Of a stretch of 62,072 bases of DNA, positions 1 through 62,072 are shown in pieces. A program made the translations under genes and the position numbers. Under the pieces are notes generated by a model that saw only the letters and a program-made list of their open reading frames with translations, ran no database searches and was not told the DNA's origin. Source of the DNA: Geobacteraceae bacterium (GTDB taxonomy: Bacteria; Desulfobacterota; Desulfuromonadia; Geobacterales; DSM-12255). The DNA lies in NCBI GenBank assembly GCA_013377075.1, contig JACABD010000002.1, positions 68,530 to 130,601 on the forward strand. Reading direction: 5' to 3'. The first letter of the stretch is position 1, and each line of letters begins with the position of its first letter.

Positions 1-564
1 AAGCCTGGTGGTTTGACCGACGAAATTGTCCTGAAATTGAAAAAAACCGGCTTTGCAGCAGCTGAAGTCGGTGCTGATGCGGCTTCAGACAGAACCTTGA
101 AAAAAATGGGCAAGAATTTCCTTTTCAAGGATGTTGTCGAGTGCAATGAAGTCCTCAGCCGCAACGGTATTGCAACCTCCCACTTCTTCATGTTCGGCTG
201 CCCCGGTGAGACCCCGGAGAGTGTTGAAGAGGGGATTAAAAATGTTCTCTCCCTGAAGAACTGCGTCGCCTTCATCTTCATGGGGATAAGAATCCTCCCC
301 GATACACCGCTTGCGAAGATAGCCGTAAAGGAAGGGGTGATAACTGCTGATCTGGATCTCTTGCAGCCTGTCTACTACCTCTCGCCGACAGTTGACCGTG
401 AATGGCTTGAAAAACGTCTTACTGATGCCTTCGATGGTGTAAGGCACTGTCTCTTCCCGCCTGATGCAATGGACAACAGCCTGCAGATCCTCCACAAACT
501 GGGCTACACCGGGCCGATGTGGGATCTGCTCCTTTCCGACCGCAAGAGACCAAGGCATGCCTGA
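1..564 (+). CDS. B12-binding-type radical SAM protein, C-terminal part (5' end outside window)
   Basis: The reading frame is open through the left edge (it reads KPGGLTDEIV from base 1), so only about the last 187 residues are present. The segment has the look of the back half of a radical SAM TIM barrel: a GFAAAEVGADAASD stretch, a FGCPGETPESVEEGI motif and a late RILPDTPL motif, as in the cobalamin-binding radical SAM proteins found beside lipid biosynthesis genes. The B12 domain and the CxxxCxxC cluster would lie upstream and cannot be seen. The stop overlaps the start of the next gene by 8 nt, which implies co-translation. Substrate is unknown; lipid tailoring is inferred from the neighbouring glycosyltransferase and acyltransferase. 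Confidence 0.7.
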   Translation, partial: KPGGLTDEIVLKLKKTGFAAAEVGADAASDRTLKKMGKNFLFKDVVECNEVLSRNGIATSHFFMFGCPGETPESVEEGIKNVLSLKNCVAFIFMGIRILPDTPLAKIAVKEGVITADLDLLQPVYYLSPTVDREWLEKRLTDAFDGVRHCLFPPDAMDNSLQILHKLGYTGPMWDLLLSDRKRPRHA

Positions 565-1756
565 ATACTGTAACCTTCCGGAGAGCTATCTCTGGGCAGT
601 GCTTCCTGTCTATAATAACTGCGAAACTGTCCGGGATATTGCCATAAGGTGCCGGGCTATCCTGAAAAATGTTGTTGTTGTTGACGACGGCTCAACCGAT
701 AAGGATATCAAGGCTCTTCTCAGTGAGCTTGACGTAAAGGTTCTTGTCCATCCTCTGAATATGGGGAAGGGTGAAGCAATCCGCACTGCCTCAAGGTATG
801 TGGAGGATCAGGGTGGCAGCTACATAATTACCGTTGATACCGATGGTCAGCACCTTCCCGAGGATATCAGCAAATTCATCCCGGTCATCTTGCAGGACGA
901 TCACTCCATAGTAGTCGGCAGCAGGGACTTCACTACTGAAAATGTCCCTTCCTCAAGCAAGTTCGGTCGATCCTTTGCCAACTTCTGGCTTCTGGTCGAG
1001 ACCGGCATCAAGATAGATGATTGTCAGAGCGGTTTCAGGGCCTATCCTGTCAGATATCTCAATCAGATTCGCATCAGGGGCGATCACTACGATTTTGAGG
1101 CGGAAATCCTTGCCAGAGCCGCATGGGCCGGGCTGAACCTCAAGTCGGTCGATATTGAAGTGATCTATCCAAAGCCTGAAGAGAGGGTTTCAAGTTTCAA
1201 CCCTTTTCTCGACAACCTTCGCCTTACCCATACCCACGCACTGCTTTTTGGCAGGCGTCTTCTGCCGATCCCGAGTAAAAAACTTGTCAGGAAAGAGAGA
1301 AATTTTGATCTGTCTCTGCTTCGCCACCCGCTGAAGGTTCTGAAAATACTCCTTAAAGAAAATGCAACCCCTGAAGGACTTGCCCTTTCTGCCGCTGTCG
1401 GCCTGTTCATCGCGGTTCTGCCGATATTCTTTCTCCATACCTGGGTGATTCTCTACTTTTCACAGCGACTATCCCTCAACAAGATCGTCTCACTCAACAT
1501 TCAGCATCTTGCCATGCCTCCGTTTGTTCCTGCACTCTGTATTTCAATGGGCTACTACATGAGAAACGGTCAGTGGCTGACCGAACTCTCTTTCGCCACT
1601 GTTTTCAGGGAGTTTTCATCAAGGCTTTATGAGTGGTTTCTTGGTTCTTTAATTGTAGCGCCCCTCTCAGCGGTTCTTGTCTGGGGTATTGTCTATTTTG
1701 CAGCAAACAATTTGAAAAAAATCAGGCAACAGAATGTCCAGTCAAAAGAGTGTTGA
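557..1756 (+). CDS. Family 2 glycosyltransferase fused to a DUF2062 membrane domain
   Basis: About 399 residues. The start chosen is the ATG at 557, which overlaps the upstream stop by 8 nt; a longer frame from 464 adds about 31 residues without similarity to the family. The N-terminal GT-A domain shows VVVVDDGSTD, LNMGKGEAI and the metal-binding DTDGQH (a DXD motif), then SGFRAYP. From roughly residue 265 a DUF2062-like region with hydrophobic segments follows (for example GLFIAVLPIFFLHTWVI), so the enzyme is probably held on the inner membrane. It likely transfers a sugar to a lipid carrier or lipid. The next gene starts 23 nt before its stop. The fusion is common in bacteria; the acceptor is not known. 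Confidence 0.8.
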   Translation: MPEYCNLPESYLWAVLPVYNNCETVRDIAIRCRAILKNVVVVDDGSTDKDIKALLSELDVKVLVHPLNMGKGEAIRTASRYVEDQGGSYIITVDTDGQHLPEDISKFIPVILQDDHSIVVGSRDFTTENVPSSSKFGRSFANFWLLVETGIKIDDCQSGFRAYPVRYLNQIRIRGDHYDFEAEILARAAWAGLNLKSVDIEVIYPKPEERVSSFNPFLDNLRLTHTHALLFGRRLLPIPSKKLVRKERNFDLSLLRHPLKVLKILLKENATPEGLALSAAVGLFIAVLPIFFLHTWVILYFSQRLSLNKIVSLNIQHLAMPPFVPALCISMGYYMRNGQWLTELSFATVFREFSSRLYEWFLGSLIVAPLSAVLVWGIVYFAANNLKKIRQQNVQSKEC

Positions 1757-2627
1757 GCGCAAAAGGGGCAACAGGCTCGGCTTCTGGTTTTTCAGGACTG
1801 CTGCCAGGTTCACCGGCCTGCGCGGTGCTTACGGTCTTCTCTATTTCGTCTGTCTTTACTATTTTCTGGTAGACCGTGGGCTTGTCATTGAATCCCTTCC
1901 GTACATAAAGAGACGTTTCCCGGAAAAAGGGAGATTCGGCCAGCTTTTCACCCTCTACCTGCTCTTCGTCAGCCAGGGTAAATGCCTTGTTGACAGATTT
2001 GCCGTTGCTGCCGGTTACGAAGGGATCAAAATAGATATCGTTGGCTATGAAAAGGCAAGGGAGCTGATTGCCTCAAGTGAAAAGGGGATGATTCTCCTGA
2101 CAGCCCACATCGGCAGCTGGCAGGTTGCCATGTCAGCCCTGAAAAAGTTCGATCGTCATGTTCACGTCATGATGCGCCCCGAAGATAATGAGGCGGTCAA
2201 GGATGCCCTGAATCTCGACAGTGAAAGCGAGCGGGTCAGGGTGATTCTCACCAGCGGTGCCCTTGGTGGTGTAATCGAAGCGCTCAAGGCCATAGACAGC
2301 GGAGATCTTGTCACCGTAATGGGTGACAGACCATATGATTTCCCTGCTGTAGATGCCAGATTCATGGGGGGTGAGGTCAGTTTTCCCTACGGTGCGTTTA
2401 CCCTGGCCTCAGCTGCAAAATGCCCTGTACTGGTTCTACTCTCCGCCAAAGTAGATATTGACAGATATGTTGTCGATGTTTCAAATGTCATTTACCCCGA
2501 AGCCGTTCAAGGCGCACGAAAAAAGGATGCGGTAAAGGATTCAGTCCAGCAGTATGCCAATCTTCTTGAAAACTACGTAACCGAGCATCCATTGCAGTGG
2601 TTTGTTTTCAGGAATATCTGGAAGTAA
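1734..2627 (+). CDS. LpxL/HtrB-like lysophospholipid acyltransferase family protein
   Basis: 297 residues with the layout of the LpxL/HtrB acyltransferase superfamily: a hydrophobic N-terminal segment around residues 30-45, then LTAHIGSWQVA near residue 120 and VMGDRP near residue 195. The usual catalytic HX4(D/E) reads HIGSWQ here, so glutamine takes the acidic position. The 23-nt overlap with the glycosyltransferase puts it in the same lipid operon. It probably acylates a glycolipid or phospholipid at the inner membrane, but neither acyl donor nor acceptor can be told from sequence. It is full length and ends 68 nt before the tRNA-Val gene. Confidence 0.72.
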   Translation: MSSQKSVERKRGNRLGFWFFRTAARFTGLRGAYGLLYFVCLYYFLVDRGLVIESLPYIKRRFPEKGRFGQLFTLYLLFVSQGKCLVDRFAVAAGYEGIKIDIVGYEKARELIASSEKGMILLTAHIGSWQVAMSALKKFDRHVHVMMRPEDNEAVKDALNLDSESERVRVILTSGALGGVIEALKAIDSGDLVTVMGDRPYDFPAVDARFMGGEVSFPYGAFTLASAAKCPVLVLLSAKVDIDRYVVDVSNVIYPEAVQGARKKDAVKDSVQQYANLLENYVTEHPLQWFVFRNIWK

Positions 2628-2647
2628 GGGGTGAAATATAAAAAAAC

Positions 2648-2676
2648 TTGACTTTCACTCACAATGTCAGTATTTA
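2648..2676 (+). promoter_or_regulatory. Sigma-70-like promoter for tRNA-Val
   Basis: TTGACT at 2648-2653 and TATTTA at 2671-2676 are separated by 17 nt. A start near 2683 would sit about 13 nt before the mature tRNA 5' end. No protein-coding frame uses this stretch. Confidence 0.5.
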
Positions 2677-2695
2677 TAACGTTCGTTTTTGAAGC

Positions 2696-2770
2696 AGGCG
2701 CGTAGCTCAGGGGTAGAGCACTAGCTCGACACGCTAGGGGTCGGCGGTTCGAAACCGCCCGCGCCTACCA
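2696..2770 (+). tRNA. tRNA-Val (anticodon GAC)
   Basis: A complete cloverleaf can be drawn. The 7-bp acceptor stem is AGGCGCG (2696-2702) with CGCGCCT (2760-2766). The D arm is GCTC/GAGC, the anticodon stem is CTAGC/GCTAG, and the T arm is GGCGG-TTCGAAA-CCGCC. CCA is encoded at 2768-2770. The anticodon loop is TCGACAC, giving anticodon GAC for valine. Position 33, just before the anticodon, is C rather than the nearly universal T. The gene stands alone, in front of thrS, and is followed by an intrinsic terminator. Confidence 0.93.
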
Positions 2771-2799
2771 TTTAGCTTTACGGTGGTAGGGAATGTGTG

Positions 2800-2828
2800 A
2801 GGCATCGGGATTCGATGCCTTTTCTTTT
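2800..2828 (+). terminator. Intrinsic terminator between tRNA-Val and thrS
   Basis: The 8-bp stem AGGCATCG (2800-2807) / CGATGCCT (2813-2820) has a 5-nt loop and is followed by TTTCTTTT. The thrS Shine-Dalgarno (AAGGGG, 2829-2834) starts directly after the T tract, so the hairpin separates the tRNA from thrS but is also placed to act on thrS expression. Confidence 0.75.
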
Positions 2829-2840
2829 AAGGGGCTTATT

Positions 2841-4751
2841 ATGGCTGACATTGCGGTCGTCCTTCCGGATGGTTCACAGAGAACAGTTCAGAACGGTGCA
2901 ACTGTACGTGATCTTGCAGCATCCATTGGTGCAGGGCTTGCTAAGGCTGCTATTGCCGGGAAGGTCAATGGAGAGCTCGTTGATCTTGCTGCTACTTTGA
3001 ATGACAATGATTCAGTATCGATTATCACAGAAAAGAGCCCCGAGGCTCTTGAAATAATCCGTCACTCCACGTCACACCTCATGGCTCAGGCTGTAAAGCA
3101 GCTCTTTCCTCAAGCCAAGGTAACTATCGGTCCGGCAATTGAAACCGGTTTTTACTATGATTTCGATGTAGACCACCCATTCACTCCTGAAGATCTTGAA
3201 AAAATTGAAAAAAGAATGGGCGAACTTGCAAAATCCTCCATGCAGATAGTTAGAGAAGAGCTTTCAAGCTCTGCTGCTGTCACCATGTTTAAGGGTATGG
3301 GCGAAGATTATAAAGTTGAGCTTATTGAAGATCTTGGCGTTGATTCTGTCTCTCTTTATCGACAGGGTGATTTTGCCGATCTCTGCCGTGGTCCCCATCT
3401 CCCTTCAACCTCTTTTTGCAAGGCATTCAAGCTAACTTCCATAGCCGGTGCATACTGGCGGGGTGACGAGAAACGCAAAATGCTACAGCGTGTATACGGG
3501 ACAGCATTTGCAGACAAGAAAGAGCTGGAAGCTTACCTTGAGCGGATCGAAGAGGCAAAGCGCCGTGATCACAGAAAGCTTGGTAAAGAGCTTGATTTTT
3601 TTTCCTTCAGTGATGAAGTAGGGGCAGGCTTTGCTATCTGGCATCCAAAAGGCGCAATGCTTCGTACTGTACTTGAAGACTTTGAGCGCAAGGAGCATCT
3701 AAAGCGCGGTTATGACATAGTTGTCGGCCCACAGATTCTCAAGTCCGAACTCTGGCAGCGATCGGGACATTACGAGAACTACCGTGAAAACATGTATTTC
3801 ACTGAAGTCGACGAGCAGAGTTATGGCGTCAAGCCGATGAACTGTCTTGCCCACATGATGATCTATAAATCACAGCTGCGTAGCTACAGAGATCTGCCGC
3901 TTCGTTACTTCGAACTTGGCACTGTTCACCGTCACGAGCGTGCAGGAGTGCTCCACGGACTTCTTCGGGTACGATGCTTTACCCAGGATGATGCCCATAT
4001 TCTCTGTACTCCGCAGCAGCTTGATTCCGAGATCAAGGATGTTATTGCCTTTGTCGCAGAAATCATGGCAAAGTTCGGCTTCGATTTTGATATGGAGCTC
4101 TCTACCAGACCTGAGAAGTCCATAGGCTCGGATAATGACTGGGAGCGGGCAACCAATGCGCTTCTCGGTGCATTGAAAGACTCTGGCCGCCCATACGAGA
4201 TAAATGAAGGTGATGGTGCCTTTTACGGACCCAAAATCGACATTAAACTCAGAGACTGCCTTGACAGGAAATGGCAGTGTGCTACAATCCAGTGCGATTT
4301 TACCCTCCCTGAACGCTTTGACCTTAACTATATTGATAGTGATGGCGAGAAAAAGCGACCTGTAATGGTTCACAGGGTAATTCTCGGTTCTATTGAACGT
4401 TTTATCGGCGTCCTGATCGAGCACTTTGCCGGGAGTTTTCCTCTCTGGTTGTCGCCCGTTCAGGCAGTTTTGTTGACAGTGACAGACGCACAGATACCTT
4501 ATGCAGAACGGCTCTACATGCAGCTTCGCAATGCAGGAGTGAGAGTTCAGAAAGATTTTCGTAATGAAAAACTCGGTTTCAAGATACGTGAGTCACAGCT
4601 GCAAAAAGTTCCCTATATGCTTATAATCGGTGATAAAGAGGTTGAGTCAAACACCCTTACACCTAGATTCAGAGACGGGAAGAATCTTGAGCCAATGTCT
4701 CCTGAAAGTTTTATAGGGTTTGTTTCAACAGAATCAGCAAATTTCCACTAG
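2841..4751 (+). CDS. thrS: Threonyl-tRNA synthetase
   Basis: 636 residues, the normal full length. ThrRS charges tRNA-Thr in the cytoplasm. Order: an N-terminal TGS domain (about residues 1-62), the SAD editing domain with HSTSH (about 72-76), the class II catalytic core, and a C-terminal anticodon-binding domain. The zinc ligands are visible as Cys in KPMNCLAHM (about 335), His in VHRHERAG and His in [12 protein letters not shown] (about 511). The ATG at 2841 is preferred over one at 2793 because it has AAGGGG 6 nt upstream and begins at the TGS domain; the longer form would run through the terminator hairpin. It heads the translation operon with infC 11 nt downstream. Confidence 0.97.
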
Positions 4752-4762
4752 GGGGTGGCGCC

Positions 4763-5275
4763 ATAGCTAAGGCAACGGTTAACATCAATCAGGCAATCAG
4801 ATCAAGAGAAGTTCGTGTCATTGGAGCAGAAAGCGAGCAGATAGGGGTTATTACCATTCAGGAAGCCCTGGCAATGGCAGAAGCCCAGCAACTTGACCTG
4901 GTTGAGGTTTCACCGACTGCTGTACCTCCTGTTTGCCGTATAATGGATTATGGCAAATTCAAGTATCAGCAAAGTAAGAAGATGCAGGAAGCAAAAAAGA
5001 AACAGGTACAGGTTCAACTCAAAGAGGTCAAGCTTCGTCCTAAAACAGACGAGCACGATATGCTCTTTAAAATAAAGAATGTAAGACGATTTCTAGAAGA
5101 GGGAAACAAAGCCAAGATTACCCTTGTTTTCAGGGGACGTGAGATAACACATATGGAGTACGGCCAGAAGGCACTTGACCGTTTTGTGCACGATCTCGAA
5201 GATGTTGCTGTTATTGAAGTCAGACCAAAAATGGAAGGGCGTAGTATGTTCATGATTGTCGCCCCGAAAAAATAG
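4763..5275 (+). CDS. infC: Translation initiation factor IF-3 (ATA start codon)
   Basis: 170 residues. IF-3 binds the 30S subunit and rejects non-canonical start codons and elongator tRNAs. The frame must extend upstream of the first ATG (4874), because residues such as KATVNINQAIRSREVRVIG, typical of the IF-3 N-terminus, are encoded before it. The family start position falls on ATA at 4763, with a purine-rich GGGGGTGG ribosome site just upstream (4751-4758). No in-frame ATG, GTG or TTG lies between the thrS stop and this point. Rare starts are a known feature of infC and allow autoregulation. The C-terminal domain (from about residue 85) is complete, with LRPKTDEHD. Confidence 0.93.
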   Translation: MAKATVNINQAIRSREVRVIGAESEQIGVITIQEALAMAEAQQLDLVEVSPTAVPPVCRIMDYGKFKYQQSKKMQEAKKKQVQVQLKEVKLRPKTDEHDMLFKIKNVRRFLEEGNKAKITLVFRGREITHMEYGQKALDRFVHDLEDVAVIEVRPKMEGRSMFMIVAPKK

Positions 5276-5299
5276 ATTAATACGAACAGGAGATAACAA

Positions 5300-5497
5300 A
5301 TGCCAAAAATCAAGACAAACAGTGGTGCTGCAAAGCGTTTCAAGAAAACAGCATCAGGAAAGATCAAGCGCGGTTGTGCATTCACCAGCCACATCCTTAC
5401 CAGCAAGACCCGCAAGTGCAAGCGCAACCTGCGCCAAGGCGGCATGGTTGCTGCTGCTGATGCTAAAAACATTGCCCAGTTGATTCCGTATATGTAG
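5300..5497 (+). CDS. rpmI: 50S ribosomal protein L35
   Basis: 65 residues, very basic, starting [20 protein letters not shown], the signature of L35. It lies 24 nt after infC with AGGAG ahead of the ATG. It belongs to the conserved infC-rpmI-rplT unit and assembles into the large ribosomal subunit. Length and sequence are typical. Confidence 0.97.
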
Positions 5498-5502
5498 AAA
5501 GA

Positions 5503-5628
5503 CAGGTTGAAGGCTGAAGGTGAAAAGGTAATTTGATTTTCCTTCAGCCTTTTACCTTCAGCCTGATTTATAAGTCCGTGAACCGTGAGGAAATAGTCTC
5601 CCCTTGCGGATCCGGCGAAATACCATCA
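5503..5628 (+). promoter_or_regulatory. Structured intergenic leader before rplT
   Basis: The 147-nt gap between rpmI and rplT is unusually long for this operon. GGCTGAAGGTGAAAAGG near 5512-5528 can pair with either of two tandem copies of CCTTCAGCC (about 5540-5548 and 5554-5562), giving mutually exclusive hairpins. A second stem, CCGTGAGG/CCTTGCGG (two G-U pairs), lies at about 5583-5608. The position, directly upstream of rplT, is where L20 autoregulation acts in other bacteria. Function is inferred; alternatively the first part is a dispersed intergenic repeat. Confidence 0.4.
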
Positions 5629-5644
5629 ACAAAAGGAGTAGTAA

Positions 5645-5998
5645 ATGCCACGCGTAAAAAGAGGATTTAAAGCGAGACAAAGAAGAAACAAGGTACTCAA
5701 GCTGGCCAAAGGGTATCGTGGTGCACGCAGTAAACTGTTCAGAAGCGCCACCGAGGCAGTTGATCGCGCACTTAATTATGCTTTCCGTGACCGCCGTGTT
5801 AAAAAACGTGATTTCCGTGCTCTCTGGATTGTCCGTATCAATGCTGCTGCACGCATTAACGGTATAACTTACAGCAGGCTTATTCATGGCCTTAAAGTTG
5901 CCAAGGTCGAAATCGACCGCAAGGTAATGGCTGATCTTGCAGTATCTGATCCATCAGGTTTTGCTCATATAGCCACTTTGGCAAAAGCCAGCGCCTAG
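5645..5998 (+). CDS. rplT: 50S ribosomal protein L20
   Basis: 117 residues. The start [14 protein letters not shown] and the core [15 protein letters not shown] are diagnostic for L20, an early assembly protein of the 50S subunit and, in several bacteria, a repressor of its own operon. AAAAGGAG precedes the ATG. The C-terminal globular half includes [16 protein letters not shown] strong terminator-like hairpin follows 22 nt after the stop. Confidence 0.97.
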
Positions 5999-6020
5999 CC
6001 CCAGAACATGACCAGATAAA

Positions 6021-6057
6021 AGAAATGGAATGCAAAGCATTCCATTTCTTTTTTTTT
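6021..6057 (+). terminator. Strong intrinsic terminator between rplT and pheS
   Basis: A perfect 13-bp stem, AGAAATGGAATGC (6021-6033) / GCATTCCATTTCT (6037-6049), has a 3-nt loop and runs into nine T residues. It ends only 11 nt before the pheS ATG, with the pheS ribosome site directly after the T tract. It must either end rplT transcripts or gate read-through into pheST. No phenylalanine-rich leader peptide is visible upstream. Confidence 0.85.
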
Positions 6058-6068
6058 AAGGGAACACG

Positions 6069-7085
6069 ATGAGAGATCAACTTCTAAATCTACAAAATCA
6101 GGCTCTTGCCGATCTTGCTGGTATAACCGGTGAAGACGAACTTCAGTCGCTTAGGGTCAGGTTCCTAGGGAAGAAAGGGGAACTGACATCAATTATGAAA
6201 GGGATAGGCGCTCTTACTGCCGAAGAGAGGCCGCTCATTGGCCAGGTTGTCAACTCTGTAAGAGACTGCCTTGAGGCCGCTTTTGAGTCGGCTTCTACTC
6301 TCCTTAGAGATACAATCAAGTCACAAAAGCTAAATAATGAGAAGGTTGACGTGACTCTCCCGGGAAGATCTCTTCCAAGTGGCACAAAACATCCTGTTTC
6401 TCTGGTTATTGAAGAGATTTCCGATATTTTTGCAGGTCTTGGATTTATAGTAGCAGAGGGGCCGGAAATTGAACTTGACTACTATAATTTCGAAGCACTC
6501 AATTTCCCGAAAGATCACCCCGCCAGAGACATGCAGGATACTTTTTTTGTTCAGAATAATCTGCTTCTGAGAACACATACTTCCCCCGTGCAAATCCGCA
6601 CAATGCTGAAGCAGAAACCACCGGTAAGAATTATTGCTCCGGGAACTGTTTATCGCTGTGATTATGACGCTACACACTCGCCAATGTTTCACCAGATAGA
6701 AGGTTTGATGGTTGACAAAGGTGTAACTTTCGGTGATCTCAAAGGAATCCTTACCATATTCACAAACCAAATGTTTGGCAGTGACATAGGTGTTCGTCTT
6801 CGCCCGAGCTTTTTCCCGTTTACTGAACCAAGTGCAGAAGTGGATATCGCCTGTGTTATCTGTCGAGGCAAAGGGTGCAGGGTGTGTAAAAATACCGGAT
6901 GGCTTGAAATTCTAGGCGCCGGAATGGTTGACCCTGAAGTATTCCGCCATGTTGATTACGATTCTGAAAACTACAGCGGTTTTGCATTTGGAATGGGAAT
7001 TGAGAGGGTCGCGATGCTTAAATACGGAATTAGTGATATGCGACTTCTGTTTGAAAATGATGTCCGCTTCCTTTCTCAATTCTAA
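6069..7085 (+). CDS. pheS: Phenylalanyl-tRNA synthetase alpha subunit
   Basis: 338 residues. It forms the catalytic half of the alpha2beta2 PheRS. An N-terminal coiled-coil region (about 1-90) is followed by the class II core: [10 protein letters not shown] near 108, the motif 2 region [14 protein letters not shown], and motif 3 in [15 protein letters not shown] near 310. A CxxC-x-C cysteine set ([12 protein letters not shown]) around residue 262 is seen in many bacterial PheS. AAGGGA lies 5 nt before the ATG and the gene is followed after 41 nt by pheT. Confidence 0.97.
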
Positions 7086-7126
7086 CTTAAAACATTAACT
7101 AATAGTTGTAACTATCAGGACTATAT

Positions 7127-9532
7127 ATGAAAGTAACATATAATTGGCTTAAAGAGTTTGTTGATTTTGACCTTTCTCCTGAAGATCTTGCTCACTTGTT
7201 GACAATGCTTGGACTTGAAGTCGACTCAATAGAGTATATAGGGGCTGACCTTGATGACGTCATTGTTGCGCTTGTAGAAGAGCGAGCACAACATCCAAAT
7301 GCCGATAAACTTTCTCTTTGCAGGATTAATAACGGCAAGGAAATTTTGAGCGTTGTATGCGGTGCACAGAATTTTAAGTCAGGTGACAAGGTCGCGTTGG
7401 CTCAGGTCGGTTCAACTCTTCCTGGAGATTTCAAGATTAAAAGATCCAAAATACGCGGTGAAGAGTCATGTGGGATGCTCTGCTCTGAAAAAGAGCTAGG
7501 CCTTGCTGATGAGTCTGCTGGAATAATGGTTCTCTCTGAAGATTTGCAACTTGGCAAACCTTTATTTGATGCTCTTGGGATCAAGGATGTCGTCTTTGAA
7601 ATCGGTCTTACACCGAACAGGGCTGATTGTCTTAGCGTGATTGGCGTTGCCAGAGAAATCGCTGCAAAACTTGGCAAGAAGGTACGTTACGCTTCACACC
7701 AGATCTCTGAGACTGGTGTAGATGTTAATTCAATTGCATCTGTTGAGATAATTGATCCAGACCTGTGCCCCAGATATACTGCAAGATATGTATCAGGATG
7801 CAAAATTGCACCATCCCCGCAGTGGCTAGTAAACCGCCTTAAGGCACTCGGACAGCGTTCTATTAATAATGTGGTTGATATTACAAATTATGTTTTGATG
7901 GAGTATGGCCATCCTTTGCATGCTTTCAATTTTCGTGAATTGAAAGATGGTAAAATTGTCGTAAAAAGAGCTTCTGCCGAAGAAAAATTCATTACCCTGG
8001 ATGGTCAGGAAAGGGAATTAAACCCTACTGACCTTACCATAAGAGATGGTGAAAGAGCTGTTGCCCTTGCCGGCATCATGGGTGGAGAAAACTCGGAAAT
8101 TGCGGACGATACTTCAGAAATCCTGCTTGAAAGTGCATATTTTAACCCTTCTGCTGTTCGCCTGACGAGCAAACGTCTCGGTATTCACACTGAATCCTCT
8201 CATCGGTTTGAACGTGGAACTGACTTTAATATCGTTACTACCGTACTTGATCGAGCAGCTTCTCTGATTGCAGAGCTTGCCGGTGGAGTAGTTGCAAAAG
8301 GTATAATTGACGTTTTCCCATGTCATATACCTGAAAAGCGAATTAAGTTAAGAATCTCGAGAGTTAATGCCATTATAGGTATATCGCTTGATGAAGCAGA
8401 GGTAACATCAATCTTCACCAATCTCGAGTTTTCTGTTATCAAAACTGCGCCTGGTGAGCTTGAAGTTTCTGTCCCTTCGTTCAGGGTTGATATAGAGCGT
8501 GAGATAGACCTGGTTGAGGAGGTTGCACGGCTTTACGGCTTTGAGAATATCCCGACAACCATGCCGGTCGTTGAGGTCTTTTCAGACAGGATCCCGCATT
8601 ACCAGTTTCTTGAGCGTGCTGCCAGGGGGCACCTAAGCTCTACCGGATTCAACGAAGTTATCAATTTCAGTTTTGCCTCAAATCATGATATCCAGAGACT
8701 CAGATTATGTGATACGGACAGAAGAAATGCTGCAGTTGCCCTTCTGAATCCTTTGGTTGATGAACATGCGGTTATGCGAACAACACTTCTGCCAGGACTG
8801 CTTCAGACCGCTTCAAGGAATTTCAGCCTCAGAAACCTCAATCTTAGACTTTTCGAGATGAGACGGGTTTATTTGTCGCAAATTGGCCAGGAACTCCCGG
8901 ACGAACCGCTTCATATTGCCGGCCTGATGTCAGGGTTGCGTTATACAGAAGCATGGAATCAAACTAAGGAAATGGTTGATTTCTACGATATCAAAGGAGT
9001 CGTTGAATCAGTTATTTCGCTCTTCAGGCTATCTGATCTTTCATATTCGACAGATCGTACTGAACCTTACTATCACCCTGGCAAGTCGGCTTTGATATTT
9101 TGTAAAGATAGGCAGATAGGCTCTCTGGGGGAGATTCATCCAGATGTGCAGGAGAATTTTGAAATTGAGAAGCCTGTATACTACTTTGAGCTTGATTTTG
9201 CATCACTTGTAGAATTGAGTACTGGGACACCAGTTGTAAAATCTCCATCAAGGTTCCCTGATACCTACAGGGATATAGCAATGCTCATGAGTCTGGAAAC
9301 CACATCTGCGGCAGTCATTGACTGTATCAAGGGGATCCAGAGCGACAAAATTAAATCTGTTGATATATTTGATCTCTACACTGGTGACAAGATCCCTAAA
9401 GGTGAGAAAAGCCTAGCTGTAAGAGTGCGTTACGGCTCACTTGAAAAAACATTAACTGATGAAGAAGTCGGTAAACTGCATCAGAAAATTGTTAATAGTC
9501 TGATCTCAGAACTTAATATTAAAACAAGATAG
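7127..9532 (+). CDS. pheT: Phenylalanyl-tRNA synthetase beta subunit
   Basis: 801 residues, full length. Order: a tRNA-binding domain (about 40-150, with HPNADKLSLCRI), the B3/4 editing domain (about 210-380), the B5 domain (about 405-475), the catalytic-like core, and a C-terminal ferredoxin-fold anticodon-binding domain starting near VVKSPSRFPDTYRDIA. It provides editing and tRNA binding in PheRS. ATG at 7127 is the only start matching the family N-terminus MKVTYNWLKEFVDF. It is followed by ihfA, a conserved proteobacterial order, but with a separate promoter in between. Confidence 0.97.
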   Translation: MKVTYNWLKEFVDFDLSPEDLAHLLTMLGLEVDSIEYIGADLDDVIVALVEERAQHPNADKLSLCRINNGKEILSVVCGAQNFKSGDKVALAQVGSTLPGDFKIKRSKIRGEESCGMLCSEKELGLADESAGIMVLSEDLQLGKPLFDALGIKDVVFEIGLTPNRADCLSVIGVAREIAAKLGKKVRYASHQISETGVDVNSIASVEIIDPDLCPRYTARYVSGCKIAPSPQWLVNRLKALGQRSINNVVDITNYVLMEYGHPLHAFNFRELKDGKIVVKRASAEEKFITLDGQERELNPTDLTIRDGERAVALAGIMGGENSEIADDTSEILLESAYFNPSAVRLTSKRLGIHTESSHRFERGTDFNIVTTVLDRAASLIAELAGGVVAKGIIDVFPCHIPEKRIKLRISRVNAIIGISLDEAEVTSIFTNLEFSVIKTAPGELEVSVPSFRVDIEREIDLVEEVARLYGFENIPTTMPVVEVFSDRIPHYQFLERAARGHLSSTGFNEVINFSFASNHDIQRLRLCDTDRRNAAVALLNPLVDEHAVMRTTLLPGLLQTASRNFSLRNLNLRLFEMRRVYLSQIGQELPDEPLHIAGLMSGLRYTEAWNQTKEMVDFYDIKGVVESVISLFRLSDLSYSTDRTEPYYHPGKSALIFCKDRQIGSLGEIHPDVQENFEIEKPVYYFELDFASLVELSTGTPVVKSPSRFPDTYRDIAMLMSLETTSAAVIDCIKGIQSDKIKSVDIFDLYTGDKIPKGEKSLAVRVRYGSLEKTLTDEEVGKLHQKIVNSLISELNIKTR

Positions 9533-9543
9533 AACAAAAACGA

Positions 9544-9572
9544 TTGCCATAAACAACCCCTTGTGGTATATA
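9544..9572 (+). promoter_or_regulatory. Sigma-70-like promoter for ihfA
   Basis: TTGCCA (9544-9549) and TATATA (9567-9572) have a 17-nt spacer in the pheT-ihfA gap. This gives a leader of about 50 nt before the ihfA ATG. ihfA and the MerR gene can thus be expressed apart from pheST. Confidence 0.55.
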
Positions 9573-9628
9573 ACATTTCCGCTTGCGGGACAATAATTAA
9601 CGCGATTAATCAATAACTTGAGGGTGAT

Positions 9629-9904
9629 ATGACGAAGGCTGACATTGTAGAGAAAATTTACGAGAAGGTTGGGTTTTCTAAGAAGGAATCTGCAGAGCTT
9701 GTTGAACTTGTCTTTGATATTATGAAAGACACCCTTGAGTGTAGTGACAAGATTAAAATTGCTGGTTTCGGTAACTTTGTTGTTAAAGCAAAAGCTGATC
9801 GCAGAGGAAGAAATCCTCAAACTGGTGAAGAAATTACAATCTCAGCCAGAAGAATACTTACCTTCAAGCCGAGTCAGGTACTTAAAGCATCAATAAATAA
9901 ATAA
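9629..9904 (+). CDS. ihfA: Integration host factor alpha subunit
   Basis: 91 residues of the HU/IHF family. The dimerising helices are followed by the DNA-intercalating beta-arm RRGRNPQTGEEI with its Pro at the tip, and the C-terminal helix. The location directly after pheT is the standard place for ihfA. IHF bends DNA and assists sigma-54 promoters and nucleoid structure; a sigma-54 activator (pilR) is in this window. GAGGGTGAT provides the ribosome site. A second family member lies at 44860 on the same strand. Confidence 0.93.
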   Translation: MTKADIVEKIYEKVGFSKKESAELVELVFDIMKDTLECSDKIKIAGFGNFVVKAKADRRGRNPQTGEEITISARRILTFKPSQVLKASINK

Positions 9905-9921
9905 ATTTGTCTGGAGGAGCT

Positions 9922-10254
9922 GTGACAGAGGCAGCTTCTGAAAAGCTATACTTTAAAATTGGCGAAATTGCCGAAACCCTTAACATTAATACATCAGTAC
10001 TTAGGTTCTGGGAGACTCAATTTGATTCTCTTTCACCCTGTAAAACCAGAACAGGTCAAAGACTTTACTCTCGTAATGATTTTGAAAAAATTAAGCATAT
10101 TTACAACCTTCTTTATGTCCAGAAACTGACAATAGCCGGAGCCAAAGTAAGATTATCTTTGACAAAAAAGGGAAAGAGTCAAATACAATCTGATCCTGCT
10201 GAGCTTATTCAGTTACTTTGTAATGAGCTTAAGGGTCTTAGGAACTTATTATAG
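9922..10254 (+). CDS. MerR-family transcriptional regulator
   Basis: About 110 residues. The N-terminal winged helix-turn-helix reads YFKIGEIAETLNINTSVLRFWE, the form seen in the small MerR proteins that follow ihfA in many proteobacteria. No C-terminal effector domain or metal-binding cysteines are present. GTG at 9922 is preferred, with GGAGGAG (9913-9919) just upstream; an in-frame TTG at 9907 would place that site inside the gene. It is separated from ihfA by 17 nt and probably co-transcribed. Target genes are unknown. Confidence 0.85.
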   Translation: MTEAASEKLYFKIGEIAETLNINTSVLRFWETQFDSLSPCKTRTGQRLYSRNDFEKIKHIYNLLYVQKLTIAGAKVRLSLTKKGKSQIQSDPAELIQLLCNELKGLRNLL

Positions 10255-10272
10255 TTGAAAGCATTAAATTAT

Positions 10273-10349
10273 CGGTGCGTAGCGCAGCCTGGTAGCGCAC
10301 TAGACTGGGGGTCTAGTGGTCGCAAGTTCGAATCTTGTCGCACCGACCA
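10273..10349 (+). tRNA. tRNA-Pro (anticodon GGG)
   Basis: The full cloverleaf has acceptor CGGTGCG/CGCACCG, D arm GCGC/GCGC, anticodon stem CTAGA/TCTAG with loop CTGGGGG (canonical T33, anticodon GGG), and T arm GCAAG-TTCGAAT-CTTGT with one G-U pair. CCA is encoded at 10347-10349. It reads proline CCC/CCT codons. It lies 18 nt after the MerR gene and may be part of the same transcript; a strong terminator follows. Confidence 0.96.
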
Positions 10350-10354
10350 TAATT

Positions 10355-10388
10355 AAAGGCTTTACGGGTTGTCCGTAAAGCCTTTTTG
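10355..10388 (+). terminator. Intrinsic terminator after tRNA-Pro
   Basis: A 13-bp perfect stem AAAGGCTTTACGG (10355-10367) / CCGTAAAGCCTTT (10373-10385), 5-nt loop, then a short T tract. It ends the ihfA-merR-tRNA-Pro unit. Confidence 0.88.
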
Positions 10389-10431
10389 CTTAATAACTGT
10401 TTAGATAGCAAATTTCAGGAGGTACTGATAG

Positions 10432-10758
10432 TTGAGAATATGCGTTTATCTATTTATTGCCGTGGTCATCTTCATCTCTGGTTGTAGTAATAGCAACGAG
10501 AAATCTATTATCGGGACATGGCAGGAACTCAATAACCCCCTGGGGAAACTTGAGTTTAATAAGGACCATTCAGGAATTGCTTACTGGCCTAATGAAGTTG
10601 GTGTGCAGGAAAGTTCGGTGATGAAATGGAAGGTTCTTAAAAAGGAAAACATGGTCTCAGTAATCACTCCCCCAGGACCAGTTAACTTTACCATAAAGCA
10701 GGATAGACTGATTTCTCCAAATGGTGTTGTGCTGATAAAGGTCAAGGAGAAACCTTAA
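10432..10758 (+). CDS. Small lipoprotein of unknown function
   Basis: 108 residues starting at a TTG with AGGAGGT (10417-10423) 8 nt upstream; the nearby ATG is out of frame. The N-terminus is a clear type II signal, VYLFIAVVIFISGCSNS, with the lipobox cysteine near residue 18. The mature part begins SIIGTWQE and is rich in beta-strand patterns, as in small lipocalin-like domains of bacterial lipoproteins. I do not recognise a specific family. It stands between the tRNA-Pro terminator and the nucleotidyltransferase gene, with a 70-nt gap after it. Confidence 0.75.
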   Translation: MRICVYLFIAVVIFISGCSNSNEKSIIGTWQELNNPLGKLEFNKDHSGIAYWPNEVGVQESSVMKWKVLKKENMVSVITPPGPVNFTIKQDRLISPNGVVLIKVKEKP

Positions 10759-10828
10759 GTCATCTGTTTATAGATCAAGTTTAAGTGTTACACTGTTAAA
10801 ATCAATATTTGCACTTTTACGGGGAAAC

Positions 10829-13441
10829 ATGGAAGTTATCACCACTCATGTAAATGCTGATTTTGACTGTCTGGGCGCTATGATAGCTGCTCGTAAGATC
10901 TATCCTGAAGCGCTCATGGTTTTTTCCGGGTCCCAGGAGAAAGGGGTCCGGAACTTTCTTTCAAAGTCAGATCTCACATTCACCCGTCTAAAAGATATCA
11001 ACCTTGCCGAAATCTCACGTCTGATAATTGTTGACTGTCAACACTCCTCAAGGATAGGTAGTTTTTCTACTATTCTTAATAATGAAGGGCTTGAAGTCCA
11101 TATTTATGACCACCATCCCGATATGGCTGGCAATATCCAGGCATCAGGTGGTGTCATCCGCTCCTCTGGCTCAACTTCCTCTATACTTTCAATAATTCTA
11201 AAATCCAACGAATTGCATCTCACACCTGAAGAGGCCACTGCCATCCTTCTTGGTATATATGAAGATACCGGTAACCTGACTTACCCAGGTACATCTACTG
11301 AGGATTTTATTTCTGCTGCGTGGCTTCTGGAGAAGGGCGCACAGCTTTCTGCTGTCAGTGATTTTTTAACGACAGAGCTAAATGCAGACCAGATTTCACT
11401 TTTAAATGATCTGCTACACTCAATGAAAAGGATTGTCATTGGTGGGCTGGATATCTGTATCGCCAGTGCAACTCTTGATTCCTACATTAGTGATATTGCT
11501 TCACTTGCCCAGATTATGCGTGATATGGAGAGTATAGAAACACTTTTTATGGTAGTCGGTATGGGAAGCCGTGTGCATATCGTCGCTCGAAGTCGCGGCA
11601 CCGGAGTAAATGTAGGCGAGTTTCTGCAACATTTCGGTGGAGGAGGTCATCCATCTGCTGGTTCAGCAACAATAAAAGATTTTACAGTCATTCAGGTTAT
11701 TCGCAGGATTGAAAATCTGCTTTTGTCTGCACTGCACTCTGGTAGAGCGGTTTCATCCATAATGTCCTCCCAGGTAAAAACTATCAGCGCTGACAGTACT
11801 ATTGCAGAAGCCAGGTCACTTCTAACCAGATATAACATTAATGCAATGCCTGTTCTGGACGTTTATCGAATGGTTGGCGTAATTTCCCGGAGAATTGTTG
11901 AAAAGGCTCTCTATCATAAACTCGATCAATCACCGGTAACAGACTATATGCACACGGATTTTGTCCGCCTAACCCCTGATACCTCAATCCTTGAGGTTAA
12001 GGAATACCTGACGGGAGAAGGGCATAGATTTGCTCCGGTCTTTTGCTGCGATACTCTTGTTGGAGTGGTAACCCGTACCGATCTGTTCCGTTATCTCAAC
12101 AGTGTTGAGCGTCGGAACGATCCAGAAGAGAGCCAAAGTGATATCGGCCAGGATATCGTTACCAAAATAAGGCATTCTTTGCCACATAAGGTGTTCGAGA
12201 CGCTTCGTAGCCTTGGCAGAGTAGGGGATGAGCTTGGGTTAAAGGTCTATGCTGTGGGGGGCTTTGTTCGTGATCTTATAATAGGTCAGCCAAATTCCGA
12301 TATTGATGTGACTGTAGAAGGAGATGGAATCCTCTTTGCTAAGACTTTTGCCTCTGAGGCGGGCTGCCGGATAAAGAGCCATATGAAGTTCGGCACAGCC
12401 ACTATAATCTTCCCGGATCATTCAAAGGTCGATGTAGCAAGCACAAGACTTGAGTATTATGACTCGCCAGGGGTTCTACCGACGGTCGAACGATCATCGC
12501 TGAAGATGGATCTCTATCGGCGCGACTTTACTATTAATACTCTGGCAGTTGCGCTCTTTTCTGAAAGCTTTGGCAGACTCATAGATTTCTATTCAGCCAG
12601 AAAGGATCTTAAGGAAAAGAGCATCAGGGTTCTCCATAATCTCTCTTTTGTGGAGGATCCTACCAGGGTATTCAGGGCCATCCGCTTTGAACAGCGCCTT
12701 GGCTTCAAAATGGCAACTCATACTGAAAACCTTATTAAAAACAGTATTAGAATGAATTTCCTCGATAAACTGTGTGGAAGGCGGCTCTTAAACGAGCTTA
12801 TTCATATATTTGAAGAAAACGAGCCCCATCTTGCAGTTGAGAGGATTGGCTCTTTGGGTGCACTCAAATATATCCACAGATCACTGGTAGATGTAAACAG
12901 TATTGTTCCGATATTTAAAGAGTCATATCAAGTGGTTTCATGGTTTGAACTCCTTTACCACAAACAACCTTTTGAGAAATGGATCATCTACCTGCTGGCA
13001 CTTTGTACTAATTTGTCTTCTGATGAATTTGTCGAGACATGCATCCGCCTGGATATTCCGCCAAAAATCATTAACAGATATTTTGAGGCAAAGGTCGACG
13101 GAGTAAAGGCGCTGGAAAAAATCAGAGCCGGTATGTATCGCAAAAACAGATCGCTTCTCCCAAGCGAGGTCTGCCATCTGCTGCGCGAGCTTCCTATTGA
13201 AATTCTTCTGCATCTGATGGCACGTACCGATGAGGATACAAGGCGTCAGTTTTCCATATACATTACCAATCTTTCTATGGTGCAAAGAATTGTCGACGGA
13301 AACGATCTTGCTAAACTTGGCATCAAACCAGGGCCTGTATATAAGGAAATCCTTGACGCCGTTCTCGATGCCAGGCTCGATGGAATGGTTGAAACACGGG
13401 CAGATGAACTTGAACTGGTAAACAGATTGACTACTATTTGA
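10829..13441 (+). CDS. DHH - CBS - tRNA nucleotidyltransferase/poly(A) polymerase fusion protein
   Basis: 870 residues with three parts. Residues about 1-310 are a DHH/DHHA1 phosphoesterase unit: THVNADFDCLGAM, VDCQHSS, YDHHPD and the DHHA1 motif FGGGGHPSAGSA. Two CBS repeats follow (about 315-430). The rest is a class II nucleotidyltransferase with GGFVRDL, the catalytic NSDIDVTVEGDG, RRDFTINTLAV and a helical tail. Such fusions in Aquifex and Geobacter relatives act on tRNA 3' ends, often as the A-adding enzyme of a split CCA system; A-adding activity here is inference. Both catalytic sets look intact. All key residues of the DHH part are also present, so that domain may be active. Confidence 0.88.
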   Translation: MEVITTHVNADFDCLGAMIAARKIYPEALMVFSGSQEKGVRNFLSKSDLTFTRLKDINLAEISRLIIVDCQHSSRIGSFSTILNNEGLEVHIYDHHPDMAGNIQASGGVIRSSGSTSSILSIILKSNELHLTPEEATAILLGIYEDTGNLTYPGTSTEDFISAAWLLEKGAQLSAVSDFLTTELNADQISLLNDLLHSMKRIVIGGLDICIASATLDSYISDIASLAQIMRDMESIETLFMVVGMGSRVHIVARSRGTGVNVGEFLQHFGGGGHPSAGSATIKDFTVIQVIRRIENLLLSALHSGRAVSSIMSSQVKTISADSTIAEARSLLTRYNINAMPVLDVYRMVGVISRRIVEKALYHKLDQSPVTDYMHTDFVRLTPDTSILEVKEYLTGEGHRFAPVFCCDTLVGVVTRTDLFRYLNSVERRNDPEESQSDIGQDIVTKIRHSLPHKVFETLRSLGRVGDELGLKVYAVGGFVRDLIIGQPNSDIDVTVEGDGILFAKTFASEAGCRIKSHMKFGTATIIFPDHSKVDVASTRLEYYDSPGVLPTVERSSLKMDLYRRDFTINTLAVALFSESFGRLIDFYSARKDLKEKSIRVLHNLSFVEDPTRVFRAIRFEQRLGFKMATHTENLIKNSIRMNFLDKLCGRRLLNELIHIFEENEPHLAVERIGSLGALKYIHRSLVDVNSIVPIFKESYQVVSWFELLYHKQPFEKWIIYLLALCTNLSSDEFVETCIRLDIPPKIINRYFEAKVDGVKALEKIRAGMYRKNRSLLPSEVCHLLRELPIEILLHLMARTDEDTRRQFSIYITNLSMVQRIVDGNDLAKLGIKPGPVYKEILDAVLDARLDGMVETRADELELVNRLTTI

Positions 13442-13456
13442 AAAGTGGAGGGGATT

Positions 13457-13898
13457 ATGTTAACAGAAGGAGCTGTAGCACCGGATTTCGCTCTGTTGGG
13501 GAGCGATGGCAAGGTGCATTCACTGAAGGATTACAGAGGCAAAACCGTTGTAATCTATTTCTATCCACGTGACAATACCCCCGGCTGCACCAAGGAAGCA
13601 TGCGGGTTCAGGGACAATCACACGCTGGTTTTGAGTCTGAATGCTGTTGTTCTCGGTGTCAGCAAAGACTCCATGAAATCACATGACAAGTTCATAAAGG
13701 ATTTCTCTCTGCCATTTATTCTTCTATCGGACCCAGAACTGGAGATGATGAAAAATTACGGTGCCTATGGTGAGAAGATTATGTACGGAAAGCCTGTTAA
13801 CGGAGTAATCCGTTCAACAGTGGTATTTGGCCCTGATGGTGTTGTTCAAAAGCATTGGAAGAAAGTGACGAAGGCTGAGACGCACCCAGAGGACGTAA

Positions 13899-13924
<26 letters not shown>
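13457..13924 (+). CDS. bcp: Thioredoxin-dependent peroxiredoxin, BCP/PrxQ type
   Basis: 155 residues. The motif FYPRDNTPGCTKEACGFRD carries the peroxidatic Cys and, five residues later, the resolving Cys typical of atypical 2-Cys PrxQ proteins. It reduces hydroperoxides in the cytoplasm using thioredoxin. ATG at 13457 is preferred, with GGAGGGG 3-9 nt before it; an in-frame GTG at 13445 would place that site inside the gene. It converges with bioA, overlapping by 26 nt, so the two transcripts are antisense at their ends. Confidence 0.93.
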
Positions 13925-16981
<3,057 letters not shown>

Positions 16982-16999
16982 ATGATCTCCTAGGTTTCA

Positions 17000-17027
17000 A
17001 TTAGCACAACAGTAAAAACATTGTCAA
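17000..17027 (-). promoter_or_regulatory. bio operon promoter
   Basis: On the minus strand TTGACA (17027-17022) and GCTAAT (17005-17000) have a 16-nt spacer. The -35 box lies within one arm of the inverted repeat at 17021-17052, so repressor binding would block polymerase. Confidence 0.5.
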
Positions 17028-17052
17028 CCTGATTCGCTTGAGTGGTTGACGG
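17021..17052. promoter_or_regulatory. BirA-like biotin operator
   Basis: TTGTCAACC (17021-17029), a 14-nt spacer, and GGTTGACGG (17044-17052) form an inverted repeat. It resembles the known BirA operator pattern TTGTAAACC-N14-16-GGTTTACAA, with 7 of 9 mirrored positions matching. It lies directly upstream of bioB and overlaps its -35 box. The birA gene itself is not in the window. Confidence 0.7.
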
Positions 17053-17144
17053 CGCTGGAATGTATACATCCCCTTAAAGCTGTTGCGCGTAATCTTTTGG
17101 CTGTGCTATTAATAACTGATTTTCATTTATCCAGAGAGGCGTTG

Positions 17145-17981
17145 ATGTCACAGGAAAAAGTACTCCCCTTTATTGAGCATCTGGTAGAGCTAAGAAAACG
17201 CCTGATTGTCATAGTTATTGCTGTTGTCATTGGAATGGGGGTTGCCTGGAATTTCTCAGGGAATATTCTCTCATTTATCGAAAAGCCGATAAGTGGCAAG
17301 ACATACCTTACAGACCTAAAAAAAACAGTCTATTCAGAAGTAAAGGTCAGATTCCCATCCTTTTACAGCCGCTATCAACTTGACAAGGAGATGGTCACAA
17401 ACATCAAAGAGCGTCGCCTCAACTACAGCGCACCTCTTGAGCCTTTTTTTGTTCAGTGCAAAATATCGTGCATTGCCGGATTAATCATAGTTTTACCGGT
17501 TGTATTCTATCAACTCTGGCTGTTTATCGCTCCAGGACTTACCTTTAAAGAAAAAAGACTGGTCATACCATTTGTAACTGCCAGTACACTCACTTTCTGT
17601 CTGGGGGCGTTATTTTTCCTTTTTATTATCTGGCCTGTAATTATTAACTTTTCACTTTCCTATGAAGCGGAAGGCCTTCAGAGCTGGTTTAATCTCTCTG
17701 CATATGTAAACTTCTGCCTGCGGCTGATACTCATGTTTGGATTGATTTTTGAGCTGCCTATTCTGGCGCTACTACTTTCAAGGCTCGGGTTCGTTTCTTA
17801 TGAACTACTTGCAAAAAACCGTAAATATGCTCTTCTTGCCAGCTCAATTATTGCGGCTTTTCATGCTGACCTGGTTACAATGTTTGTTGTAATGATGCCA
17901 CTTTACTTAATGTATGAAATCAGTGTATGGGTTGCTTTCTTTTTCGGCAAAAAGAGAGTGAAGACGGCAGATCTTCCATGA
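17145..17981 (+). CDS. tatC: Sec-independent protein translocase TatC
   Basis: 278 residues, six membrane segments. TatC recognises twin-arginine signals at the inner membrane. FIEHLVELRKRL near the N-terminus, FYQLWLFIAPGL and FGLIFELPI match the family's functional motifs. The first periplasmic loop is longer than usual, with about 35 extra charged residues including VRFPSFYSRYQLDKEM. ATG at 17145 is chosen since the family N-terminus starts there; an in-frame ATG at 17046 would run through the bio operator. tatA/B are not adjacent. The stop overlaps ribF by 4 nt (ATGA). Confidence 0.93.
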   Translation: MSQEKVLPFIEHLVELRKRLIVIVIAVVIGMGVAWNFSGNILSFIEKPISGKTYLTDLKKTVYSEVKVRFPSFYSRYQLDKEMVTNIKERRLNYSAPLEPFFVQCKISCIAGLIIVLPVVFYQLWLFIAPGLTFKEKRLVIPFVTASTLTFCLGALFFLFIIWPVIINFSLSYEAEGLQSWFNLSAYVNFCLRLILMFGLIFELPILALLLSRLGFVSYELLAKNRKYALLASSIIAAFHADLVTMFVVMMPLYLMYEISVWVAFFFGKKRVKTADLP

Positions 17982-18940
17982 TTGTCTATCGTTCAATTAG
18001 CGAGATTAAGGAATTACTCTCTAAACCTGTTGTGACGATCGGCAACTTTGATGGTGTTCATCTTGGTCACAGGGAGATCTTCAGAAAACTTAAAAAAACT
18101 GCCAAAGAAATAGGTGGGGTTTCTGTTGTAATTACCTTTGACCCTCATCCGCTCAAAGTCGTAAATAGTTTTAACGCAGTCTCTCTAATAAATACCCTTG
18201 ATGAAAAGATAACTTTGATCGAAGCCTCAGGTATTGATTACCTGATTATTATCAATTTCGACGCTGAATTCGCACAGCTTTCAGCAACCGATTTTATTGA
18301 AAAGATTCTTGTTGGCAAAATCGGCTTAAATCAGCTGATTATAGGTTATGACTATGCTTTCGGTCGTGGAAGAGAAGGTAATCTTGCCCTGTTAAAAAAA
18401 TTGGGTTTAAAGTACTCCTATGAAGTTGAAGAACTTGCTCCAATTGCCGACGGCTTGGTAACTTTCAGTAGCTCTCTGATACGCAAAATGATCTTAGCCG
18501 GGGATGTCTCAGGGGTAGTACGTTATCTAGGAAGAAACTTCTCGCTGGCTGGCAAAGTTGTTCATGGTGCTAACAGAGGCAAATCTTTGGGTTTTCCGAC
18601 CGCCAACATAGAGTCTGACAAAGAACTTATTCCGGCTGACGGTGTTTATGCTGTCAAGGTGAAGCTTGATGATCTGCTGTATGATGCTGCCTGTAACATA
18701 GGTTTTAATCCAACTTTCAAATCTGGCCGTAAAACTCTGGAGGTCTTCATTTTTGACCTAGATGAGGATATTTATGGAAGGGAGATAAGAATCTATTTCT
18801 TCGAGCGTTTGCGGGATGAGAAATGTTTTGAAAATCCGCGGGACCTTGTCAATGCTATTTCTAATGACGTTGCCACTTGCAGAAAGATTCTGGCATCAAC
18901 TCAACTTGTTGTATACAGGGAATATTTGGAGAGTTTATGA
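17978..18940 (+). CDS. ribF: Bifunctional riboflavin kinase / FAD synthetase
   Basis: 320 residues. The N-terminal FMN adenylyltransferase half has GNFDGVHLGHREIF (about residue 20) and a SSSLIRK motif; the C-terminal riboflavin kinase half has GKSLGFPTANIE (about 208). It converts riboflavin to FMN and FAD in the cytoplasm. ATG at 17978 overlaps the tatC stop as ATGA. A longer frame from 17927 lies in tatC and is not conserved in type. The following gene overlaps its stop in the same way. Confidence 0.95.
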   Translation: MIVYRSISEIKELLSKPVVTIGNFDGVHLGHREIFRKLKKTAKEIGGVSVVITFDPHPLKVVNSFNAVSLINTLDEKITLIEASGIDYLIIINFDAEFAQLSATDFIEKILVGKIGLNQLIIGYDYAFGRGREGNLALLKKLGLKYSYEVEELAPIADGLVTFSSSLIRKMILAGDVSGVVRYLGRNFSLAGKVVHGANRGKSLGFPTANIESDKELIPADGVYAVKVKLDDLLYDAACNIGFNPTFKSGRKTLEVFIFDLDEDIYGREIRIYFFERLRDEKCFENPRDLVNAISNDVATCRKILASTQLVVYREYLESL

Positions 18941-19956
18941 GATCGACAGGCAGGGTAGATATAAAGTTTATAGCGGGGATTGGGATAAGTTTCTTTTTCC
19001 TCTTTCTCTTATTCAGAAAAATCGATATAAATCAGCTTTTGATAACCTTAAAGACCTTGGATTATAGTTACATTGCACTTGCAACTGCAATTACAATAAT
19101 CAGTTACTCTTCGAGAGCTATTCGCTGGCATTACCTGATACTACCTCAGAAGAGAGCCAAGCCACGTAATCTTCTTTCAGCAACCATAATTTGCTATATG
19201 GCTAATAATCTCCTGCCGGCAAGGCTTGGTGAATTTGCTAGAGCCATTGTTTTTGCAAGAAAAGAGGGTCTTGAGGTGAGTAGTGTCTTTGCCTCTCTCG
19301 TTATAGACAGACTTTTCGATGGGTTTTCAGTGCTTGTAATACTCCTCTTTACTTTTTTCACAGTCAAGCTGCCGCCAGGTATGGAGAAACTTCAACAAGG
19401 GCTCCTTACAGGAGGTTATGTAACGCTGGCATTATATCTGGGCGTAATAATTTTTCTTGTTTTCCTCAAAAGGGCTACTTTTAAAACAATTCACTTTGTA
19501 GGTATCATACTTAAACCCTTTCCACGATCAGTTGCCGATAAAATAGTTCCTCTTCTTGCGTCATTCATTTCCGGAATTCAACTACCGTCAAAACCCCAGG
19601 AACTCTTGGCAATTATTTTATCTTCTGCCTTTATCTGGATAACCGCTGCATGGCCGATTGACCTGGTGCTATTGGCGTTTAACATACACCTGCCATTTAC
19701 AGCTTCGCTATTTATTCTGGTTTTTCTAGTTTTTGCTGTCATGGTTCCGGCGTCGCCTGGTTATGTAGGTACCTACCACGCCGCCTGTATGTATGGACTT
19801 ATGGCTTTTGCAATTCCCAAGGAGCTGGCACTTAGTGTAGCCCTTATCGTTCATGCTATTGCTTTTTTTCCTGTAATTCTCATGGGGTTCTTCTTTCTCT
19901 GGAGTGAAAAAATATCGTTTTTATCTATTAAGACGATTGATGGTAACAAGGAGTAA
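18937..19956 (+). CDS. UPF0104 / LPG synthase-type flippase-like membrane protein
   Basis: 339 residues, about eight membrane segments, of the lysylphosphatidylglycerol synthase transmembrane (UPF0104) family. Visible features are SYSSRAIRWHYLI, ARLGEFARAIVFARKEG, VIDRLFDG and PASPGYVGTYHA, all typical of that family. No aminoacyl-transferase domain is attached. Related proteins move lipids or lipid-linked products across the inner membrane, but the substrate here is unknown. The ATG overlaps ribF by 4 nt. The next gene, a DUF2723 protein, starts 3 nt after its stop, so the two are probably co-translated. Confidence 0.82.
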   Translation: MRSTGRVDIKFIAGIGISFFFLFLLFRKIDINQLLITLKTLDYSYIALATAITIISYSSRAIRWHYLILPQKRAKPRNLLSATIICYMANNLLPARLGEFARAIVFARKEGLEVSSVFASLVIDRLFDGFSVLVILLFTFFTVKLPPGMEKLQQGLLTGGYVTLALYLGVIIFLVFLKRATFKTIHFVGIILKPFPRSVADKIVPLLASFISGIQLPSKPQELLAIILSSAFIWITAAWPIDLVLLAFNIHLPFTASLFILVFLVFAVMVPASPGYVGTYHAACMYGLMAFAIPKELALSVALIVHAIAFFPVILMGFFFLWSEKISFLSIKTIDGNKE

Positions 19957-19959
19957 ACA

Positions 19960-21825
19960 GTGTTTAAGAATTTAACCAAACGACTTGACCTTTTTTCCAT
20001 ATTCGCTTTTGTTATTCCAATTTTTATCTATCTTCTGACACTTGCGCCATCTGTTACATTCTTTGACAGTGGCGAATTTATTACAGCTATATCGTCCCTC
20101 GGCTCTTCTCATTCCCCCGGTTACCCATTTTTTATCAACTACGGCAAGCCATTTACCTGGCTACCTTTTGGGAGTATTGCTTTCAGGGTAAATTTTGCAA
20201 CTGCAGTTTCAGGTGCACTTGCCTGTTATGGAGCTTACCTCCTTGTCACCTATATGCTTAAAAATGAGGCAGGTGATAATCCTTCAGCAATAGAGTCCAT
20301 CTTCATAAAAATCAGTGCTCTTTCTGCTGCTGTAACCTATGCGTGTACACCGCGACTCTGGCTTCAGTCCAATCATGACAAGCCCTATCCAATGGTTGCG
20401 TTTCTTGTTGCTATCGGTCTGTATTTCATTTTCCGATGGAGAGATTCATACCGTGATGGGAATGAACGCCCATCTTATATCTATGCAGTTGCTTTCCTCT
20501 CAGGACTCGGTACAGGTGCACATCACACTATAATTCTCTTAATACCTGCTTATGCATTACTCGTACTTTCAATGAATTGGAAAATAATATTCAGAGTCAG
20601 AGATCTTTTGATCGCAGGAACTTTCGGGGTTCTGGGGTTTGCAATTAATCTGCATCTCCCACTCAGGGCAACAAAATATCCATTGTTAAATTGGGGCAAT
20701 CCTCAGACAAAGGATCAGTTCCTCTGGCACTTTTTAAGAAAGGGCTATCCAATTGAGAAGGTTGAGAGAAGCTGGTCTTTGCTCTGGAGTCAGCTCAATG
20801 CTTTTAATGTCCCTTATGAGTTCACTAAAGTAGGTTTTCTCTTAATGGTTCTTGGGATGTTTTTTTTCATTGCCAAAAGGAGAATAGAAATAGCCGCATA
20901 CATTGTAGCTCTAGTTTCTTTTCTGTTGGTAATAGTCGGTTATTTTAATACACCGTTTGAGACAATATTTTTAACAGAAGAGTTTTTTACACCAATTTAT
21001 CTATACTCTGCCGTGTTTATTGGAATGGCAATGTACTTTATTGGTACAAGAATCATTAAGTGGTTGTCCTCTCTTGGGATACCTGCTCTTTATTGTAGGC
21101 TCACTGTAATTGTTGCTGTTTTTGCTCTTCCGACGACAGTCTGTGCTCTGAACTACGTAAAAAACGACCAGCATCTTAACTACGTTGCATATGACTATGC
21201 TTCAAATGTAATTCGCTCAGCTCCCAGCAGTGGGATCATATATACTTGGGGTGACAGTGGTGCATTTCCGCTATGGTATATTCAGGGTGTAGAGAAGATG
21301 CGGGAAGATCTCGATATAGTACATACGCCTCATCTAGTATTTGATTGGTACCTGGACGGATTCCCAAGGCTGTTTTCAAACAGCATGCTCAGAAAAATTC
21401 CACTTGAATCGCAGAGCCCCGAAAACGTTTTATTGATGGCGGCCAGCGAACAGTATGCAACTAGGCCGATACTAATCGATTATTCGACCAGATTTTCTGT
21501 ACCTTTTCCAGCATACAAATTTATGCAAAAAGGAATTACCTATCAGATTTACGCTCAAACTTCACCTCAGAAAAACTCTCCAGACATGCTGGTGTGGGAC
21601 TTATATGCTACTCGTGGCTTTATGGGTAACGAGATGTTTTTCAGAGATCTTGATACTGGTAAGGCTATTTTGATTTATGCAAACAGTCGGATTGAAGCTG
21701 CTGAAGCCCTTATCGGTGATAACAGGTTGGGGGATGCGATTGACAGTCTCAGAATTGCTGCCCAGATATCACCGGAAGTTGCCAGCGATGTAAGTCAGAC
21801 TCTTGCCAGATATGGAGTTAAATAA
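19960..21825 (+). CDS. DUF2723 family polytopic membrane protein, probable GT-C glycosyltransferase
   Basis: 621 residues with a GTG start and GGAG upstream. Around ten membrane segments follow a first extracytoplasmic loop with LAPSVTFFDSGEFITA and HSPGYPFF, the hallmark of DUF2723 proteins, which are related to protein O-mannosyltransferases and human TMEM260. The C-terminal part from about residue 400 is soluble, includes WGDSGAFPLWYIQ, and ends in a TPR-like helical piece. It probably transfers sugar from a lipid carrier to a periplasmic target. A link to pilin glycosylation is only a guess based on the pil operon next door. Confidence 0.75.
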   Translation: MFKNLTKRLDLFSIFAFVIPIFIYLLTLAPSVTFFDSGEFITAISSLGSSHSPGYPFFINYGKPFTWLPFGSIAFRVNFATAVSGALACYGAYLLVTYMLKNEAGDNPSAIESIFIKISALSAAVTYACTPRLWLQSNHDKPYPMVAFLVAIGLYFIFRWRDSYRDGNERPSYIYAVAFLSGLGTGAHHTIILLIPAYALLVLSMNWKIIFRVRDLLIAGTFGVLGFAINLHLPLRATKYPLLNWGNPQTKDQFLWHFLRKGYPIEKVERSWSLLWSQLNAFNVPYEFTKVGFLLMVLGMFFFIAKRRIEIAAYIVALVSFLLVIVGYFNTPFETIFLTEEFFTPIYLYSAVFIGMAMYFIGTRIIKWLSSLGIPALYCRLTVIVAVFALPTTVCALNYVKNDQHLNYVAYDYASNVIRSAPSSGIIYTWGDSGAFPLWYIQGVEKMREDLDIVHTPHLVFDWYLDGFPRLFSNSMLRKIPLESQSPENVLLMAASEQYATRPILIDYSTRFSVPFPAYKFMQKGITYQIYAQTSPQKNSPDMLVWDLYATRGFMGNEMFFRDLDTGKAILIYANSRIEAAEALIGDNRLGDAIDSLRIAAQISPEVASDVSQTLARYGVK

Positions 21826-21847
21826 ACTTCCTATTGTTATGATATTC

Positions 21848-21876
21848 TTGACACTGTGACTTATGAGAACTACTAT
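21848..21876 (+). promoter_or_regulatory. Sigma-70-like promoter of the pil operon
   Basis: TTGACA (21848-21853) and TACTAT (21871-21876) with a 17-nt spacer lie in the gap before pilB. A start near 21883 gives a leader of about 36 nt. Confidence 0.6.
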
Positions 21877-21918
21877 TTCAACTTTGAAGACATCTAATTG
21901 TCTGACAGGGGTTAATTT

Positions 21919-23625
21919 ATGCAGATGAGTCGCCTGGGAGAGCTCCTGGTCGCAAATAATCTCATTACCAGAGAGCAACTTGCCAGATCGCTAGAAGAAC
22001 AAAAAGAGTCTGCCGGCCAATTAAGGCTAGGTACAATATTAATAAAAAACGGCTTTATATCTGAGCAGGATCTTACATCTTTTCTATCAAAACAGTACGG
22101 TGTCCCTTCTATTAATCTTGCAGAACTGGAAGTTGATCCTTCTGTTATTAAAATAATACCTCCAGATGTTGCCCAGAAATACCAGATTGTTCCAGTGAAT
22201 CGCGCCGGGTCCACGCTGATTGTTGCGATGAGTGATCCTTCGAATATTTTTGCAGTCGATGACATAAAGTTCATGACTGGGTATAATGTTGAAGTTGTTG
22301 TTGCTTCAGAGGCCGCACTGAAGACTGCTATAGACAAATTCTATGACCAGTCAGCTTCACTTGCTGACGTCATGGGCGAAATGGATATGGAGGATTTTGA
22401 AGTTGTAGGCGATGAGGAGGAGGTTGATGTCGGCTCTCTCGAGCGTGCAACTGAGGATGCTCCTGTTGTAAAACTTGTTAATCTGATACTCACTGATGCA
22501 ATAAAGAAAAAGGCCAGTGATATCCATATAGAGCCCTATGAAAGGACTTTTCGCGTTCGGTATCGAATAGACGGTGTACTTTATGAAGTAATGAAACCAC
22601 CGCTCAAGTTAAAGAATGCCATAACCTCCAGGGTTAAGATTATGGCTGAACTGGATATCGCTGAGCGTCGACTGCCCCAGGACGGGCGGATAAAGATCAA
22701 GCTCGGTGGCGGCAGGGACATGGACTACCGTGTATCGGTTCTTCCAACGCTCTTTGGTGAGAAGATAGTCATGCGTCTTCTTGATAAATCGAATCTTCAA
22801 TTAGATATGACTAAGCTGGGATATGAACCTGAGGCTCTTACTAGATTTCAGCATGAAATTCACAAGCCTTTTGGTATGTGTCTGGTTACTGGTCCAACTG
22901 GAAGTGGAAAAACGGTTTCTCTTTATTCGGCACTATCTGAACTTAACAAAACTACTGAAAATATCTCTACTGCTGAAGATCCAGTTGAGTTTAACTTTGC
23001 CGGTATTAACCAGGTTCAGATGCATGAAGATATAGGGCTTAACTTTGCTGCAGCCTTGAGATCTTTTCTTCGCCAGGATCCTGACATAATTATGATCGGA
23101 GAGATTCGGGATTTTGAAACTGCTGAAATTGGTGTTAAAGCCGCTCTCACCGGTCACCTTGTTCTTTCTACACTTCACACCAATGATGCGCCATCTACAA
23201 TAAACAGGCTTCTTAACATGGGTATTGAACCTTTTCTGGTAGCTTCAGCAGTCAACCTTATTACAGCACAGCGTCTTGCCAGAAGGGTTTGCGGTGAATG
23301 TAAGGTTGTTGAGGATATACCTGTTAAGGCTCTTGTCGATGCTGGTGTGCCTCAGGATGAGGCCAAGGAATATGTATGTTATAAGGGTACTGGTTGTCCT
23401 AAATGTAATGGCACAGGCTATAAGGGGAGGGTAGGATTCTATCAGGTTATGCCAATGCTTGAGCCAATAAGGGAGCTTATTCTTAACGGTGCCAATACCG
23501 CAGAAATTAAAAGGGAATCAATGCGACTTGGTATAAAAACTATGCGTCAATCCGGACTTACCAAAGTTATGGAAGGAGTCACCTCGCTTGAAGAGGTTCT
23601 TCGTTGTACTGTTTCTGACGACTAG
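21919..23625 (+). CDS. pilB: Type IV pilus assembly (extension) ATPase PilB
   Basis: 568 residues. An N-terminal T2SSE-N domain (about 1-150) is followed by the GspE/PilB ATPase. Visible are Walker A GPTGSGKTV (about 324), Asp box and Walker B around IIMIGEIRDFETAEI, His box LSTLHTND, and the tetracysteine zinc site CGEC...CPKC near 457-495. It powers pilus polymerisation at the inner membrane. The start at 21919 has GGGG upstream; a second ATG two codons later is possible. It heads pilB-pilT-pilC-pilS-pilR with short gaps. Confidence 0.96.
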   Translation: MQMSRLGELLVANNLITREQLARSLEEQKESAGQLRLGTILIKNGFISEQDLTSFLSKQYGVPSINLAELEVDPSVIKIIPPDVAQKYQIVPVNRAGSTLIVAMSDPSNIFAVDDIKFMTGYNVEVVVASEAALKTAIDKFYDQSASLADVMGEMDMEDFEVVGDEEEVDVGSLERATEDAPVVKLVNLILTDAIKKKASDIHIEPYERTFRVRYRIDGVLYEVMKPPLKLKNAITSRVKIMAELDIAERRLPQDGRIKIKLGGGRDMDYRVSVLPTLFGEKIVMRLLDKSNLQLDMTKLGYEPEALTRFQHEIHKPFGMCLVTGPTGSGKTVSLYSALSELNKTTENISTAEDPVEFNFAGINQVQMHEDIGLNFAAALRSFLRQDPDIIMIGEIRDFETAEIGVKAALTGHLVLSTLHTNDAPSTINRLLNMGIEPFLVASAVNLITAQRLARRVCGECKVVEDIPVKALVDAGVPQDEAKEYVCYKGTGCPKCNGTGYKGRVGFYQVMPMLEPIRELILNGANTAEIKRESMRLGIKTMRQSGLTKVMEGVTSLEEVLRCTVSDD

Positions 23626-23634
23626 GAGAAATTT

Positions 23635-24735
23635 ATGATAAATTTGCATCAGCTTCTTAAAGAGCTGGTTGAGAGAAACGGTTCTGACCTTCATATAACG
23701 ACTAATTCACCACCTCAGCTAAGAATAGACGGGGAACTGACCCCTACTAATCTGCCGCCTATGTCTGCAGTTGAAACCAAGCAGCTATGCTATAGTGTCC
23801 TTACTGAGGCTCAGAAACACAGGTTTGAAGAGGATAACGAACTTGATCTATCATTTGGGGTGAAAGGCCTTTCCCGATTCAGAGGTAATATTTTTGTCCA
23901 GCGTGGTGCAGTCGCAGGCGTTTTTCGCGTAATACCTTATAAAATACTCAATTTTGATGAGCTTGGGCTGCCAACGGTTGTTAAGGATCTTTGCAGTAAA
24001 TCACGTGGGCTTATTCTGGTAACAGGTCCTACAGGTAGCGGAAAGTCAACCACCCTTGCCTCGATGATAGACAAGATAAATACTGAACGTCATGATCATA
24101 TTGTCACTATTGAAGATCCAATTGAATACCTTCATCCACATAAAGGCTGCCTTGTTAATCAAAGAGAAGTCGGTGCAGACACCAAAGCATTTAAAAATGC
24201 TCTCAAGTATGTTCTTAGGCAGGATCCAGATGTGGTTCTTGTAGGTGAATTGAGAGATTTGGAAACAATTGAGGCCGCACTCACACTAGCTGAAACCGGA
24301 CACCTCTGTCTTGCTACTCTTCATACTAATTCATGTGTTCAAACAATAAATAGGATTATCGACGTTTTCCCTCCTTATCAGCAGACTCAGGTAAGAACAC
24401 AACTATCTTTTGTTCTCGAAGGGGTTCTTTCACAAATATTAATTCCTAAGGTAGGTGGTTCAGGTAGGTCACTCTGCCTCGAAGTTATGTGTCCAAATCC
24501 TGCGATTAGAAATCTTATTCGAGAGGACAAGATTCATCAGATTTATTCTCAAATGCAGGTGGGACAGGATAAGTTCGGTATGCAGACAATGAATCAATCT
24601 CTCTATTCACTCTATACACGCAGGCAGATTTCTCTTGAGGATGCAATGGGTAGATCTTCAGACCCTGATGAGCTAAAACAAATGATTGGAAACGCAGGTG
24701 CTTCAAATACTCAGCGCCGACCAATAATGAGATAG
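23635..24735 (+). CDS. pilT: Type IV pilus retraction ATPase PilT
   Basis: 366 residues. Walker A GPTGSGKST is near residue 131, Walker B region VVLVGELRDLETIEAA, and the PilT signature AIRNLIREDK near 296 is intact. PilT depolymerises the pilus for twitching. AGGAG precedes the ATG 9 nt after pilB. The position between pilB and pilC matches the pilT4 gene of Geobacter sulfurreducens; whether this is the pilT4 orthologue is inferred from order. Confidence 0.95.
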   Translation: MINLHQLLKELVERNGSDLHITTNSPPQLRIDGELTPTNLPPMSAVETKQLCYSVLTEAQKHRFEEDNELDLSFGVKGLSRFRGNIFVQRGAVAGVFRVIPYKILNFDELGLPTVVKDLCSKSRGLILVTGPTGSGKSTTLASMIDKINTERHDHIVTIEDPIEYLHPHKGCLVNQREVGADTKAFKNALKYVLRQDPDVVLVGELRDLETIEAALTLAETGHLCLATLHTNSCVQTINRIIDVFPPYQQTQVRTQLSFVLEGVLSQILIPKVGGSGRSLCLEVMCPNPAIRNLIREDKIHQIYSQMQVGQDKFGMQTMNQSLYSLYTRRQISLEDAMGRSSDPDELKQMIGNAGASNTQRRPIMR

Positions 24736-24746
24736 TGGAGTAAATA

Positions 24747-25958
24747 ATGCCTAAATTCATATGGGAAGCTAAAACAAAAAACGGGGCATCACAAAAGGGT
24801 GTCATGGAGGCATCCAATGAAGCCATGGTTGAATCACAACTTAAAAAATACGGTTTTGTCGGGATAAATGTTAAATCAGAAAAAACCGGTGGTTTTTCAC
24901 TTTTGGGTAAAGGTGGAGGAGGAAAGGTTTCCTCAAAGGATCTGGTTGTTTTTACAAGACAGTTTGCAACCATGATTGATTCAGGTCTACCATTGGTTCA
25001 GTGCCTTGATATTCTTGCCGGGCAGCAGGAAAATAAGACCTTTAAAGCTGCCTTATATAATATCAAGGAATCTGTTGAAGGTGGTTCTACTTTTGCTGAT
25101 GCTCTGGCAAAACACCCGAAAATCTTTGATCAACTTTTTGTTAATCTTATTGCTGCTGGTGAGGTTGGTGGTATTCTAGATACCATTCTTAACAGACTTG
25201 CTGCATACATAGAAAAATCCATGAAGTTAAAAAAACAGGTAAAGGGAGCAATGGTCTATCCTGCAACCATCATCTCCATAGCTGTTGTAGTAATAGGTGT
25301 TATTCTCGTTTTTGTAATTCCGACATTTGCTAAGATGTTCGCTGATTTTGGAGGCACACTTCCAACCCCGACCCTTATTGTTATTGGAATAAGTAATTTT
25401 CTCCAGAGGTATATTCTCGTAATTATAGGAGCATGCTACGGCATTAAGGTTTTGATCGGAAAGTATTATGCAACTCCAGTTGGTAGAAAAGCCATGGATA
25501 GAATGTTTCTTAAAATGCCAGTCATAGGTGTTTTGATTAGAAAAGTTGCTGTTGCAAAGTTTACCAGAACTCTAGGCACAATGATCAGTAGTGGTGTACC
25601 AATAATGGATGGACTTGAAATAGTCGCAAAAACAGCAGGAAACAAGATTGTTGAGGATGCTATATACAAAGTAAGGCAGGCTATATCAGAAGGTAAGACA
25701 ATGGCTGAACCTCTTGGTGAGAGTGGTGTTTTCCCTCCAATGGTTGTGCAAATGATTTCTGTTGGCGAAGCTACTGGTGCAATGGATGCGATGCTGAATA
25801 AAATAGCTGATTTCTATGATGATGAGGTCGATGATGCTGTAGGGAACCTGACGGCAATGATGGAGCCACTCTTGATGGTATTTCTCGGCACAACTGTCGG
25901 TGGGCTTGTTGTTGCTATGTATCTTCCAATATTCAAACTCGCCGGTGCGGTTGGATAA
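24747..25958 (+). CDS. pilC: Type IV pilus inner-membrane platform protein PilC
   Basis: 403 residues with two T2SSF domains (about 65-190 and 270-395). The first includes FTRQFATMIDSGLPL and the second FTRTLGTMISSGVPIMDGL. Three strong membrane segments are seen near 172-192, 218-235 and 373-396. PilC links the motor ATPases to pilin assembly. RBS GGAG lies before the ATG; pilS starts directly after its stop codon. Confidence 0.96.
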   Translation: MPKFIWEAKTKNGASQKGVMEASNEAMVESQLKKYGFVGINVKSEKTGGFSLLGKGGGGKVSSKDLVVFTRQFATMIDSGLPLVQCLDILAGQQENKTFKAALYNIKESVEGGSTFADALAKHPKIFDQLFVNLIAAGEVGGILDTILNRLAAYIEKSMKLKKQVKGAMVYPATIISIAVVVIGVILVFVIPTFAKMFADFGGTLPTPTLIVIGISNFLQRYILVIIGACYGIKVLIGKYYATPVGRKAMDRMFLKMPVIGVLIRKVAVAKFTRTLGTMISSGVPIMDGLEIVAKTAGNKIVEDAIYKVRQAISEGKTMAEPLGESGVFPPMVVQMISVGEATGAMDAMLNKIADFYDDEVDDAVGNLTAMMEPLLMVFLGTTVGGLVVAMYLPIFKLAGAVG

Positions 25959-27611
25959 ATGCTTGAAAAAAAGAAAAACCTTGCCTGGCTGATTTTTATC
26001 AGGCTGGTTGTTGTATCTCTTTTCCTTGCGTCAATAACATATTTCAACATCAGGCAACCTGATTTTTTCCCTGATGTTATGTTACGCGACGTGACACGTC
26101 TGATAATTGTTACGTATCTTTTTTCTATTCTTTCGCTTACTTCTCTCCGATTCCCGTTACAGATTGTCAGTCCATTAGGGTATGCACAAATCATATGGGA
26201 ATCTCTTTTTGTTTCAATTCTTGTCGTTATTACCGGTGGAATCTCCTCTACTTACCCTTTTTTATTTAATTTGGCTATTATTAACGCAAGTTATCTTTTC
26301 GGGCGACGCGAAGCCCTATATACAGCAGGGATTTGCGGAATTATCTATGGTTCAATAATTGATCTTCATTATTTTGGAAAACTTGAAAACATCGGTCTAA
26401 TGCGTCCATTGGGCAATATTTATGGGCCTAATTTTATACTTTCACTCATTTTTACAAATCTCATTGCTTTTTTTCTTACTGCAATTCTTACGGGATATCT
26501 TGCTGAGAGAGCAAGGAAAAGTGAGACAGCGCTCAAGGAAAAAGAGATTGATTATGAAGAGTTGCAACGTCTGAACAGTATTATAGTAGAAACTTTAGAT
26601 AGCGGACTCGTCACATTGAATAGTCACGGCAAGATAAGAGTATTTAATCGGTATATATCTCAGTTGACAGGTGTCCCTCAGAAAAATGCCTATGATATGG
26701 AGTTTGCAGAGATTTTTCCAGAGTTTTGTCTGGCAGACATTTCAAACCATATTAATAACCGGATTGAAATAAGCTATACAAATAGTAAAGGTGACAAATT
26801 ATCTCTTAGTTTAAAGTATGCACCGCTATTTAATAATGATGGCGAAAGATTTGGTGCGGTTATTGATGTTATAGATATGACTGAAAGAAGGGATATGGAA
26901 GCAAAGCTTATGAAATCAGATAGACTGGCTGCTATTGGAGAACTTTCTGCCCGTATTGCACATGAAGTAAGAAACCCATTGGCTTCAATAAGCGGTTCTG
27001 TGCAATTAATAGCTGAATCCGCAAAGATTCCGCTAGAAGATAAAAAACTGATCGAAATAGTAATAAGGGAAACCTCAAGGCTGGATTCATTGGTAACTGA
27101 ATTTCTAAATTATGCACGACCACGCTCACCGCAAAGAAGCTGGTTCTCACTAAATCTTCTTATTGATGACCTAATCGCATTATTGAAAGGAGATGTAAGG
27201 TTTTTCTCTATTATTATCTCACTTGATATCTCCGAAGAGATTCAACTTTTTGCCGACAGAGATCAGCTACATCAGGTTCTATGGAACCTGATACTGAATG
27301 CCGCAGAGTCAATGCCTGAAGGTGGTGAGATATTTATAGGTTCTTGGTGGGGGCGGGCATCGATTAGTGAAAATTACGGTTCTATGAGAACACTTAATCT
27401 GACGATCAAAGATACTGGTTTCGGTATTAAATGTACCGATATGTCGATGATCTTCGAACCTTTTTTTACAACAAAACCTGGAGGTTCAGGCCTTGGACTG
27501 GCAACTGTGTATAGAATCCTTGAAGCTCACTCAGGCACAATCTCGGTTGATAATGAATATCGCTTAGGTACAAGCTTCACAATTTCTATACCAGTGCCCC
27601 TTAAAGTTTGA
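25959..27611 (+). CDS. pilS: PilS-like sensor histidine kinase
   Basis: 550 residues. Five to six membrane segments occupy about 1-185, followed by a PAS domain (about 205-310), HisKA with the H box ARIAHEVRNPLASISG (about 331), and the HATPase with NLILNAAESM (about 441), DTGFGIK and GGSGLGLA. It would autophosphorylate and control PilR. In Pseudomonas PilS senses pilin in the membrane. Translation starts immediately after the pilC stop, so the pilC end probably serves ribosome re-initiation. Confidence 0.92.
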   Translation: MLEKKKNLAWLIFIRLVVVSLFLASITYFNIRQPDFFPDVMLRDVTRLIIVTYLFSILSLTSLRFPLQIVSPLGYAQIIWESLFVSILVVITGGISSTYPFLFNLAIINASYLFGRREALYTAGICGIIYGSIIDLHYFGKLENIGLMRPLGNIYGPNFILSLIFTNLIAFFLTAILTGYLAERARKSETALKEKEIDYEELQRLNSIIVETLDSGLVTLNSHGKIRVFNRYISQLTGVPQKNAYDMEFAEIFPEFCLADISNHINNRIEISYTNSKGDKLSLSLKYAPLFNNDGERFGAVIDVIDMTERRDMEAKLMKSDRLAAIGELSARIAHEVRNPLASISGSVQLIAESAKIPLEDKKLIEIVIRETSRLDSLVTEFLNYARPRSPQRSWFSLNLLIDDLIALLKGDVRFFSIIISLDISEEIQLFADRDQLHQVLWNLILNAAESMPEGGEIFIGSWWGRASISENYGSMRTLNLTIKDTGFGIKCTDMSMIFEPFFTTKPGGSGLGLATVYRILEAHSGTISVDNEYRLGTSFTISIPVPLKV

Positions 27612-27642
27612 TTTTTATTCCTGTTTTTTGTAGGAGTTATAA

Positions 27643-29019
27643 ATGAACCAAAACATCCTCATCGTTGATGATGAAACAAGTATGAGGGAGTTTCTTTCTA
27701 TTCTTCTTGAAAGAGAGGGATATTTAACTGAAACCGCCGACAATTCTCACACAGCTCTTAAACTACTAGCTGAAAAAGAGTATGAACTTGTTATTTCGGA
27801 CGTAAATATGCCTGGACTTGATGGGATAGGGCTTCTTGAAGAGATCAAGGCAAACTCTCCAGATACTGCTGTCATGATGATTACAGCGTTCTCAACAACT
27901 GAACAAGCAGTTAGAGCCATGAAACATGGCGCATATAATTATATTTCTAAACCATTTAAAGTTGATGAGATCAAGCTTCTAGTAAGAAATGCAATGGAAA
28001 AACATCAACTTCTTCGTGAAAATGCTCTTTTGCGAACACAGGCTGAGGCAAGAAATAGTTTCAGTGGCCTTATAGGCAAAAGTCGTAAAATGGTCAATCT
28101 GTATGAACTGATTGAAAAGATATCTTCAAGTAATGTAACCGTCATGATTTCAGGTGAGAGTGGCACAGGAAAGGAACTTGCGGCAAAGGCTATTCACTAT
28201 AACAGTGATCGGCGTGATAGACCATTTGTTGCTGTTAACTGCGGGGCAATACCAGAGACACTTATGGAAAGCGAACTCTTTGGCCACGCAAAAGGTGCCT
28301 TTACCGGAGCTTTTTCTGATAGACCAGGTCTATTTGAACAGGCAAATGGAGGCACGCTTTTTCTTGACGAGATTGGTGAAGTGCCCATCCTGCTTCAATC
28401 CAAACTTCTGAGAGCCTTGCAGGAGCGAGAGATCAGAAGGGTTGGTGCATCTGAAAATAGAAAAATTGATGTAAGGATCATCACAGCAACTAACCGTAAT
28501 CTTGAATTACAAGTTAAAGAGGGTGTATTCAGAGAGGATCTGTTTTACAGACTAAATGTTGTTGAAATGACAATGCCTCCACTTCGTGAAAGACCAGAGG
28601 ATATTACTCTTTTAGCTGAACATTTTTTTAAAAAATATTCGGGACGGAGGATCTCAAAATTACATTTACTTACTCCTGAAGCACTGGATTTTTTATGGGG
28701 ATATCAGTTCCCTGGGAATGTCAGAGAGTTGGAGAATATAATCGAGCGTGGAGTTGCACTCGGAGCTGGAGAAATCACTCTAGAATTACTTCCGCAGCAG
28801 GTTCTCCGTTTTAATAAAAATCATCAGAGCCTTGAGGATTTTGAGATCCCTTTAGGTGGTATGGATCTTGATGCTTACCTTGCAGGCATTGAGAAACGAT
28901 TCCTTCTTAAGTCTCTTGAAAAATCAGGTGGAGTAAGAAAAAAAGCGGCTGAACTGTTAGGCATGACATTCAGATCTTTCAGATATAAGCTTGCCAAGCA
29001 GGGGATGAGTGAAGATTGA
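27643..29019 (+). CDS. pilR: PilR-like sigma-54-dependent response regulator
   Basis: 458 residues. REC domain with the phospho-acceptor in [12 protein letters not shown] (about D53), the AAA+ domain with GESGTGKE (about 170), the sigma-54 contact loop GAFTGA (about 218), ATNRN and a C-terminal Fis-type HTH ([18 protein letters not shown]). It is expected to activate sigma-54 promoters such as that of pilA. In Geobacter genomes pilA normally follows; here a glycosyltransferase gene starts inside the pilR stop codon region instead. Confidence 0.94.
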
Positions 29020-30104
29020 GTTTAATTCCTGCAATAAATAAAATATCATTTATCAAGAGTTTTGATGCGCTTATAGGTACTGCACTTGCCAATCTGTTAC
29101 CAGTCCCTGTCAAACGAACAAAAGTATCCATAACAACAGCTCTTTTCATCCGTCCAGGAGGTATAGGAGATGCACTACTCCTTGCTCCCGCCATAAATGT
29201 TTTTCGAAAACATTTCCCAGACGTATGCATCTCGGTTTTAGCAGAAAAGAGAAATGCAGGAGTATTTACACTTATCCCTGCAGTTGAGAGAGTGTATTCT
29301 TATGATTTTATTAAGGACGTAATAGATTTTCACAACACTCAATATGATATTATTATTGATACTGAACAGTGGCATAGGCTATCTGCTGTTTGTTCAAGAA
29401 TCATCCCGTCTATAATGAAAATCGGATTTAATACTAATAATAGAGAACGAATGTTTACTGATTCCATCTTGTATAGACAAACAGATTATGAGGCACAAAG
29501 CTTTCTTAATTTACTGAAACCACTGGGCATTAACGAAAAGTTTGATTATGACACCCGATTTCTTCATGTTCCGGAGCCAGTTAAAGAGCAGATTTATAAT
29601 AAAATGGGGCTCAAATTGCCTTATGTGACAATTTTCCCCGGTGCAAGTATAAAAGAGCGTAGATGGGGTCTTTCAAAATTTAACAGTTTAGCCAAACATT
29701 TATCAAATATTGGCATACTACCCGTAATTGTTGGAGGTAAAGAAGATATTTATTCAGGTGATATTATAGTTAATGGTACGTTAGGTATAAATCTCGCTGG
29801 TAAAACTTCATTGACTGGAACTGCTGCTATCATTTCGCGTTCAAAATTATTGATAAGTAGTGATTCTGGTGTATTGCATATCGCTGTTGGACTTGGTATT
29901 CCTACTGTCTCGCTATTTGGCTCAGGCATTGCCGCAAAATGGGCACCACGTGGCGATTTACATAAGGTTGTTCATAGTAACCAGTCTTGTGCACCTTGCA
30001 CCGTATTCGGTACAACGCCGCGGTGTGATAATGGTGTCAAATGTCTCGAAGATATTAATGTACAGGATGTACTTATACCTGTGCAGGTTCTTTTAAATAT
30101 GTGA
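29016..30104 (+). CDS. Family 9 glycosyltransferase (LPS heptosyltransferase-like)
   Basis: 362 residues. The N-terminus after a short lead carries FIRPGGIGDALLLAPAI, and the C-terminal half has TIFPGAS, GGKEDIYSG, SSDSGVLHIAVGLGIPTVSLFG, all typical of ADP-heptose:LPS heptosyltransferases (GT-B fold). It likely adds a sugar to lipopolysaccharide core at the inner membrane. The start is TTG at 29016, overlapping the pilR TGA, with AGGGGA 11-16 nt upstream. The overlap ties its expression to pilR. The exact donor and acceptor are unknown. Confidence 0.82.
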   Translation: MSLIPAINKISFIKSFDALIGTALANLLPVPVKRTKVSITTALFIRPGGIGDALLLAPAINVFRKHFPDVCISVLAEKRNAGVFTLIPAVERVYSYDFIKDVIDFHNTQYDIIIDTEQWHRLSAVCSRIIPSIMKIGFNTNNRERMFTDSILYRQTDYEAQSFLNLLKPLGINEKFDYDTRFLHVPEPVKEQIYNKMGLKLPYVTIFPGASIKERRWGLSKFNSLAKHLSNIGILPVIVGGKEDIYSGDIIVNGTLGINLAGKTSLTGTAAIISRSKLLISSDSGVLHIAVGLGIPTVSLFGSGIAAKWAPRGDLHKVVHSNQSCAPCTVFGTTPRCDNGVKCLEDINVQDVLIPVQVLLNM

Positions 30105-30110
30105 GGTAGT

Positions 30111-30764
30111 ATGAAAATATCTTTTCTGCGCCGCTTATGGGTTACACTCAGTATTTATGTTATCGGGTTTTATGCTTCATTTTTAAATCGCTTTGAAGTC
30201 AATGGTGTAGATAATATCCCGGGCAGTGGTGGTGTTCTCATTGCATCTAATCATATATCGGCTTATGAGACTATTTTCTTGCCTTGGGCTGTTATAGGTA
30301 GATTTTCTATGCAGATGTTGTGGGCCCCGGCTAAAGAGGAGCTTTTCAGAAATCGGCTATTGGGTTTTCTATACAAATCCTGGGGCGCTTTTCCTGTTAA
30401 CAGGGGACGCGATATTAAGGCTGCTCGACGAATTAATGATTTATTGAAGGATCAGAAGGTAATGATTTTCCCTGAAGGTACAAGGCACAAGAATGGTGCT
30501 CTTGGAAAGGGGAATAGAGGTGTTGGAAAGATAGTTTACGATACCAGACCAATTGTTATTCCAACTGCTTTAATTGGATTAAATTGTTGGAAATTTCCTC
30601 GATTACATCAGCACGGCAAGGCCGTTTTCGGGGAACCGGTTGACTTTACTGATCTATATCAACTAGTTGATAACAAAATTACTCATCAAATTATCACTGA
30701 CAGAATAATGGAGTCAATTGCAAGTTTATTGCGAAAAGAGGGAGCTTATGTCAACCCAGATTGA
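30111..30764 (+). CDS. 1-acyl-sn-glycerol-3-phosphate acyltransferase (PlsC family)
   Basis: 217 residues. A hydrophobic N-terminus is followed by SNHISAYE (HX4E in the place of the usual HX4D), [10 protein letters not shown] and the motif [10 protein letters not shown]. This is the PlsC layout, which acylates lysophosphatidic acid in phospholipid synthesis. The acidic residue of the first motif is Glu, which many members tolerate. GAGG lies before the ATG. rnhA starts 17 nt before its stop. Whether it is the housekeeping PlsC or a paralogue cannot be told. Confidence 0.85.
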
Positions 30765-31203
30765 AATATTTTGTGACGGTGCTTGTAGCGGTAATCCAGG
30801 CCCTGGCGGCTATGGTGCCTTGCTACGATCTGGCTCTGTTGTGAAAGAAATATCAGGAAGTGAAATTATCACTACGAATAACAGAATGGAACTTACAGCA
30901 GCAATTACTGCATTAGATGCCTTGAAGATAAGCTGCTCGGTTACTGTTACAACTGATTCGCAATATCTTGTAAAAGGGATGAAAGAGTGGATATTTAACT
31001 GGAAAAAAAAAGGGTGGATCAGCAGTAAAAAGGAACCTGTTTTGAATAGGGATCTTTGGGAGAGACTTGATATTCTTTCTCAATACCATTCAATTGATTG
31101 GTTATGGGTAAGAGGTCATTCAGGTCATCCAGAAAACGAAAGATGCGACGAACTTGCCCGGGCAGCAATAACCAGAATGCTTGAAAACAAAGGAAATGCT
31201 TGA
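30748..31203 (+). CDS. rnhA: Ribonuclease HI
   Basis: 151 residues. The four catalytic acids are visible: [11 protein letters not shown] (Asp about 9), NNRMELTAA (Glu), [10 protein letters not shown] (Asp) and [11 protein letters not shown] (Asp about 133), with the basic handle region [12 protein letters not shown]. It degrades RNA in RNA-DNA hybrids. The ATG at 30748 has AGAGGGAG upstream; an earlier in-frame ATG at 30718 lies deep in plsC. The gene overlaps plsC by 17 nt and the HNH gene by 4 nt. Confidence 0.96.
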
Positions 31204-31493
31204 GTTATTTTATTTCTGAAATCAGTGCTCAGCTTATTAAGCTCGAAAAGGAAAAGGCAAGGGAGCTAAGAAAAAGCCGATGGTGGCACAACAGATTGGC
31301 TATAGGTAAATGCTACTATTGTGGAAACTTTTTTTTACCCGAAGATCTTACCATGGATCATGTTGTGCCGATTATTCGTGGAGGTAAAAGTACCAGAGGA
31401 AATGTTGTGCCTTCATGTAAGGAGTGCAATAACAATAAAAAATACCTGCTTCCGATGGAGTGGGAGGCCTATCTAAAGGGGCTTAATGAGTAA
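31200..31493 (+). CDS. Small HNH endonuclease-family protein
   Basis: 97 residues. CYYCG and CKECN form a zinc-binding CxxC pair that brackets the nuclease core [18 protein letters not shown], with the His-Asn-His-type arrangement. The first 35 residues are a charged helix. The start is TTG at 31200, overlapping the rnhA stop, with AAAGGAA upstream. It overlaps the next gene by 8 nt. No methylase, toxin or phage gene is nearby, so a housekeeping nucleic-acid role is more likely than restriction; the substrate is unknown. Confidence 0.8.
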
Positions 31494-32109
31494 ACCTGCT
31501 AAATACAAGGCTGTAATTTATGACTGTGATGGGGTTATGTTTAACTCACTGGAAGCTAATTGTATTTTCTATGAGACGGTTTTCAATTATATGGGTACTT
31601 CTCTGGATAGAAAAAATGTCGATGTTATGCGCGTGATCCATACATATGCTAACAAGGAAGTTCTTAGATATTTTTTCCCTCAAAAGGAACGGTGGGAGGC
31701 TGCTATTGCTTTTGCAGCCACAATAGACTATTTAAAGCTGATACATTTAATGGAAATGGAAAACGGTTTACTGGAAACTCTTGATACACTTAAGGGGAGG
31801 GTTAGTCTTGCTGTTTGCACCAATCGCTCCTCTTCCATGGAAGCAGTACTTTCAGGGTTCAAGCTGACTGATTATTTTAGCTGTATCATGACCGCCTCCA
31901 GAGCATCTTTTCCTAAACCACATCCTGACCCTCTTTTGAGAGTTCTAACTCATTACTCAATAACGGCTGAAGAAGCCATTTTTATAGGTGATTCTGAAGT
32001 GGACTCTATCGCAGCAAAGGCGGCTGGTATCGATTTTATTTCATACAAAGCTGATCATTACGGAATAACCAGAATAGATACACACACTGAAATATTAGGC
32101 TTTATTTAG
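31486..32109 (+). CDS. HAD-family hydrolase, phosphoglycolate phosphatase-like
   Basis: 207 residues. Motif I is YDCDGVMFNS (nucleophile Asp near 13), motif II is VCTNRSSS, motif III Lys is in FPKPHPDPLL, and motif IV is FIGDSEVDSIAAKAAG. The cap is helical, as in subfamily IA beta-phosphoglucomutase/Gph proteins. It likely removes phosphate from a small metabolite. The ATG overlaps the HNH gene by 8 nt. It converges with the TPR gene and overlaps it by 15 nt. Confidence 0.85.
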   Translation: MSKPAKYKAVIYDCDGVMFNSLEANCIFYETVFNYMGTSLDRKNVDVMRVIHTYANKEVLRYFFPQKERWEAAIAFAATIDYLKLIHLMEMENGLLETLDTLKGRVSLAVCTNRSSSMEAVLSGFKLTDYFSCIMTASRASFPKPHPDPLLRVLTHYSITAEEAIFIGDSEVDSIAAKAAGIDFISYKADHYGITRIDTHTEILGFI

Positions 32110-33639
32110 GAGTAGCTTGTTTAGTCTGGATGCCGCGTCACTGAATTTCGGCCTTACGTTAACGATATTAGAATAAAGATTTATTGCATCTAATAACTCA
32201 CCTGAATCTTCATGGCAAAGAGCAAGTTCGTACTGAAGCCCAAGCAACTCATCATCTGTAACTTCTCTATCTTTAATTGTCTCAGAAAGCATTTCTTTAG
32301 CTTTTTGAATGTTGCCTATTTCTCTAAAGCAAACACACTGAAGTAGAGTTGAGTCAATTCTGCGCTCTGTCGCTCTGGCAGAAAAAATAAATTCAGAGAT
32401 TGCTTCATCATAAAGCCCCATCTCTTTATAAGCCAGACCAAGGCTATAATGTGACTCTGTATCCTCATTGTCTAATTCACATTTCTTTAATCCTGATGAT
32501 GAAATGTCGAAAACTGTACCGGAGTTTTCATCTTTAAGAAGGTTAAAGTCAATTTCATCAGCAAAATTAGAGAGAGCCTCCACCAGATCATTACCATTTT
32601 GTTGAAACAGTGGTGTCGGGTCAGATGCGGTGTTGTCTTCAAGTTCAAGTTCAAGTTCAAGTTCATCAAGCTCTTCTTCAATTATGAAAACTGGATCAAT
32701 AGTAGTTTTCAGTGAGTTTGTATCTGAATCTAGGAAGTTTAGATCAATATCTTCTTCCCACTCAGCGCTTGAATCAGGCAACATGATTTGTACAATGTCA
32801 TCCTCCTCAAGAGGAGAAATTTCCTCAATATATTCATTGTCACAAGAATCAACAGGTGCAGTTAAATCAACTGACAGCTCATTTTGAGTTGGGTGGATAG
32901 GAGTCTGAACTAAAATGCTTTGAGTGATATCAGGCATACTAAGGGCAGAGGGTGGAGGCTGCAGTGTATGAAGGCAAGTATAGGCCTTCTCCTCTTTGGG
33001 AAATTCATTTATCTCCAGCTCATCAATCAAATCCAAAGCTCTGTTTCCGAATAGCTTTATTGCTCTTTCTGAAATCAGAGAGAATCCATTTTCGTCAGCT
33101 CTATTTTTCAGATCTTTTAGAGTCGCAACAAAAATATCAAAGGATTTATCTTCAGACCCGGTATTAAAATATTTTTCAGCAAGTCTAAGCTTCACAGCAG
33201 AGTTGCTTGAATCCAGTGACATCATGCATTCAAGTGCCTTTAAAGCTTTAAGATTCTCGCTGTTTTTCTCGAAAATCTGGACTGCTACAGCATACTCAGC
33301 TGAAGCATTTCCAATTAAGCCTTGTTTCTCATTTAGAGCTGCCAGGGTGAGAGATGTCTCAGGGTTTGTTGGATCTATTTTTTGGATCTGTTTATAGACT
33401 GCTATTGCTTTAAGGTAGTGAACCGAATCAACATAAATTTTTGCAAGAGACGTGTACTCTTTCAGGGCTTCATCTTTCTGGTTTGCTTTTGTTAGTATTT
33501 CGGCAACTCGCTGGCGATGTCTCAGATCAGAAGGTTCGATCTGGATAAGCTGCCTGTATTCATATACGGCACGATCATAGTGACCCTTAAGGAAGTTTTT
33601 CTGGGCACTTTCAAGAAGTTTTATTTTATTTGAGCTCAA
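32095..33639 (-). CDS. TPR-repeat protein with an acidic low-complexity middle
   Basis: 514 residues, TTG start at 33639. TPR repeats fill about residues 1-200 and 385-510 (patterns such as HYDRAVYEYRQLIQIEP and GLYDEAISEFIFSA). The middle (about 230-370) is acidic and holds an ELELELELE run encoded by a tandem TTCAAG-type hexamer on the plus strand near 32637-32668. There is no signal peptide, so it is probably a cytoplasmic scaffold. Similar TPR proteins with acidic linkers occur in Geobacter, but no function can be assigned. Confidence 0.78.
   Translation of the reverse strand: MSSNKIKLLESAQKNFLKGHYDRAVYEYRQLIQIEPSDLRHRQRVAEILTKANQKDEALKEYTSLAKIYVDSVHYLKAIAVYKQIQKIDPTNPETSLTLAALNEKQGLIGNASAEYAVAVQIFEKNSENLKALKALECMMSLDSSNSAVKLRLAEKYFNTGSEDKSFDIFVATLKDLKNRADENGFSLISERAIKLFGNRALDLIDELEINEFPKEEKAYTCLHTLQPPPSALSMPDITQSILVQTPIHPTQNELSVDLTAPVDSCDNEYIEEISPLEEDDIVQIMLPDSSAEWEEDIDLNFLDSDTNSLKTTIDPVFIIEEELDELELELELEDNTASDPTPLFQQNGNDLVEALSNFADEIDFNLLKDENSGTVFDISSSGLKKCELDNEDTESHYSLGLAYKEMGLYDEAISEFIFSARATERRIDSTLLQCVCFREIGNIQKAKEMLSETIKDREVTDDELLGLQYELALCHEDSGELLDAINLYSNIVNVRPKFSDAASRLNKLLLNKA
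32637..32668. repeat. Tandem hexamer repeat inside the TPR gene
   Basis: About four to five perfect copies of a 6-bp unit (AAGTTC on the plus strand) encode alternating Leu-Glu on the minus strand. The unit is a multiple of three, so copy changes would alter protein length and not the frame. Confidence 0.85.
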
Positions 33640-33738
33640 TTACGCACCACGAACTTATAGAATATAATGTTAAAAAATAAACTCTTGTACAGGGTCAAGA
33701 TGTAATATCAAATCGATATAAATACAATTAGCTAAAGT

Positions 33739-34281
33739 TTATATGGGTGAATCAATTTCATTGATATACAATTTGGAAAGATTTACGTAAGACTCAGCAA
33801 GATCTGAAGCTCTGATTATTTCACTCACAGTTAGATTACGTTTGTATCTGGCTGGGGAGCCTATCCATAGTGTTTCCGGTGGGATTACGGTCCCTTCTGT
33901 CACCAAAGATCCAGCTGCAATCATAGCTCCTCTACCAACTCTTACTCTATCAAGAACAATTGCCCTCATACCTACAAAAGCACTATGCTCGACAGTACAT
34001 CCATGAAGAGTCACACAATGACCTATTGTAACGTTGTCACCAATTATAAGCGGATGTCCTGTATCGTGCTCACCTTTTCTGCCAGTTACATGCAAAAGCG
34101 AGTTGTCCTGAATATTTGTTCTGCTCCCTATAATGATACTATTGACATCTCCACGGATAACAACATTATACCAGATACTGCTCATTGAGCCTATACTTAC
34201 ATCTCCGATTATCACAGCTGTTTCTGAAATAAATGCATTTTTTGAAATGGATGGTGCTATGTTTCTAAATGTTTTAATCAT
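33739..34281 (-). CDS. Gamma-class carbonic anhydrase-like hexapeptide-repeat protein
   Basis: 180 residues of left-handed beta-helix. GDVSIGSMSSIWYNVVIRGD, GSRTNIQDNSLLH, GHCVTLHGCTVEHSAFVGM contain the three His positions that bind metal in the gamma-CA family, plus the Arg-Asp pair. Members are trimeric; only some are active carbonic anhydrases. It follows yedF on the minus strand with an 10-nt gap, so the two are likely one operon. AAGG lies before the ATG. The link to YedF is positional only. Confidence 0.86.
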   Translation of the reverse strand: MIKTFRNIAPSISKNAFISETAVIIGDVSIGSMSSIWYNVVIRGDVNSIIIGSRTNIQDNSLLHVTGRKGEHDTGHPLIIGDNVTIGHCVTLHGCTVEHSAFVGMRAIVLDRVRVGRGAMIAAGSLVTEGTVIPPETLWIGSPARYKRNLTVSEIIRASDLAESYVNLSKLYINEIDSPI

Positions 34282-34291
34282 AGAAAAAGCC

Positions 34292-34870
34292 TTAAATTCT
34301 TATAAGGTTCCCTGTTGTCAGGATTGACTCCGCTATCGAGTACATATTTGTAACGACCCCAATAGAGAGTTTTTCTTTTATTCCGTAATAGTCAAGGCAA
34401 ATACCACACGATAGTATTTCTACATCAGACATCGCCAATTTCTCAAGAGCTTCTAATAATTCAGAGCCTTGGGAGGTAAGCAATACACCACTGTTGATAA
34501 AAAATATCTTCTGGGGTTTGGTTGGTAACTCAATAAGTGTAATAAAGAAATTTTTCAAAAGAAGTCTGCCTAGTTCGTCAGAACCACTTCCTAGTTTGTC
34601 AGAAGCCACTAAAACAATACGTTGTGATTTGTCATCAATTGTAGGTTGTTGCTTCAAAGGATTCGAAAATATTGTTAGCGTCGCACAGGATTCACCTTTG
34701 TCCAGCAAATGATCACATCCTTTTGAATTGCAGAAGCGTATTACATTTTCCAGTGGTGCTCCATTATCAAGAATTACCCTAATAGACTCACCACTTGACT
34801 CTTCAAGCGCATTTCTGGTTGATATGACAGGGCCAGGGCATGCCATCCCTCTGCAGTCAATTACTTTCAT
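34292..34870 (-). CDS. yedF: YedF-type TusA/DsrE fusion protein, selenium-metabolism associated
   Basis: 192 residues. The N-terminal TusA-like domain has DCRGMACPGPVI with its single Cys (about 11); the C-terminal DsrE-like domain has VASDKLGSGSDELGRLL and ILSCGICLDYYGIKEKL. This two-domain layout matches the YedF family that co-occurs with selenium donor genes. ATG at 34870 has AGGAG upstream; the longer frame up to 34975 runs through the promoter. selD and selA are not in the window, so the selenium link is family knowledge. Confidence 0.88.
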   Translation of the reverse strand: MKVIDCRGMACPGPVISTRNALEESSGESIRVILDNGAPLENVIRFCNSKGCDHLLDKGESCATLTIFSNPLKQQPTIDDKSQRIVLVASDKLGSGSDELGRLLLKNFFITLIELPTKPQKIFFINSGVLLTSQGSELLEALEKLAMSDVEILSCGICLDYYGIKEKLSIGVVTNMYSIAESILTTGNLIRI

Positions 34871-34907
34871 AGAGTTCTCCTCTAATCTTAAAGAATGGTT
34901 ACTTGTA

Positions 34908-34937
34908 TAATTATGTCGGCTTTGACAGCATGTCAAA
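34908..34937 (-). promoter_or_regulatory. yedF promoter with a TTTGACA inverted repeat
   Basis: On the minus strand TTGACA (34936-34931) and TAATTA (34913-34908) are 17 nt apart. The -35 box is one arm of a perfect inverted repeat TTTGACA (34921-34927) / TGTCAAA (34931-34937) with a 3-nt centre, which could be an operator. Confidence 0.5.
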
Positions 34938-34968
34938 TATTTTCGTAATACACTTCTTAGATGAACAG

Positions 34969-34997
34969 TTGACATGAATTAATAGTGCATTTACACT
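34969..34997 (+). promoter_or_regulatory. Sigma-70-like promoter for the chemoreceptor gene
   Basis: TTGACA (34969-34974), 17-nt spacer, TACACT (34992-34997). It faces away from the yedF promoter, with about 32 nt between the two -35 boxes. A start near 35004 leaves a leader of about 47 nt. Confidence 0.55.
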
Positions 34998-35050
34998 GCA
35001 AAAACTGTCGATTTATATAAATAAGTTTTCCTACTCTTAAGGATATCGGA

Positions 35051-37033
35051 ATGACGCTTTTAGTTATGAACAAGAAGGCAAAGTATTTGATCCTTGGAGT
35101 AATTCTAGGGATTGGGGCTCCACTAACATGGCTGTCGATAAAATCCATTTTCTTCCCTGAGCCCAACCATTCTCTTTCAGCCCAATTAATTCTAGAGTTA
35201 ACCTCATCCCCTGCAAATATCTCTTTATATCTTTTCATGGGTTTAGGCACCTCAATGGTAATGGGATTTCTTGGTTTCTTTATAGGCAAATCTGCCGACG
35301 AACTGTGTGATCGTGCCTTAGAGCTCGATTTTCTACATCAGGAGGTCAACGCACAAAAGGAACTATTTGAAAACCGTTATAAAATTCTTGATAACAACAT
35401 TAAGAATTTTCACCATATAAGCAGCCGGATTCAAAAATCAATGGAAGTTTCTCAAGTACTGTTGCTTTGTGCGGAAGGTCTCCATGAAATACTTGGATAT
35501 GAAAGAGTAAATATATTTACCGTAGACGAAGCAAGAGAAAATCTAAGGTTTATTATTTCAACAGGGGCTGAAGAAGATGTCAGGGGGCATAGAATCCCTC
35601 TTGATGAAAGAAGTGGAGTGATTTATAAGTGCTTTTCAGAAAAAAAGCTTTTCTTAGTCGATGACATTTCAAGATTTCCTGAGGATTTTCACTTAAAGCC
35701 CCCATGCAGTACAATCAAGGCAATAAGGTCTAATAACTTTATAATTTGTCCGCTTGTAATCAAAGGCGAAGCAGTTGGAGTATTCGGTATTGACAATAAA
35801 TACAGCAAACGTATTTTAAATGACACTGATGTTGATACAGTAAAACTCTTTGTTGATCAAGCATCATCAGCAATTACAAGAATAAACCTCCTTAAGGCAA
35901 TTGATACCCTTACTACAGAGCTTGAACGCTCTTTTTCTGAAATTCTGAGTCGGAGAGAGGAGTACTCTTCAAACATAATAACGCTCGAAGGTGCAGTATC
36001 ATCACTCTCTTCTACCACAAAGGATATTGCATCAGCGGCAGAAGCTGTTCTTGGATCTGTTGACGAAACGAGCAGATCAGTCGGAGAAATATCATTTGCT
36101 TTTGAAAATGTATCAGCAAATCTTGACTCATTGACAGAAGCAACCTACAAATCTGCATCAGCAATGGAAGAGATAAGTGCCTCTTTGAAAAATATAGAAG
36201 AGAGTGCTGTACTTTCGCACAAAATTTCCATGCAGGTTAAGAAACAGGCTGATGAAGGACATATTGTTGTCAGTGAGACTGCTGACGCGTTAACAGAGAT
36301 ACAGAAAGCAGTTGACTTCTCTCACAAGGGAATTATGCGACTTTCTGAGAATAGTACACGTATAGACAGTATTGTGAGTGTCATTAATGATATAACAAAG
36401 CGTACCAACCTTCTTGCCTTAAATGCCTCCATAATTGCTGCTCAGGCTGGTGAATATGGGAAAAGTTTCGGAGTTGTCGCAGATGAAATCAGAAATCTTT
36501 CTCTTCAGACAGGCCACTCTACTGGTGAAATAACAACAATTATCGAGGAAATTCTGCTCGAATCAAGAGCTGCAGCTGAAAACATTTCACATACCATGCT
36601 TCTGGTTCAAAAAGGGGTAGATTTAGGAGATAATACCGGAGAATCACTTAATACAATTATTGCTAGTGCCAACAAATCCATGGAAATGACCGAAGAGATT
36701 AAGCTTGCAACAAGAGAGCAGACCCATGGAATAGATCTTGTTACTAAGTCAATTGAAGATATAAGTTCCATGACTTCAAGAATATTCGCTGTATCCAAGG
36801 AACAAGCATTGGCGGCAAAAAATATTGCTAATGCAATCATAAATATCAGAAGCATGGCGCATGAGATGGTCGGCTCAACGTCTGAGCAGGTTCGTGGGAG
36901 CCGGGAAATTCGTAACTCTGTTGATGGTGTTGCAATGATGGTACATGACATATTTAGAGATCTGGAAAGCCGTAAGATTGAAAGTGCATCTGTTGTAAGC
37001 GAACTTGAAGTTATGAAGAGTGGATCAAGATAG
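35051..37033 (+). CDS. Methyl-accepting chemotaxis protein with a cytoplasmic GAF domain
   Basis: 660 residues. Two membrane segments (about 10-28 and 57-80) enclose only a short periplasmic loop, so sensing is probably by the cytoplasmic GAF domain at about 125-285 (VNIFTVDEARENLRFI, GVFGIDNKYSKRI). The signalling domain spans about 290-640; its hairpin tip reads ITKRTNLLALNASIIAAQAG then FGVVADEIRNLS. The tip has Ile and Gln where enteric receptors have Glu and Arg, a variant common in this group. No C-terminal CheR-binding pentapeptide is present. The start at 35051 has AAGGATA upstream; ATG at 35066 is an alternative. The ligand is unknown. Confidence 0.9.
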   Translation: MTLLVMNKKAKYLILGVILGIGAPLTWLSIKSIFFPEPNHSLSAQLILELTSSPANISLYLFMGLGTSMVMGFLGFFIGKSADELCDRALELDFLHQEVNAQKELFENRYKILDNNIKNFHHISSRIQKSMEVSQVLLLCAEGLHEILGYERVNIFTVDEARENLRFIISTGAEEDVRGHRIPLDERSGVIYKCFSEKKLFLVDDISRFPEDFHLKPPCSTIKAIRSNNFIICPLVIKGEAVGVFGIDNKYSKRILNDTDVDTVKLFVDQASSAITRINLLKAIDTLTTELERSFSEILSRREEYSSNIITLEGAVSSLSSTTKDIASAAEAVLGSVDETSRSVGEISFAFENVSANLDSLTEATYKSASAMEEISASLKNIEESAVLSHKISMQVKKQADEGHIVVSETADALTEIQKAVDFSHKGIMRLSENSTRIDSIVSVINDITKRTNLLALNASIIAAQAGEYGKSFGVVADEIRNLSLQTGHSTGEITTIIEEILLESRAAAENISHTMLLVQKGVDLGDNTGESLNTIIASANKSMEMTEEIKLATREQTHGIDLVTKSIEDISSMTSRIFAVSKEQALAAKNIANAIINIRSMAHEMVGSTSEQVRGSREIRNSVDGVAMMVHDIFRDLESRKIESASVVSELEVMKSGSR

Positions 37034-37212
37034 AATTTGCTCGACAAGCAGTGTTCCATGTGATAAATCAGCGGCATTAATGAGAGCATACTGCCTGGAT
37101 TCATAGTATTGAACCGGGACGGAAGGTGATAGCCGATACCATTTGCACAATTGTGCAATATTGTGTAAAAGCGCCTTTCATCCTTGGAAGGCGCTTTTTT
37201 CATGGAGTTAAC
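37034..37212 (+). promoter_or_regulatory. Structured 5' leader of panB with a 16-bp palindrome
   Basis: This 179-nt gap contains a small imperfect hairpin GGCA-tta-ATG-AGAG-CAT-ac-TGCC (about 37072-37094), a perfect 16-bp palindrome TTGCACAATTGTGCAA (37143-37158) and then the terminator at 37167-37200. The order resembles a cis-regulated leader. The position before panB is where the known pan RNA motif occurs in some bacteria, but I cannot confirm the consensus by eye. No convincing promoter was found. Confidence 0.45.
37167..37200 (+). terminator. Terminator-like hairpin just upstream of panB
   Basis: AAAAGCGCCTT (37167-37177) pairs with AAGGCGCTTTT (37188-37198), 10-nt loop, and ends in six T residues. 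It ends 12 nt before the panB GTG. It may end the chemoreceptor transcript or act as an attenuator for panBC. Confidence 0.8.
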
Positions 37213-38016
37213 GTGGTCAAACAAAAGAGTATTATTGACATCGGCAAAATGAAGGAGAGTGGCGAAAAGATAGCCATGCTCACCTGCTACGACTATCCTA
37301 CGGCACGGATAATGGATTCCTGCGGCGTTGACATGATTTTAGTGGGTGATTCGGCAGGGGTTGTTTTTGCAGGTTATGAAAATACCCTGCCGATAACCAT
37401 GGATGAAATGCTCTATCATGTAAAGGCGGTGATGCGTGCTCACCCGAAAGCATTGGTCATTGCTGATATGCCTTTTATGTCCTATCAGATTACCATTGCT
37501 GAAGCAAAACTTAACTCTGGTCGGATGATCAAGGAGGGTGGGGTTGCTGCCGTCAAGATTGAAGGGGGCGAGCCTATTTGTGACACCATAAAGGCCATTA
37601 CTGATATAGATATTCCTGTAATGGCGCATATCGGTCTTACACCACAATCTATCCATCGCATGGGTGGCTACAAGGTTCAAGGAAAGGGGAGTGAACAGGC
37701 TGAGCGGTTAATTGCCGATGCGCTTGCCGTTGAAAAAGCAGGAGCATTTGCCGTTGTTCTTGAAGGAATCCCACAGTCGCTTGCTGTACGGATTACCGAG
37801 TCGTTATCTATCCCGACCATTGGTATTGGTGCTGGGGCCGGTTGTGACGGCCAGGTGCTGGTAATACACGATATTCTTGGCCTTTGCGAAAAATATTCTC
37901 CAAAGTTTGTCAAACGTTATGCCGAATGCTCTCCTATAATCTCCGCAGCAGTCTCCGGTTATATATCCGATGTGAAAAGCAGCCGCTTTCCTGCTGCTGA
38001 ACATTCTTTCAACTGA
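37213..38016 (+). CDS. panB: 3-methyl-2-oxobutanoate hydroxymethyltransferase
   Basis: 267 residues, the usual PanB length. It adds the hydroxymethyl group from 5,10-methylene-THF to ketoisovalerate in pantothenate synthesis. TCYDYPTARIMD, VGDSAGVVFAGYENT, KIEGGE, AHIGLTPQS and GIGAGAGCDGQVLVIHD are all present with the Mg ligands. The start is GTG at 37213 with GGAG 5-9 nt upstream. A longer frame from 37126 would translate the palindrome and terminator and is rejected. panC follows after 12 nt. Confidence 0.95.
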   Translation: MVKQKSIIDIGKMKESGEKIAMLTCYDYPTARIMDSCGVDMILVGDSAGVVFAGYENTLPITMDEMLYHVKAVMRAHPKALVIADMPFMSYQITIAEAKLNSGRMIKEGGVAAVKIEGGEPICDTIKAITDIDIPVMAHIGLTPQSIHRMGGYKVQGKGSEQAERLIADALAVEKAGAFAVVLEGIPQSLAVRITESLSIPTIGIGAGAGCDGQVLVIHDILGLCEKYSPKFVKRYAECSPIISAAVSGYISDVKSSRFPAAEHSFN

Positions 38017-38028
38017 TAGTAAAGGTAT

Positions 38029-38883
38029 ATGATGCAAGTAATTGAATCTGTCAAAGATATGCAGACGTTTTCTGCCTCTGCAAAGAAACGTGGTACAGTC
38101 ATTGGTCTTGTGCCTACTATGGGCTATCTACACGCTGGTCACGGCTCACTGATGGTAGAGGGGCGTAAACTTTCTCAGCTTCTAGTTGCCAGCATCTTTG
38201 TTAATCCAACCCAATTCGGTATTGGCGAAGACTTCGAGAGTTATCCACGCAATCTGGATGGCGATCTTGCTATTGCTGCCAATGCCGGAGTAGATGTAGT
38301 CTTTGCGCCTAAAGCTGCCGAAATTTATCCCGATGGGTTCCAGAGCTATGTAAACACTGAAAAGATAACACTGCCGCTTTGTGGAGGCAGCAGGCCCGGT
38401 CATTTTCGCGGTGTGACGACCGTAGTTGCCAAACTCTTCAATATGGTACTTCCAGATATAGCTCTCTTTGGCAAGAAAGATTTCCAGCAACTTGCTGTTA
38501 TTCGCAGAATGACAATGGATCTCAACTTTCCGGTCAAGATCATCGGGATGCCCATTGTACGTGAGGCTGATGGTCTGGCGATGTCTTCACGAAATGCCTA
38601 TCTATCAACATCCGAACGCCAGGACGCCCTATGTCTCAAGAGCTGTATTGACCAGGCAAGGGCTGCATATCTATCGGGAGAGTGCTCAAGGACTGCACTG
38701 CAAACTGCTGCTCAATGGTTAATTGCAGCAGTTTCATCTGCAAAAATAGACTATATCGAGTTTTGTGACAGCAGAACCCTTGAAACTGTTGAGACTGTTG
38801 ACGAAAACACTCTGATGGCTCTTGCTGTCAGGGTAGGCAAGACCAGATTGATTGACAATACTGTTTTTGGTGAAAATCAGTGA
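38029..38883 (+). CDS. panC: Pantoate--beta-alanine ligase (pantothenate synthetase)
   Basis: 284 residues. The nucleotidylyl-transferase motifs [15 protein letters not shown] (HIGH-like) and [13 protein letters not shown] (KMSKS-like) are intact, as are FVNPTQFG and FGKKDFQQL. It joins pantoate and beta-alanine using ATP. Two ATGs in a row (38029, 38032) follow AAAGG; either could be used. It forms one unit with panB. panD and panE are not in the window. Confidence 0.96.
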
Positions 38884-38919
38884 TGAACGGTAAAGTTCTT
38901 CTGATAGCTGTCGGATAGC

Positions 38920-40164
38920 ATGGTAGAGATCTTTGCCGCATCGTTCGTTCTCCCCTTAAACTCGCCACCGATTGAAGGTGGCGGTTTGCTTGTGCAGGAT
39001 AAAAAGATTATTGCCGTTGCCCCGCTTAACGAACTGAAACGTTCATACTCTGCACCTGTTAACGAGTTTCCTGGTTGCGTTATTATGCCTGGAATGGTTA
39101 ACGCCCATACCCACCTTGAACTAACCCGCTATCCATATTGGCGAAGAGCCGCCAACATGGTAGACCCTTCAACATCCTATTCAGACTGGATTCAGGAAAT
39201 AATCAATGTTAAACGCTCAATTTCCCTTGATGATCTTGAAGCATCACTACGTGAAGGGTTATCTCTTTCCATTGCTAACGGCACTACCATGGTTGGAGAT
39301 ATCCTTTCCGAACGCCGCCTGCTACCGATCTACAGCATTTCGCCTCTTTCAGGTCGCGTCTATCTTGAGTTCATCGGACGAGATCCAAAAAGGTACGGCG
39401 CCAATCTTGAGTCACTGGAGAGAGATATTGCGCTTCTCTCTGATAATTTTCTTGCCGGTATATCCCCACATACTCCATTTACTCTATCTGAAAAGCTCTT
39501 TTCTCTTTTGAGGGAAAAGGGGCGTGGCCTCTCACTCCCCCAGTCGATTCATCTGGCAGAGTCTTTGGCTGAAAAAGAGTTTTTTCTCGACTCTAGCGGT
39601 GCAATTGCAGATACAATTTTTCCTTTTGTCGGCTGGAATGATTACCTGCCATCGCCGATGAAAACCACTTCAACAACATGGCTTGACGAGAATGGCTGGC
39701 TTTCGCAGTCGCTTTTGGCAGTACATGCAGTCCATGTTACTGAAGACGATATTGATCATTTACATAGAAACGGTACAACAGTTGTAATCTGCGCAAGGAG
39801 CAACCATGCACTAGGAGTGGGGATGCCGCCACTTGGGAAACTAATTTCTGCCAACATTCCGCTTGCTATCGGCACAGATTCCATGGCGACTGTGGCATCA
39901 TTGTCAATGTTTGATGAACTTAGTTTTCTAATGGACAGTTTTCCACTCGACCTAAGCCCTGATATGGTATTGCGTATGGCAACTTATGGAGGTGCTCAGG
40001 CTATAAAAAGAGACGACTGTGCCGGAACTCTTGAGGCTGGTAAAAGGGCTGATTTTATAGTAGTTAAAGTGGATGGTGATTTGAGAGGCGGAAAGCTTGC
40101 AGAAAGGATTATTACCTCGCCGGATATTGAAGCAGTTTATGTTGCCGGGGCTATTGCCACCTGA
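38920..40164 (+). CDS. Amidohydrolase-family deaminase, possibly aminodeoxyfutalosine deaminase
   Basis: 414 residues. The metal site of the amidohydrolase superfamily is visible: NAHTHLEL near residue 60, SIHLAES (about 205), HAVHVTEDD and GTDSMATVASLSMFDEL. The pattern is that of the SAH/MTA/guanine deaminase branch. Details such as YLEFIG, SPHTPFTL and CARSNHAL resemble, from memory, the Helicobacter aminodeoxyfutalosine deaminase of menaquinone synthesis; this is a hypothesis. It follows panC after 36 nt with a weak ribosome site and converges with epmA, with only 15 nt between stops and no terminator seen. Confidence 0.78.
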   Translation: MVEIFAASFVLPLNSPPIEGGGLLVQDKKIIAVAPLNELKRSYSAPVNEFPGCVIMPGMVNAHTHLELTRYPYWRRAANMVDPSTSYSDWIQEIINVKRSISLDDLEASLREGLSLSIANGTTMVGDILSERRLLPIYSISPLSGRVYLEFIGRDPKRYGANLESLERDIALLSDNFLAGISPHTPFTLSEKLFSLLREKGRGLSLPQSIHLAESLAEKEFFLDSSGAIADTIFPFVGWNDYLPSPMKTTSTTWLDENGWLSQSLLAVHAVHVTEDDIDHLHRNGTTVVICARSNHALGVGMPPLGKLISANIPLAIGTDSMATVASLSMFDELSFLMDSFPLDLSPDMVLRMATYGGAQAIKRDDCAGTLEAGKRADFIVVKVDGDLRGGKLAERIITSPDIEAVYVAGAIAT

Positions 40165-40179
40165 CAGCAGTTTTAACCA

Positions 40180-41097
40180 TCACAACTCTTCCGGTGTAAA
40201 GGCAACCACTTCATCAATTGTCGCTGCTCCGGAAATGAGCATTATCAGGCGATCAACACCAAGTGCTATGCCAGCCGCAGGGGGCATAGTAGCAATCTCT
40301 GCAAGAAAAGGCTCTGGTAGCGGATAAAAAGGGGCACCGCGCTCTTTGCGAAGTTCAAGCTCCTCTTCAAACCTTTTTCGCTGAACTCTATTGTCGTTAA
40401 GTTCGGAAAATGCGTTGGCCAGTTCAACTCCGGCAATATAGAGCTCGAAGCGCTCGGCAACTGTCGGATCATCGCTTCTGAGGCGTGAGAGTGCGGCTCT
40501 GGAGGCTGGATAGTCGTAGATAATTGTCGGTACTCTGTTGCCGAGTCGGGGCTCTATTTTCTCAGTCATCAGTTCATCAAACTCATCCTTTGCGAGCGCT
40601 TCCTCCATTTCGCACCCTGCATACAGTTTAAATGCCTCTCTGACGGTTATCTGTTCAAACTCACCACAAAGATCAACTCTTGTGCCATTATAGCTGATAT
40701 GTCTGTCAGCAGTATGCAGTGCTGTCAGGTAGCTGATCAACTGCATCGATTCTGTCATAAGATAGCGATAATCCCTATCGGCAGCATACCACTCAAGCAT
40801 AGTGAACTCAGGCAGGTGTCGTGAACCTCGCTCAGCGGCTCGCCAGCATTTGGAAATCTGAAAGATCTGCCTGTAACCAGCTGCCAGGAGACGTTTCATG
40901 CATAGTTCAGGAGATGTCTGTAGATAAAGGCCTGCGGCTGGAATCGCGTCAATGTGGGCTTCAGGGGCAGGGGCAGGAATAAGTAAGGGGGTATCCACTT
41001 CAAGATACCCCCTGTTTATAAAAAACATTCTAATATTTTGAACGGCCTGGGCCCTAATGGTAAGGCGCTGTGACTTGCCGTATAAGCGGCTGTTCAT
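40180..41097 (-). CDS. epmA: EF-P lysine aminoacylase EpmA (PoxA/GenX)
   Basis: 305 residues. It is a class II LysRS-like catalytic domain without the anticodon-binding domain. VDTPLLIPAPAPEAHID, LQTSPELCMKRLLAAGY, ISKCWRAAERGSRHLPEFTMLEWY and the motif 3 region GIALGVDRLIML match EpmA. It attaches (R)-beta-lysine to a conserved Lys of EF-P. The start lies 9 nt after efp, giving a modifier-target pair. The aminomutase EpmB that makes beta-lysine is not in the window. Confidence 0.93.
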   Translation of the reverse strand: MNSRLYGKSQRLTIRAQAVQNIRMFFINRGYLEVDTPLLIPAPAPEAHIDAIPAAGLYLQTSPELCMKRLLAAGYRQIFQISKCWRAAERGSRHLPEFTMLEWYAADRDYRYLMTESMQLISYLTALHTADRHISYNGTRVDLCGEFEQITVREAFKLYAGCEMEEALAKDEFDELMTEKIEPRLGNRVPTIIYDYPASRAALSRLRSDDPTVAERFELYIAGVELANAFSELNDNRVQRKRFEEELELRKERGAPFYPLPEPFLAEIATMPPAAGIALGVDRLIMLISGAATIDEVVAFTPEEL

Positions 41098-41106
41098 GGC
41101 TGATAA

Positions 41107-41670
41107 TTACTCTTTGACTCTGGTTGAGTATTCACCTGATCTGGTATCAATAACAATAAGCTGACCCTCTTCGATGAAGGGGGGGACCCTGAGGACGTAA
41201 CCAGTTTCTACAGTAGCAGGTTTTGAATCGCTGCCTGAAGTATCACCCTTAAGCCAAGGATCTGTCTGTGTTACACGCAGGTTAACAAAGTTAGGTACGT
41301 CAACTGCGATGGCTTTGTCCCTGAAGAGTAGAAGGTCAACCGGCAGATTGTCGATCAGGTAGTTTTTTGCATCACCTATAGATTCTTCGTCCATCCGGTA
41401 CTGTTCGTAGTTCTGGTTGTCCATAAATACATAGTGTTCTTCCTCCTTGTAGAGGAATTGCATTTTTCTATCTTCAAGGCTTGCCGGTTCGAAGGTTTCA
41501 CCTGATCGATAGGTGCGATCAAGGGTGCTACCTGTGATCATGTTGCGCATTTTTGTTCTATATAGAGCCTGTCCCTTGCCCGGTTTGGCAAAATCAAATG
41601 CAGTTACAAGGTAAGGATCACCGTCAAGGGTAATTTTAAGCCCTTTTTTTAGGTCTGCTACTGTGTACAT
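41107..41670 (-). CDS. efp: Elongation factor P
   Basis: 187 residues, three beta-barrel domains. EF-P rescues ribosomes stalled at polyproline. The modification loop AKPGKGQALYRTK has Lys32, equal in position to the E. coli Lys34 that EpmA modifies, consistent with the adjacent epmA. The C-terminus VIDTRSGEYSTRVKE is typical. GAGGAAT precedes the ATG. It lies 75 nt after infA, with a terminator-like hairpin between them that ends about 15 nt from its start codon. Confidence 0.96.
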   Translation of the reverse strand: MYTVADLKKGLKITLDGDPYLVTAFDFAKPGKGQALYRTKMRNMITGSTLDRTYRSGETFEPASLEDRKMQFLYKEEEHYVFMDNQNYEQYRMDEESIGDAKNYLIDNLPVDLLLFRDKAIAVDVPNFVNLRVTQTDPWLKGDTSGSDSKPATVETGYVLRVPPFIEEGQLIVIDTRSGEYSTRVKE

Positions 41671-41685
41671 AAATTATTCCTCGTG

Positions 41686-41720
41686 ATAAAAAATAAAGAT
41701 TGCAGGAATCCCTGCAATCT
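41686..41720 (-). terminator. Terminator-like hairpin between infA and efp
   Basis: On the minus strand AGATTGCAGG (41720-41711) pairs with CCTGCAATCT (41706-41697), loop of 4 nt, then TTATTTTTT. It lies just ahead of the efp ribosome site, so it may stop infA transcripts or limit read-through into efp-epmA. Confidence 0.8.
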
Positions 41721-41745
41721 ATGGGCATTTCTAAAGTAATAGCGG

Positions 41746-41964
41746 CTACTTGACTCGGTAAGTAATCCTGCCTCTGGTAAGATCGTAAGGAGAGAGCTCA
41801 ACAGTTACTTTGTCTCCGGGAAGAATTTTAATAAAATACTTCCTCATTTTTCCTGAGATGTGAGCTAAAACAACATGATCATTTTCAAGTTTTACCCTGA
41901 ACATGGCATTCGGAAGTGGTTCTATAACGGTTCCTTCAACTTCAATTGCCTCTTCTTTACTCAT
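41746..41964 (-). CDS. infA: Translation initiation factor IF-1
   Basis: 72 residues, the standard size of an OB-fold IF-1. [39 protein letters not shown] and [13 protein letters not shown] are hallmark stretches. It occupies the 30S A site during initiation. AGAGTA lies before the ATG. It is first in a minus-strand infA-efp-epmA run, away from the large ribosomal protein operons where infA is often found. Confidence 0.97.
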
Positions 41965-42005
41965 AGTTTACTCTTTCTCTTTAACTTAATGTGATTTGGC
42001 TCTTA

Positions 42006-42048
42006 AACCTTCTGTACTTTACAGAGATTGTAAAGTAAATGCAAGCCG
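42006..42048 (-). promoter_or_regulatory. Candidate infA promoter and 9-bp inverted repeat
   Basis: TACTTTACA (42015-42023) and TGTAAAGTA (42029-42037) form a perfect inverted repeat with a 5-nt centre. On the minus strand TTGCAT then TAAAGT with 17-nt spacing could be a weak promoter whose -10 lies in one arm. The overlap could mean an operator. Evidence is by inspection only. Confidence 0.35.
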
Positions 42049-42128
42049 GTTTTATCTGTTCTATAAATTGCTTTACTTATGAATTCAGTGCAGTGTATTT
42101 TCTGGGACTAAAATAAAAAAGGTATAAC

Positions 42129-42482
42129 TTGAATACTCATCAGCTATTTCATTCCCATACACTTGCAAACGGTCTATTTATAGCTATATATGACCGTACT
42201 AAACCTTATTTTGGTGATTTCTACCATGTGAAAATAGAGATCATTTGCTATAGAGATACTCTACAAGCTACGTTAAAGTCGACTGTAATGTATTCAAGAA
42301 TTCTTGAAAAAATGGGTGTTGCATCTGACGATGTTGAAAATGTAAAACAAAAACTTGTTGATGATTTCAACACCAACTCACTTCCATACTTATCCTTGAA
42401 GGAGTTCCCCCCCAAAATGACAGAGCTGAACATTAGAAAAAAACAGCAAATCGAAAAAAAATATATTAATTCTGGCTGCTAA
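42129..42482 (+). CDS. Hypothetical protein
   Basis: 117 residues with a TTG start and AAAAAAGG 7 nt before it. I do not recognise the family. It begins FHSHTLANGLFIAIYDRTKPYFGDFY, is a mixed alpha/beta sequence with no signal peptide or membrane segment, and ends in a basic helix (RKKQQIEKKY). It is followed after 2 nt by the uracil methyltransferase gene, so it is probably co-translated with it. Its composition agrees with neighbours. A real gene is likely because of coupling and coding texture. Confidence 0.65.
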   Translation: MNTHQLFHSHTLANGLFIAIYDRTKPYFGDFYHVKIEIICYRDTLQATLKSTVMYSRILEKMGVASDDVENVKQKLVDDFNTNSLPYLSLKEFPPKMTELNIRKKQQIEKKYINSGC

Positions 42483-42484
42483 AA

Positions 42485-43789
42485 ATGCCAGAAATTCTTA
42501 TAGATAGGCTCGCATTCGGTGGTTCTGGCTTTGGCAGATTAGATGGCAAAGCCTGTTTTGTCCCTTTTACCACACCTGGTGACAGAGTTCGTATAAGTAT
42601 TGAAAAAGACAAAAAATCCTACTGTGTCGGCATTGCCGATGAAATTCTCTCCTCTTCGCCCCAGAGAATTCTGCCCCAATGTCCTTTTTTTGGTTCTTGT
42701 GGCGGTTGCAACTGGCAACAGGTCGAATATGCCGAACAGTGCAAGCAGAAAGACAATATTCTCGCAGAAACCCTCTGGAGAGGGGCAAGAATTGATAGAG
42801 AGTATATAAAACCAATCCTTAATTCGCCTAAGCTATATGAATATCGTCAGAGAATACAGCTTAAGGCCCATTATTCTAATGGAAGGACTGCTCTAGGCTT
42901 TAACAGGCGCAGCTCACATAATGTTGTTGATATTGGCAATAGGTGTGCAATTGCTTCAGAGTCATTGAATGCGGCGATTCCTTCAGTCAGAGAGATAATC
43001 GCTTCTTTTTCAGATCCTGCAAAAATACCCCAAGTTGACCTTTCATCATCTTCAGACGGCTCAGTTAGCGCACTTTTCCATTATGCCGGCAATTCACCTG
43101 AGCAGTTGGCCACTCATCTAAGAAAGGAAAGTTATAGTAGCGCCAGACTGCATTCCATAAGTATGCAAAGTGGCCGGAAAAACAATTATAGGCACATTGC
43201 CGGTTTGCAATATCTTAATTACTCTGTCCCTTCGGCAAATGGTAAATCACTTGATCTTTATTACAGTCCTGACGGCTTTTCACAGGTAAACTTCGCCCAG
43301 AATATTGCATTGATTGAAATCCTGACTAAAATCTGCAAATCTGTTCCACACAATTCAATTCTGGATCTATACTGCGGCAACGGTAATTTTTCCCTTCCGC
43401 TTGCTTGTATTGCCGAAGAAGTTACAGGCTATGAATATTTTGATAAATCAATTCAACTTGCAAAATATAATGCTTCTATAAACACTTTATCCAATGCAAA
43501 ATATTTTGCATTGGATTCAGAAGTTGCTGTTAATCAAATTGCCACGCAGAAAAAATGCTTCGATCTTGTTATCATTGATCCCCCGCGTATTGGAGCTGAT
43601 ATTGTTTCAAAAAAACTACATAAGACTGGTGCGTCAAATCTGATTTATATATCATGTGATCCGTTGACTCTTTCTAGGGATATTTTACATATTAAGGAAA
43701 GCGGCTTTGAAGTTGCTTTAGTTCAACCGGTTGACATGTTTCCTCAAACCTATCACATAGAAAGTCTAGTTCTACTGAAAGCTCTTTAG
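42485..43789 (+). CDS. 23S rRNA / tRNA (uracil-5-)-methyltransferase, RumA/TrmA family
   Basis: 434 residues. An N-terminal TRAM-like OB domain (about 1-55) is followed by the [4Fe-4S] motif CPFFGSCGGCNWQQ with a further Cys downstream. The SAM site is DLYCGNGNFSLPLA (about 300). The catalytic region has IIDPPRIGAD and the nucleophile Cys in YISCDPLTLSRD. With the cluster present, RlmD-like activity on 23S rRNA is likely, but RlmC or TrmA-like specificity cannot be excluded. It starts 2 nt after the hypothetical gene. Confidence 0.9.
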   Translation: MPEILIDRLAFGGSGFGRLDGKACFVPFTTPGDRVRISIEKDKKSYCVGIADEILSSSPQRILPQCPFFGSCGGCNWQQVEYAEQCKQKDNILAETLWRGARIDREYIKPILNSPKLYEYRQRIQLKAHYSNGRTALGFNRRSSHNVVDIGNRCAIASESLNAAIPSVREIIASFSDPAKIPQVDLSSSSDGSVSALFHYAGNSPEQLATHLRKESYSSARLHSISMQSGRKNNYRHIAGLQYLNYSVPSANGKSLDLYYSPDGFSQVNFAQNIALIEILTKICKSVPHNSILDLYCGNGNFSLPLACIAEEVTGYEYFDKSIQLAKYNASINTLSNAKYFALDSEVAVNQIATQKKCFDLVIIDPPRIGADIVSKKLHKTGASNLIYISCDPLTLSRDILHIKESGFEVALVQPVDMFPQTYHIESLVLLKAL

Positions 43790-43805
43790 CCAAAATGGAG
43801 ACAAT

Positions 43806-44834
43806 ATGTTTTTAAGTAAAATATTTTCAAAAAATGTAGATCAGCTTGTGAAAAAAGGGGATTATTTATTTAAGGGAGATCACTTTATTGAGGCCAGACA
43901 CCATTACACTGATGCCATTGAAAAACTTGGTGACTCAGAAGCAGATCAACAGAAAAGCTTATATATTAAATCGATGATTTCCAACTGTTCTAATAGACTT
44001 GCTGAATTGAATTTTACCGAGGCTGAAGCCGCTCTAAGATCTGGAAATAATAAGAAATCTATCGAATACCTCAACCTTGCTCGTGATCTGGCAGATGACG
44101 TACTCATCAGGGAAAAGGCTGATAACCTTATTCATTCCCTTACAGACATCTCATTATCTGTTGCCACTCCAGTAAAAATATCTGCCAAGCATGATTGCAC
44201 CTCCTGCACCACGCCACATCACAAAAACAGTGAATCTCCATCTATTCTCCCGGACCATCTACAGACCCATGAACAATTTGGTCTCCTTGTAAATACCCTT
44301 CCAGGTGATCTTCCTGAGAGATATCTTTCATTAGGAGAGGAATTTGCATCAGCTTATCTTCTTGCTCATTCGGAAAGAGATTCCGAAGCCCTCAATAAAT
44401 TTAGAGAGTTGCTCTCTGTCAGGGAAAATGACATACTTCTTTACGAAGCTGCGTTACTTGAATTTAAGGTTGGGCGTGCAGATATTTGCGAATCGCTTCT
44501 TGAGAGGGCATTAAGCCTGAACAGTGAAAATGCTGTCTGTAACCTCAGTCTTGCACAGCTTTACACTGAATCTGGTAGGTATGATAAAGCCATAATTTTG
44601 CTTAAAAGTATGATGGCTCGGAATATACTTTATGATAACTCACTTATTACTCTAGCCGATATTTATTCAATTCAGGCTGAGAATGAGAAGGCGATAGAAT
44701 TGTTAAGTGGTGCGCTTCAGAACCCTGCGCTTAAAAAAGCTGCGGCTGAAAGACTTGTGGCTATTCTGGGTAGTACAGGGAGAAACGAAGAGGCGCAATA
44801 CCTATTTAAAACTTATCTTAAAGGCTGTTGTTAG
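43806..44834 (+). CDS. TPR-repeat protein
   Basis: 342 residues. Helical repeats of the TPR type run through the N-terminal 110 residues (GDYLFKGDHFIEARHHYTDA) and from about 185 to the end (NAVCNLSLAQLYTESGRYDK, NEKAIELLSGALQ). Between them is a short polar linker with CTSCTTPHH. No signal peptide. GGAG is upstream of the ATG. It sits between the methyltransferase and an IHF-like gene, with gaps of 16 and 25 nt. The function is not known; a scaffold role is generic to the fold. Confidence 0.78.
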   Translation: MFLSKIFSKNVDQLVKKGDYLFKGDHFIEARHHYTDAIEKLGDSEADQQKSLYIKSMISNCSNRLAELNFTEAEAALRSGNNKKSIEYLNLARDLADDVLIREKADNLIHSLTDISLSVATPVKISAKHDCTSCTTPHHKNSESPSILPDHLQTHEQFGLLVNTLPGDLPERYLSLGEEFASAYLLAHSERDSEALNKFRELLSVRENDILLYEAALLEFKVGRADICESLLERALSLNSENAVCNLSLAQLYTESGRYDKAIILLKSMMARNILYDNSLITLADIYSIQAENEKAIELLSGALQNPALKKAAAERLVAILGSTGRNEEAQYLFKTYLKGCC

Positions 44835-44859
44835 CCGATCATAATAAATTGGAGGTAAT

Positions 44860-45144
44860 ATGAACAAGTCTGAACTTATTGAGTTACTGTCTCTAAAAAG
44901 AGGAATTTCTTTTAAAAAATCGGAAGAGATTGTTAATACAGTTTTTGATTCAATGACTGATGCAATGCTTTCCGGAGACAGGATCGAGATAAGAGGATTC
45001 GGGAGTTTTGTCATAAATGAATACAAGTCATATACTGGCAGAAATCCTAAAACCGGTGAATCTATAGATGTAAGCCCTAAAAAACTCCCTTTTTTCAAAG
45101 TCGGTAAGGAGCTAAAAGAACGAGTTGCGCAGAATAGGGGCTAG
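44860..45144 (+). CDS. ihfB: Integration host factor beta-like DNA-binding protein
   Basis: 94 residues of the HU/IHF family. MNKSELIELLSLKRGISFKKSE, RGFGSFVINEYKSYTGRNPKTGE (DNA-intercalating arm with the tip proline) and the C-terminal FKVGKELKERV fit the IHF beta subunit better than HU. It would pair with the ihfA product at 9629. GGAGG lies before the ATG. Its neighbours are not the usual rpsA, so the assignment to beta rests on sequence look. Confidence 0.82.
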   Translation: MNKSELIELLSLKRGISFKKSEEIVNTVFDSMTDAMLSGDRIEIRGFGSFVINEYKSYTGRNPKTGESIDVSPKKLPFFKVGKELKERVAQNRG

Positions 45145-45156
45145 ATTTAATATATT

Positions 45157-46719
45157 ATGTTTTTTAGATTATTTCTTATTTTATTCATAATTATTACCCT
45201 AGAGTCTGTTTCTTTGGCAAATCCCACAGAATTCGGCTCAAGTGGGCTTCTCCATGTCCCTACAGCTGATACGCTTGATTCTGCTAATTTCTGTTTTGGT
45301 TTATGGGGTAATTGTAGTAACAGAGCCGATGCCGGTTCAGTTGTCATTGTGCCAGCAACACTGACACTAGGTATCGGCACTTTCTGGGAAATTTACGGTA
45401 CTTATCCCAACGTTTCACTTAACAGCGACACCCAAAAATCTGATCGAGGCACAGCTGATATCGGGATGAAGCTGCGAGTTATTGGAACAAGAAGTTCGAA
45501 GTTCAAACTCGCTGTTGACTCACATATGAGCAGATACATTGATAATGATCCCAAATACAATGGAAAAAATGATAAGGGGGCAAGAGTAATCGCCTCTTTT
45601 AGAAATGATCTGTTCGGCCTTCACCTGTCGGGTGGTTTTATGTCAAATGCCGACTCCCGCGAGCTTGAAAGAGCAAACTCTGGAAGATCAAAAAAAGAGT
45701 ACCCTCTAGGTGCAGGCATAGATTTTATACCATCGACCCGGACAAAATTAACACTTGAGCTTACTGCAACTGACGTTAAGAGAACTGCTCCTTATGAAGC
45801 TTCAGCAGGTTTCCAGTATTATTTGACTCCGCACCTTACTTTCAATCTGTCCACTGGCGTCGGACTTACTTCTTCAGCCCCTGACTGGAGAGTCCTCGCT
45901 GGTTTATCAACTTGTCAGGGCGTAGGTGCTTACATCAAGCCTGTGCCGGTTGTAACTCGAAAAGATGGAAAAGGATTAAAAGCTGATGTTATCAAGCCGA
46001 CAAAAGTAGTCGCCCTTTCCCCCCTATTAATAAGAGCGCCAGTAGTTACTACACCAGTAAGCAAGTTTGAAATTCCTGTTGATGCTGATGGAGATGAAAT
46101 TCTGATTCGTCCCTATGGAAATGTTGTCATTGCACAACAAACCGCTGCAAAATCAGTTAATATACCAAAATCAGTATACCCTGATCAGATCCAATCAGAA
46201 GCCGCATCTATAGTGCCCGTTGCCCCGACAGTAGCTGATACAGCTACTGAGTATTCACTTACAAGAGTAAGTGGCATAACCCCTCTTTATGGTGTAACAG
46301 TTACCGGACAGGTAACACCAGTTGAAAAACTCTCAAAACCAGTAGCAGCGTACAGAAAGTTCAGACTTCCTGACACGCTCTTTGAATTCGACAATGCCGA
46401 GATGATTCCAGAAGTTCAGAAGTCTGTATCAGAGCTTGCAGAGTTTATCCGCAAAGATTCCAAATGGGTCTTTCTCAGAATTGACGGGCATACTGATGCT
46501 GTTGGCTCAGTAAAATATAATATGGAGCTTTCACTTAAGCGTGCAGTTACTGTTGCTAATTATCTAATTACCCGAGAAGGAATCGACCCTGCAAGGATAT
46601 TTGTTAGAGGAATGGGAAAGAGTGCACCTGTAGCCGACAACACTACCGATGTGGGACGCAAACTTAACAGAAGATTTGAAATTGTCTTTCTTGTTCATAA
46701 AGAAGAGAAAGTAAAATGA
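45157..46719 (+). CDS. OmpA-domain outer-membrane protein
   Basis: 520 residues. A signal peptide (FRLFLILFIIITLESVSLA) is followed by a region of about 250 residues rich in alternating strands (likely a barrel, starting NPTEFGSSGLLHVPTADTL). A Val/Pro/Thr-rich linker runs about 270-400, and a C-terminal OmpA domain contains DGHTDAVGS (about 447) and KLNRRFEIVF, which bind peptidoglycan. It probably tethers the outer membrane to the wall. It has no strong ribosome site and starts 12 nt after ihfB. The next gene overlaps its stop as ATGA. Confidence 0.85.
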   Translation: MFFRLFLILFIIITLESVSLANPTEFGSSGLLHVPTADTLDSANFCFGLWGNCSNRADAGSVVIVPATLTLGIGTFWEIYGTYPNVSLNSDTQKSDRGTADIGMKLRVIGTRSSKFKLAVDSHMSRYIDNDPKYNGKNDKGARVIASFRNDLFGLHLSGGFMSNADSRELERANSGRSKKEYPLGAGIDFIPSTRTKLTLELTATDVKRTAPYEASAGFQYYLTPHLTFNLSTGVGLTSSAPDWRVLAGLSTCQGVGAYIKPVPVVTRKDGKGLKADVIKPTKVVALSPLLIRAPVVTTPVSKFEIPVDADGDEILIRPYGNVVIAQQTAAKSVNIPKSVYPDQIQSEAASIVPVAPTVADTATEYSLTRVSGITPLYGVTVTGQVTPVEKLSKPVAAYRKFRLPDTLFEFDNAEMIPEVQKSVSELAEFIRKDSKWVFLRIDGHTDAVGSVKYNMELSLKRAVTVANYLITREGIDPARIFVRGMGKSAPVADNTTDVGRKLNRRFEIVFLVHKEEKVK

Positions 46720-47393
46720 GATTAAAGGTTTTATTCTGTACCACGCTGATTTTATTTACATCGCCTCTTTTTGGTGAACCTGTTCCCGACCAGTTGATTG
46801 GAACGGTCAACGTACGTAATATTGCCAAACTTGATGCACATGCAAAAAAAGAGATTTCTTCCATTGCTGCAAAGATAAAAAAAATAAGATCTAGCGGATC
46901 TGTAAAAATCACAGGTAATGTTGCTAACGCCAAATCTCCGGAAGAATATATTTCCAACTCCGTATTTATTGCACAACTTGTTGAAACCTACATTAAAACG
47001 CTTCTTTCACCAAGGTTCCAGACTTTTATTACTGCATCAAAATTTACAGAAAATAAAGTTTCATCACAAAATTCGATTGTAATTTATCTTTATCCATATG
47101 AACTTAAAGTCGAAGGCGCAGGGTTCATCTCAACAATGACTACACCTGGAGAGATGCTGAAATCAGTTGAAACTAATACTACAACGTCTCAACCGGTCAC
47201 ATACCCTGTAGACTCCAGTCCAGCGTCATCACAGCTGACGCCGCCTGTTTCTGATTATGATCAGGTTGAACTAACCTCAAAGAAAGATAAGATAAGAATT
47301 GATAATGAAGACCCGGTTCTAGCTAATGAGCTTGTTAATAAGGCCAAGGCTAGAGCAGCTCAAAAAGCTAAGCGCCTTGAACATGAAAGATAG
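46716..47393 (+). CDS. Secreted protein of unknown function
   Basis: 225 residues. A signal peptide (LKVLFCTTLILFTSPLFGEP) is cleaved probably near residue 20. The central part, with SGSVKITGNVANAKSPEEY and a helix ending ETYIKTLL, has the rhythm of a degenerate OmpA-like fold but lacks the DGHTD motif. A Thr/Ser/Pro linker and a basic tail (KARAAQKAKRLEHER) follow. It overlaps the OmpA-domain gene by 4 nt, so the two likely act together in the envelope. No firm family. Confidence 0.7.
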   Translation: MRLKVLFCTTLILFTSPLFGEPVPDQLIGTVNVRNIAKLDAHAKKEISSIAAKIKKIRSSGSVKITGNVANAKSPEEYISNSVFIAQLVETYIKTLLSPRFQTFITASKFTENKVSSQNSIVIYLYPYELKVEGAGFISTMTTPGEMLKSVETNTTTSQPVTYPVDSSPASSQLTPPVSDYDQVELTSKKDKIRIDNEDPVLANELVNKAKARAAQKAKRLEHER

Positions 47394-47432
47394 TTTGGTA
47401 GAAGTTGTGAATATGTAAAGCGGAGTTTTCAA

Positions 47433-48074
47433 ATGAAAACCTTGAACCTTACAATAATGCTTTTTTTGATACTGACTGCCGGATGCTCAACAGTGAAGGT
47501 TGTTCCTGAGCAAGTGCCTTTCGGTATTATTAATCTTAAAGACAACAGTCAGGTTATAAAAAAAGACAATATTTCTATAGCGATTTCACCTGCTGATATG
47601 GACATGGTAAATTACAATATCGAAAGCATAGTCGCCTCATTTAATGTGGACATTCAGAATAATTCTGATGGTGAAACTTCTTTTGATAAGGATAGTTTCG
47701 CGCTTATTGATTCCAATTCACGTCAATATTATCCCCTGACTACTGAAAAGATAAAGGAAATGATGACTAGGGATACATTCTATCTTCTTCCTTACCCTTA
47801 TATAGGATTCTATTATCTTGAAGACTATGAACAGGCACAGTTCAAAAACTCTTCCAGTTCAAACCTCCCGTATTATTTTGAGCTCAGGCCCCAGAATCTC
47901 TCTACAATGGCGCTTCCTTTCGAACCGATTATTCCTAAGGCCGGCATAAAGGGGCTTCTTTACTTCCACACTGATATTCGCTCTATCTCTTCATTTTCAA
48001 TCAATATCTATAAGAAGGGAGCATCCAAGTCTTTACCTCCTGATTTTATCTTTCCATTCAAGGTTATGAAGTAG
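47433..48074 (+). CDS. Lipoprotein of unknown function
   Basis: 213 residues. The signal LNLTIMLFLILTAGCSTVKV carries a lipobox with Cys near 18. The rest is predicted beta-rich, with VASFNVDIQNNSDGETSF suggesting an Ig-like strand pattern found in periplasmic lipoproteins. GGAG lies 9 nt before the ATG. It follows the secreted protein after 39 nt and precedes the phosphate symporter gene by 3 nt. Function unknown; envelope location is well supported by the lipobox. Confidence 0.78.
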   Translation: MKTLNLTIMLFLILTAGCSTVKVVPEQVPFGIINLKDNSQVIKKDNISIAISPADMDMVNYNIESIVASFNVDIQNNSDGETSFDKDSFALIDSNSRQYYPLTTEKIKEMMTRDTFYLLPYPYIGFYYLEDYEQAQFKNSSSSNLPYYFELRPQNLSTMALPFEPIIPKAGIKGLLYFHTDIRSISSFSINIYKKGASKSLPPDFIFPFKVMK

Positions 48075-48077
48075 TAC

Positions 48078-49751
48078 ATGTCAGAACTTGAAACATCTTC
48101 TCTACAGGCTGCATTTGAGGCGCTTGGAGGAGGAGGTCTCTTTATATTTGGCATCAGAATGATGTCTGAGGGGCTTCAACGAATTGCCGGTAACCGTTTC
48201 AGGACTATTCTTGATAAAGTTGTTTCAAGCAGAATATCAGCTGCCCTTCTTGGGACATCAATCGCGTCCCTTCTTCACTCATCAAATTCGGCCTCCATTC
48301 TTACAGTCGGTTTTCTTAACGCCGGGCTCATATCGATTTATCAGGCTCTTGCTATCTTTCTTGGAGCTTCTCTCGGGGCTTCTCTTGCTGTACAGTTCAT
48401 TGCTTTCCAGCCCTACCTGCTTGCTCTTGCAGCTGTTTTTGCAGGGATATTCCTAAAACTCTTTTTCAAAAGAAATTTTCTAGCCAATACCGGTGAACTT
48501 CTGCTTGGTGCTGGAATTCTGTTTATTGGTCTTAGAACAATGCAGTCAGGTCTTTCGTTTTTGAGTGGATCTACTTTTATGCAGTTTCTTGATCATTATG
48601 TTTTTGCCTGGCGAATCAGTGCTGTTCTCTTTGGCTCACTTCTAACGTTTATTCTTCAGTCATCCTCTGCTGCAACTGGTATTATAATTGCCCTCTGCGG
48701 AAGCGGAATTGTAACATTTAATGAGTCTATCGGCATTATTATCGGTTCAAACCTGGGCACAGCGTTCATGACACTTTTTGCGGCGATTGGCGGTACTTCA
48801 AACGCAAGAAAAGCTGCGCTGGTCAATCTAATAATAAATATTACCTCTGTTATCCTAGTATTGTTTTTCTTTCCGATGCTAATCAAGGCTGTACTTGTTT
48901 TAACCCCTTCATACGACCTGTATATTCCTGACATGCTTAACTCTCAGTCATATACTCCTCTAAAAGGGGATTTACCCAGACTGATTGCTAACGCTCATAC
49001 TATAGTTAGTCTGTTTATGGTAATAATTTTTCTGCCACTAATCGGTTTTCTATCCAGATCAGTCAAGTTATCCGGGTCATCAACAGAGATTTCCGCCCAC
49101 TCTGATTTTTTGGATAAGAGGGTCATTAACACCCCGACAATTGCCATGATACAGGCTTCCAAGGAGGTCGCAAGGATGTCTCATGTAGTGACTTCCATGT
49201 ATCGTGATACGGTTCATCTTCTCTACAGGTTTGACGCAAAATCGGCAAGGCGGATTATTGAAATGGAGAATGCAGTTGACTCCATTCACTGTCAACTCTC
49301 AAATTACCTTGTACTCCTTTCACGGAAGAGTTTTGATAGAGATATATCCATAAAGCTGCCTCTTCTTCTTCAGGCTGTAAATCAGCTTGAACACCTTGCA
49401 GACATAAACATGAGACTATTGATGTTAATCCAAAAGAAAAAAACAGAAAAAATTTCCTTTTCTACCAATGCCATGAGTGAGTTAAAAAAACTTGCGGCCT
49501 CTGTAGATGAGATAGTTAATATGGCCGAGATTTCTGTTGAGCTGGATGAGAATTATATGCAGGAGCTATCTGCTTTAAGAAGTAAAACCGGTGAGATTCG
49601 TGAGACCGCTATTGCAGGGCATCTAAAGCGGATGAAGACCGGGCATTGCTCTATTGAAGCAGGTTTTCTATATAATGACATTATTACATTGTTGATAAAT
49701 ACTTCTGATTCATCAGCAAACCTGATTGAGATAAAGGGCGAACTAGAGTGA
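48078..49751 (+). CDS. Na+/phosphate cotransporter family protein with PhoU-like C-terminus
   Basis: 557 residues. Two inverted membrane repeats hold the substrate motifs: LLHSSNSASIL in the first and ILQSSSAATGI in the second. The second has the canonical QSSSA; the first has His in place of Gln. From about residue 350 the protein is helical and soluble, with ASKEVARMSHVV and LLQAVNQLEHLADINMR, as in PhoU. It likely takes up phosphate with sodium. The gene overlaps the Ppx gene by 4 nt, linking phosphate uptake to polyphosphate turnover. Confidence 0.9.
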   Translation: MSELETSSLQAAFEALGGGGLFIFGIRMMSEGLQRIAGNRFRTILDKVVSSRISAALLGTSIASLLHSSNSASILTVGFLNAGLISIYQALAIFLGASLGASLAVQFIAFQPYLLALAAVFAGIFLKLFFKRNFLANTGELLLGAGILFIGLRTMQSGLSFLSGSTFMQFLDHYVFAWRISAVLFGSLLTFILQSSSAATGIIIALCGSGIVTFNESIGIIIGSNLGTAFMTLFAAIGGTSNARKAALVNLIINITSVILVLFFFPMLIKAVLVLTPSYDLYIPDMLNSQSYTPLKGDLPRLIANAHTIVSLFMVIIFLPLIGFLSRSVKLSGSSTEISAHSDFLDKRVINTPTIAMIQASKEVARMSHVVTSMYRDTVHLLYRFDAKSARRIIEMENAVDSIHCQLSNYLVLLSRKSFDRDISIKLPLLLQAVNQLEHLADINMRLLMLIQKKKTEKISFSTNAMSELKKLAASVDEIVNMAEISVELDENYMQELSALRSKTGEIRETAIAGHLKRMKTGHCSIEAGFLYNDIITLLINTSDSSANLIEIKGELE

Positions 49752-50659
49752 ATCCATTAATATCTTCTATGGATATTGGCACTAATACCGCTCGACTTCT
49801 TATCGGAAGGTTAAGTAGCGGAATTATTGAGAGGACCCACATTTCACGCTCAATAACAAGGCTTGGGGGCGGTTTCTCCAGAGAGAGTGGGATTTCAAGG
49901 GAAGCCGCTGACAGGACTGTGGAAGCAATTGCCGGTTTTGCTACAACACTTGACAATCTTGGTGTAAAAACCTATCGGGCAGTCGCAACAAGTGCTGTCA
50001 GAGATGCAGTAAACAGCGATCAGTTCTGTTCTGAAATACTTGCAAAAACAGGCATAAAACTAGAAGTCATTTCCGGTGACGAAGAGGGTGTCCTTACTCT
50101 TTCTGGTGTAATCAGCGGTTTGGACATAGTCCCTTCAAGATCAATTCTGTTTGATGTCGGTGGTGGCAGTACCGAATACACCGTTGCCCAAGGAGAGAGT
50201 ATTATCTTTACAAAAAGTCTTCCGCTCGGTGTAGTTCGACTAACCGAAGGGAAGGGTAGTGTTGATAGGATGGAAGAGAAAATTAAAAGAGAGCTGTTGC
50301 AACTTAAGGAAGAGATGCGCAACCAAGGCGTCTTGACTTCACTTGAGGGAGCTACACTTATTGGCACAGCTGGTACTGCGACCACACTGGCAGCAATCAG
50401 CATAGCCCTGAAAGATTATGACTACACAAAAGTTAACAATATGACAATAACAAGAGAGCGTATCGCTGATATCTTATCTACCCTTATACCGCTTACACCT
50501 GAAAAACGCCTTGAGCGCGTTGTCGGCCTTGAAAAGGGGAGGGAGGATCTGATTGTGGCCGGCACACTTCTTACGCTTAACACAATGGATATGTTAGGAT
50601 TTGACCAAATGAAGGTATCTGACTTCGGACTTCTTGAAGGGGTACTCCTAAGTATCTGA
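49748..50659 (+). CDS. Ppx/GppA-family exopolyphosphatase
   Basis: 303 residues. ASKHA-fold motifs are present: SMDIGTNTARLLIGR (about 8) and FDVGGGSTEYTV (about 135), with GTAGTATTLAAI later. This is the short form, without the C-terminal HD domains, as in PPX2-type proteins. It hydrolyses polyphosphate or pppGpp. The start is GTG at 49748, overlapping the transporter stop as GTGA. Which substrate it prefers cannot be told from sequence. Confidence 0.92.
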   Translation: MNPLISSMDIGTNTARLLIGRLSSGIIERTHISRSITRLGGGFSRESGISREAADRTVEAIAGFATTLDNLGVKTYRAVATSAVRDAVNSDQFCSEILAKTGIKLEVISGDEEGVLTLSGVISGLDIVPSRSILFDVGGGSTEYTVAQGESIIFTKSLPLGVVRLTEGKGSVDRMEEKIKRELLQLKEEMRNQGVLTSLEGATLIGTAGTATTLAAISIALKDYDYTKVNNMTITRERIADILSTLIPLTPEKRLERVVGLEKGREDLIVAGTLLTLNTMDMLGFDQMKVSDFGLLEGVLLSI

Positions 50660-50675
50660 TCTCACCAGAAAGCTG

Positions 50676-50705
50676 TTGACAGAATATGGCGCTAACAGGT
50701 ATATT
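50676..50705 (+). promoter_or_regulatory. Sigma-70-like promoter of the iorA operon
   Basis: TTGACA (50676-50681) and TATATT (50700-50705) with an 18-nt spacer form a near-consensus promoter. The leader to the iorA ATG is about 85 nt and has a CCTTAAGG palindrome followed by a short T run. Confidence 0.65.
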
Positions 50706-50796
50706 TTCGCCTCCTTAAGGGGTTTTTACTCCGTTGATTTCCATAACATCGAAACTCTTTTCCGCATAAATTAAACCTGAAAAGGAACTGTAATTA

Positions 50797-52572
50797 ATGA
50801 AAGAGATTCTGTCCGGCAATGAGGCGATTGCGCGCGGCGCATTTGAAGCCGGAGTCAAAGTAGCTTCAGCCTATCCAGGCACCCCTTCTACTGAAATTCT
50901 TGAAAACATATCCACCTACAGCTCAATAAATTCCTCGTGGGCACCAAACGAGAAGGTCGCCCTTGAAGTAGCCATAGGCGCTTCATTTGGCGGAGCACGT
51001 TCCATTGCCTGCATGAAGCATGTTGGTGTTAATGTGGCTGCTGACCCGCTCTTTACTCTCTCTTATACCGGGGTAGGAGGAGGTCTGGTGCTGATAGTTG
51101 CTGATGACCCTGAAATGCACTCGTCACAGAACGAGCAGGACAGCCGTAACTATGCCAAGTTTGCCAAAGTGCCCATGCTTGAACCTGCCGACTCACAGGA
51201 GTGCAAGGAATTCACCAGACTCGCATTCGAGTTATCTGAAAAGTTTGATACTCCGGTTATGATCCGTAGCTGTACACGGATTTCCCACGGTAAATCGATA
51301 GTTTCTCTTTCAGAGCCTGTAACAGGTCTGCCAGAACCCAAACTTGTTAAAAATCCGCCCAAGCTTGTCATGCTTCCCGGTAATGCCAGAGTAAGGCATC
51401 CGCTTGTTGAACAGCGCACTCTTGATCTTTCCACTTTTGGTGACAGTTGGGAGATCAACAGAATTGAATCCAGATCTGAAGAGATCGGAATTATCTGTAC
51501 CGGTGTCACTTATCAGTATGTACGTGAGGCGCTGCCAGAAGCGTCCACACTGAAGCTAGGTATGGTTTATCCATTGCCAAAAAAGCTGATCAATGAATTT
51601 GCTGCAACAGTAAAGAAGCTGTACGTTATCGAGGAGCTAGATCCTTTTATTGAGGAACAGGTTCTTGCCATGGGGATTCCAGTAATCGGCAAGGAAATTA
51701 TCCCACTCTGTGGTGAGCTTTCTCCCGGTCGCATAAGGGTTGCATTTGAAAAAGCAGAGATAATTCCTGCTTCAGAAACAAAAAATGTAATCGAAGAAAA
51801 GTTAATACCGCGTCCGCCAAACATGTGTCCTGGATGTCCGCATAGAGGGGTATTCTATCTGCTCAATAAGGCCAATGCCTATGTTACAGGTGATATAGGC
51901 TGTTATACACTTGGTTTTATGCCGCCGCTTAATGCAATGGACACCTGTGTTTGCATGGGTGCTTCAATCAGCAACGCCTCCGGAATAGTAAGATCACTGC
52001 CACCTGAGGAGCAGCGCCGCGTTGTTGCTGTAATTGGTGATTCAACTTTTCTGCACACCGGTGTCAACTCACTCATGGAGATGGCTTATAATCAGGCCCC
52101 TGCAACTGTTATCATTCTTGACAACAGGATCACTGCGATGACTGGCAGACAGGAAAACCCTGCGTCCGGTTATACTCTCGCTGGAGTTAAAGCCCCTGAA
52201 GTTGACATTCCAGATCTCTGCCGTGCCCTTGGTATCAAGCATGTTAGGATTCTTGATCCATACGACCTCGAAGAAACCAAAAAGGTGTTGCAGGAAGAGA
52301 TGTCAAGGGCTGAACCGTCTGTTATCATCACAAACAGACCTTGCTGCCTTATCAAGGACGACTCCCGTTTTTCCAAATCAGCTTTACTTGAAGTTGTGCA
52401 GAGTGACTGTACTGGCTGTAAGGCGTGCTTGCGGATCGGATGTCCTGCAATTGAATGGCAGCCCGATGCAGAAGGCAAGAAGGGTAAATCTTTCATTGAT
52501 CCGCTTCTTTGCACCGGTTGCACTGTCTGTCAGCAACTCTGCAAGTTCAATGCAATAAGGCAGGTGAAATAA
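50797..52572 (+). CDS. iorA: Indolepyruvate:ferredoxin oxidoreductase alpha subunit
   Basis: 591 residues. The pyrimidine domain is N-terminal (GNEAIARGAFEAGVKVASAYPGTPSTE), the TPP domain is in the second half (GDIGCYTLG then VIGDSTFLHTGVNSLMEMAYN), and the C-terminus has two [4Fe-4S] motifs, CTGCKACLRIGC and CTGCTVCQQLC. With IorB it interconverts aryl pyruvates and aryl-acetyl-CoA using ferredoxin. CPGCPHRG is the typical motif before the TPP site. It heads a long operon and overlaps iorB by one base (TAATG). Confidence 0.96.
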   Translation: MKEILSGNEAIARGAFEAGVKVASAYPGTPSTEILENISTYSSINSSWAPNEKVALEVAIGASFGGARSIACMKHVGVNVAADPLFTLSYTGVGGGLVLIVADDPEMHSSQNEQDSRNYAKFAKVPMLEPADSQECKEFTRLAFELSEKFDTPVMIRSCTRISHGKSIVSLSEPVTGLPEPKLVKNPPKLVMLPGNARVRHPLVEQRTLDLSTFGDSWEINRIESRSEEIGIICTGVTYQYVREALPEASTLKLGMVYPLPKKLINEFAATVKKLYVIEELDPFIEEQVLAMGIPVIGKEIIPLCGELSPGRIRVAFEKAEIIPASETKNVIEEKLIPRPPNMCPGCPHRGVFYLLNKANAYVTGDIGCYTLGFMPPLNAMDTCVCMGASISNASGIVRSLPPEEQRRVVAVIGDSTFLHTGVNSLMEMAYNQAPATVIILDNRITAMTGRQENPASGYTLAGVKAPEVDIPDLCRALGIKHVRILDPYDLEETKKVLQEEMSRAEPSVIITNRPCCLIKDDSRFSKSALLEVVQSDCTGCKACLRIGCPAIEWQPDAEGKKGKSFIDPLLCTGCTVCQQLCKFNAIRQVK

Positions 52573-53150
52573 TGGCTGATTCTATTACTAACGTACTTCT
52601 TGTCGGAGTGGGGGGGCAGGGAATTCTGCTGGCCTCCGAAATACTGGCTGAAGCATTCATGATTGCCGGTTTTGATGTTAAGAAAAGTGAGATTCACGGC
52701 ATGTCACAACGTGGCGGCAGTGTTGTATCCCATGTCCGTTTTGGCGAAAAAGTTTATTCCCCGGTCGTTCCTGAAGGGGAGGGTGACATCCTTTTCGGCT
52801 TCGAGCTCCTTGAGACGCGCCGCTATCTGAACCTGCTACGCCCGGGTGCAAAGGTTATTGTCAACGATTTCATGATTCAGCCCCCTTCTGTTCTTCTGGG
52901 CAACGATCGCTATCCAGAAAATCTGGCAGAGGAAATATCGCAACGCTTTACGGATTTCAAACTTATTGACGGTCTGAAGATAGCAACTGAAGTCGGAAAC
53001 CAGAGAGTTGCAAATACGGTTCTTCTTGGAGCAGTATCAAAGCATCTTAAGCTTGATGATCGGGTCTGGCAAAAAGCACTGCAGAAGATGGTGCCGGCAA
53101 AGGCTCTTCAGGTCAATCTTAAAGCTTTTGAGTCAGGACGTTCACTTTAG
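52572..53150 (+). CDS. iorB: Indolepyruvate:ferredoxin oxidoreductase beta subunit
   Basis: 192 residues, the gamma-type POR domain. NVLLVGVGGQGILLASEILAE and EIHGMSQRGGSVVSHVRFG are diagnostic. It completes the oxidoreductase with IorA. ATG at 52572 shares an A with the iorA stop, indicating translational coupling; an in-frame ATG at 52509 is inside iorA. A GGAGG ribosome site for the next gene follows its stop. Confidence 0.95.
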   Translation: MADSITNVLLVGVGGQGILLASEILAEAFMIAGFDVKKSEIHGMSQRGGSVVSHVRFGEKVYSPVVPEGEGDILFGFELLETRRYLNLLRPGAKVIVNDFMIQPPSVLLGNDRYPENLAEEISQRFTDFKLIDGLKIATEVGNQRVANTVLLGAVSKHLKLDDRVWQKALQKMVPAKALQVNLKAFESGRSL

Positions 53151-53156
53151 GAGGCT

Positions 53157-54467
53157 ATGGTGGCGAACTATTTTAACGAAGAGTTCGAAACACTCCCAAG
53201 GATTGCATTAGAGGCTCTGCAACTCAAGAGACTTAAAGCAACACTTGATAGGGTTTACAATAACGTACCGTTTTACCGCAAGTCAATAGACTCGGTGTCC
53301 ATGACACCTGAGTCAGTCACCTCTCTGTCAGATCTACAAAGACTCCCCTTTACAACAAAGCAGGATATGCGTGATTCCTACCCGTATGCGCTCTTTGCAG
53401 CGCCTATGGAAGAAATCGTCAGGATTCATGCTTCAAGCGGCACTACCGGCAAACCTACAGTAGTTGGCTACACCAAGAGAGATATTGACAACTGGGCTGA
53501 TCTGATGGCCAGAACTCTTGTAACTGCCGGTGCCCATAAAGGCGATATCATCCATAATGCATACGGCTACGGTCTTTTTACCGGCGGTCTCGGTGTCCAT
53601 AACGGTGCAGAACGCCTTGGCGCTTCAGTAATCCCTATCTCCGGGGGCAATACTGCCAGACAGCTTATGATAATGCAGGATTTTGGCTCAACAGTTATAA
53701 CCTGTACACCCTCATACGCTCTTTTCATGGCTGAAGAAGCACGTGCAGAAGGCCTCGACATCAAGAGTTTCAAGCTTCGTGTCGGCATATTCGGTGCTGA
53801 GCCATGGTCAGAGGCGATGCGTGGCGAGATAGAAGCAAAGCTCAATCTCACAGCACTTGATATTTACGGACTCTCAGAGATAATGGGGCCTGGTGTTGCC
53901 CAGGAGTGTTTTGAAGGCAAATGCGGTCTGCATATCTGGGAGGATCACTTTATTCCCGAAATTATCAATCCTGTCACCTGTGAAGTTCTGCCTGAGGGTG
54001 AAAAAGGTGAACTGGTAATTACAACCATAACAAAGCAGGGGATACCGCTTATCCGCTACAGGACAAGGGATATTACCTCCATAACCTATGAACCATGTGT
54101 TTGCGGAAGGACCCATGCAAGGATTTCCCGTCTTTCCGGAAGATCTGACGATATGCTTATTATCCGAGGTGTTAATGTATTCCCGTCCCAGATCGAATCA
54201 ATCCTTGTAAGGATCGAGGGGGTTGAGCCCCACTATCTGCTGATTGTCGACAGGAAAGACAACCTTGATACACTCCAGATTCAGGTCGAGGTCGACGAAA
54301 GAATATTCTCCGATGAGATAAAGGTTCTTCAGTCTCTGGCAAGACAGATAGAGAAAGAAATTAAGGATATGCTTGGTGTGACATGCAACGTAAAACTGGT
54401 TGAACCGAAAACGATTCAAAGAAGTGAAGGAAAGGCCAAACGTGTCATCGACAATCGGAAACTCTAG
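53157..54467 (+). CDS. paaK: Phenylacetate-CoA ligase (first copy)
   Basis: 436 residues, the full AMP-forming ligase. [16 protein letters not shown] is the P-loop (about 90), [15 protein letters not shown] the A5 motif, YRTRDIT the A7/A8 hinge area, and [20 protein letters not shown] is typical PaaK. It makes aryl-acetyl-CoA from the acid, CoA and ATP. It follows iorB after 6 nt with GGAGG. A second copy closes the operon at 60677; the two are similar along their full length by eye. Confidence 0.94.
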
Positions 54468-54476
54468 GGGGAAGTC

Positions 54477-54908
54477 ATGAAAGTTGAACAGATCTCCATT
54501 TTTATCGAGAACAAATCCGGACGTCTTGCAGAGGTAACAACCATACTTGGTTTTGCCGGTGTCAACATCAGGGCTCTTTCACTGGCAGATACATCTGATT
54601 TCGGTATCCTGAGACTTATCGTTAATGACCGAGATAAAGCGATTGCTGCGCTTAAGGCAAAAGGTTTTACCGTTAATAAGACAGAGGTTGTTGCAGTAGA
54701 GGTTCCAGACCAACCCGGTGGACTTGCGAGCATTCTTCATGTGCTTGACAAGGACTCCATAAATGTTGAATACATGTATGCTTTTGTCGAACGACGTGGA
54801 TCTAATGCGGTCATTATTTTCAGATTTGATGAAACAGACAGGGCGATCAAGGCATTATCTGCAAAAGGTTTCAATATGCTCGATGGTGAGCGACTTTACG
54901 GTATGTAG
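54477..54908 (+). CDS. Tandem ACT-domain protein
   Basis: 143 residues. Two ACT modules are visible: [19 protein letters not shown] (from residue 2) and [19 protein letters not shown] (from about 72). ACT pairs bind amino acids and control partner enzymes; no catalytic domain is present. It lies between paaK and the binding-protein genes with gaps of 9 and 18 nt, so it may sense an aromatic or branched-chain amino acid for this operon. This role is inferred from position. Confidence 0.9.
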
Positions 54909-54926
54909 ACAAACAGGAGGTTATAC

Positions 54927-56063
54927 GTGAACAGATTCAGAACTATCCTCAGTTTAGTAATAACATTGGTTTTTGCCGTTTCAGCGTATGCAGGTGAGCC
55001 ACTCAGAATCGGTGCTCTCTTTGCTGTAACCGGCCCGGCATCTTTTTTGGGGGAACCGGAACGAAATACTCTGGAGATGCTTGTCAAGGAGGCAAACGCT
55101 AAGGGTGGCATCAAGGGTCATAAAATTGAACTTGTTGTTTATGATACCCAGGGAGATGCGACCAAGGCTGTTCAGCTTGCTACAAAGCTGATCAAGAATG
55201 ATAAAGTTTCTGTTATTATTGGCCCAAGCACAACCGGTGAGACCATGGCTGTCATTCCTGTCGCAGAAAAGGAGAAGATTCCGCTTATATCCTGTGCTGC
55301 CGGAATCAAGATTACTGATCCAGTAAAGAAGTATGTTTTCAAAACCCCGGCAAATGACCATGTAGCTGCTGAAAAAATCTTTAACTTTATGGCTTCCAAG
55401 AAGCAAAAGAGCGTCGCACTTCTAACCGTAACAGATGGTTTTGGCGCCTCAGGTCGTGAGCAGCTTAAAGATATGGCGAAAAAGAAGGGTATAAGTGTAG
55501 TTGCTGATGAGACCTATGGTCCAAAAGATACTGACATGACTGCCCAGCTTACCAAAATCAAGGGGAGCAAGGCTGACGCAATTATCTGCTGGGGGACGAA
55601 TCCAGGACCGGCAATCGTGACAAGGAATGTAAAGCAGCTTGGCATTAAAATGCCTCTCTACCAGAGCCATGGCGTTGCATCCAAAAAATACATAGAACTT
55701 GCTGGCAACGAAAATGCAGAAGGGGTTTTACTCCCTGCCGGTAAACTTGCCATCTACGAAAAACTGAAAAAAGGTGATCATCAGTTCAAACTTCTCAAAG
55801 ATTACGATCAGTCTTACAAGAAAAACTTCAACACTGAAGCCTCAACATTCGGTGGATATGCATACGATTCCTTCCTGATGATAACTGAAGCTTTAAAGGC
55901 AGGTTCTTCAACCGAGCAGATTCGTGACGGTCTTGAAGGGATTAGAAAACTCGTTTCAATTTCAGGTATTTACAACATGTCTGCAACTGATCATAATGGT
56001 CTTGATCTTAATGCATTTGAAATGGTTAAAATATCCAAAGGTGACTGGGAAATAGCTAAATAG
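54927..56063 (+). CDS. livK: Branched-chain amino acid-type ABC transporter substrate-binding protein (copy 1)
   Basis: 378 residues with GTG start and AGGAGG upstream. The signal peptide is FRTILSLVITLVFAVSAYA. The mature protein is a LivJ/LivK-type type I periplasmic binding protein: LRIGALFAVTGPASFLGEPE, GIKGHKIELVVYDTQGDATK, VIIGPSTTGETMAV. It would deliver ligand to LivHMGF. The neighbouring enzymes suggest an aryl acid or aromatic amino acid as ligand, but the sequence does not show it. A close paralogue follows directly. Confidence 0.92.
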   Translation: MNRFRTILSLVITLVFAVSAYAGEPLRIGALFAVTGPASFLGEPERNTLEMLVKEANAKGGIKGHKIELVVYDTQGDATKAVQLATKLIKNDKVSVIIGPSTTGETMAVIPVAEKEKIPLISCAAGIKITDPVKKYVFKTPANDHVAAEKIFNFMASKKQKSVALLTVTDGFGASGREQLKDMAKKKGISVVADETYGPKDTDMTAQLTKIKGSKADAIICWGTNPGPAIVTRNVKQLGIKMPLYQSHGVASKKYIELAGNENAEGVLLPAGKLAIYEKLKKGDHQFKLLKDYDQSYKKNFNTEASTFGGYAYDSFLMITEALKAGSSTEQIRDGLEGIRKLVSISGIYNMSATDHNGLDLNAFEMVKISKGDWEIAK

Positions 56064-56073
56064 GAGAGTTTAA

Positions 56074-57216
56074 ATGAGACGTATTCTTTTGACACTTGCA
56101 ACTGCTTCCGTCTGTATTTTTGCTGCATCCATATCTTTTGCCAGCTCTGCGACAATAAAAATCGGAGCTCTTTTTTCCGTTACGGGTCCACCTTCTTTCC
56201 TTGGCGAGCCTGAGCGCAACAGTGCAAAAATGGTAGTTGACGAGATTAATGCCAAGGGTGGGATAAAAGGTAAAAAACTTGAACTGGTTGTATATGATAC
56301 TGGTGGTGACGCGACCAAGGCTGTTCAGGCAGCCAACAGGCTAATCAAGGAAGATAAGGTTGTTGCTATTATCGGTCCAAGCACAACTGGCGAATCCATG
56401 GCAGTTATCCCTGTTGCCGAAAAAGAGGGCATCCCACTCGTTTCATGTGCTGCCGGTAGTAAAATTACTGATCCTGTGAAGAAATGGGTCTTTAAAACTG
56501 CCCAGAATGATGGTCTTGCAGTAGCCAAAATATTTGAGCATCTCAACAAAAAGAAGATTTCAAAAATCGCAATCCTGACCGTTTCCGATGGTTTTGGGGC
56601 ATCGGGTCGGGAGCAGCTCAAGTCCAATGCGGCCAAATACGGTATTCAGATTGTAGTAGATGACACCTACGGGCCAAAAGATACTGATATGACTTCCCAG
56701 ATTACCAAGATTCGCGGAAGCCAGGCTCAGGCGGTCATCTGCTGGGGGACAAATCCCGGGCCGGCTGTAATTGCCAAGAATGTAAAACAGCTTGGTGTCA
56801 AATTGCCGCTTTACATGAGCCATGGTGTCTCTTCAAAAAAATTCATCGAGCTTGCAGGCGATGCCTCTGAAGGAATAATAATTCCGTCAGGAAGAGTTAT
56901 TGTTGCAGATGTGCTACCCTCCAGCGACAAGCAGAAAAAGAACCTGATCGCCTTTGTTAAGGATTATCAGAATCATTATAAGGCTGAAGGCGATCATTTC
57001 GGCGGACATGCATGGGACGCTATTATGCTTCTCAAAGGCGCTATTGAGCGTGGGGCTGAAACACCCGCAGCAATAAGGGATCAGCTGGAAAAAACTTCCG
57101 GGCTTGCCGGCATTGGTGGGATCTTCACTTACTCTGCTACAGATCATGCCGGACTTGGCAAGGATGCCTTTGTTCTGGTCGAGATCAAAAATAAGGACTG
57201 GTCACTGGTTAAATAA
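56074..57216 (+). CDS. livK: Branched-chain amino acid-type ABC transporter substrate-binding protein (copy 2)
   Basis: 380 residues. Signal peptide ILLTLATASVCIFAASISFA, then IKIGALFSVTGPPSFLGEPE, VVYDTGGDATKAVQAANRL and IIGPSTTGESMAVIPVAEKE. It is a tandem paralogue of the previous gene, similar along the full length. Differences cluster in the C-terminal lobe, which could shift ligand range. GGAG precedes the ATG. A 14-bp hairpin lies between its stop and livH and could raise binding-protein levels above the permease. Confidence 0.92.
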   Translation: MRRILLTLATASVCIFAASISFASSATIKIGALFSVTGPPSFLGEPERNSAKMVVDEINAKGGIKGKKLELVVYDTGGDATKAVQAANRLIKEDKVVAIIGPSTTGESMAVIPVAEKEGIPLVSCAAGSKITDPVKKWVFKTAQNDGLAVAKIFEHLNKKKISKIAILTVSDGFGASGREQLKSNAAKYGIQIVVDDTYGPKDTDMTSQITKIRGSQAQAVICWGTNPGPAVIAKNVKQLGVKLPLYMSHGVSSKKFIELAGDASEGIIIPSGRVIVADVLPSSDKQKKNLIAFVKDYQNHYKAEGDHFGGHAWDAIMLLKGAIERGAETPAAIRDQLEKTSGLAGIGGIFTYSATDHAGLGKDAFVLVEIKNKDWSLVK

Positions 57217-57252
57217 GCTGTTAATTGTCTGTCTAAATCCAACCAACTTTAG

Positions 57253-57286
57253 CAGGCATCTGTCTGTAAAAACAGATAGATGCCTG
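57253..57286 (+). terminator. Intercistronic hairpin between livK copy 2 and livH
   Basis: A 14-bp stem (57253-57266 with 57273-57286, one G-U pair) has a 6-nt loop. Only three T residues follow, so it is probably an RNA-stabilising or weak attenuating element, not a full stop. Confidence 0.6.
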
Positions 57287-57307
57287 TTTGACTCTAAAGA
57301 AGTGTAA

Positions 57308-58192
57308 ATGGAACTTTCCGATCAAATTGCGCAATATCTTGTTTCAGGCCTCTCCACAGGTGCTATTTATGCGCTTATCGGGATCGGTTTTGCAATAATC
57401 TACAACTCGACAGAAATCATCAATTTTGCCCAGGGCGAACTGGTAATGCTTGGCGGGATGTTTACCATCTTTTACCTCAACACCCTGCACCTCCCGCTTC
57501 CTTTGGCCATCCTTCTTGCTGTAGCATCTACAACAGCTGCCGGACTGATCTTCGAGAGGCTGACCATCCGCCCGCTAAAATCACCGACACCACTTGCTCT
57601 CATCATCATAACCATTGGCGGAAGCATCCTTATCCGCGGCATCACCATGATGATCGGCGGTAAGGATACTCATGCCCTGCCTGCCTTTTCAGGAAGTGAA
57701 CCGATACTCATCGGCTCAGCGACAATTTTACCGCAGCACCTCTGGATTTTTGCTCTTACTGCCGTTGCTATCACCCTGAACAAACTTTTTTTCCAGTACA
57801 CAATAACAGGCAAGGCAATGCGTGCATGTGCAGTAAACAGACGCGCTGCCGGTCTGGTCGGCATTGATGTGAAGAAGATGGTCTTTTTCTCCTTTGCAAT
57901 AAGTAGTTCATTAGGAGCTCTAGCCGGAATTATTGTTGCACCGCTGACAATGACCTCATACGATGTCGGCATCATGCTTGGACTGAAAGGATTCTGCGCT
58001 GCAATAATCGGCGGTCTTTCAGGCGGAGTAGGGACAGTACTGGGCGGTCTGCTTCTCGGTGTTCTTGAATCACTTGGTGCCGGGCTCATTTCATCAGGTT
58101 ACAAAGATGCGATAGCCTTTATCATTCTCCTTTTAATTCTCTTTCTGCGTCCACAGGGGCTGTTTACAAAAGCCCAGACAGAGAGGGTTTAA
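57308..58192 (+). CDS. livH: Branched-chain amino acid ABC transporter permease LivH
   Basis: 294 residues, about eight membrane segments. YLVSGLSTGAIYALIGIGFAI and INFAQGELVMLGGM are typical of LivH. It pairs with LivM to form the inner-membrane channel. The ATG at 57308 lies 21 nt after the intercistronic hairpin, with AAGAAG as a modest ribosome site. livM starts after 1 nt. Confidence 0.94.
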   Translation: MELSDQIAQYLVSGLSTGAIYALIGIGFAIIYNSTEIINFAQGELVMLGGMFTIFYLNTLHLPLPLAILLAVASTTAAGLIFERLTIRPLKSPTPLALIIITIGGSILIRGITMMIGGKDTHALPAFSGSEPILIGSATILPQHLWIFALTAVAITLNKLFFQYTITGKAMRACAVNRRAAGLVGIDVKKMVFFSFAISSSLGALAGIIVAPLTMTSYDVGIMLGLKGFCAAIIGGLSGGVGTVLGGLLLGVLESLGAGLISSGYKDAIAFIILLLILFLRPQGLFTKAQTERV

Positions 58193-58193
58193 C

Positions 58194-59168
58194 GTGTTTT
58201 CAAAACACCGTGAAATATTCAAATTTCTTTCGCTGGTTCTTGTCGTCCTGATAACACCGCTGCTTGTCCACGAAGGGTACCTGCTTAATGTCCTTATCTT
58301 TGTCGGTATTCATACAATCCTGTCACTTGCGCTTAACCTTCTTCTCGGCTATGCCGGGCAGATATCACTCGGTCAGGCAGGTTTTTTCGGACTTGGCGCA
58401 TATATATCCGGGATTTTAACCACCACCCACGCGATCAATCCCTGGATTGCAATGCTTGCTGCAGCCACTATTGTTACGACCCTGGCTTTCTTTGTCGGCT
58501 TCCCGATCCTCAAGCTCAAAGGGCATTATCTCGCCATGGCAACCCTTGGTCTTGGCATTATCATCTATATAGTTTTCAATGAAGCAGTCGACCGTACAGG
58601 TGGACCATCCGGGCTTTCAGGGATTCCGAACCTCAGTATTGCCGGTTATACTTTTAACACTGACCTGAAAAATTATTACCTCATCTGGACATTTACTCTC
58701 GTAGCCATGGGACTATCCCTTAATCTCGTTCATTCAAGGATTGGCCGGGCACTAAGGGCTATTCACGACTCCGAGGTAGCAGCACGTGTAATGGGGGTTA
58801 ATGCCAGAGTTCTAAAAGTACAGATATTCGCCCTCTCTGCAGGTCTTTCCGCCATAGCAGGTTCACTTTATGCCCATACCATGACATTCATCGCCCCGGC
58901 ATCGTTTGGTTTCAACTTTTCTGTTGAGCTTGTGACCATGGTGATCATTGGCGGTCTCGCAAGTATCTACGGCTCGCTTCTGGGAGCCGCACTGCTTACT
59001 GTCCTGCCTGAAATGCTCCGCGCATTTCAGGATTACGACATTATCGTTTACGGTCTTCTCCTGGTTTTGATGACCATGTTCATGCCGGGGGGACTGGTCA
59101 AGGGAATTCCGGAACTGTTTACTTCAATACGTGCGAGAGCCACCAGGAAGGTGAAAACTGATGCTTGA
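58194..59168 (+). CDS. livM: Branched-chain amino acid ABC transporter permease LivM
   Basis: 324 residues, GTG start one base after livH. LLLGYAGQISLGQAGFFGLGAY, GGPSGLSGIPNL and SVELVTMVIIGGLASIYGS are LivM hallmarks. It forms the permease with LivH. The C-terminus overlaps livG by 8 nt (ATGCTTGA). Confidence 0.94.
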   Translation: MFSKHREIFKFLSLVLVVLITPLLVHEGYLLNVLIFVGIHTILSLALNLLLGYAGQISLGQAGFFGLGAYISGILTTTHAINPWIAMLAAATIVTTLAFFVGFPILKLKGHYLAMATLGLGIIIYIVFNEAVDRTGGPSGLSGIPNLSIAGYTFNTDLKNYYLIWTFTLVAMGLSLNLVHSRIGRALRAIHDSEVAARVMGVNARVLKVQIFALSAGLSAIAGSLYAHTMTFIAPASFGFNFSVELVTMVIIGGLASIYGSLLGAALLTVLPEMLRAFQDYDIIVYGLLLVLMTMFMPGGLVKGIPELFTSIRARATRKVKTDA

Positions 59169-59913
59169 AGTCAGAAACCTTACACAGCGCTTCGGCGGCA
59201 TAACCGCACTTGAAGATATATCTTTCAATGTTACAAAAGGCGAAATCACCGGCGTAATCGGACCAAATGGCGCCGGCAAGACAACGCTTTTCAATATTGT
59301 CACTGGTATCTATGCTCAGACCTCAGGAACTGTCCATCTTGAAGGCAAGGACATATCAGCTCTACCGGCTGAAATGCTTGCTGCAAAGGGGCTGGTACGG
59401 ACTTTTCAGAATATTGAGCTCTTTGGTAACATGACCGTTCTTGAAAATGTGATGCTCGGCCTCCATACGCAGAGCAGAAGTGGGATTCTATCCTGTATGT
59501 TTAAAGCGCCATGGCATCTGAAGGAGGAGCGCAATATTCGGGAGATTGCCTCTGAGTGGCTTGAGTTTTGCGACATTACCGACCTTGCTGATCAAAAAGC
59601 CTCTAACCTCCCTTTTGGTAAGGGGAGAATGCTTGAAATTGCCCGGGCAATGGCTGTCAGGCCTTCAATAATGCTTATGGATGAGCCTGCTGCAGGTCTC
59701 AACAACAGGGAGACAGCAGAGCTTGCCACCTTGATCAGAAAGATCCGGGACAAAGGTGTGACGGTTGTCCTTGTAGAACATGACATGGAGCTTGTCATGG
59801 ATATATGTGACAGAATTATTGTCCTTAACCTTGGCAGAAAGCTTGCCGAGGGAACTCCACGGGAAATTCAGGAGAATCAGGCCGTTATCTCCGCATATCT
59901 GGGCGAAGGGTAG
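59161..59913 (+). CDS. livG: Branched-chain amino acid ABC transporter ATP-binding protein LivG
   Basis: 250 residues. Walker A GPNGAGKTT (about 37), Walker B IMLMDEPAAGLN, and the H loop VLVEHDMELVM are clear. The signature reads LPFGKGRMLEIARA, a LivG-type variant of LSGGQ. It powers transport together with LivF. It overlaps livM by 8 nt. Confidence 0.95.
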   Translation: MLEVRNLTQRFGGITALEDISFNVTKGEITGVIGPNGAGKTTLFNIVTGIYAQTSGTVHLEGKDISALPAEMLAAKGLVRTFQNIELFGNMTVLENVMLGLHTQSRSGILSCMFKAPWHLKEERNIREIASEWLEFCDITDLADQKASNLPFGKGRMLEIARAMAVRPSIMLMDEPAAGLNNRETAELATLIRKIRDKGVTVVLVEHDMELVMDICDRIIVLNLGRKLAEGTPREIQENQAVISAYLGEG

Positions 59914-59922
59914 GGGAGTATA

Positions 59923-60666
59923 GTGCTTAAGGTCAAAAATATAAATACCTATTACGGCAAGGTGCACGCCCTCAAAAATGTCTCTATTCACCTTTCACCC
60001 AAGGAGATAGTTGCACTTATCGGTGCGAATGGGGCAGGAAAGACAACCATTCTCAATACTCTTTCCGGGGTTACACCAATGCAAAGCGGCAGTATAGATT
60101 TTGCCGGTGAAAGCGTCGGTGCCTTATCTCCAGATAGAATCGTTAAAAGCGGCATCTCGCAGGTTCCTGAAGGAAGACAGGTATTTAAAGGGATGACGGT
60201 TGCCGAAAATCTGGAACTTGGTGCTTATTTGCGGTTTACCGCAAGGGAACCCAAAGAGCTGATAAGAAAGGATATTGTAAAAATATATCAGCTTTTTCCG
60301 CGGCTTGAGGAGCGAAAAAAGCAGATGGCAGGAACGCTTTCCGGAGGCGAGCAACAGATGCTGGCAATCGGCAGGGCGCTTATGGCAAAACCGAAGCTTC
60401 TCCTGCTTGATGAGCCATCAATGGGGCTTGCACCTCTGGTAGTACAGGAGATTTTCGCTGTAATAGAGCGTCTAAGAAGTGATGAAGGAGTGACTGTTCT
60501 GCTTGTTGAGCAGAATGCAAAAGCCGCCCTTAAAATGGCGGATCGCGGCTATGTGCTTGAAACCGGCAAGATAATTCTCGAAGGAAATGCTGCGGATCTA
60601 CTCGAAAATCCAGAAGTTCAGCGCGCTTATCTTGGCAAGGAAAAGAAGGATATCTGGGAGAGATAG
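59923..60666 (+). CDS. livF: Branched-chain amino acid ABC transporter ATP-binding protein LivF
   Basis: 247 residues from a GTG with GGGGAG upstream. Walker [10 protein letters not shown], signature [16 protein letters not shown], Walker [14 protein letters not shown] and [15 protein letters not shown] are the LivF pattern. It is the second ATPase of the importer. The following paaK gene starts 10 nt after its stop. Confidence 0.95.
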
Positions 60667-60676
60667 AGAGGTTTTT

Positions 60677-61978
60677 ATGGAGATATGGGACAGAGAGTAT
60701 GAATGCATGGATCGTGAAGTCCTTGAACAGCTTCAGCTTGAGAGACTTCAGGCAACCCTTCACCGTGCCTACAAAAATGTAACCTGTTACAAGAACAAAT
60801 TTAATCAGCAAGGGATAGACCCTGATGCTGTCCAGTCACTTTCAGATCTCTCCAAACTGCCTTTCACGACAAAAGAGGATCTGCGACTTAACTACCCTTA
60901 TGGCATGTTTGCCGTTCCTCTGCGAGAAGTTGTCAGAATCCACTCTTCATCCGGTACAACCGGCAAACCTACAGTTGTCGGCTATACAAAAAATGACATA
61001 AAAATCTGGTCAAATCTCATAGCCAGACTTCACACTGCAGCCGGGGTTACCCATGATGATGTTGTTCAGATAGCTTTCGGTTACGGCATGTTTACCGGCG
61101 CTTTCGGACATCACTATGGAGCCGAGGTGATTGGCGCTTCGGTAATTCCCATGGGTGGCGGCAACACTGAAAAACAGATCATGATAATGCAGGATTACCG
61201 CACCACCGTCCTCATCAGCACACCTAGTTATGCGATTACCATTGCTGACAGGATGGAGCAACTTGGAATTAATCCGAAGAGCCTCTCATTAAAGCACGGC
61301 CTTTTTGGTGGTGAACCCTGGTCAGAGGCAATGAGAATCGAGATTGAAAGTCGCCTGGGTATTACAGCAACAGACAATTACGGGTTGTCAGAGGTTATCG
61401 GACCTGGAGTTGCGGGTGAATGTACCCATAAATGTGGTATGCATATTTTCGAAGATATATTCATCCCTGAAATTATAGATCCAGATACCTGCGAAGTTCT
61501 GCCTCCAGGCAGTGTAGGAGAACTGGTCATTACAACCCTCACAAAAGAGGCGTTTCCGATGATACGCTACAGAACAAGGGATATAACCAGTCTTGATTAT
61601 GAGAAATGCAGTTGCGGCAGAACCCATGTACGGATGAAGAAAACCATGGGCAGATCTGACGATATGCTCATTATCAAAGGGGTTAATGTATTCCCGTCAC
61701 AGATCGAAGAAGTAATTGTTGCAATTGACGGATGCGAACCTCATTACCAGTTGATCGTTGACAGAAAGAACAGTGTTGATTCACTGGAGATTCATATCGA
61801 GGTTACTGAAAACATCTTCTTCGACGAAATGAAAATGCAACGTGCTTTTATTGACTCGATCCAGCATAAAATACATTCACTAATTGGTCTCGGAGTTACT
61901 GTAAAACTGGTCGAGCCGAAAAGTTTTCCAAGATTTGAAGGTAAGGCATCTAGAGTCATTGATAACAGGCAACACTGA
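60677..61978 (+). CDS. paaK: Phenylacetate-CoA ligase (second copy)
   Basis: 433 residues. [62 protein letters not shown] are the same motifs as in the first copy. ATG at 60677 is chosen; a frame from 60587 would extend into livF. GAGAGG lies before it. Its presence at the end of the transport genes suggests activation of an imported acid, possibly with a different specificity from the first copy. A terminator follows after 26 nt. Confidence 0.94.
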
Positions 61979-62004
61979 TATCTAACTTCATAAATATACA
62001 GCAA

Positions 62005-62036
62005 AGCGGTTCCATAACCAGGAGCCGCTCTTTTTT
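62005..62036 (+). terminator. Intrinsic terminator closing the aryl-CoA/transport operon
   Basis: Stem AGCGGTTCC (62005-62013) / GGAGCCGCT (62021-62029, one G-U pair), 7-nt loop, then CTTTTTT. It is the first strong terminator after the iorA promoter, so the operon spans about 11 kb. Confidence 0.88.
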
Positions 62037-62072
62037 ACGTTTCAACACATCGTACTTGACATAATATATCTT

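Follow-up and report, generated by a model that had tools for sequence, protein, structure and literature searches.

A minimal pan-motif leader ahead of panBC in a Geobacterales genome, with probable transcription attenuation

We analyzed a 62,072-nt stretch of DNA (the window) from a 3.7-Mb draft genome of the order Geobacterales. The 179-nt leader between the end of a chemoreceptor gene (37033) and the GTG start codon of panB (37213), with panC, the other vitamin B5 gene, downstream of panB, was computed to contain the pan hairpin, which precedes panBC in relatives as well, an intrinsic terminator and a mutually exclusive antiterminator pairing; the latter is the new element of this analysis. 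Judging by its sequence, the leader is a real pan-motif leader of a minimal, one-hairpin form, and it probably controls panBC by transcription attenuation, being OFF when an effector holds the pan hairpin. The preliminary description of this DNA had already read it as a transcription-attenuation leader for panBC, which the conserved hairpin, the terminator and the exclusive antiterminator bear out computationally. The elements follow one another as a promoter-like stretch, a hairpin with bulged A residues, a mini-hairpin, a 16-bp palindrome and the terminator, at the following positions of the window.

35051-37033, + strand: GAF and MCP-signal chemoreceptor-like protein, the upstream neighbor, outside the switch (ORF; Pfam PF00015, PF13185/PF01590)
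37041-37069, + strand: putative sigma-70 promoter, -35 TCGACA at 37041-37046, TG and -10 TAAATC at 37064-37069 (in register with the T(G/A)GACA promoters of relatives)
37091-37122, + strand: pan hairpin (hairpin 2 of RF01749), CUG CCUGG (A) UUC - loop - GAA CCGGG (A) CGG (RF01749, 28.2 bits; lineage model R1; pair counts)
37116-37128, + strand: proposed switching strand GGGACGGAAGGUG, the pan hairpin 3' strand and conserved tail (12 of its 13 nt complementary to 37172-37184; shuffles)
37125-37134, + strand: mini-hairpin GGU GAUA GCC, which is GGC AAUA GCC in many relatives (alignment of 31 relatives)
37143-37158, no strand: perfect 16-bp palindrome TTGCACAATTGTGCAA; as RNA, a hairpin nested in the proposed antiterminator loop (sequence; folding)
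37167-37200, + strand: intrinsic terminator AAAAGCGCCUUUC-AUCCUU-GGAAGGCGCUUUU and U run (folding; called in relatives)
37172-37184, + strand: proposed antiterminator partner CGCCUUUCAUCCU, the terminator 5' arm and loop (complementarity, folding)
37204-37207, + strand: Shine-Dalgarno GGAG of panB, 5 nt 5' of the GTG (sequence)
37213-38016, + strand: panB, ketopantoate hydroxymethyltransferase, GTG start (Pfam PF02548, E 9.3e-116)
38029-38883, + strand: panC, pantoate-beta-alanine ligase (Pfam PF02569, E 3.2e-101)

The leader folded at -59.1 kcal/mol, whereas its dinucleotide shuffles averaged -43.2 (sd 4.2); this corresponds to z -3.8, and 0 of 200 shuffles were as good. The palindrome, imperfect hairpin and terminator described earlier were all located again in the 179 nt by sequence and folding; however, the hairpin does not follow the palindrome as had been stated but precedes it. 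The putative promoter, which would place the transcription start near 37076, was missed by a consensus promoter scan. In the whole-window scan, the only Rfam matches above the gathering score were an L20-Deltaproteobacteria ribosomal leader (RF03126, 5574-5638) and two tRNA genes (2696-2767 and 10273-10346). Sub-cut-off Rfam matches to snoR15, Atu_C9, PyrR, GibS, ncr1015, Ms_IGR-7 and sau-6072 were rejected as identities, being explained by the terminator or the palindrome.

The RF01749 model aligned at 37052-37126 with 28.2 bits in E-value mode, below its gathering score of 36.2. The cut-off was not reached because hairpin 1 is absent; the second RF01749 hairpin scarcely departs from the consensus and carries both bulged A residues (37099 and 37119). 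No second pan hairpin was found in the window leader, so that the tandem arrangement of most members, though not all (Weinberg et al. 2010, PMC2864571, in its passages on this motif), is absent, while the position in the 5' leader of panB, panC or panD is retained. The distance from the -35 element to the hairpin is 59 nt in the window versus 88-105 nt in 9 relatives, indicating that the whole block of hairpin 1 is lacking. A lineage covariance model (R1), covering the pan hairpin and mini-hairpin of 31 relatives with the window left out, scored the window leader at 57 bits (E 2.6e-13). The same model returned no second convincing copy in the whole genome, the next best match reaching 16.6 bits (E 0.8). 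The preliminary description had considered pan-motif membership and a check with Rfam models; the sub-threshold RF01749 match together with the window-free lineage model supports this assignment computationally. In the 31 relatives, 96.8% of cells in the mini-hairpin columns (37-46 of the alignment) were paired, and covariation inside the pan hairpin was thin (2 cells of 434).

RF01749 matches were present in 10/13 genomes of the same family and in 107/141 genomes of the order, the source genome included, in a search with filters that lose weak matches. The cut-off was exceeded in 69/141 genomes and missed by 38 of the 107 that matched, indicating that it is strict for this lineage. In all 108 Geobacterales leaders fetched, that of the window among them, the panB start lies 84-410 nt 3' of the pan hairpin; the bulged A residues in 108/108 are no evidence, as the search pattern required them. 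A first pan-like hairpin was recognized in about 97 of the 108 leaders, and 11 were without it. This count combines 75 found by a bulged-A detector (shuffled controls, 3-10 of 108) with 22 judged by eye, since the detector was too strict and recognized hairpin 2 itself in only 38/108. In one genus (g19; L061, L092, L094, L104 and L109), hairpin 1 is replaced by another conserved hairpin, GAAGAGCCGC..GCGGCCUUUAAC, with one bulged A. Conserved structure among relatives, on which the earlier reading had been made to depend, was present.

The intrinsic terminator reported earlier was confirmed at 37167-37200, with a 13-bp stem and a 6-nt loop (37167-37198) and a U run to 37200, ending 12 nt 5' of panB. 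A terminator was called in 105/108 Geobacterales leaders (all except L006, L009 and L031) and in 31/31 further leaders, two of them apparently mis-assigned. L006 and L009, which belong to one genus (g4), have a terminator-like stem whose U run is not clear. A simple terminator scan reported three terminator-like sites in the window, within chance (shuffled mean 2.0); it called the palindrome terminator-like and left the real terminator unreported because the stem uses four of the six U residues. Across 29 leaders (L160 and L196 left out), the terminator 5' arm was less variable than the 3' arm, reading CCUUUC in 20, and the 3' arm had either A or G facing the U residues of the 5' arm, along with several mismatches there.

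The 3' strand and tail of the pan hairpin, GGGACGGAAGG, are complementary to the terminator 5' arm and loop; therefore, the pan hairpin with the terminator and the antiterminator exclude each other. The antiterminator in the window has one C.A mismatch, and its duplex energy was -15.8, whereas shuffled halves of the terminator gave -8.9 (sd 2.4), 14/2000 being as good; shuffling preserves nothing but composition, and leaders that are related do not count as independent. In a transcript ending at 37184, the hairpin form (-31.1 kcal/mol) and the antiterminator form (-31.4 kcal/mol) were no more than equal, and from 37192 on the pan hairpin with the terminator was favored energetically. In the folded antiterminator form, the palindrome hairpin nests inside the antiterminator loop.

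This conserved, mutually exclusive antiterminator was found in the window and in most lineages, but not in Geobacterales family 4 or in Paenibacillaceae. Complementarity exceeded each leader's own shuffles in 43/46 leaders of Geobacterales families 1-3, and folding of truncated transcripts made the antiterminator likelier than with shuffled terminators in 17/17 genera of these families and in 30/31 further leaders. Family 4 showed no clear excess of complementarity in the terminator (33/54 leaders above shuffles), and only 2/7 of its genera favored the antiterminator in truncated-transcript folding. The Geobacterales switch counts left out the three leaders without a called terminator and five with doubtful ones (L022, L086, L101, L105 and L106). 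When the best partner was searched anywhere downstream, it fell in the terminator 5' arm and loop in only 51/105 leaders, the misses being mostly from family 4. In family 4 (L012-L108), a UCCGUUC-like stretch complementary to the pan tail sits immediately 5' of the terminator instead of in its 5' arm, above shuffles in 44/54 leaders; by itself, this complement does not block the terminator.

Outside the order, 297 genomes of Desulfobacterota were searched, 67 leaders were found and 62 were fetched. Complementarity was above shuffles in 55/57 leaders and in 23/24 families, and native pairs beat swapped ones over the 24 families (p 0.009 and 0.013; L236, L249, L250, L261 and L294 left out), with 8/24 families no better than with swapped terminators. 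We compared the loop base opposite GGACxG in 17 of the 55 leaders, taken for a C(A/G)G(U/C)(C/U) terminator loop, and found C-G in 8, U-A in 7, U.G in 1 and C.A in 1 (Fisher p 0.003), with both C-G and U-A occurring within families 14 and 70. Swaps between genera inside Geobacterales revealed no covariation (p 0.16 for all, 0.26 for families 1-3 and 1.0 for family 4). Covariation, which the preliminary description had proposed as a check, was thus seen in the loop base and the 24-family swaps but not in swaps inside Geobacterales, and it was thin in the pan hairpin. A contig pattern search returned 117 stretches. Many of them are chance matches, and panB or panC was matched in 42 of the 117; L172 among these lay on the wrong strand, and 10 Geobacterales leaders were dropped as duplicates. 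As that search fixed the pan tail, its 31 leaders cannot show tail covariation.

Beyond the phylum, RF01749 matches were found in 68/98 genomes from the family to which Paenibacillus faecis belongs and in 35/245 from the class that includes Acetivibrio mesophilus. In Clostridia, 12/13 leaders with a terminator were above shuffles (-14.0 vs -9.2), with a within-group swap p of 0.04; in 32 Paenibacillaceae leaders, complementarity at the terminator was no better than in shuffles (-8.9 vs -8.7). Twelve leaders read as translational, 4 truncated loci and 4 leaders without a terminator were left out of these comparisons. Some clostridial RF01749 hairpins lie directly 5' of the start codon of an ECF transporter S-component (L300, L303, L358 and L359; PF12822, four such proteins tested with Pfam), which is followed by a type III pantothenate kinase (PF03309) in L358 and L359. 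The hairpin tail there is CGGAGG or AGGAGG, and (A)CGGAGG is probably the Shine-Dalgarno of the ECF S-component. We tentatively extend this to the whole pan class, for which it is conceivable, though a good deal short of probable, that hairpin 2 supplies the switch with its 3' strand and tail, which would pair with the terminator before panB or panC or contain the Shine-Dalgarno of some clostridial ECF genes, in response to the same CoA-pathway signal, possibly CoA or pantothenate itself.

In the window, we propose that RNA would be made from the promoter just behind the chemoreceptor gene and that the pan hairpin with its two bulged A residues would be the first element to fold. Before the terminator is complete, 37116-37128 would leave the pan hairpin and pair with 37172-37184, with the palindrome hairpin in between; panBC would be ON once this antiterminator has formed. 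An effector, either a CoA-pathway metabolite or a protein, would hold the pan hairpin, allowing the terminator to form ahead of panB and turning panBC OFF. We infer the promoter, the direction of control and the effector, both its existence and its nature.

The palindrome stood at the head of the preliminary description and was recovered, perfect over 16 bp, at 37143-37158, but it is the least conserved part of the leader. It is very improbable, indeed the least credible of the readings considered, that it acts as a DNA operator for a panBC repressor. A perfect 16-bp palindrome is expected in a given 179-nt leader with a chance of only about 0.0025, which speaks for an operator, but the 3.7-Mb genome holds just one exact copy and two with 2 mismatches, the palindrome sits downstream of the proposed promoter, and relatives carry other sequences and hairpins in its slot. 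Palindromes that are perfect over 16 bp number four in the window itself, where 40 shuffles averaged 0.85, the three others being at 30657, 42293 and 43495, and 42/100 shuffles held at least one match when 3 mismatches were allowed. A regulon operator was therefore rejected on copy number, window count and slot data. The slot hairpin had z -1.79 against shuffles in the window and a mean z of -1.79 over 100 leaders, 70 of which were below -1. The palindrome alone is weaker evidence than the leader fold. Its best interpretation is that of a spacer hairpin, occupying a slot in which the hairpin sequence varies. We also regard it as improbable that the terminator does no more than end the transcript of the chemoreceptor gene, with panB expressed by read-through and the hairpin a relic. 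The chemoreceptor gene ends at 37033, immediately before the leader, and the same neighbor was present in 33/35 other Geobacterales loci examined; however, 0/53 upstream regions outside the order matched this chemoreceptor, the leader and terminator are still there, and the pan hairpin is highly conserved. A panB promoter 3' of the terminator, the arrangement that would have told against the earlier reading, did not appear, as the stretch from 37200 to the GTG codon (37213) has no room for one. The terminator may also serve the chemoreceptor transcript in Geobacterales, where the synteny of this GAF-MCP gene with panB is conserved.

It is unlikely, though less so than either of these readings, that the pan hairpin binds a dimeric protein acting on RNA polymerase, stability or translation, with a plain terminator, read-through and no antiterminator. 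Weinberg et al. (2010, PMC2864571), in the part describing the motif, proposed a dimeric protein-binding motif, and family 4 and Paenibacillaceae lack an antiterminator at the expected place. However, complementarity to the terminator loop and covariation with it are seen in the other lineages, and the single pan hairpin of the window fits a tandem dimer site poorly. Attenuation through the switching strand thus remains the preferred reading.

The pan RNA motif was described in 2010 with its effector left unknown and no mechanism given in the sections devoted to it (PMC2864571). No mechanism for pan RNAs was found in the literature searched, although the supplementary files accompanying Weinberg et al. 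(2010) may mention one. The window leader resembles the motif as presented in those sections in its two-bulged-A hairpin, its GGGAC-GAAGG tail, its place in the 5' leader of panB or panC and its occurrence in Deltaproteobacteria; it differs in having one hairpin instead of the usual tandem and a score below the Rfam cut-off, and in the terminator and proposed antiterminator added here, which those sections do not mention. The named switching strand makes the mechanism of pan RNAs directly testable, and the natural one-hairpin variant is a convenient minimal test piece. According to the relevant section of a 2022 review, no riboswitch is known for coenzyme A (PMC9971707); should the signal turn out to be a CoA-pathway metabolite, this gap in the riboswitch field would be filled.

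Like the RF03126 leader in the same window, the panBC leader is a lineage-specific structured leader, although RF03126 is unrelated in sequence and gene and scores above its Rfam cut-off. Terminator/antiterminator leaders of Bacillus, such as those of trp (TRAP) and PyrR, work through a 5' element that either releases the antiterminator strand or keeps it blocked, ahead of an intrinsic terminator. The window leader shares with these systems the alternative hairpins ahead of an intrinsic terminator; unlike the trp leader, it has no (G/U)AG repeats, and unlike a PyrR leader, it scores 27.6 with the PyrR covariance model against a cut-off of 54.
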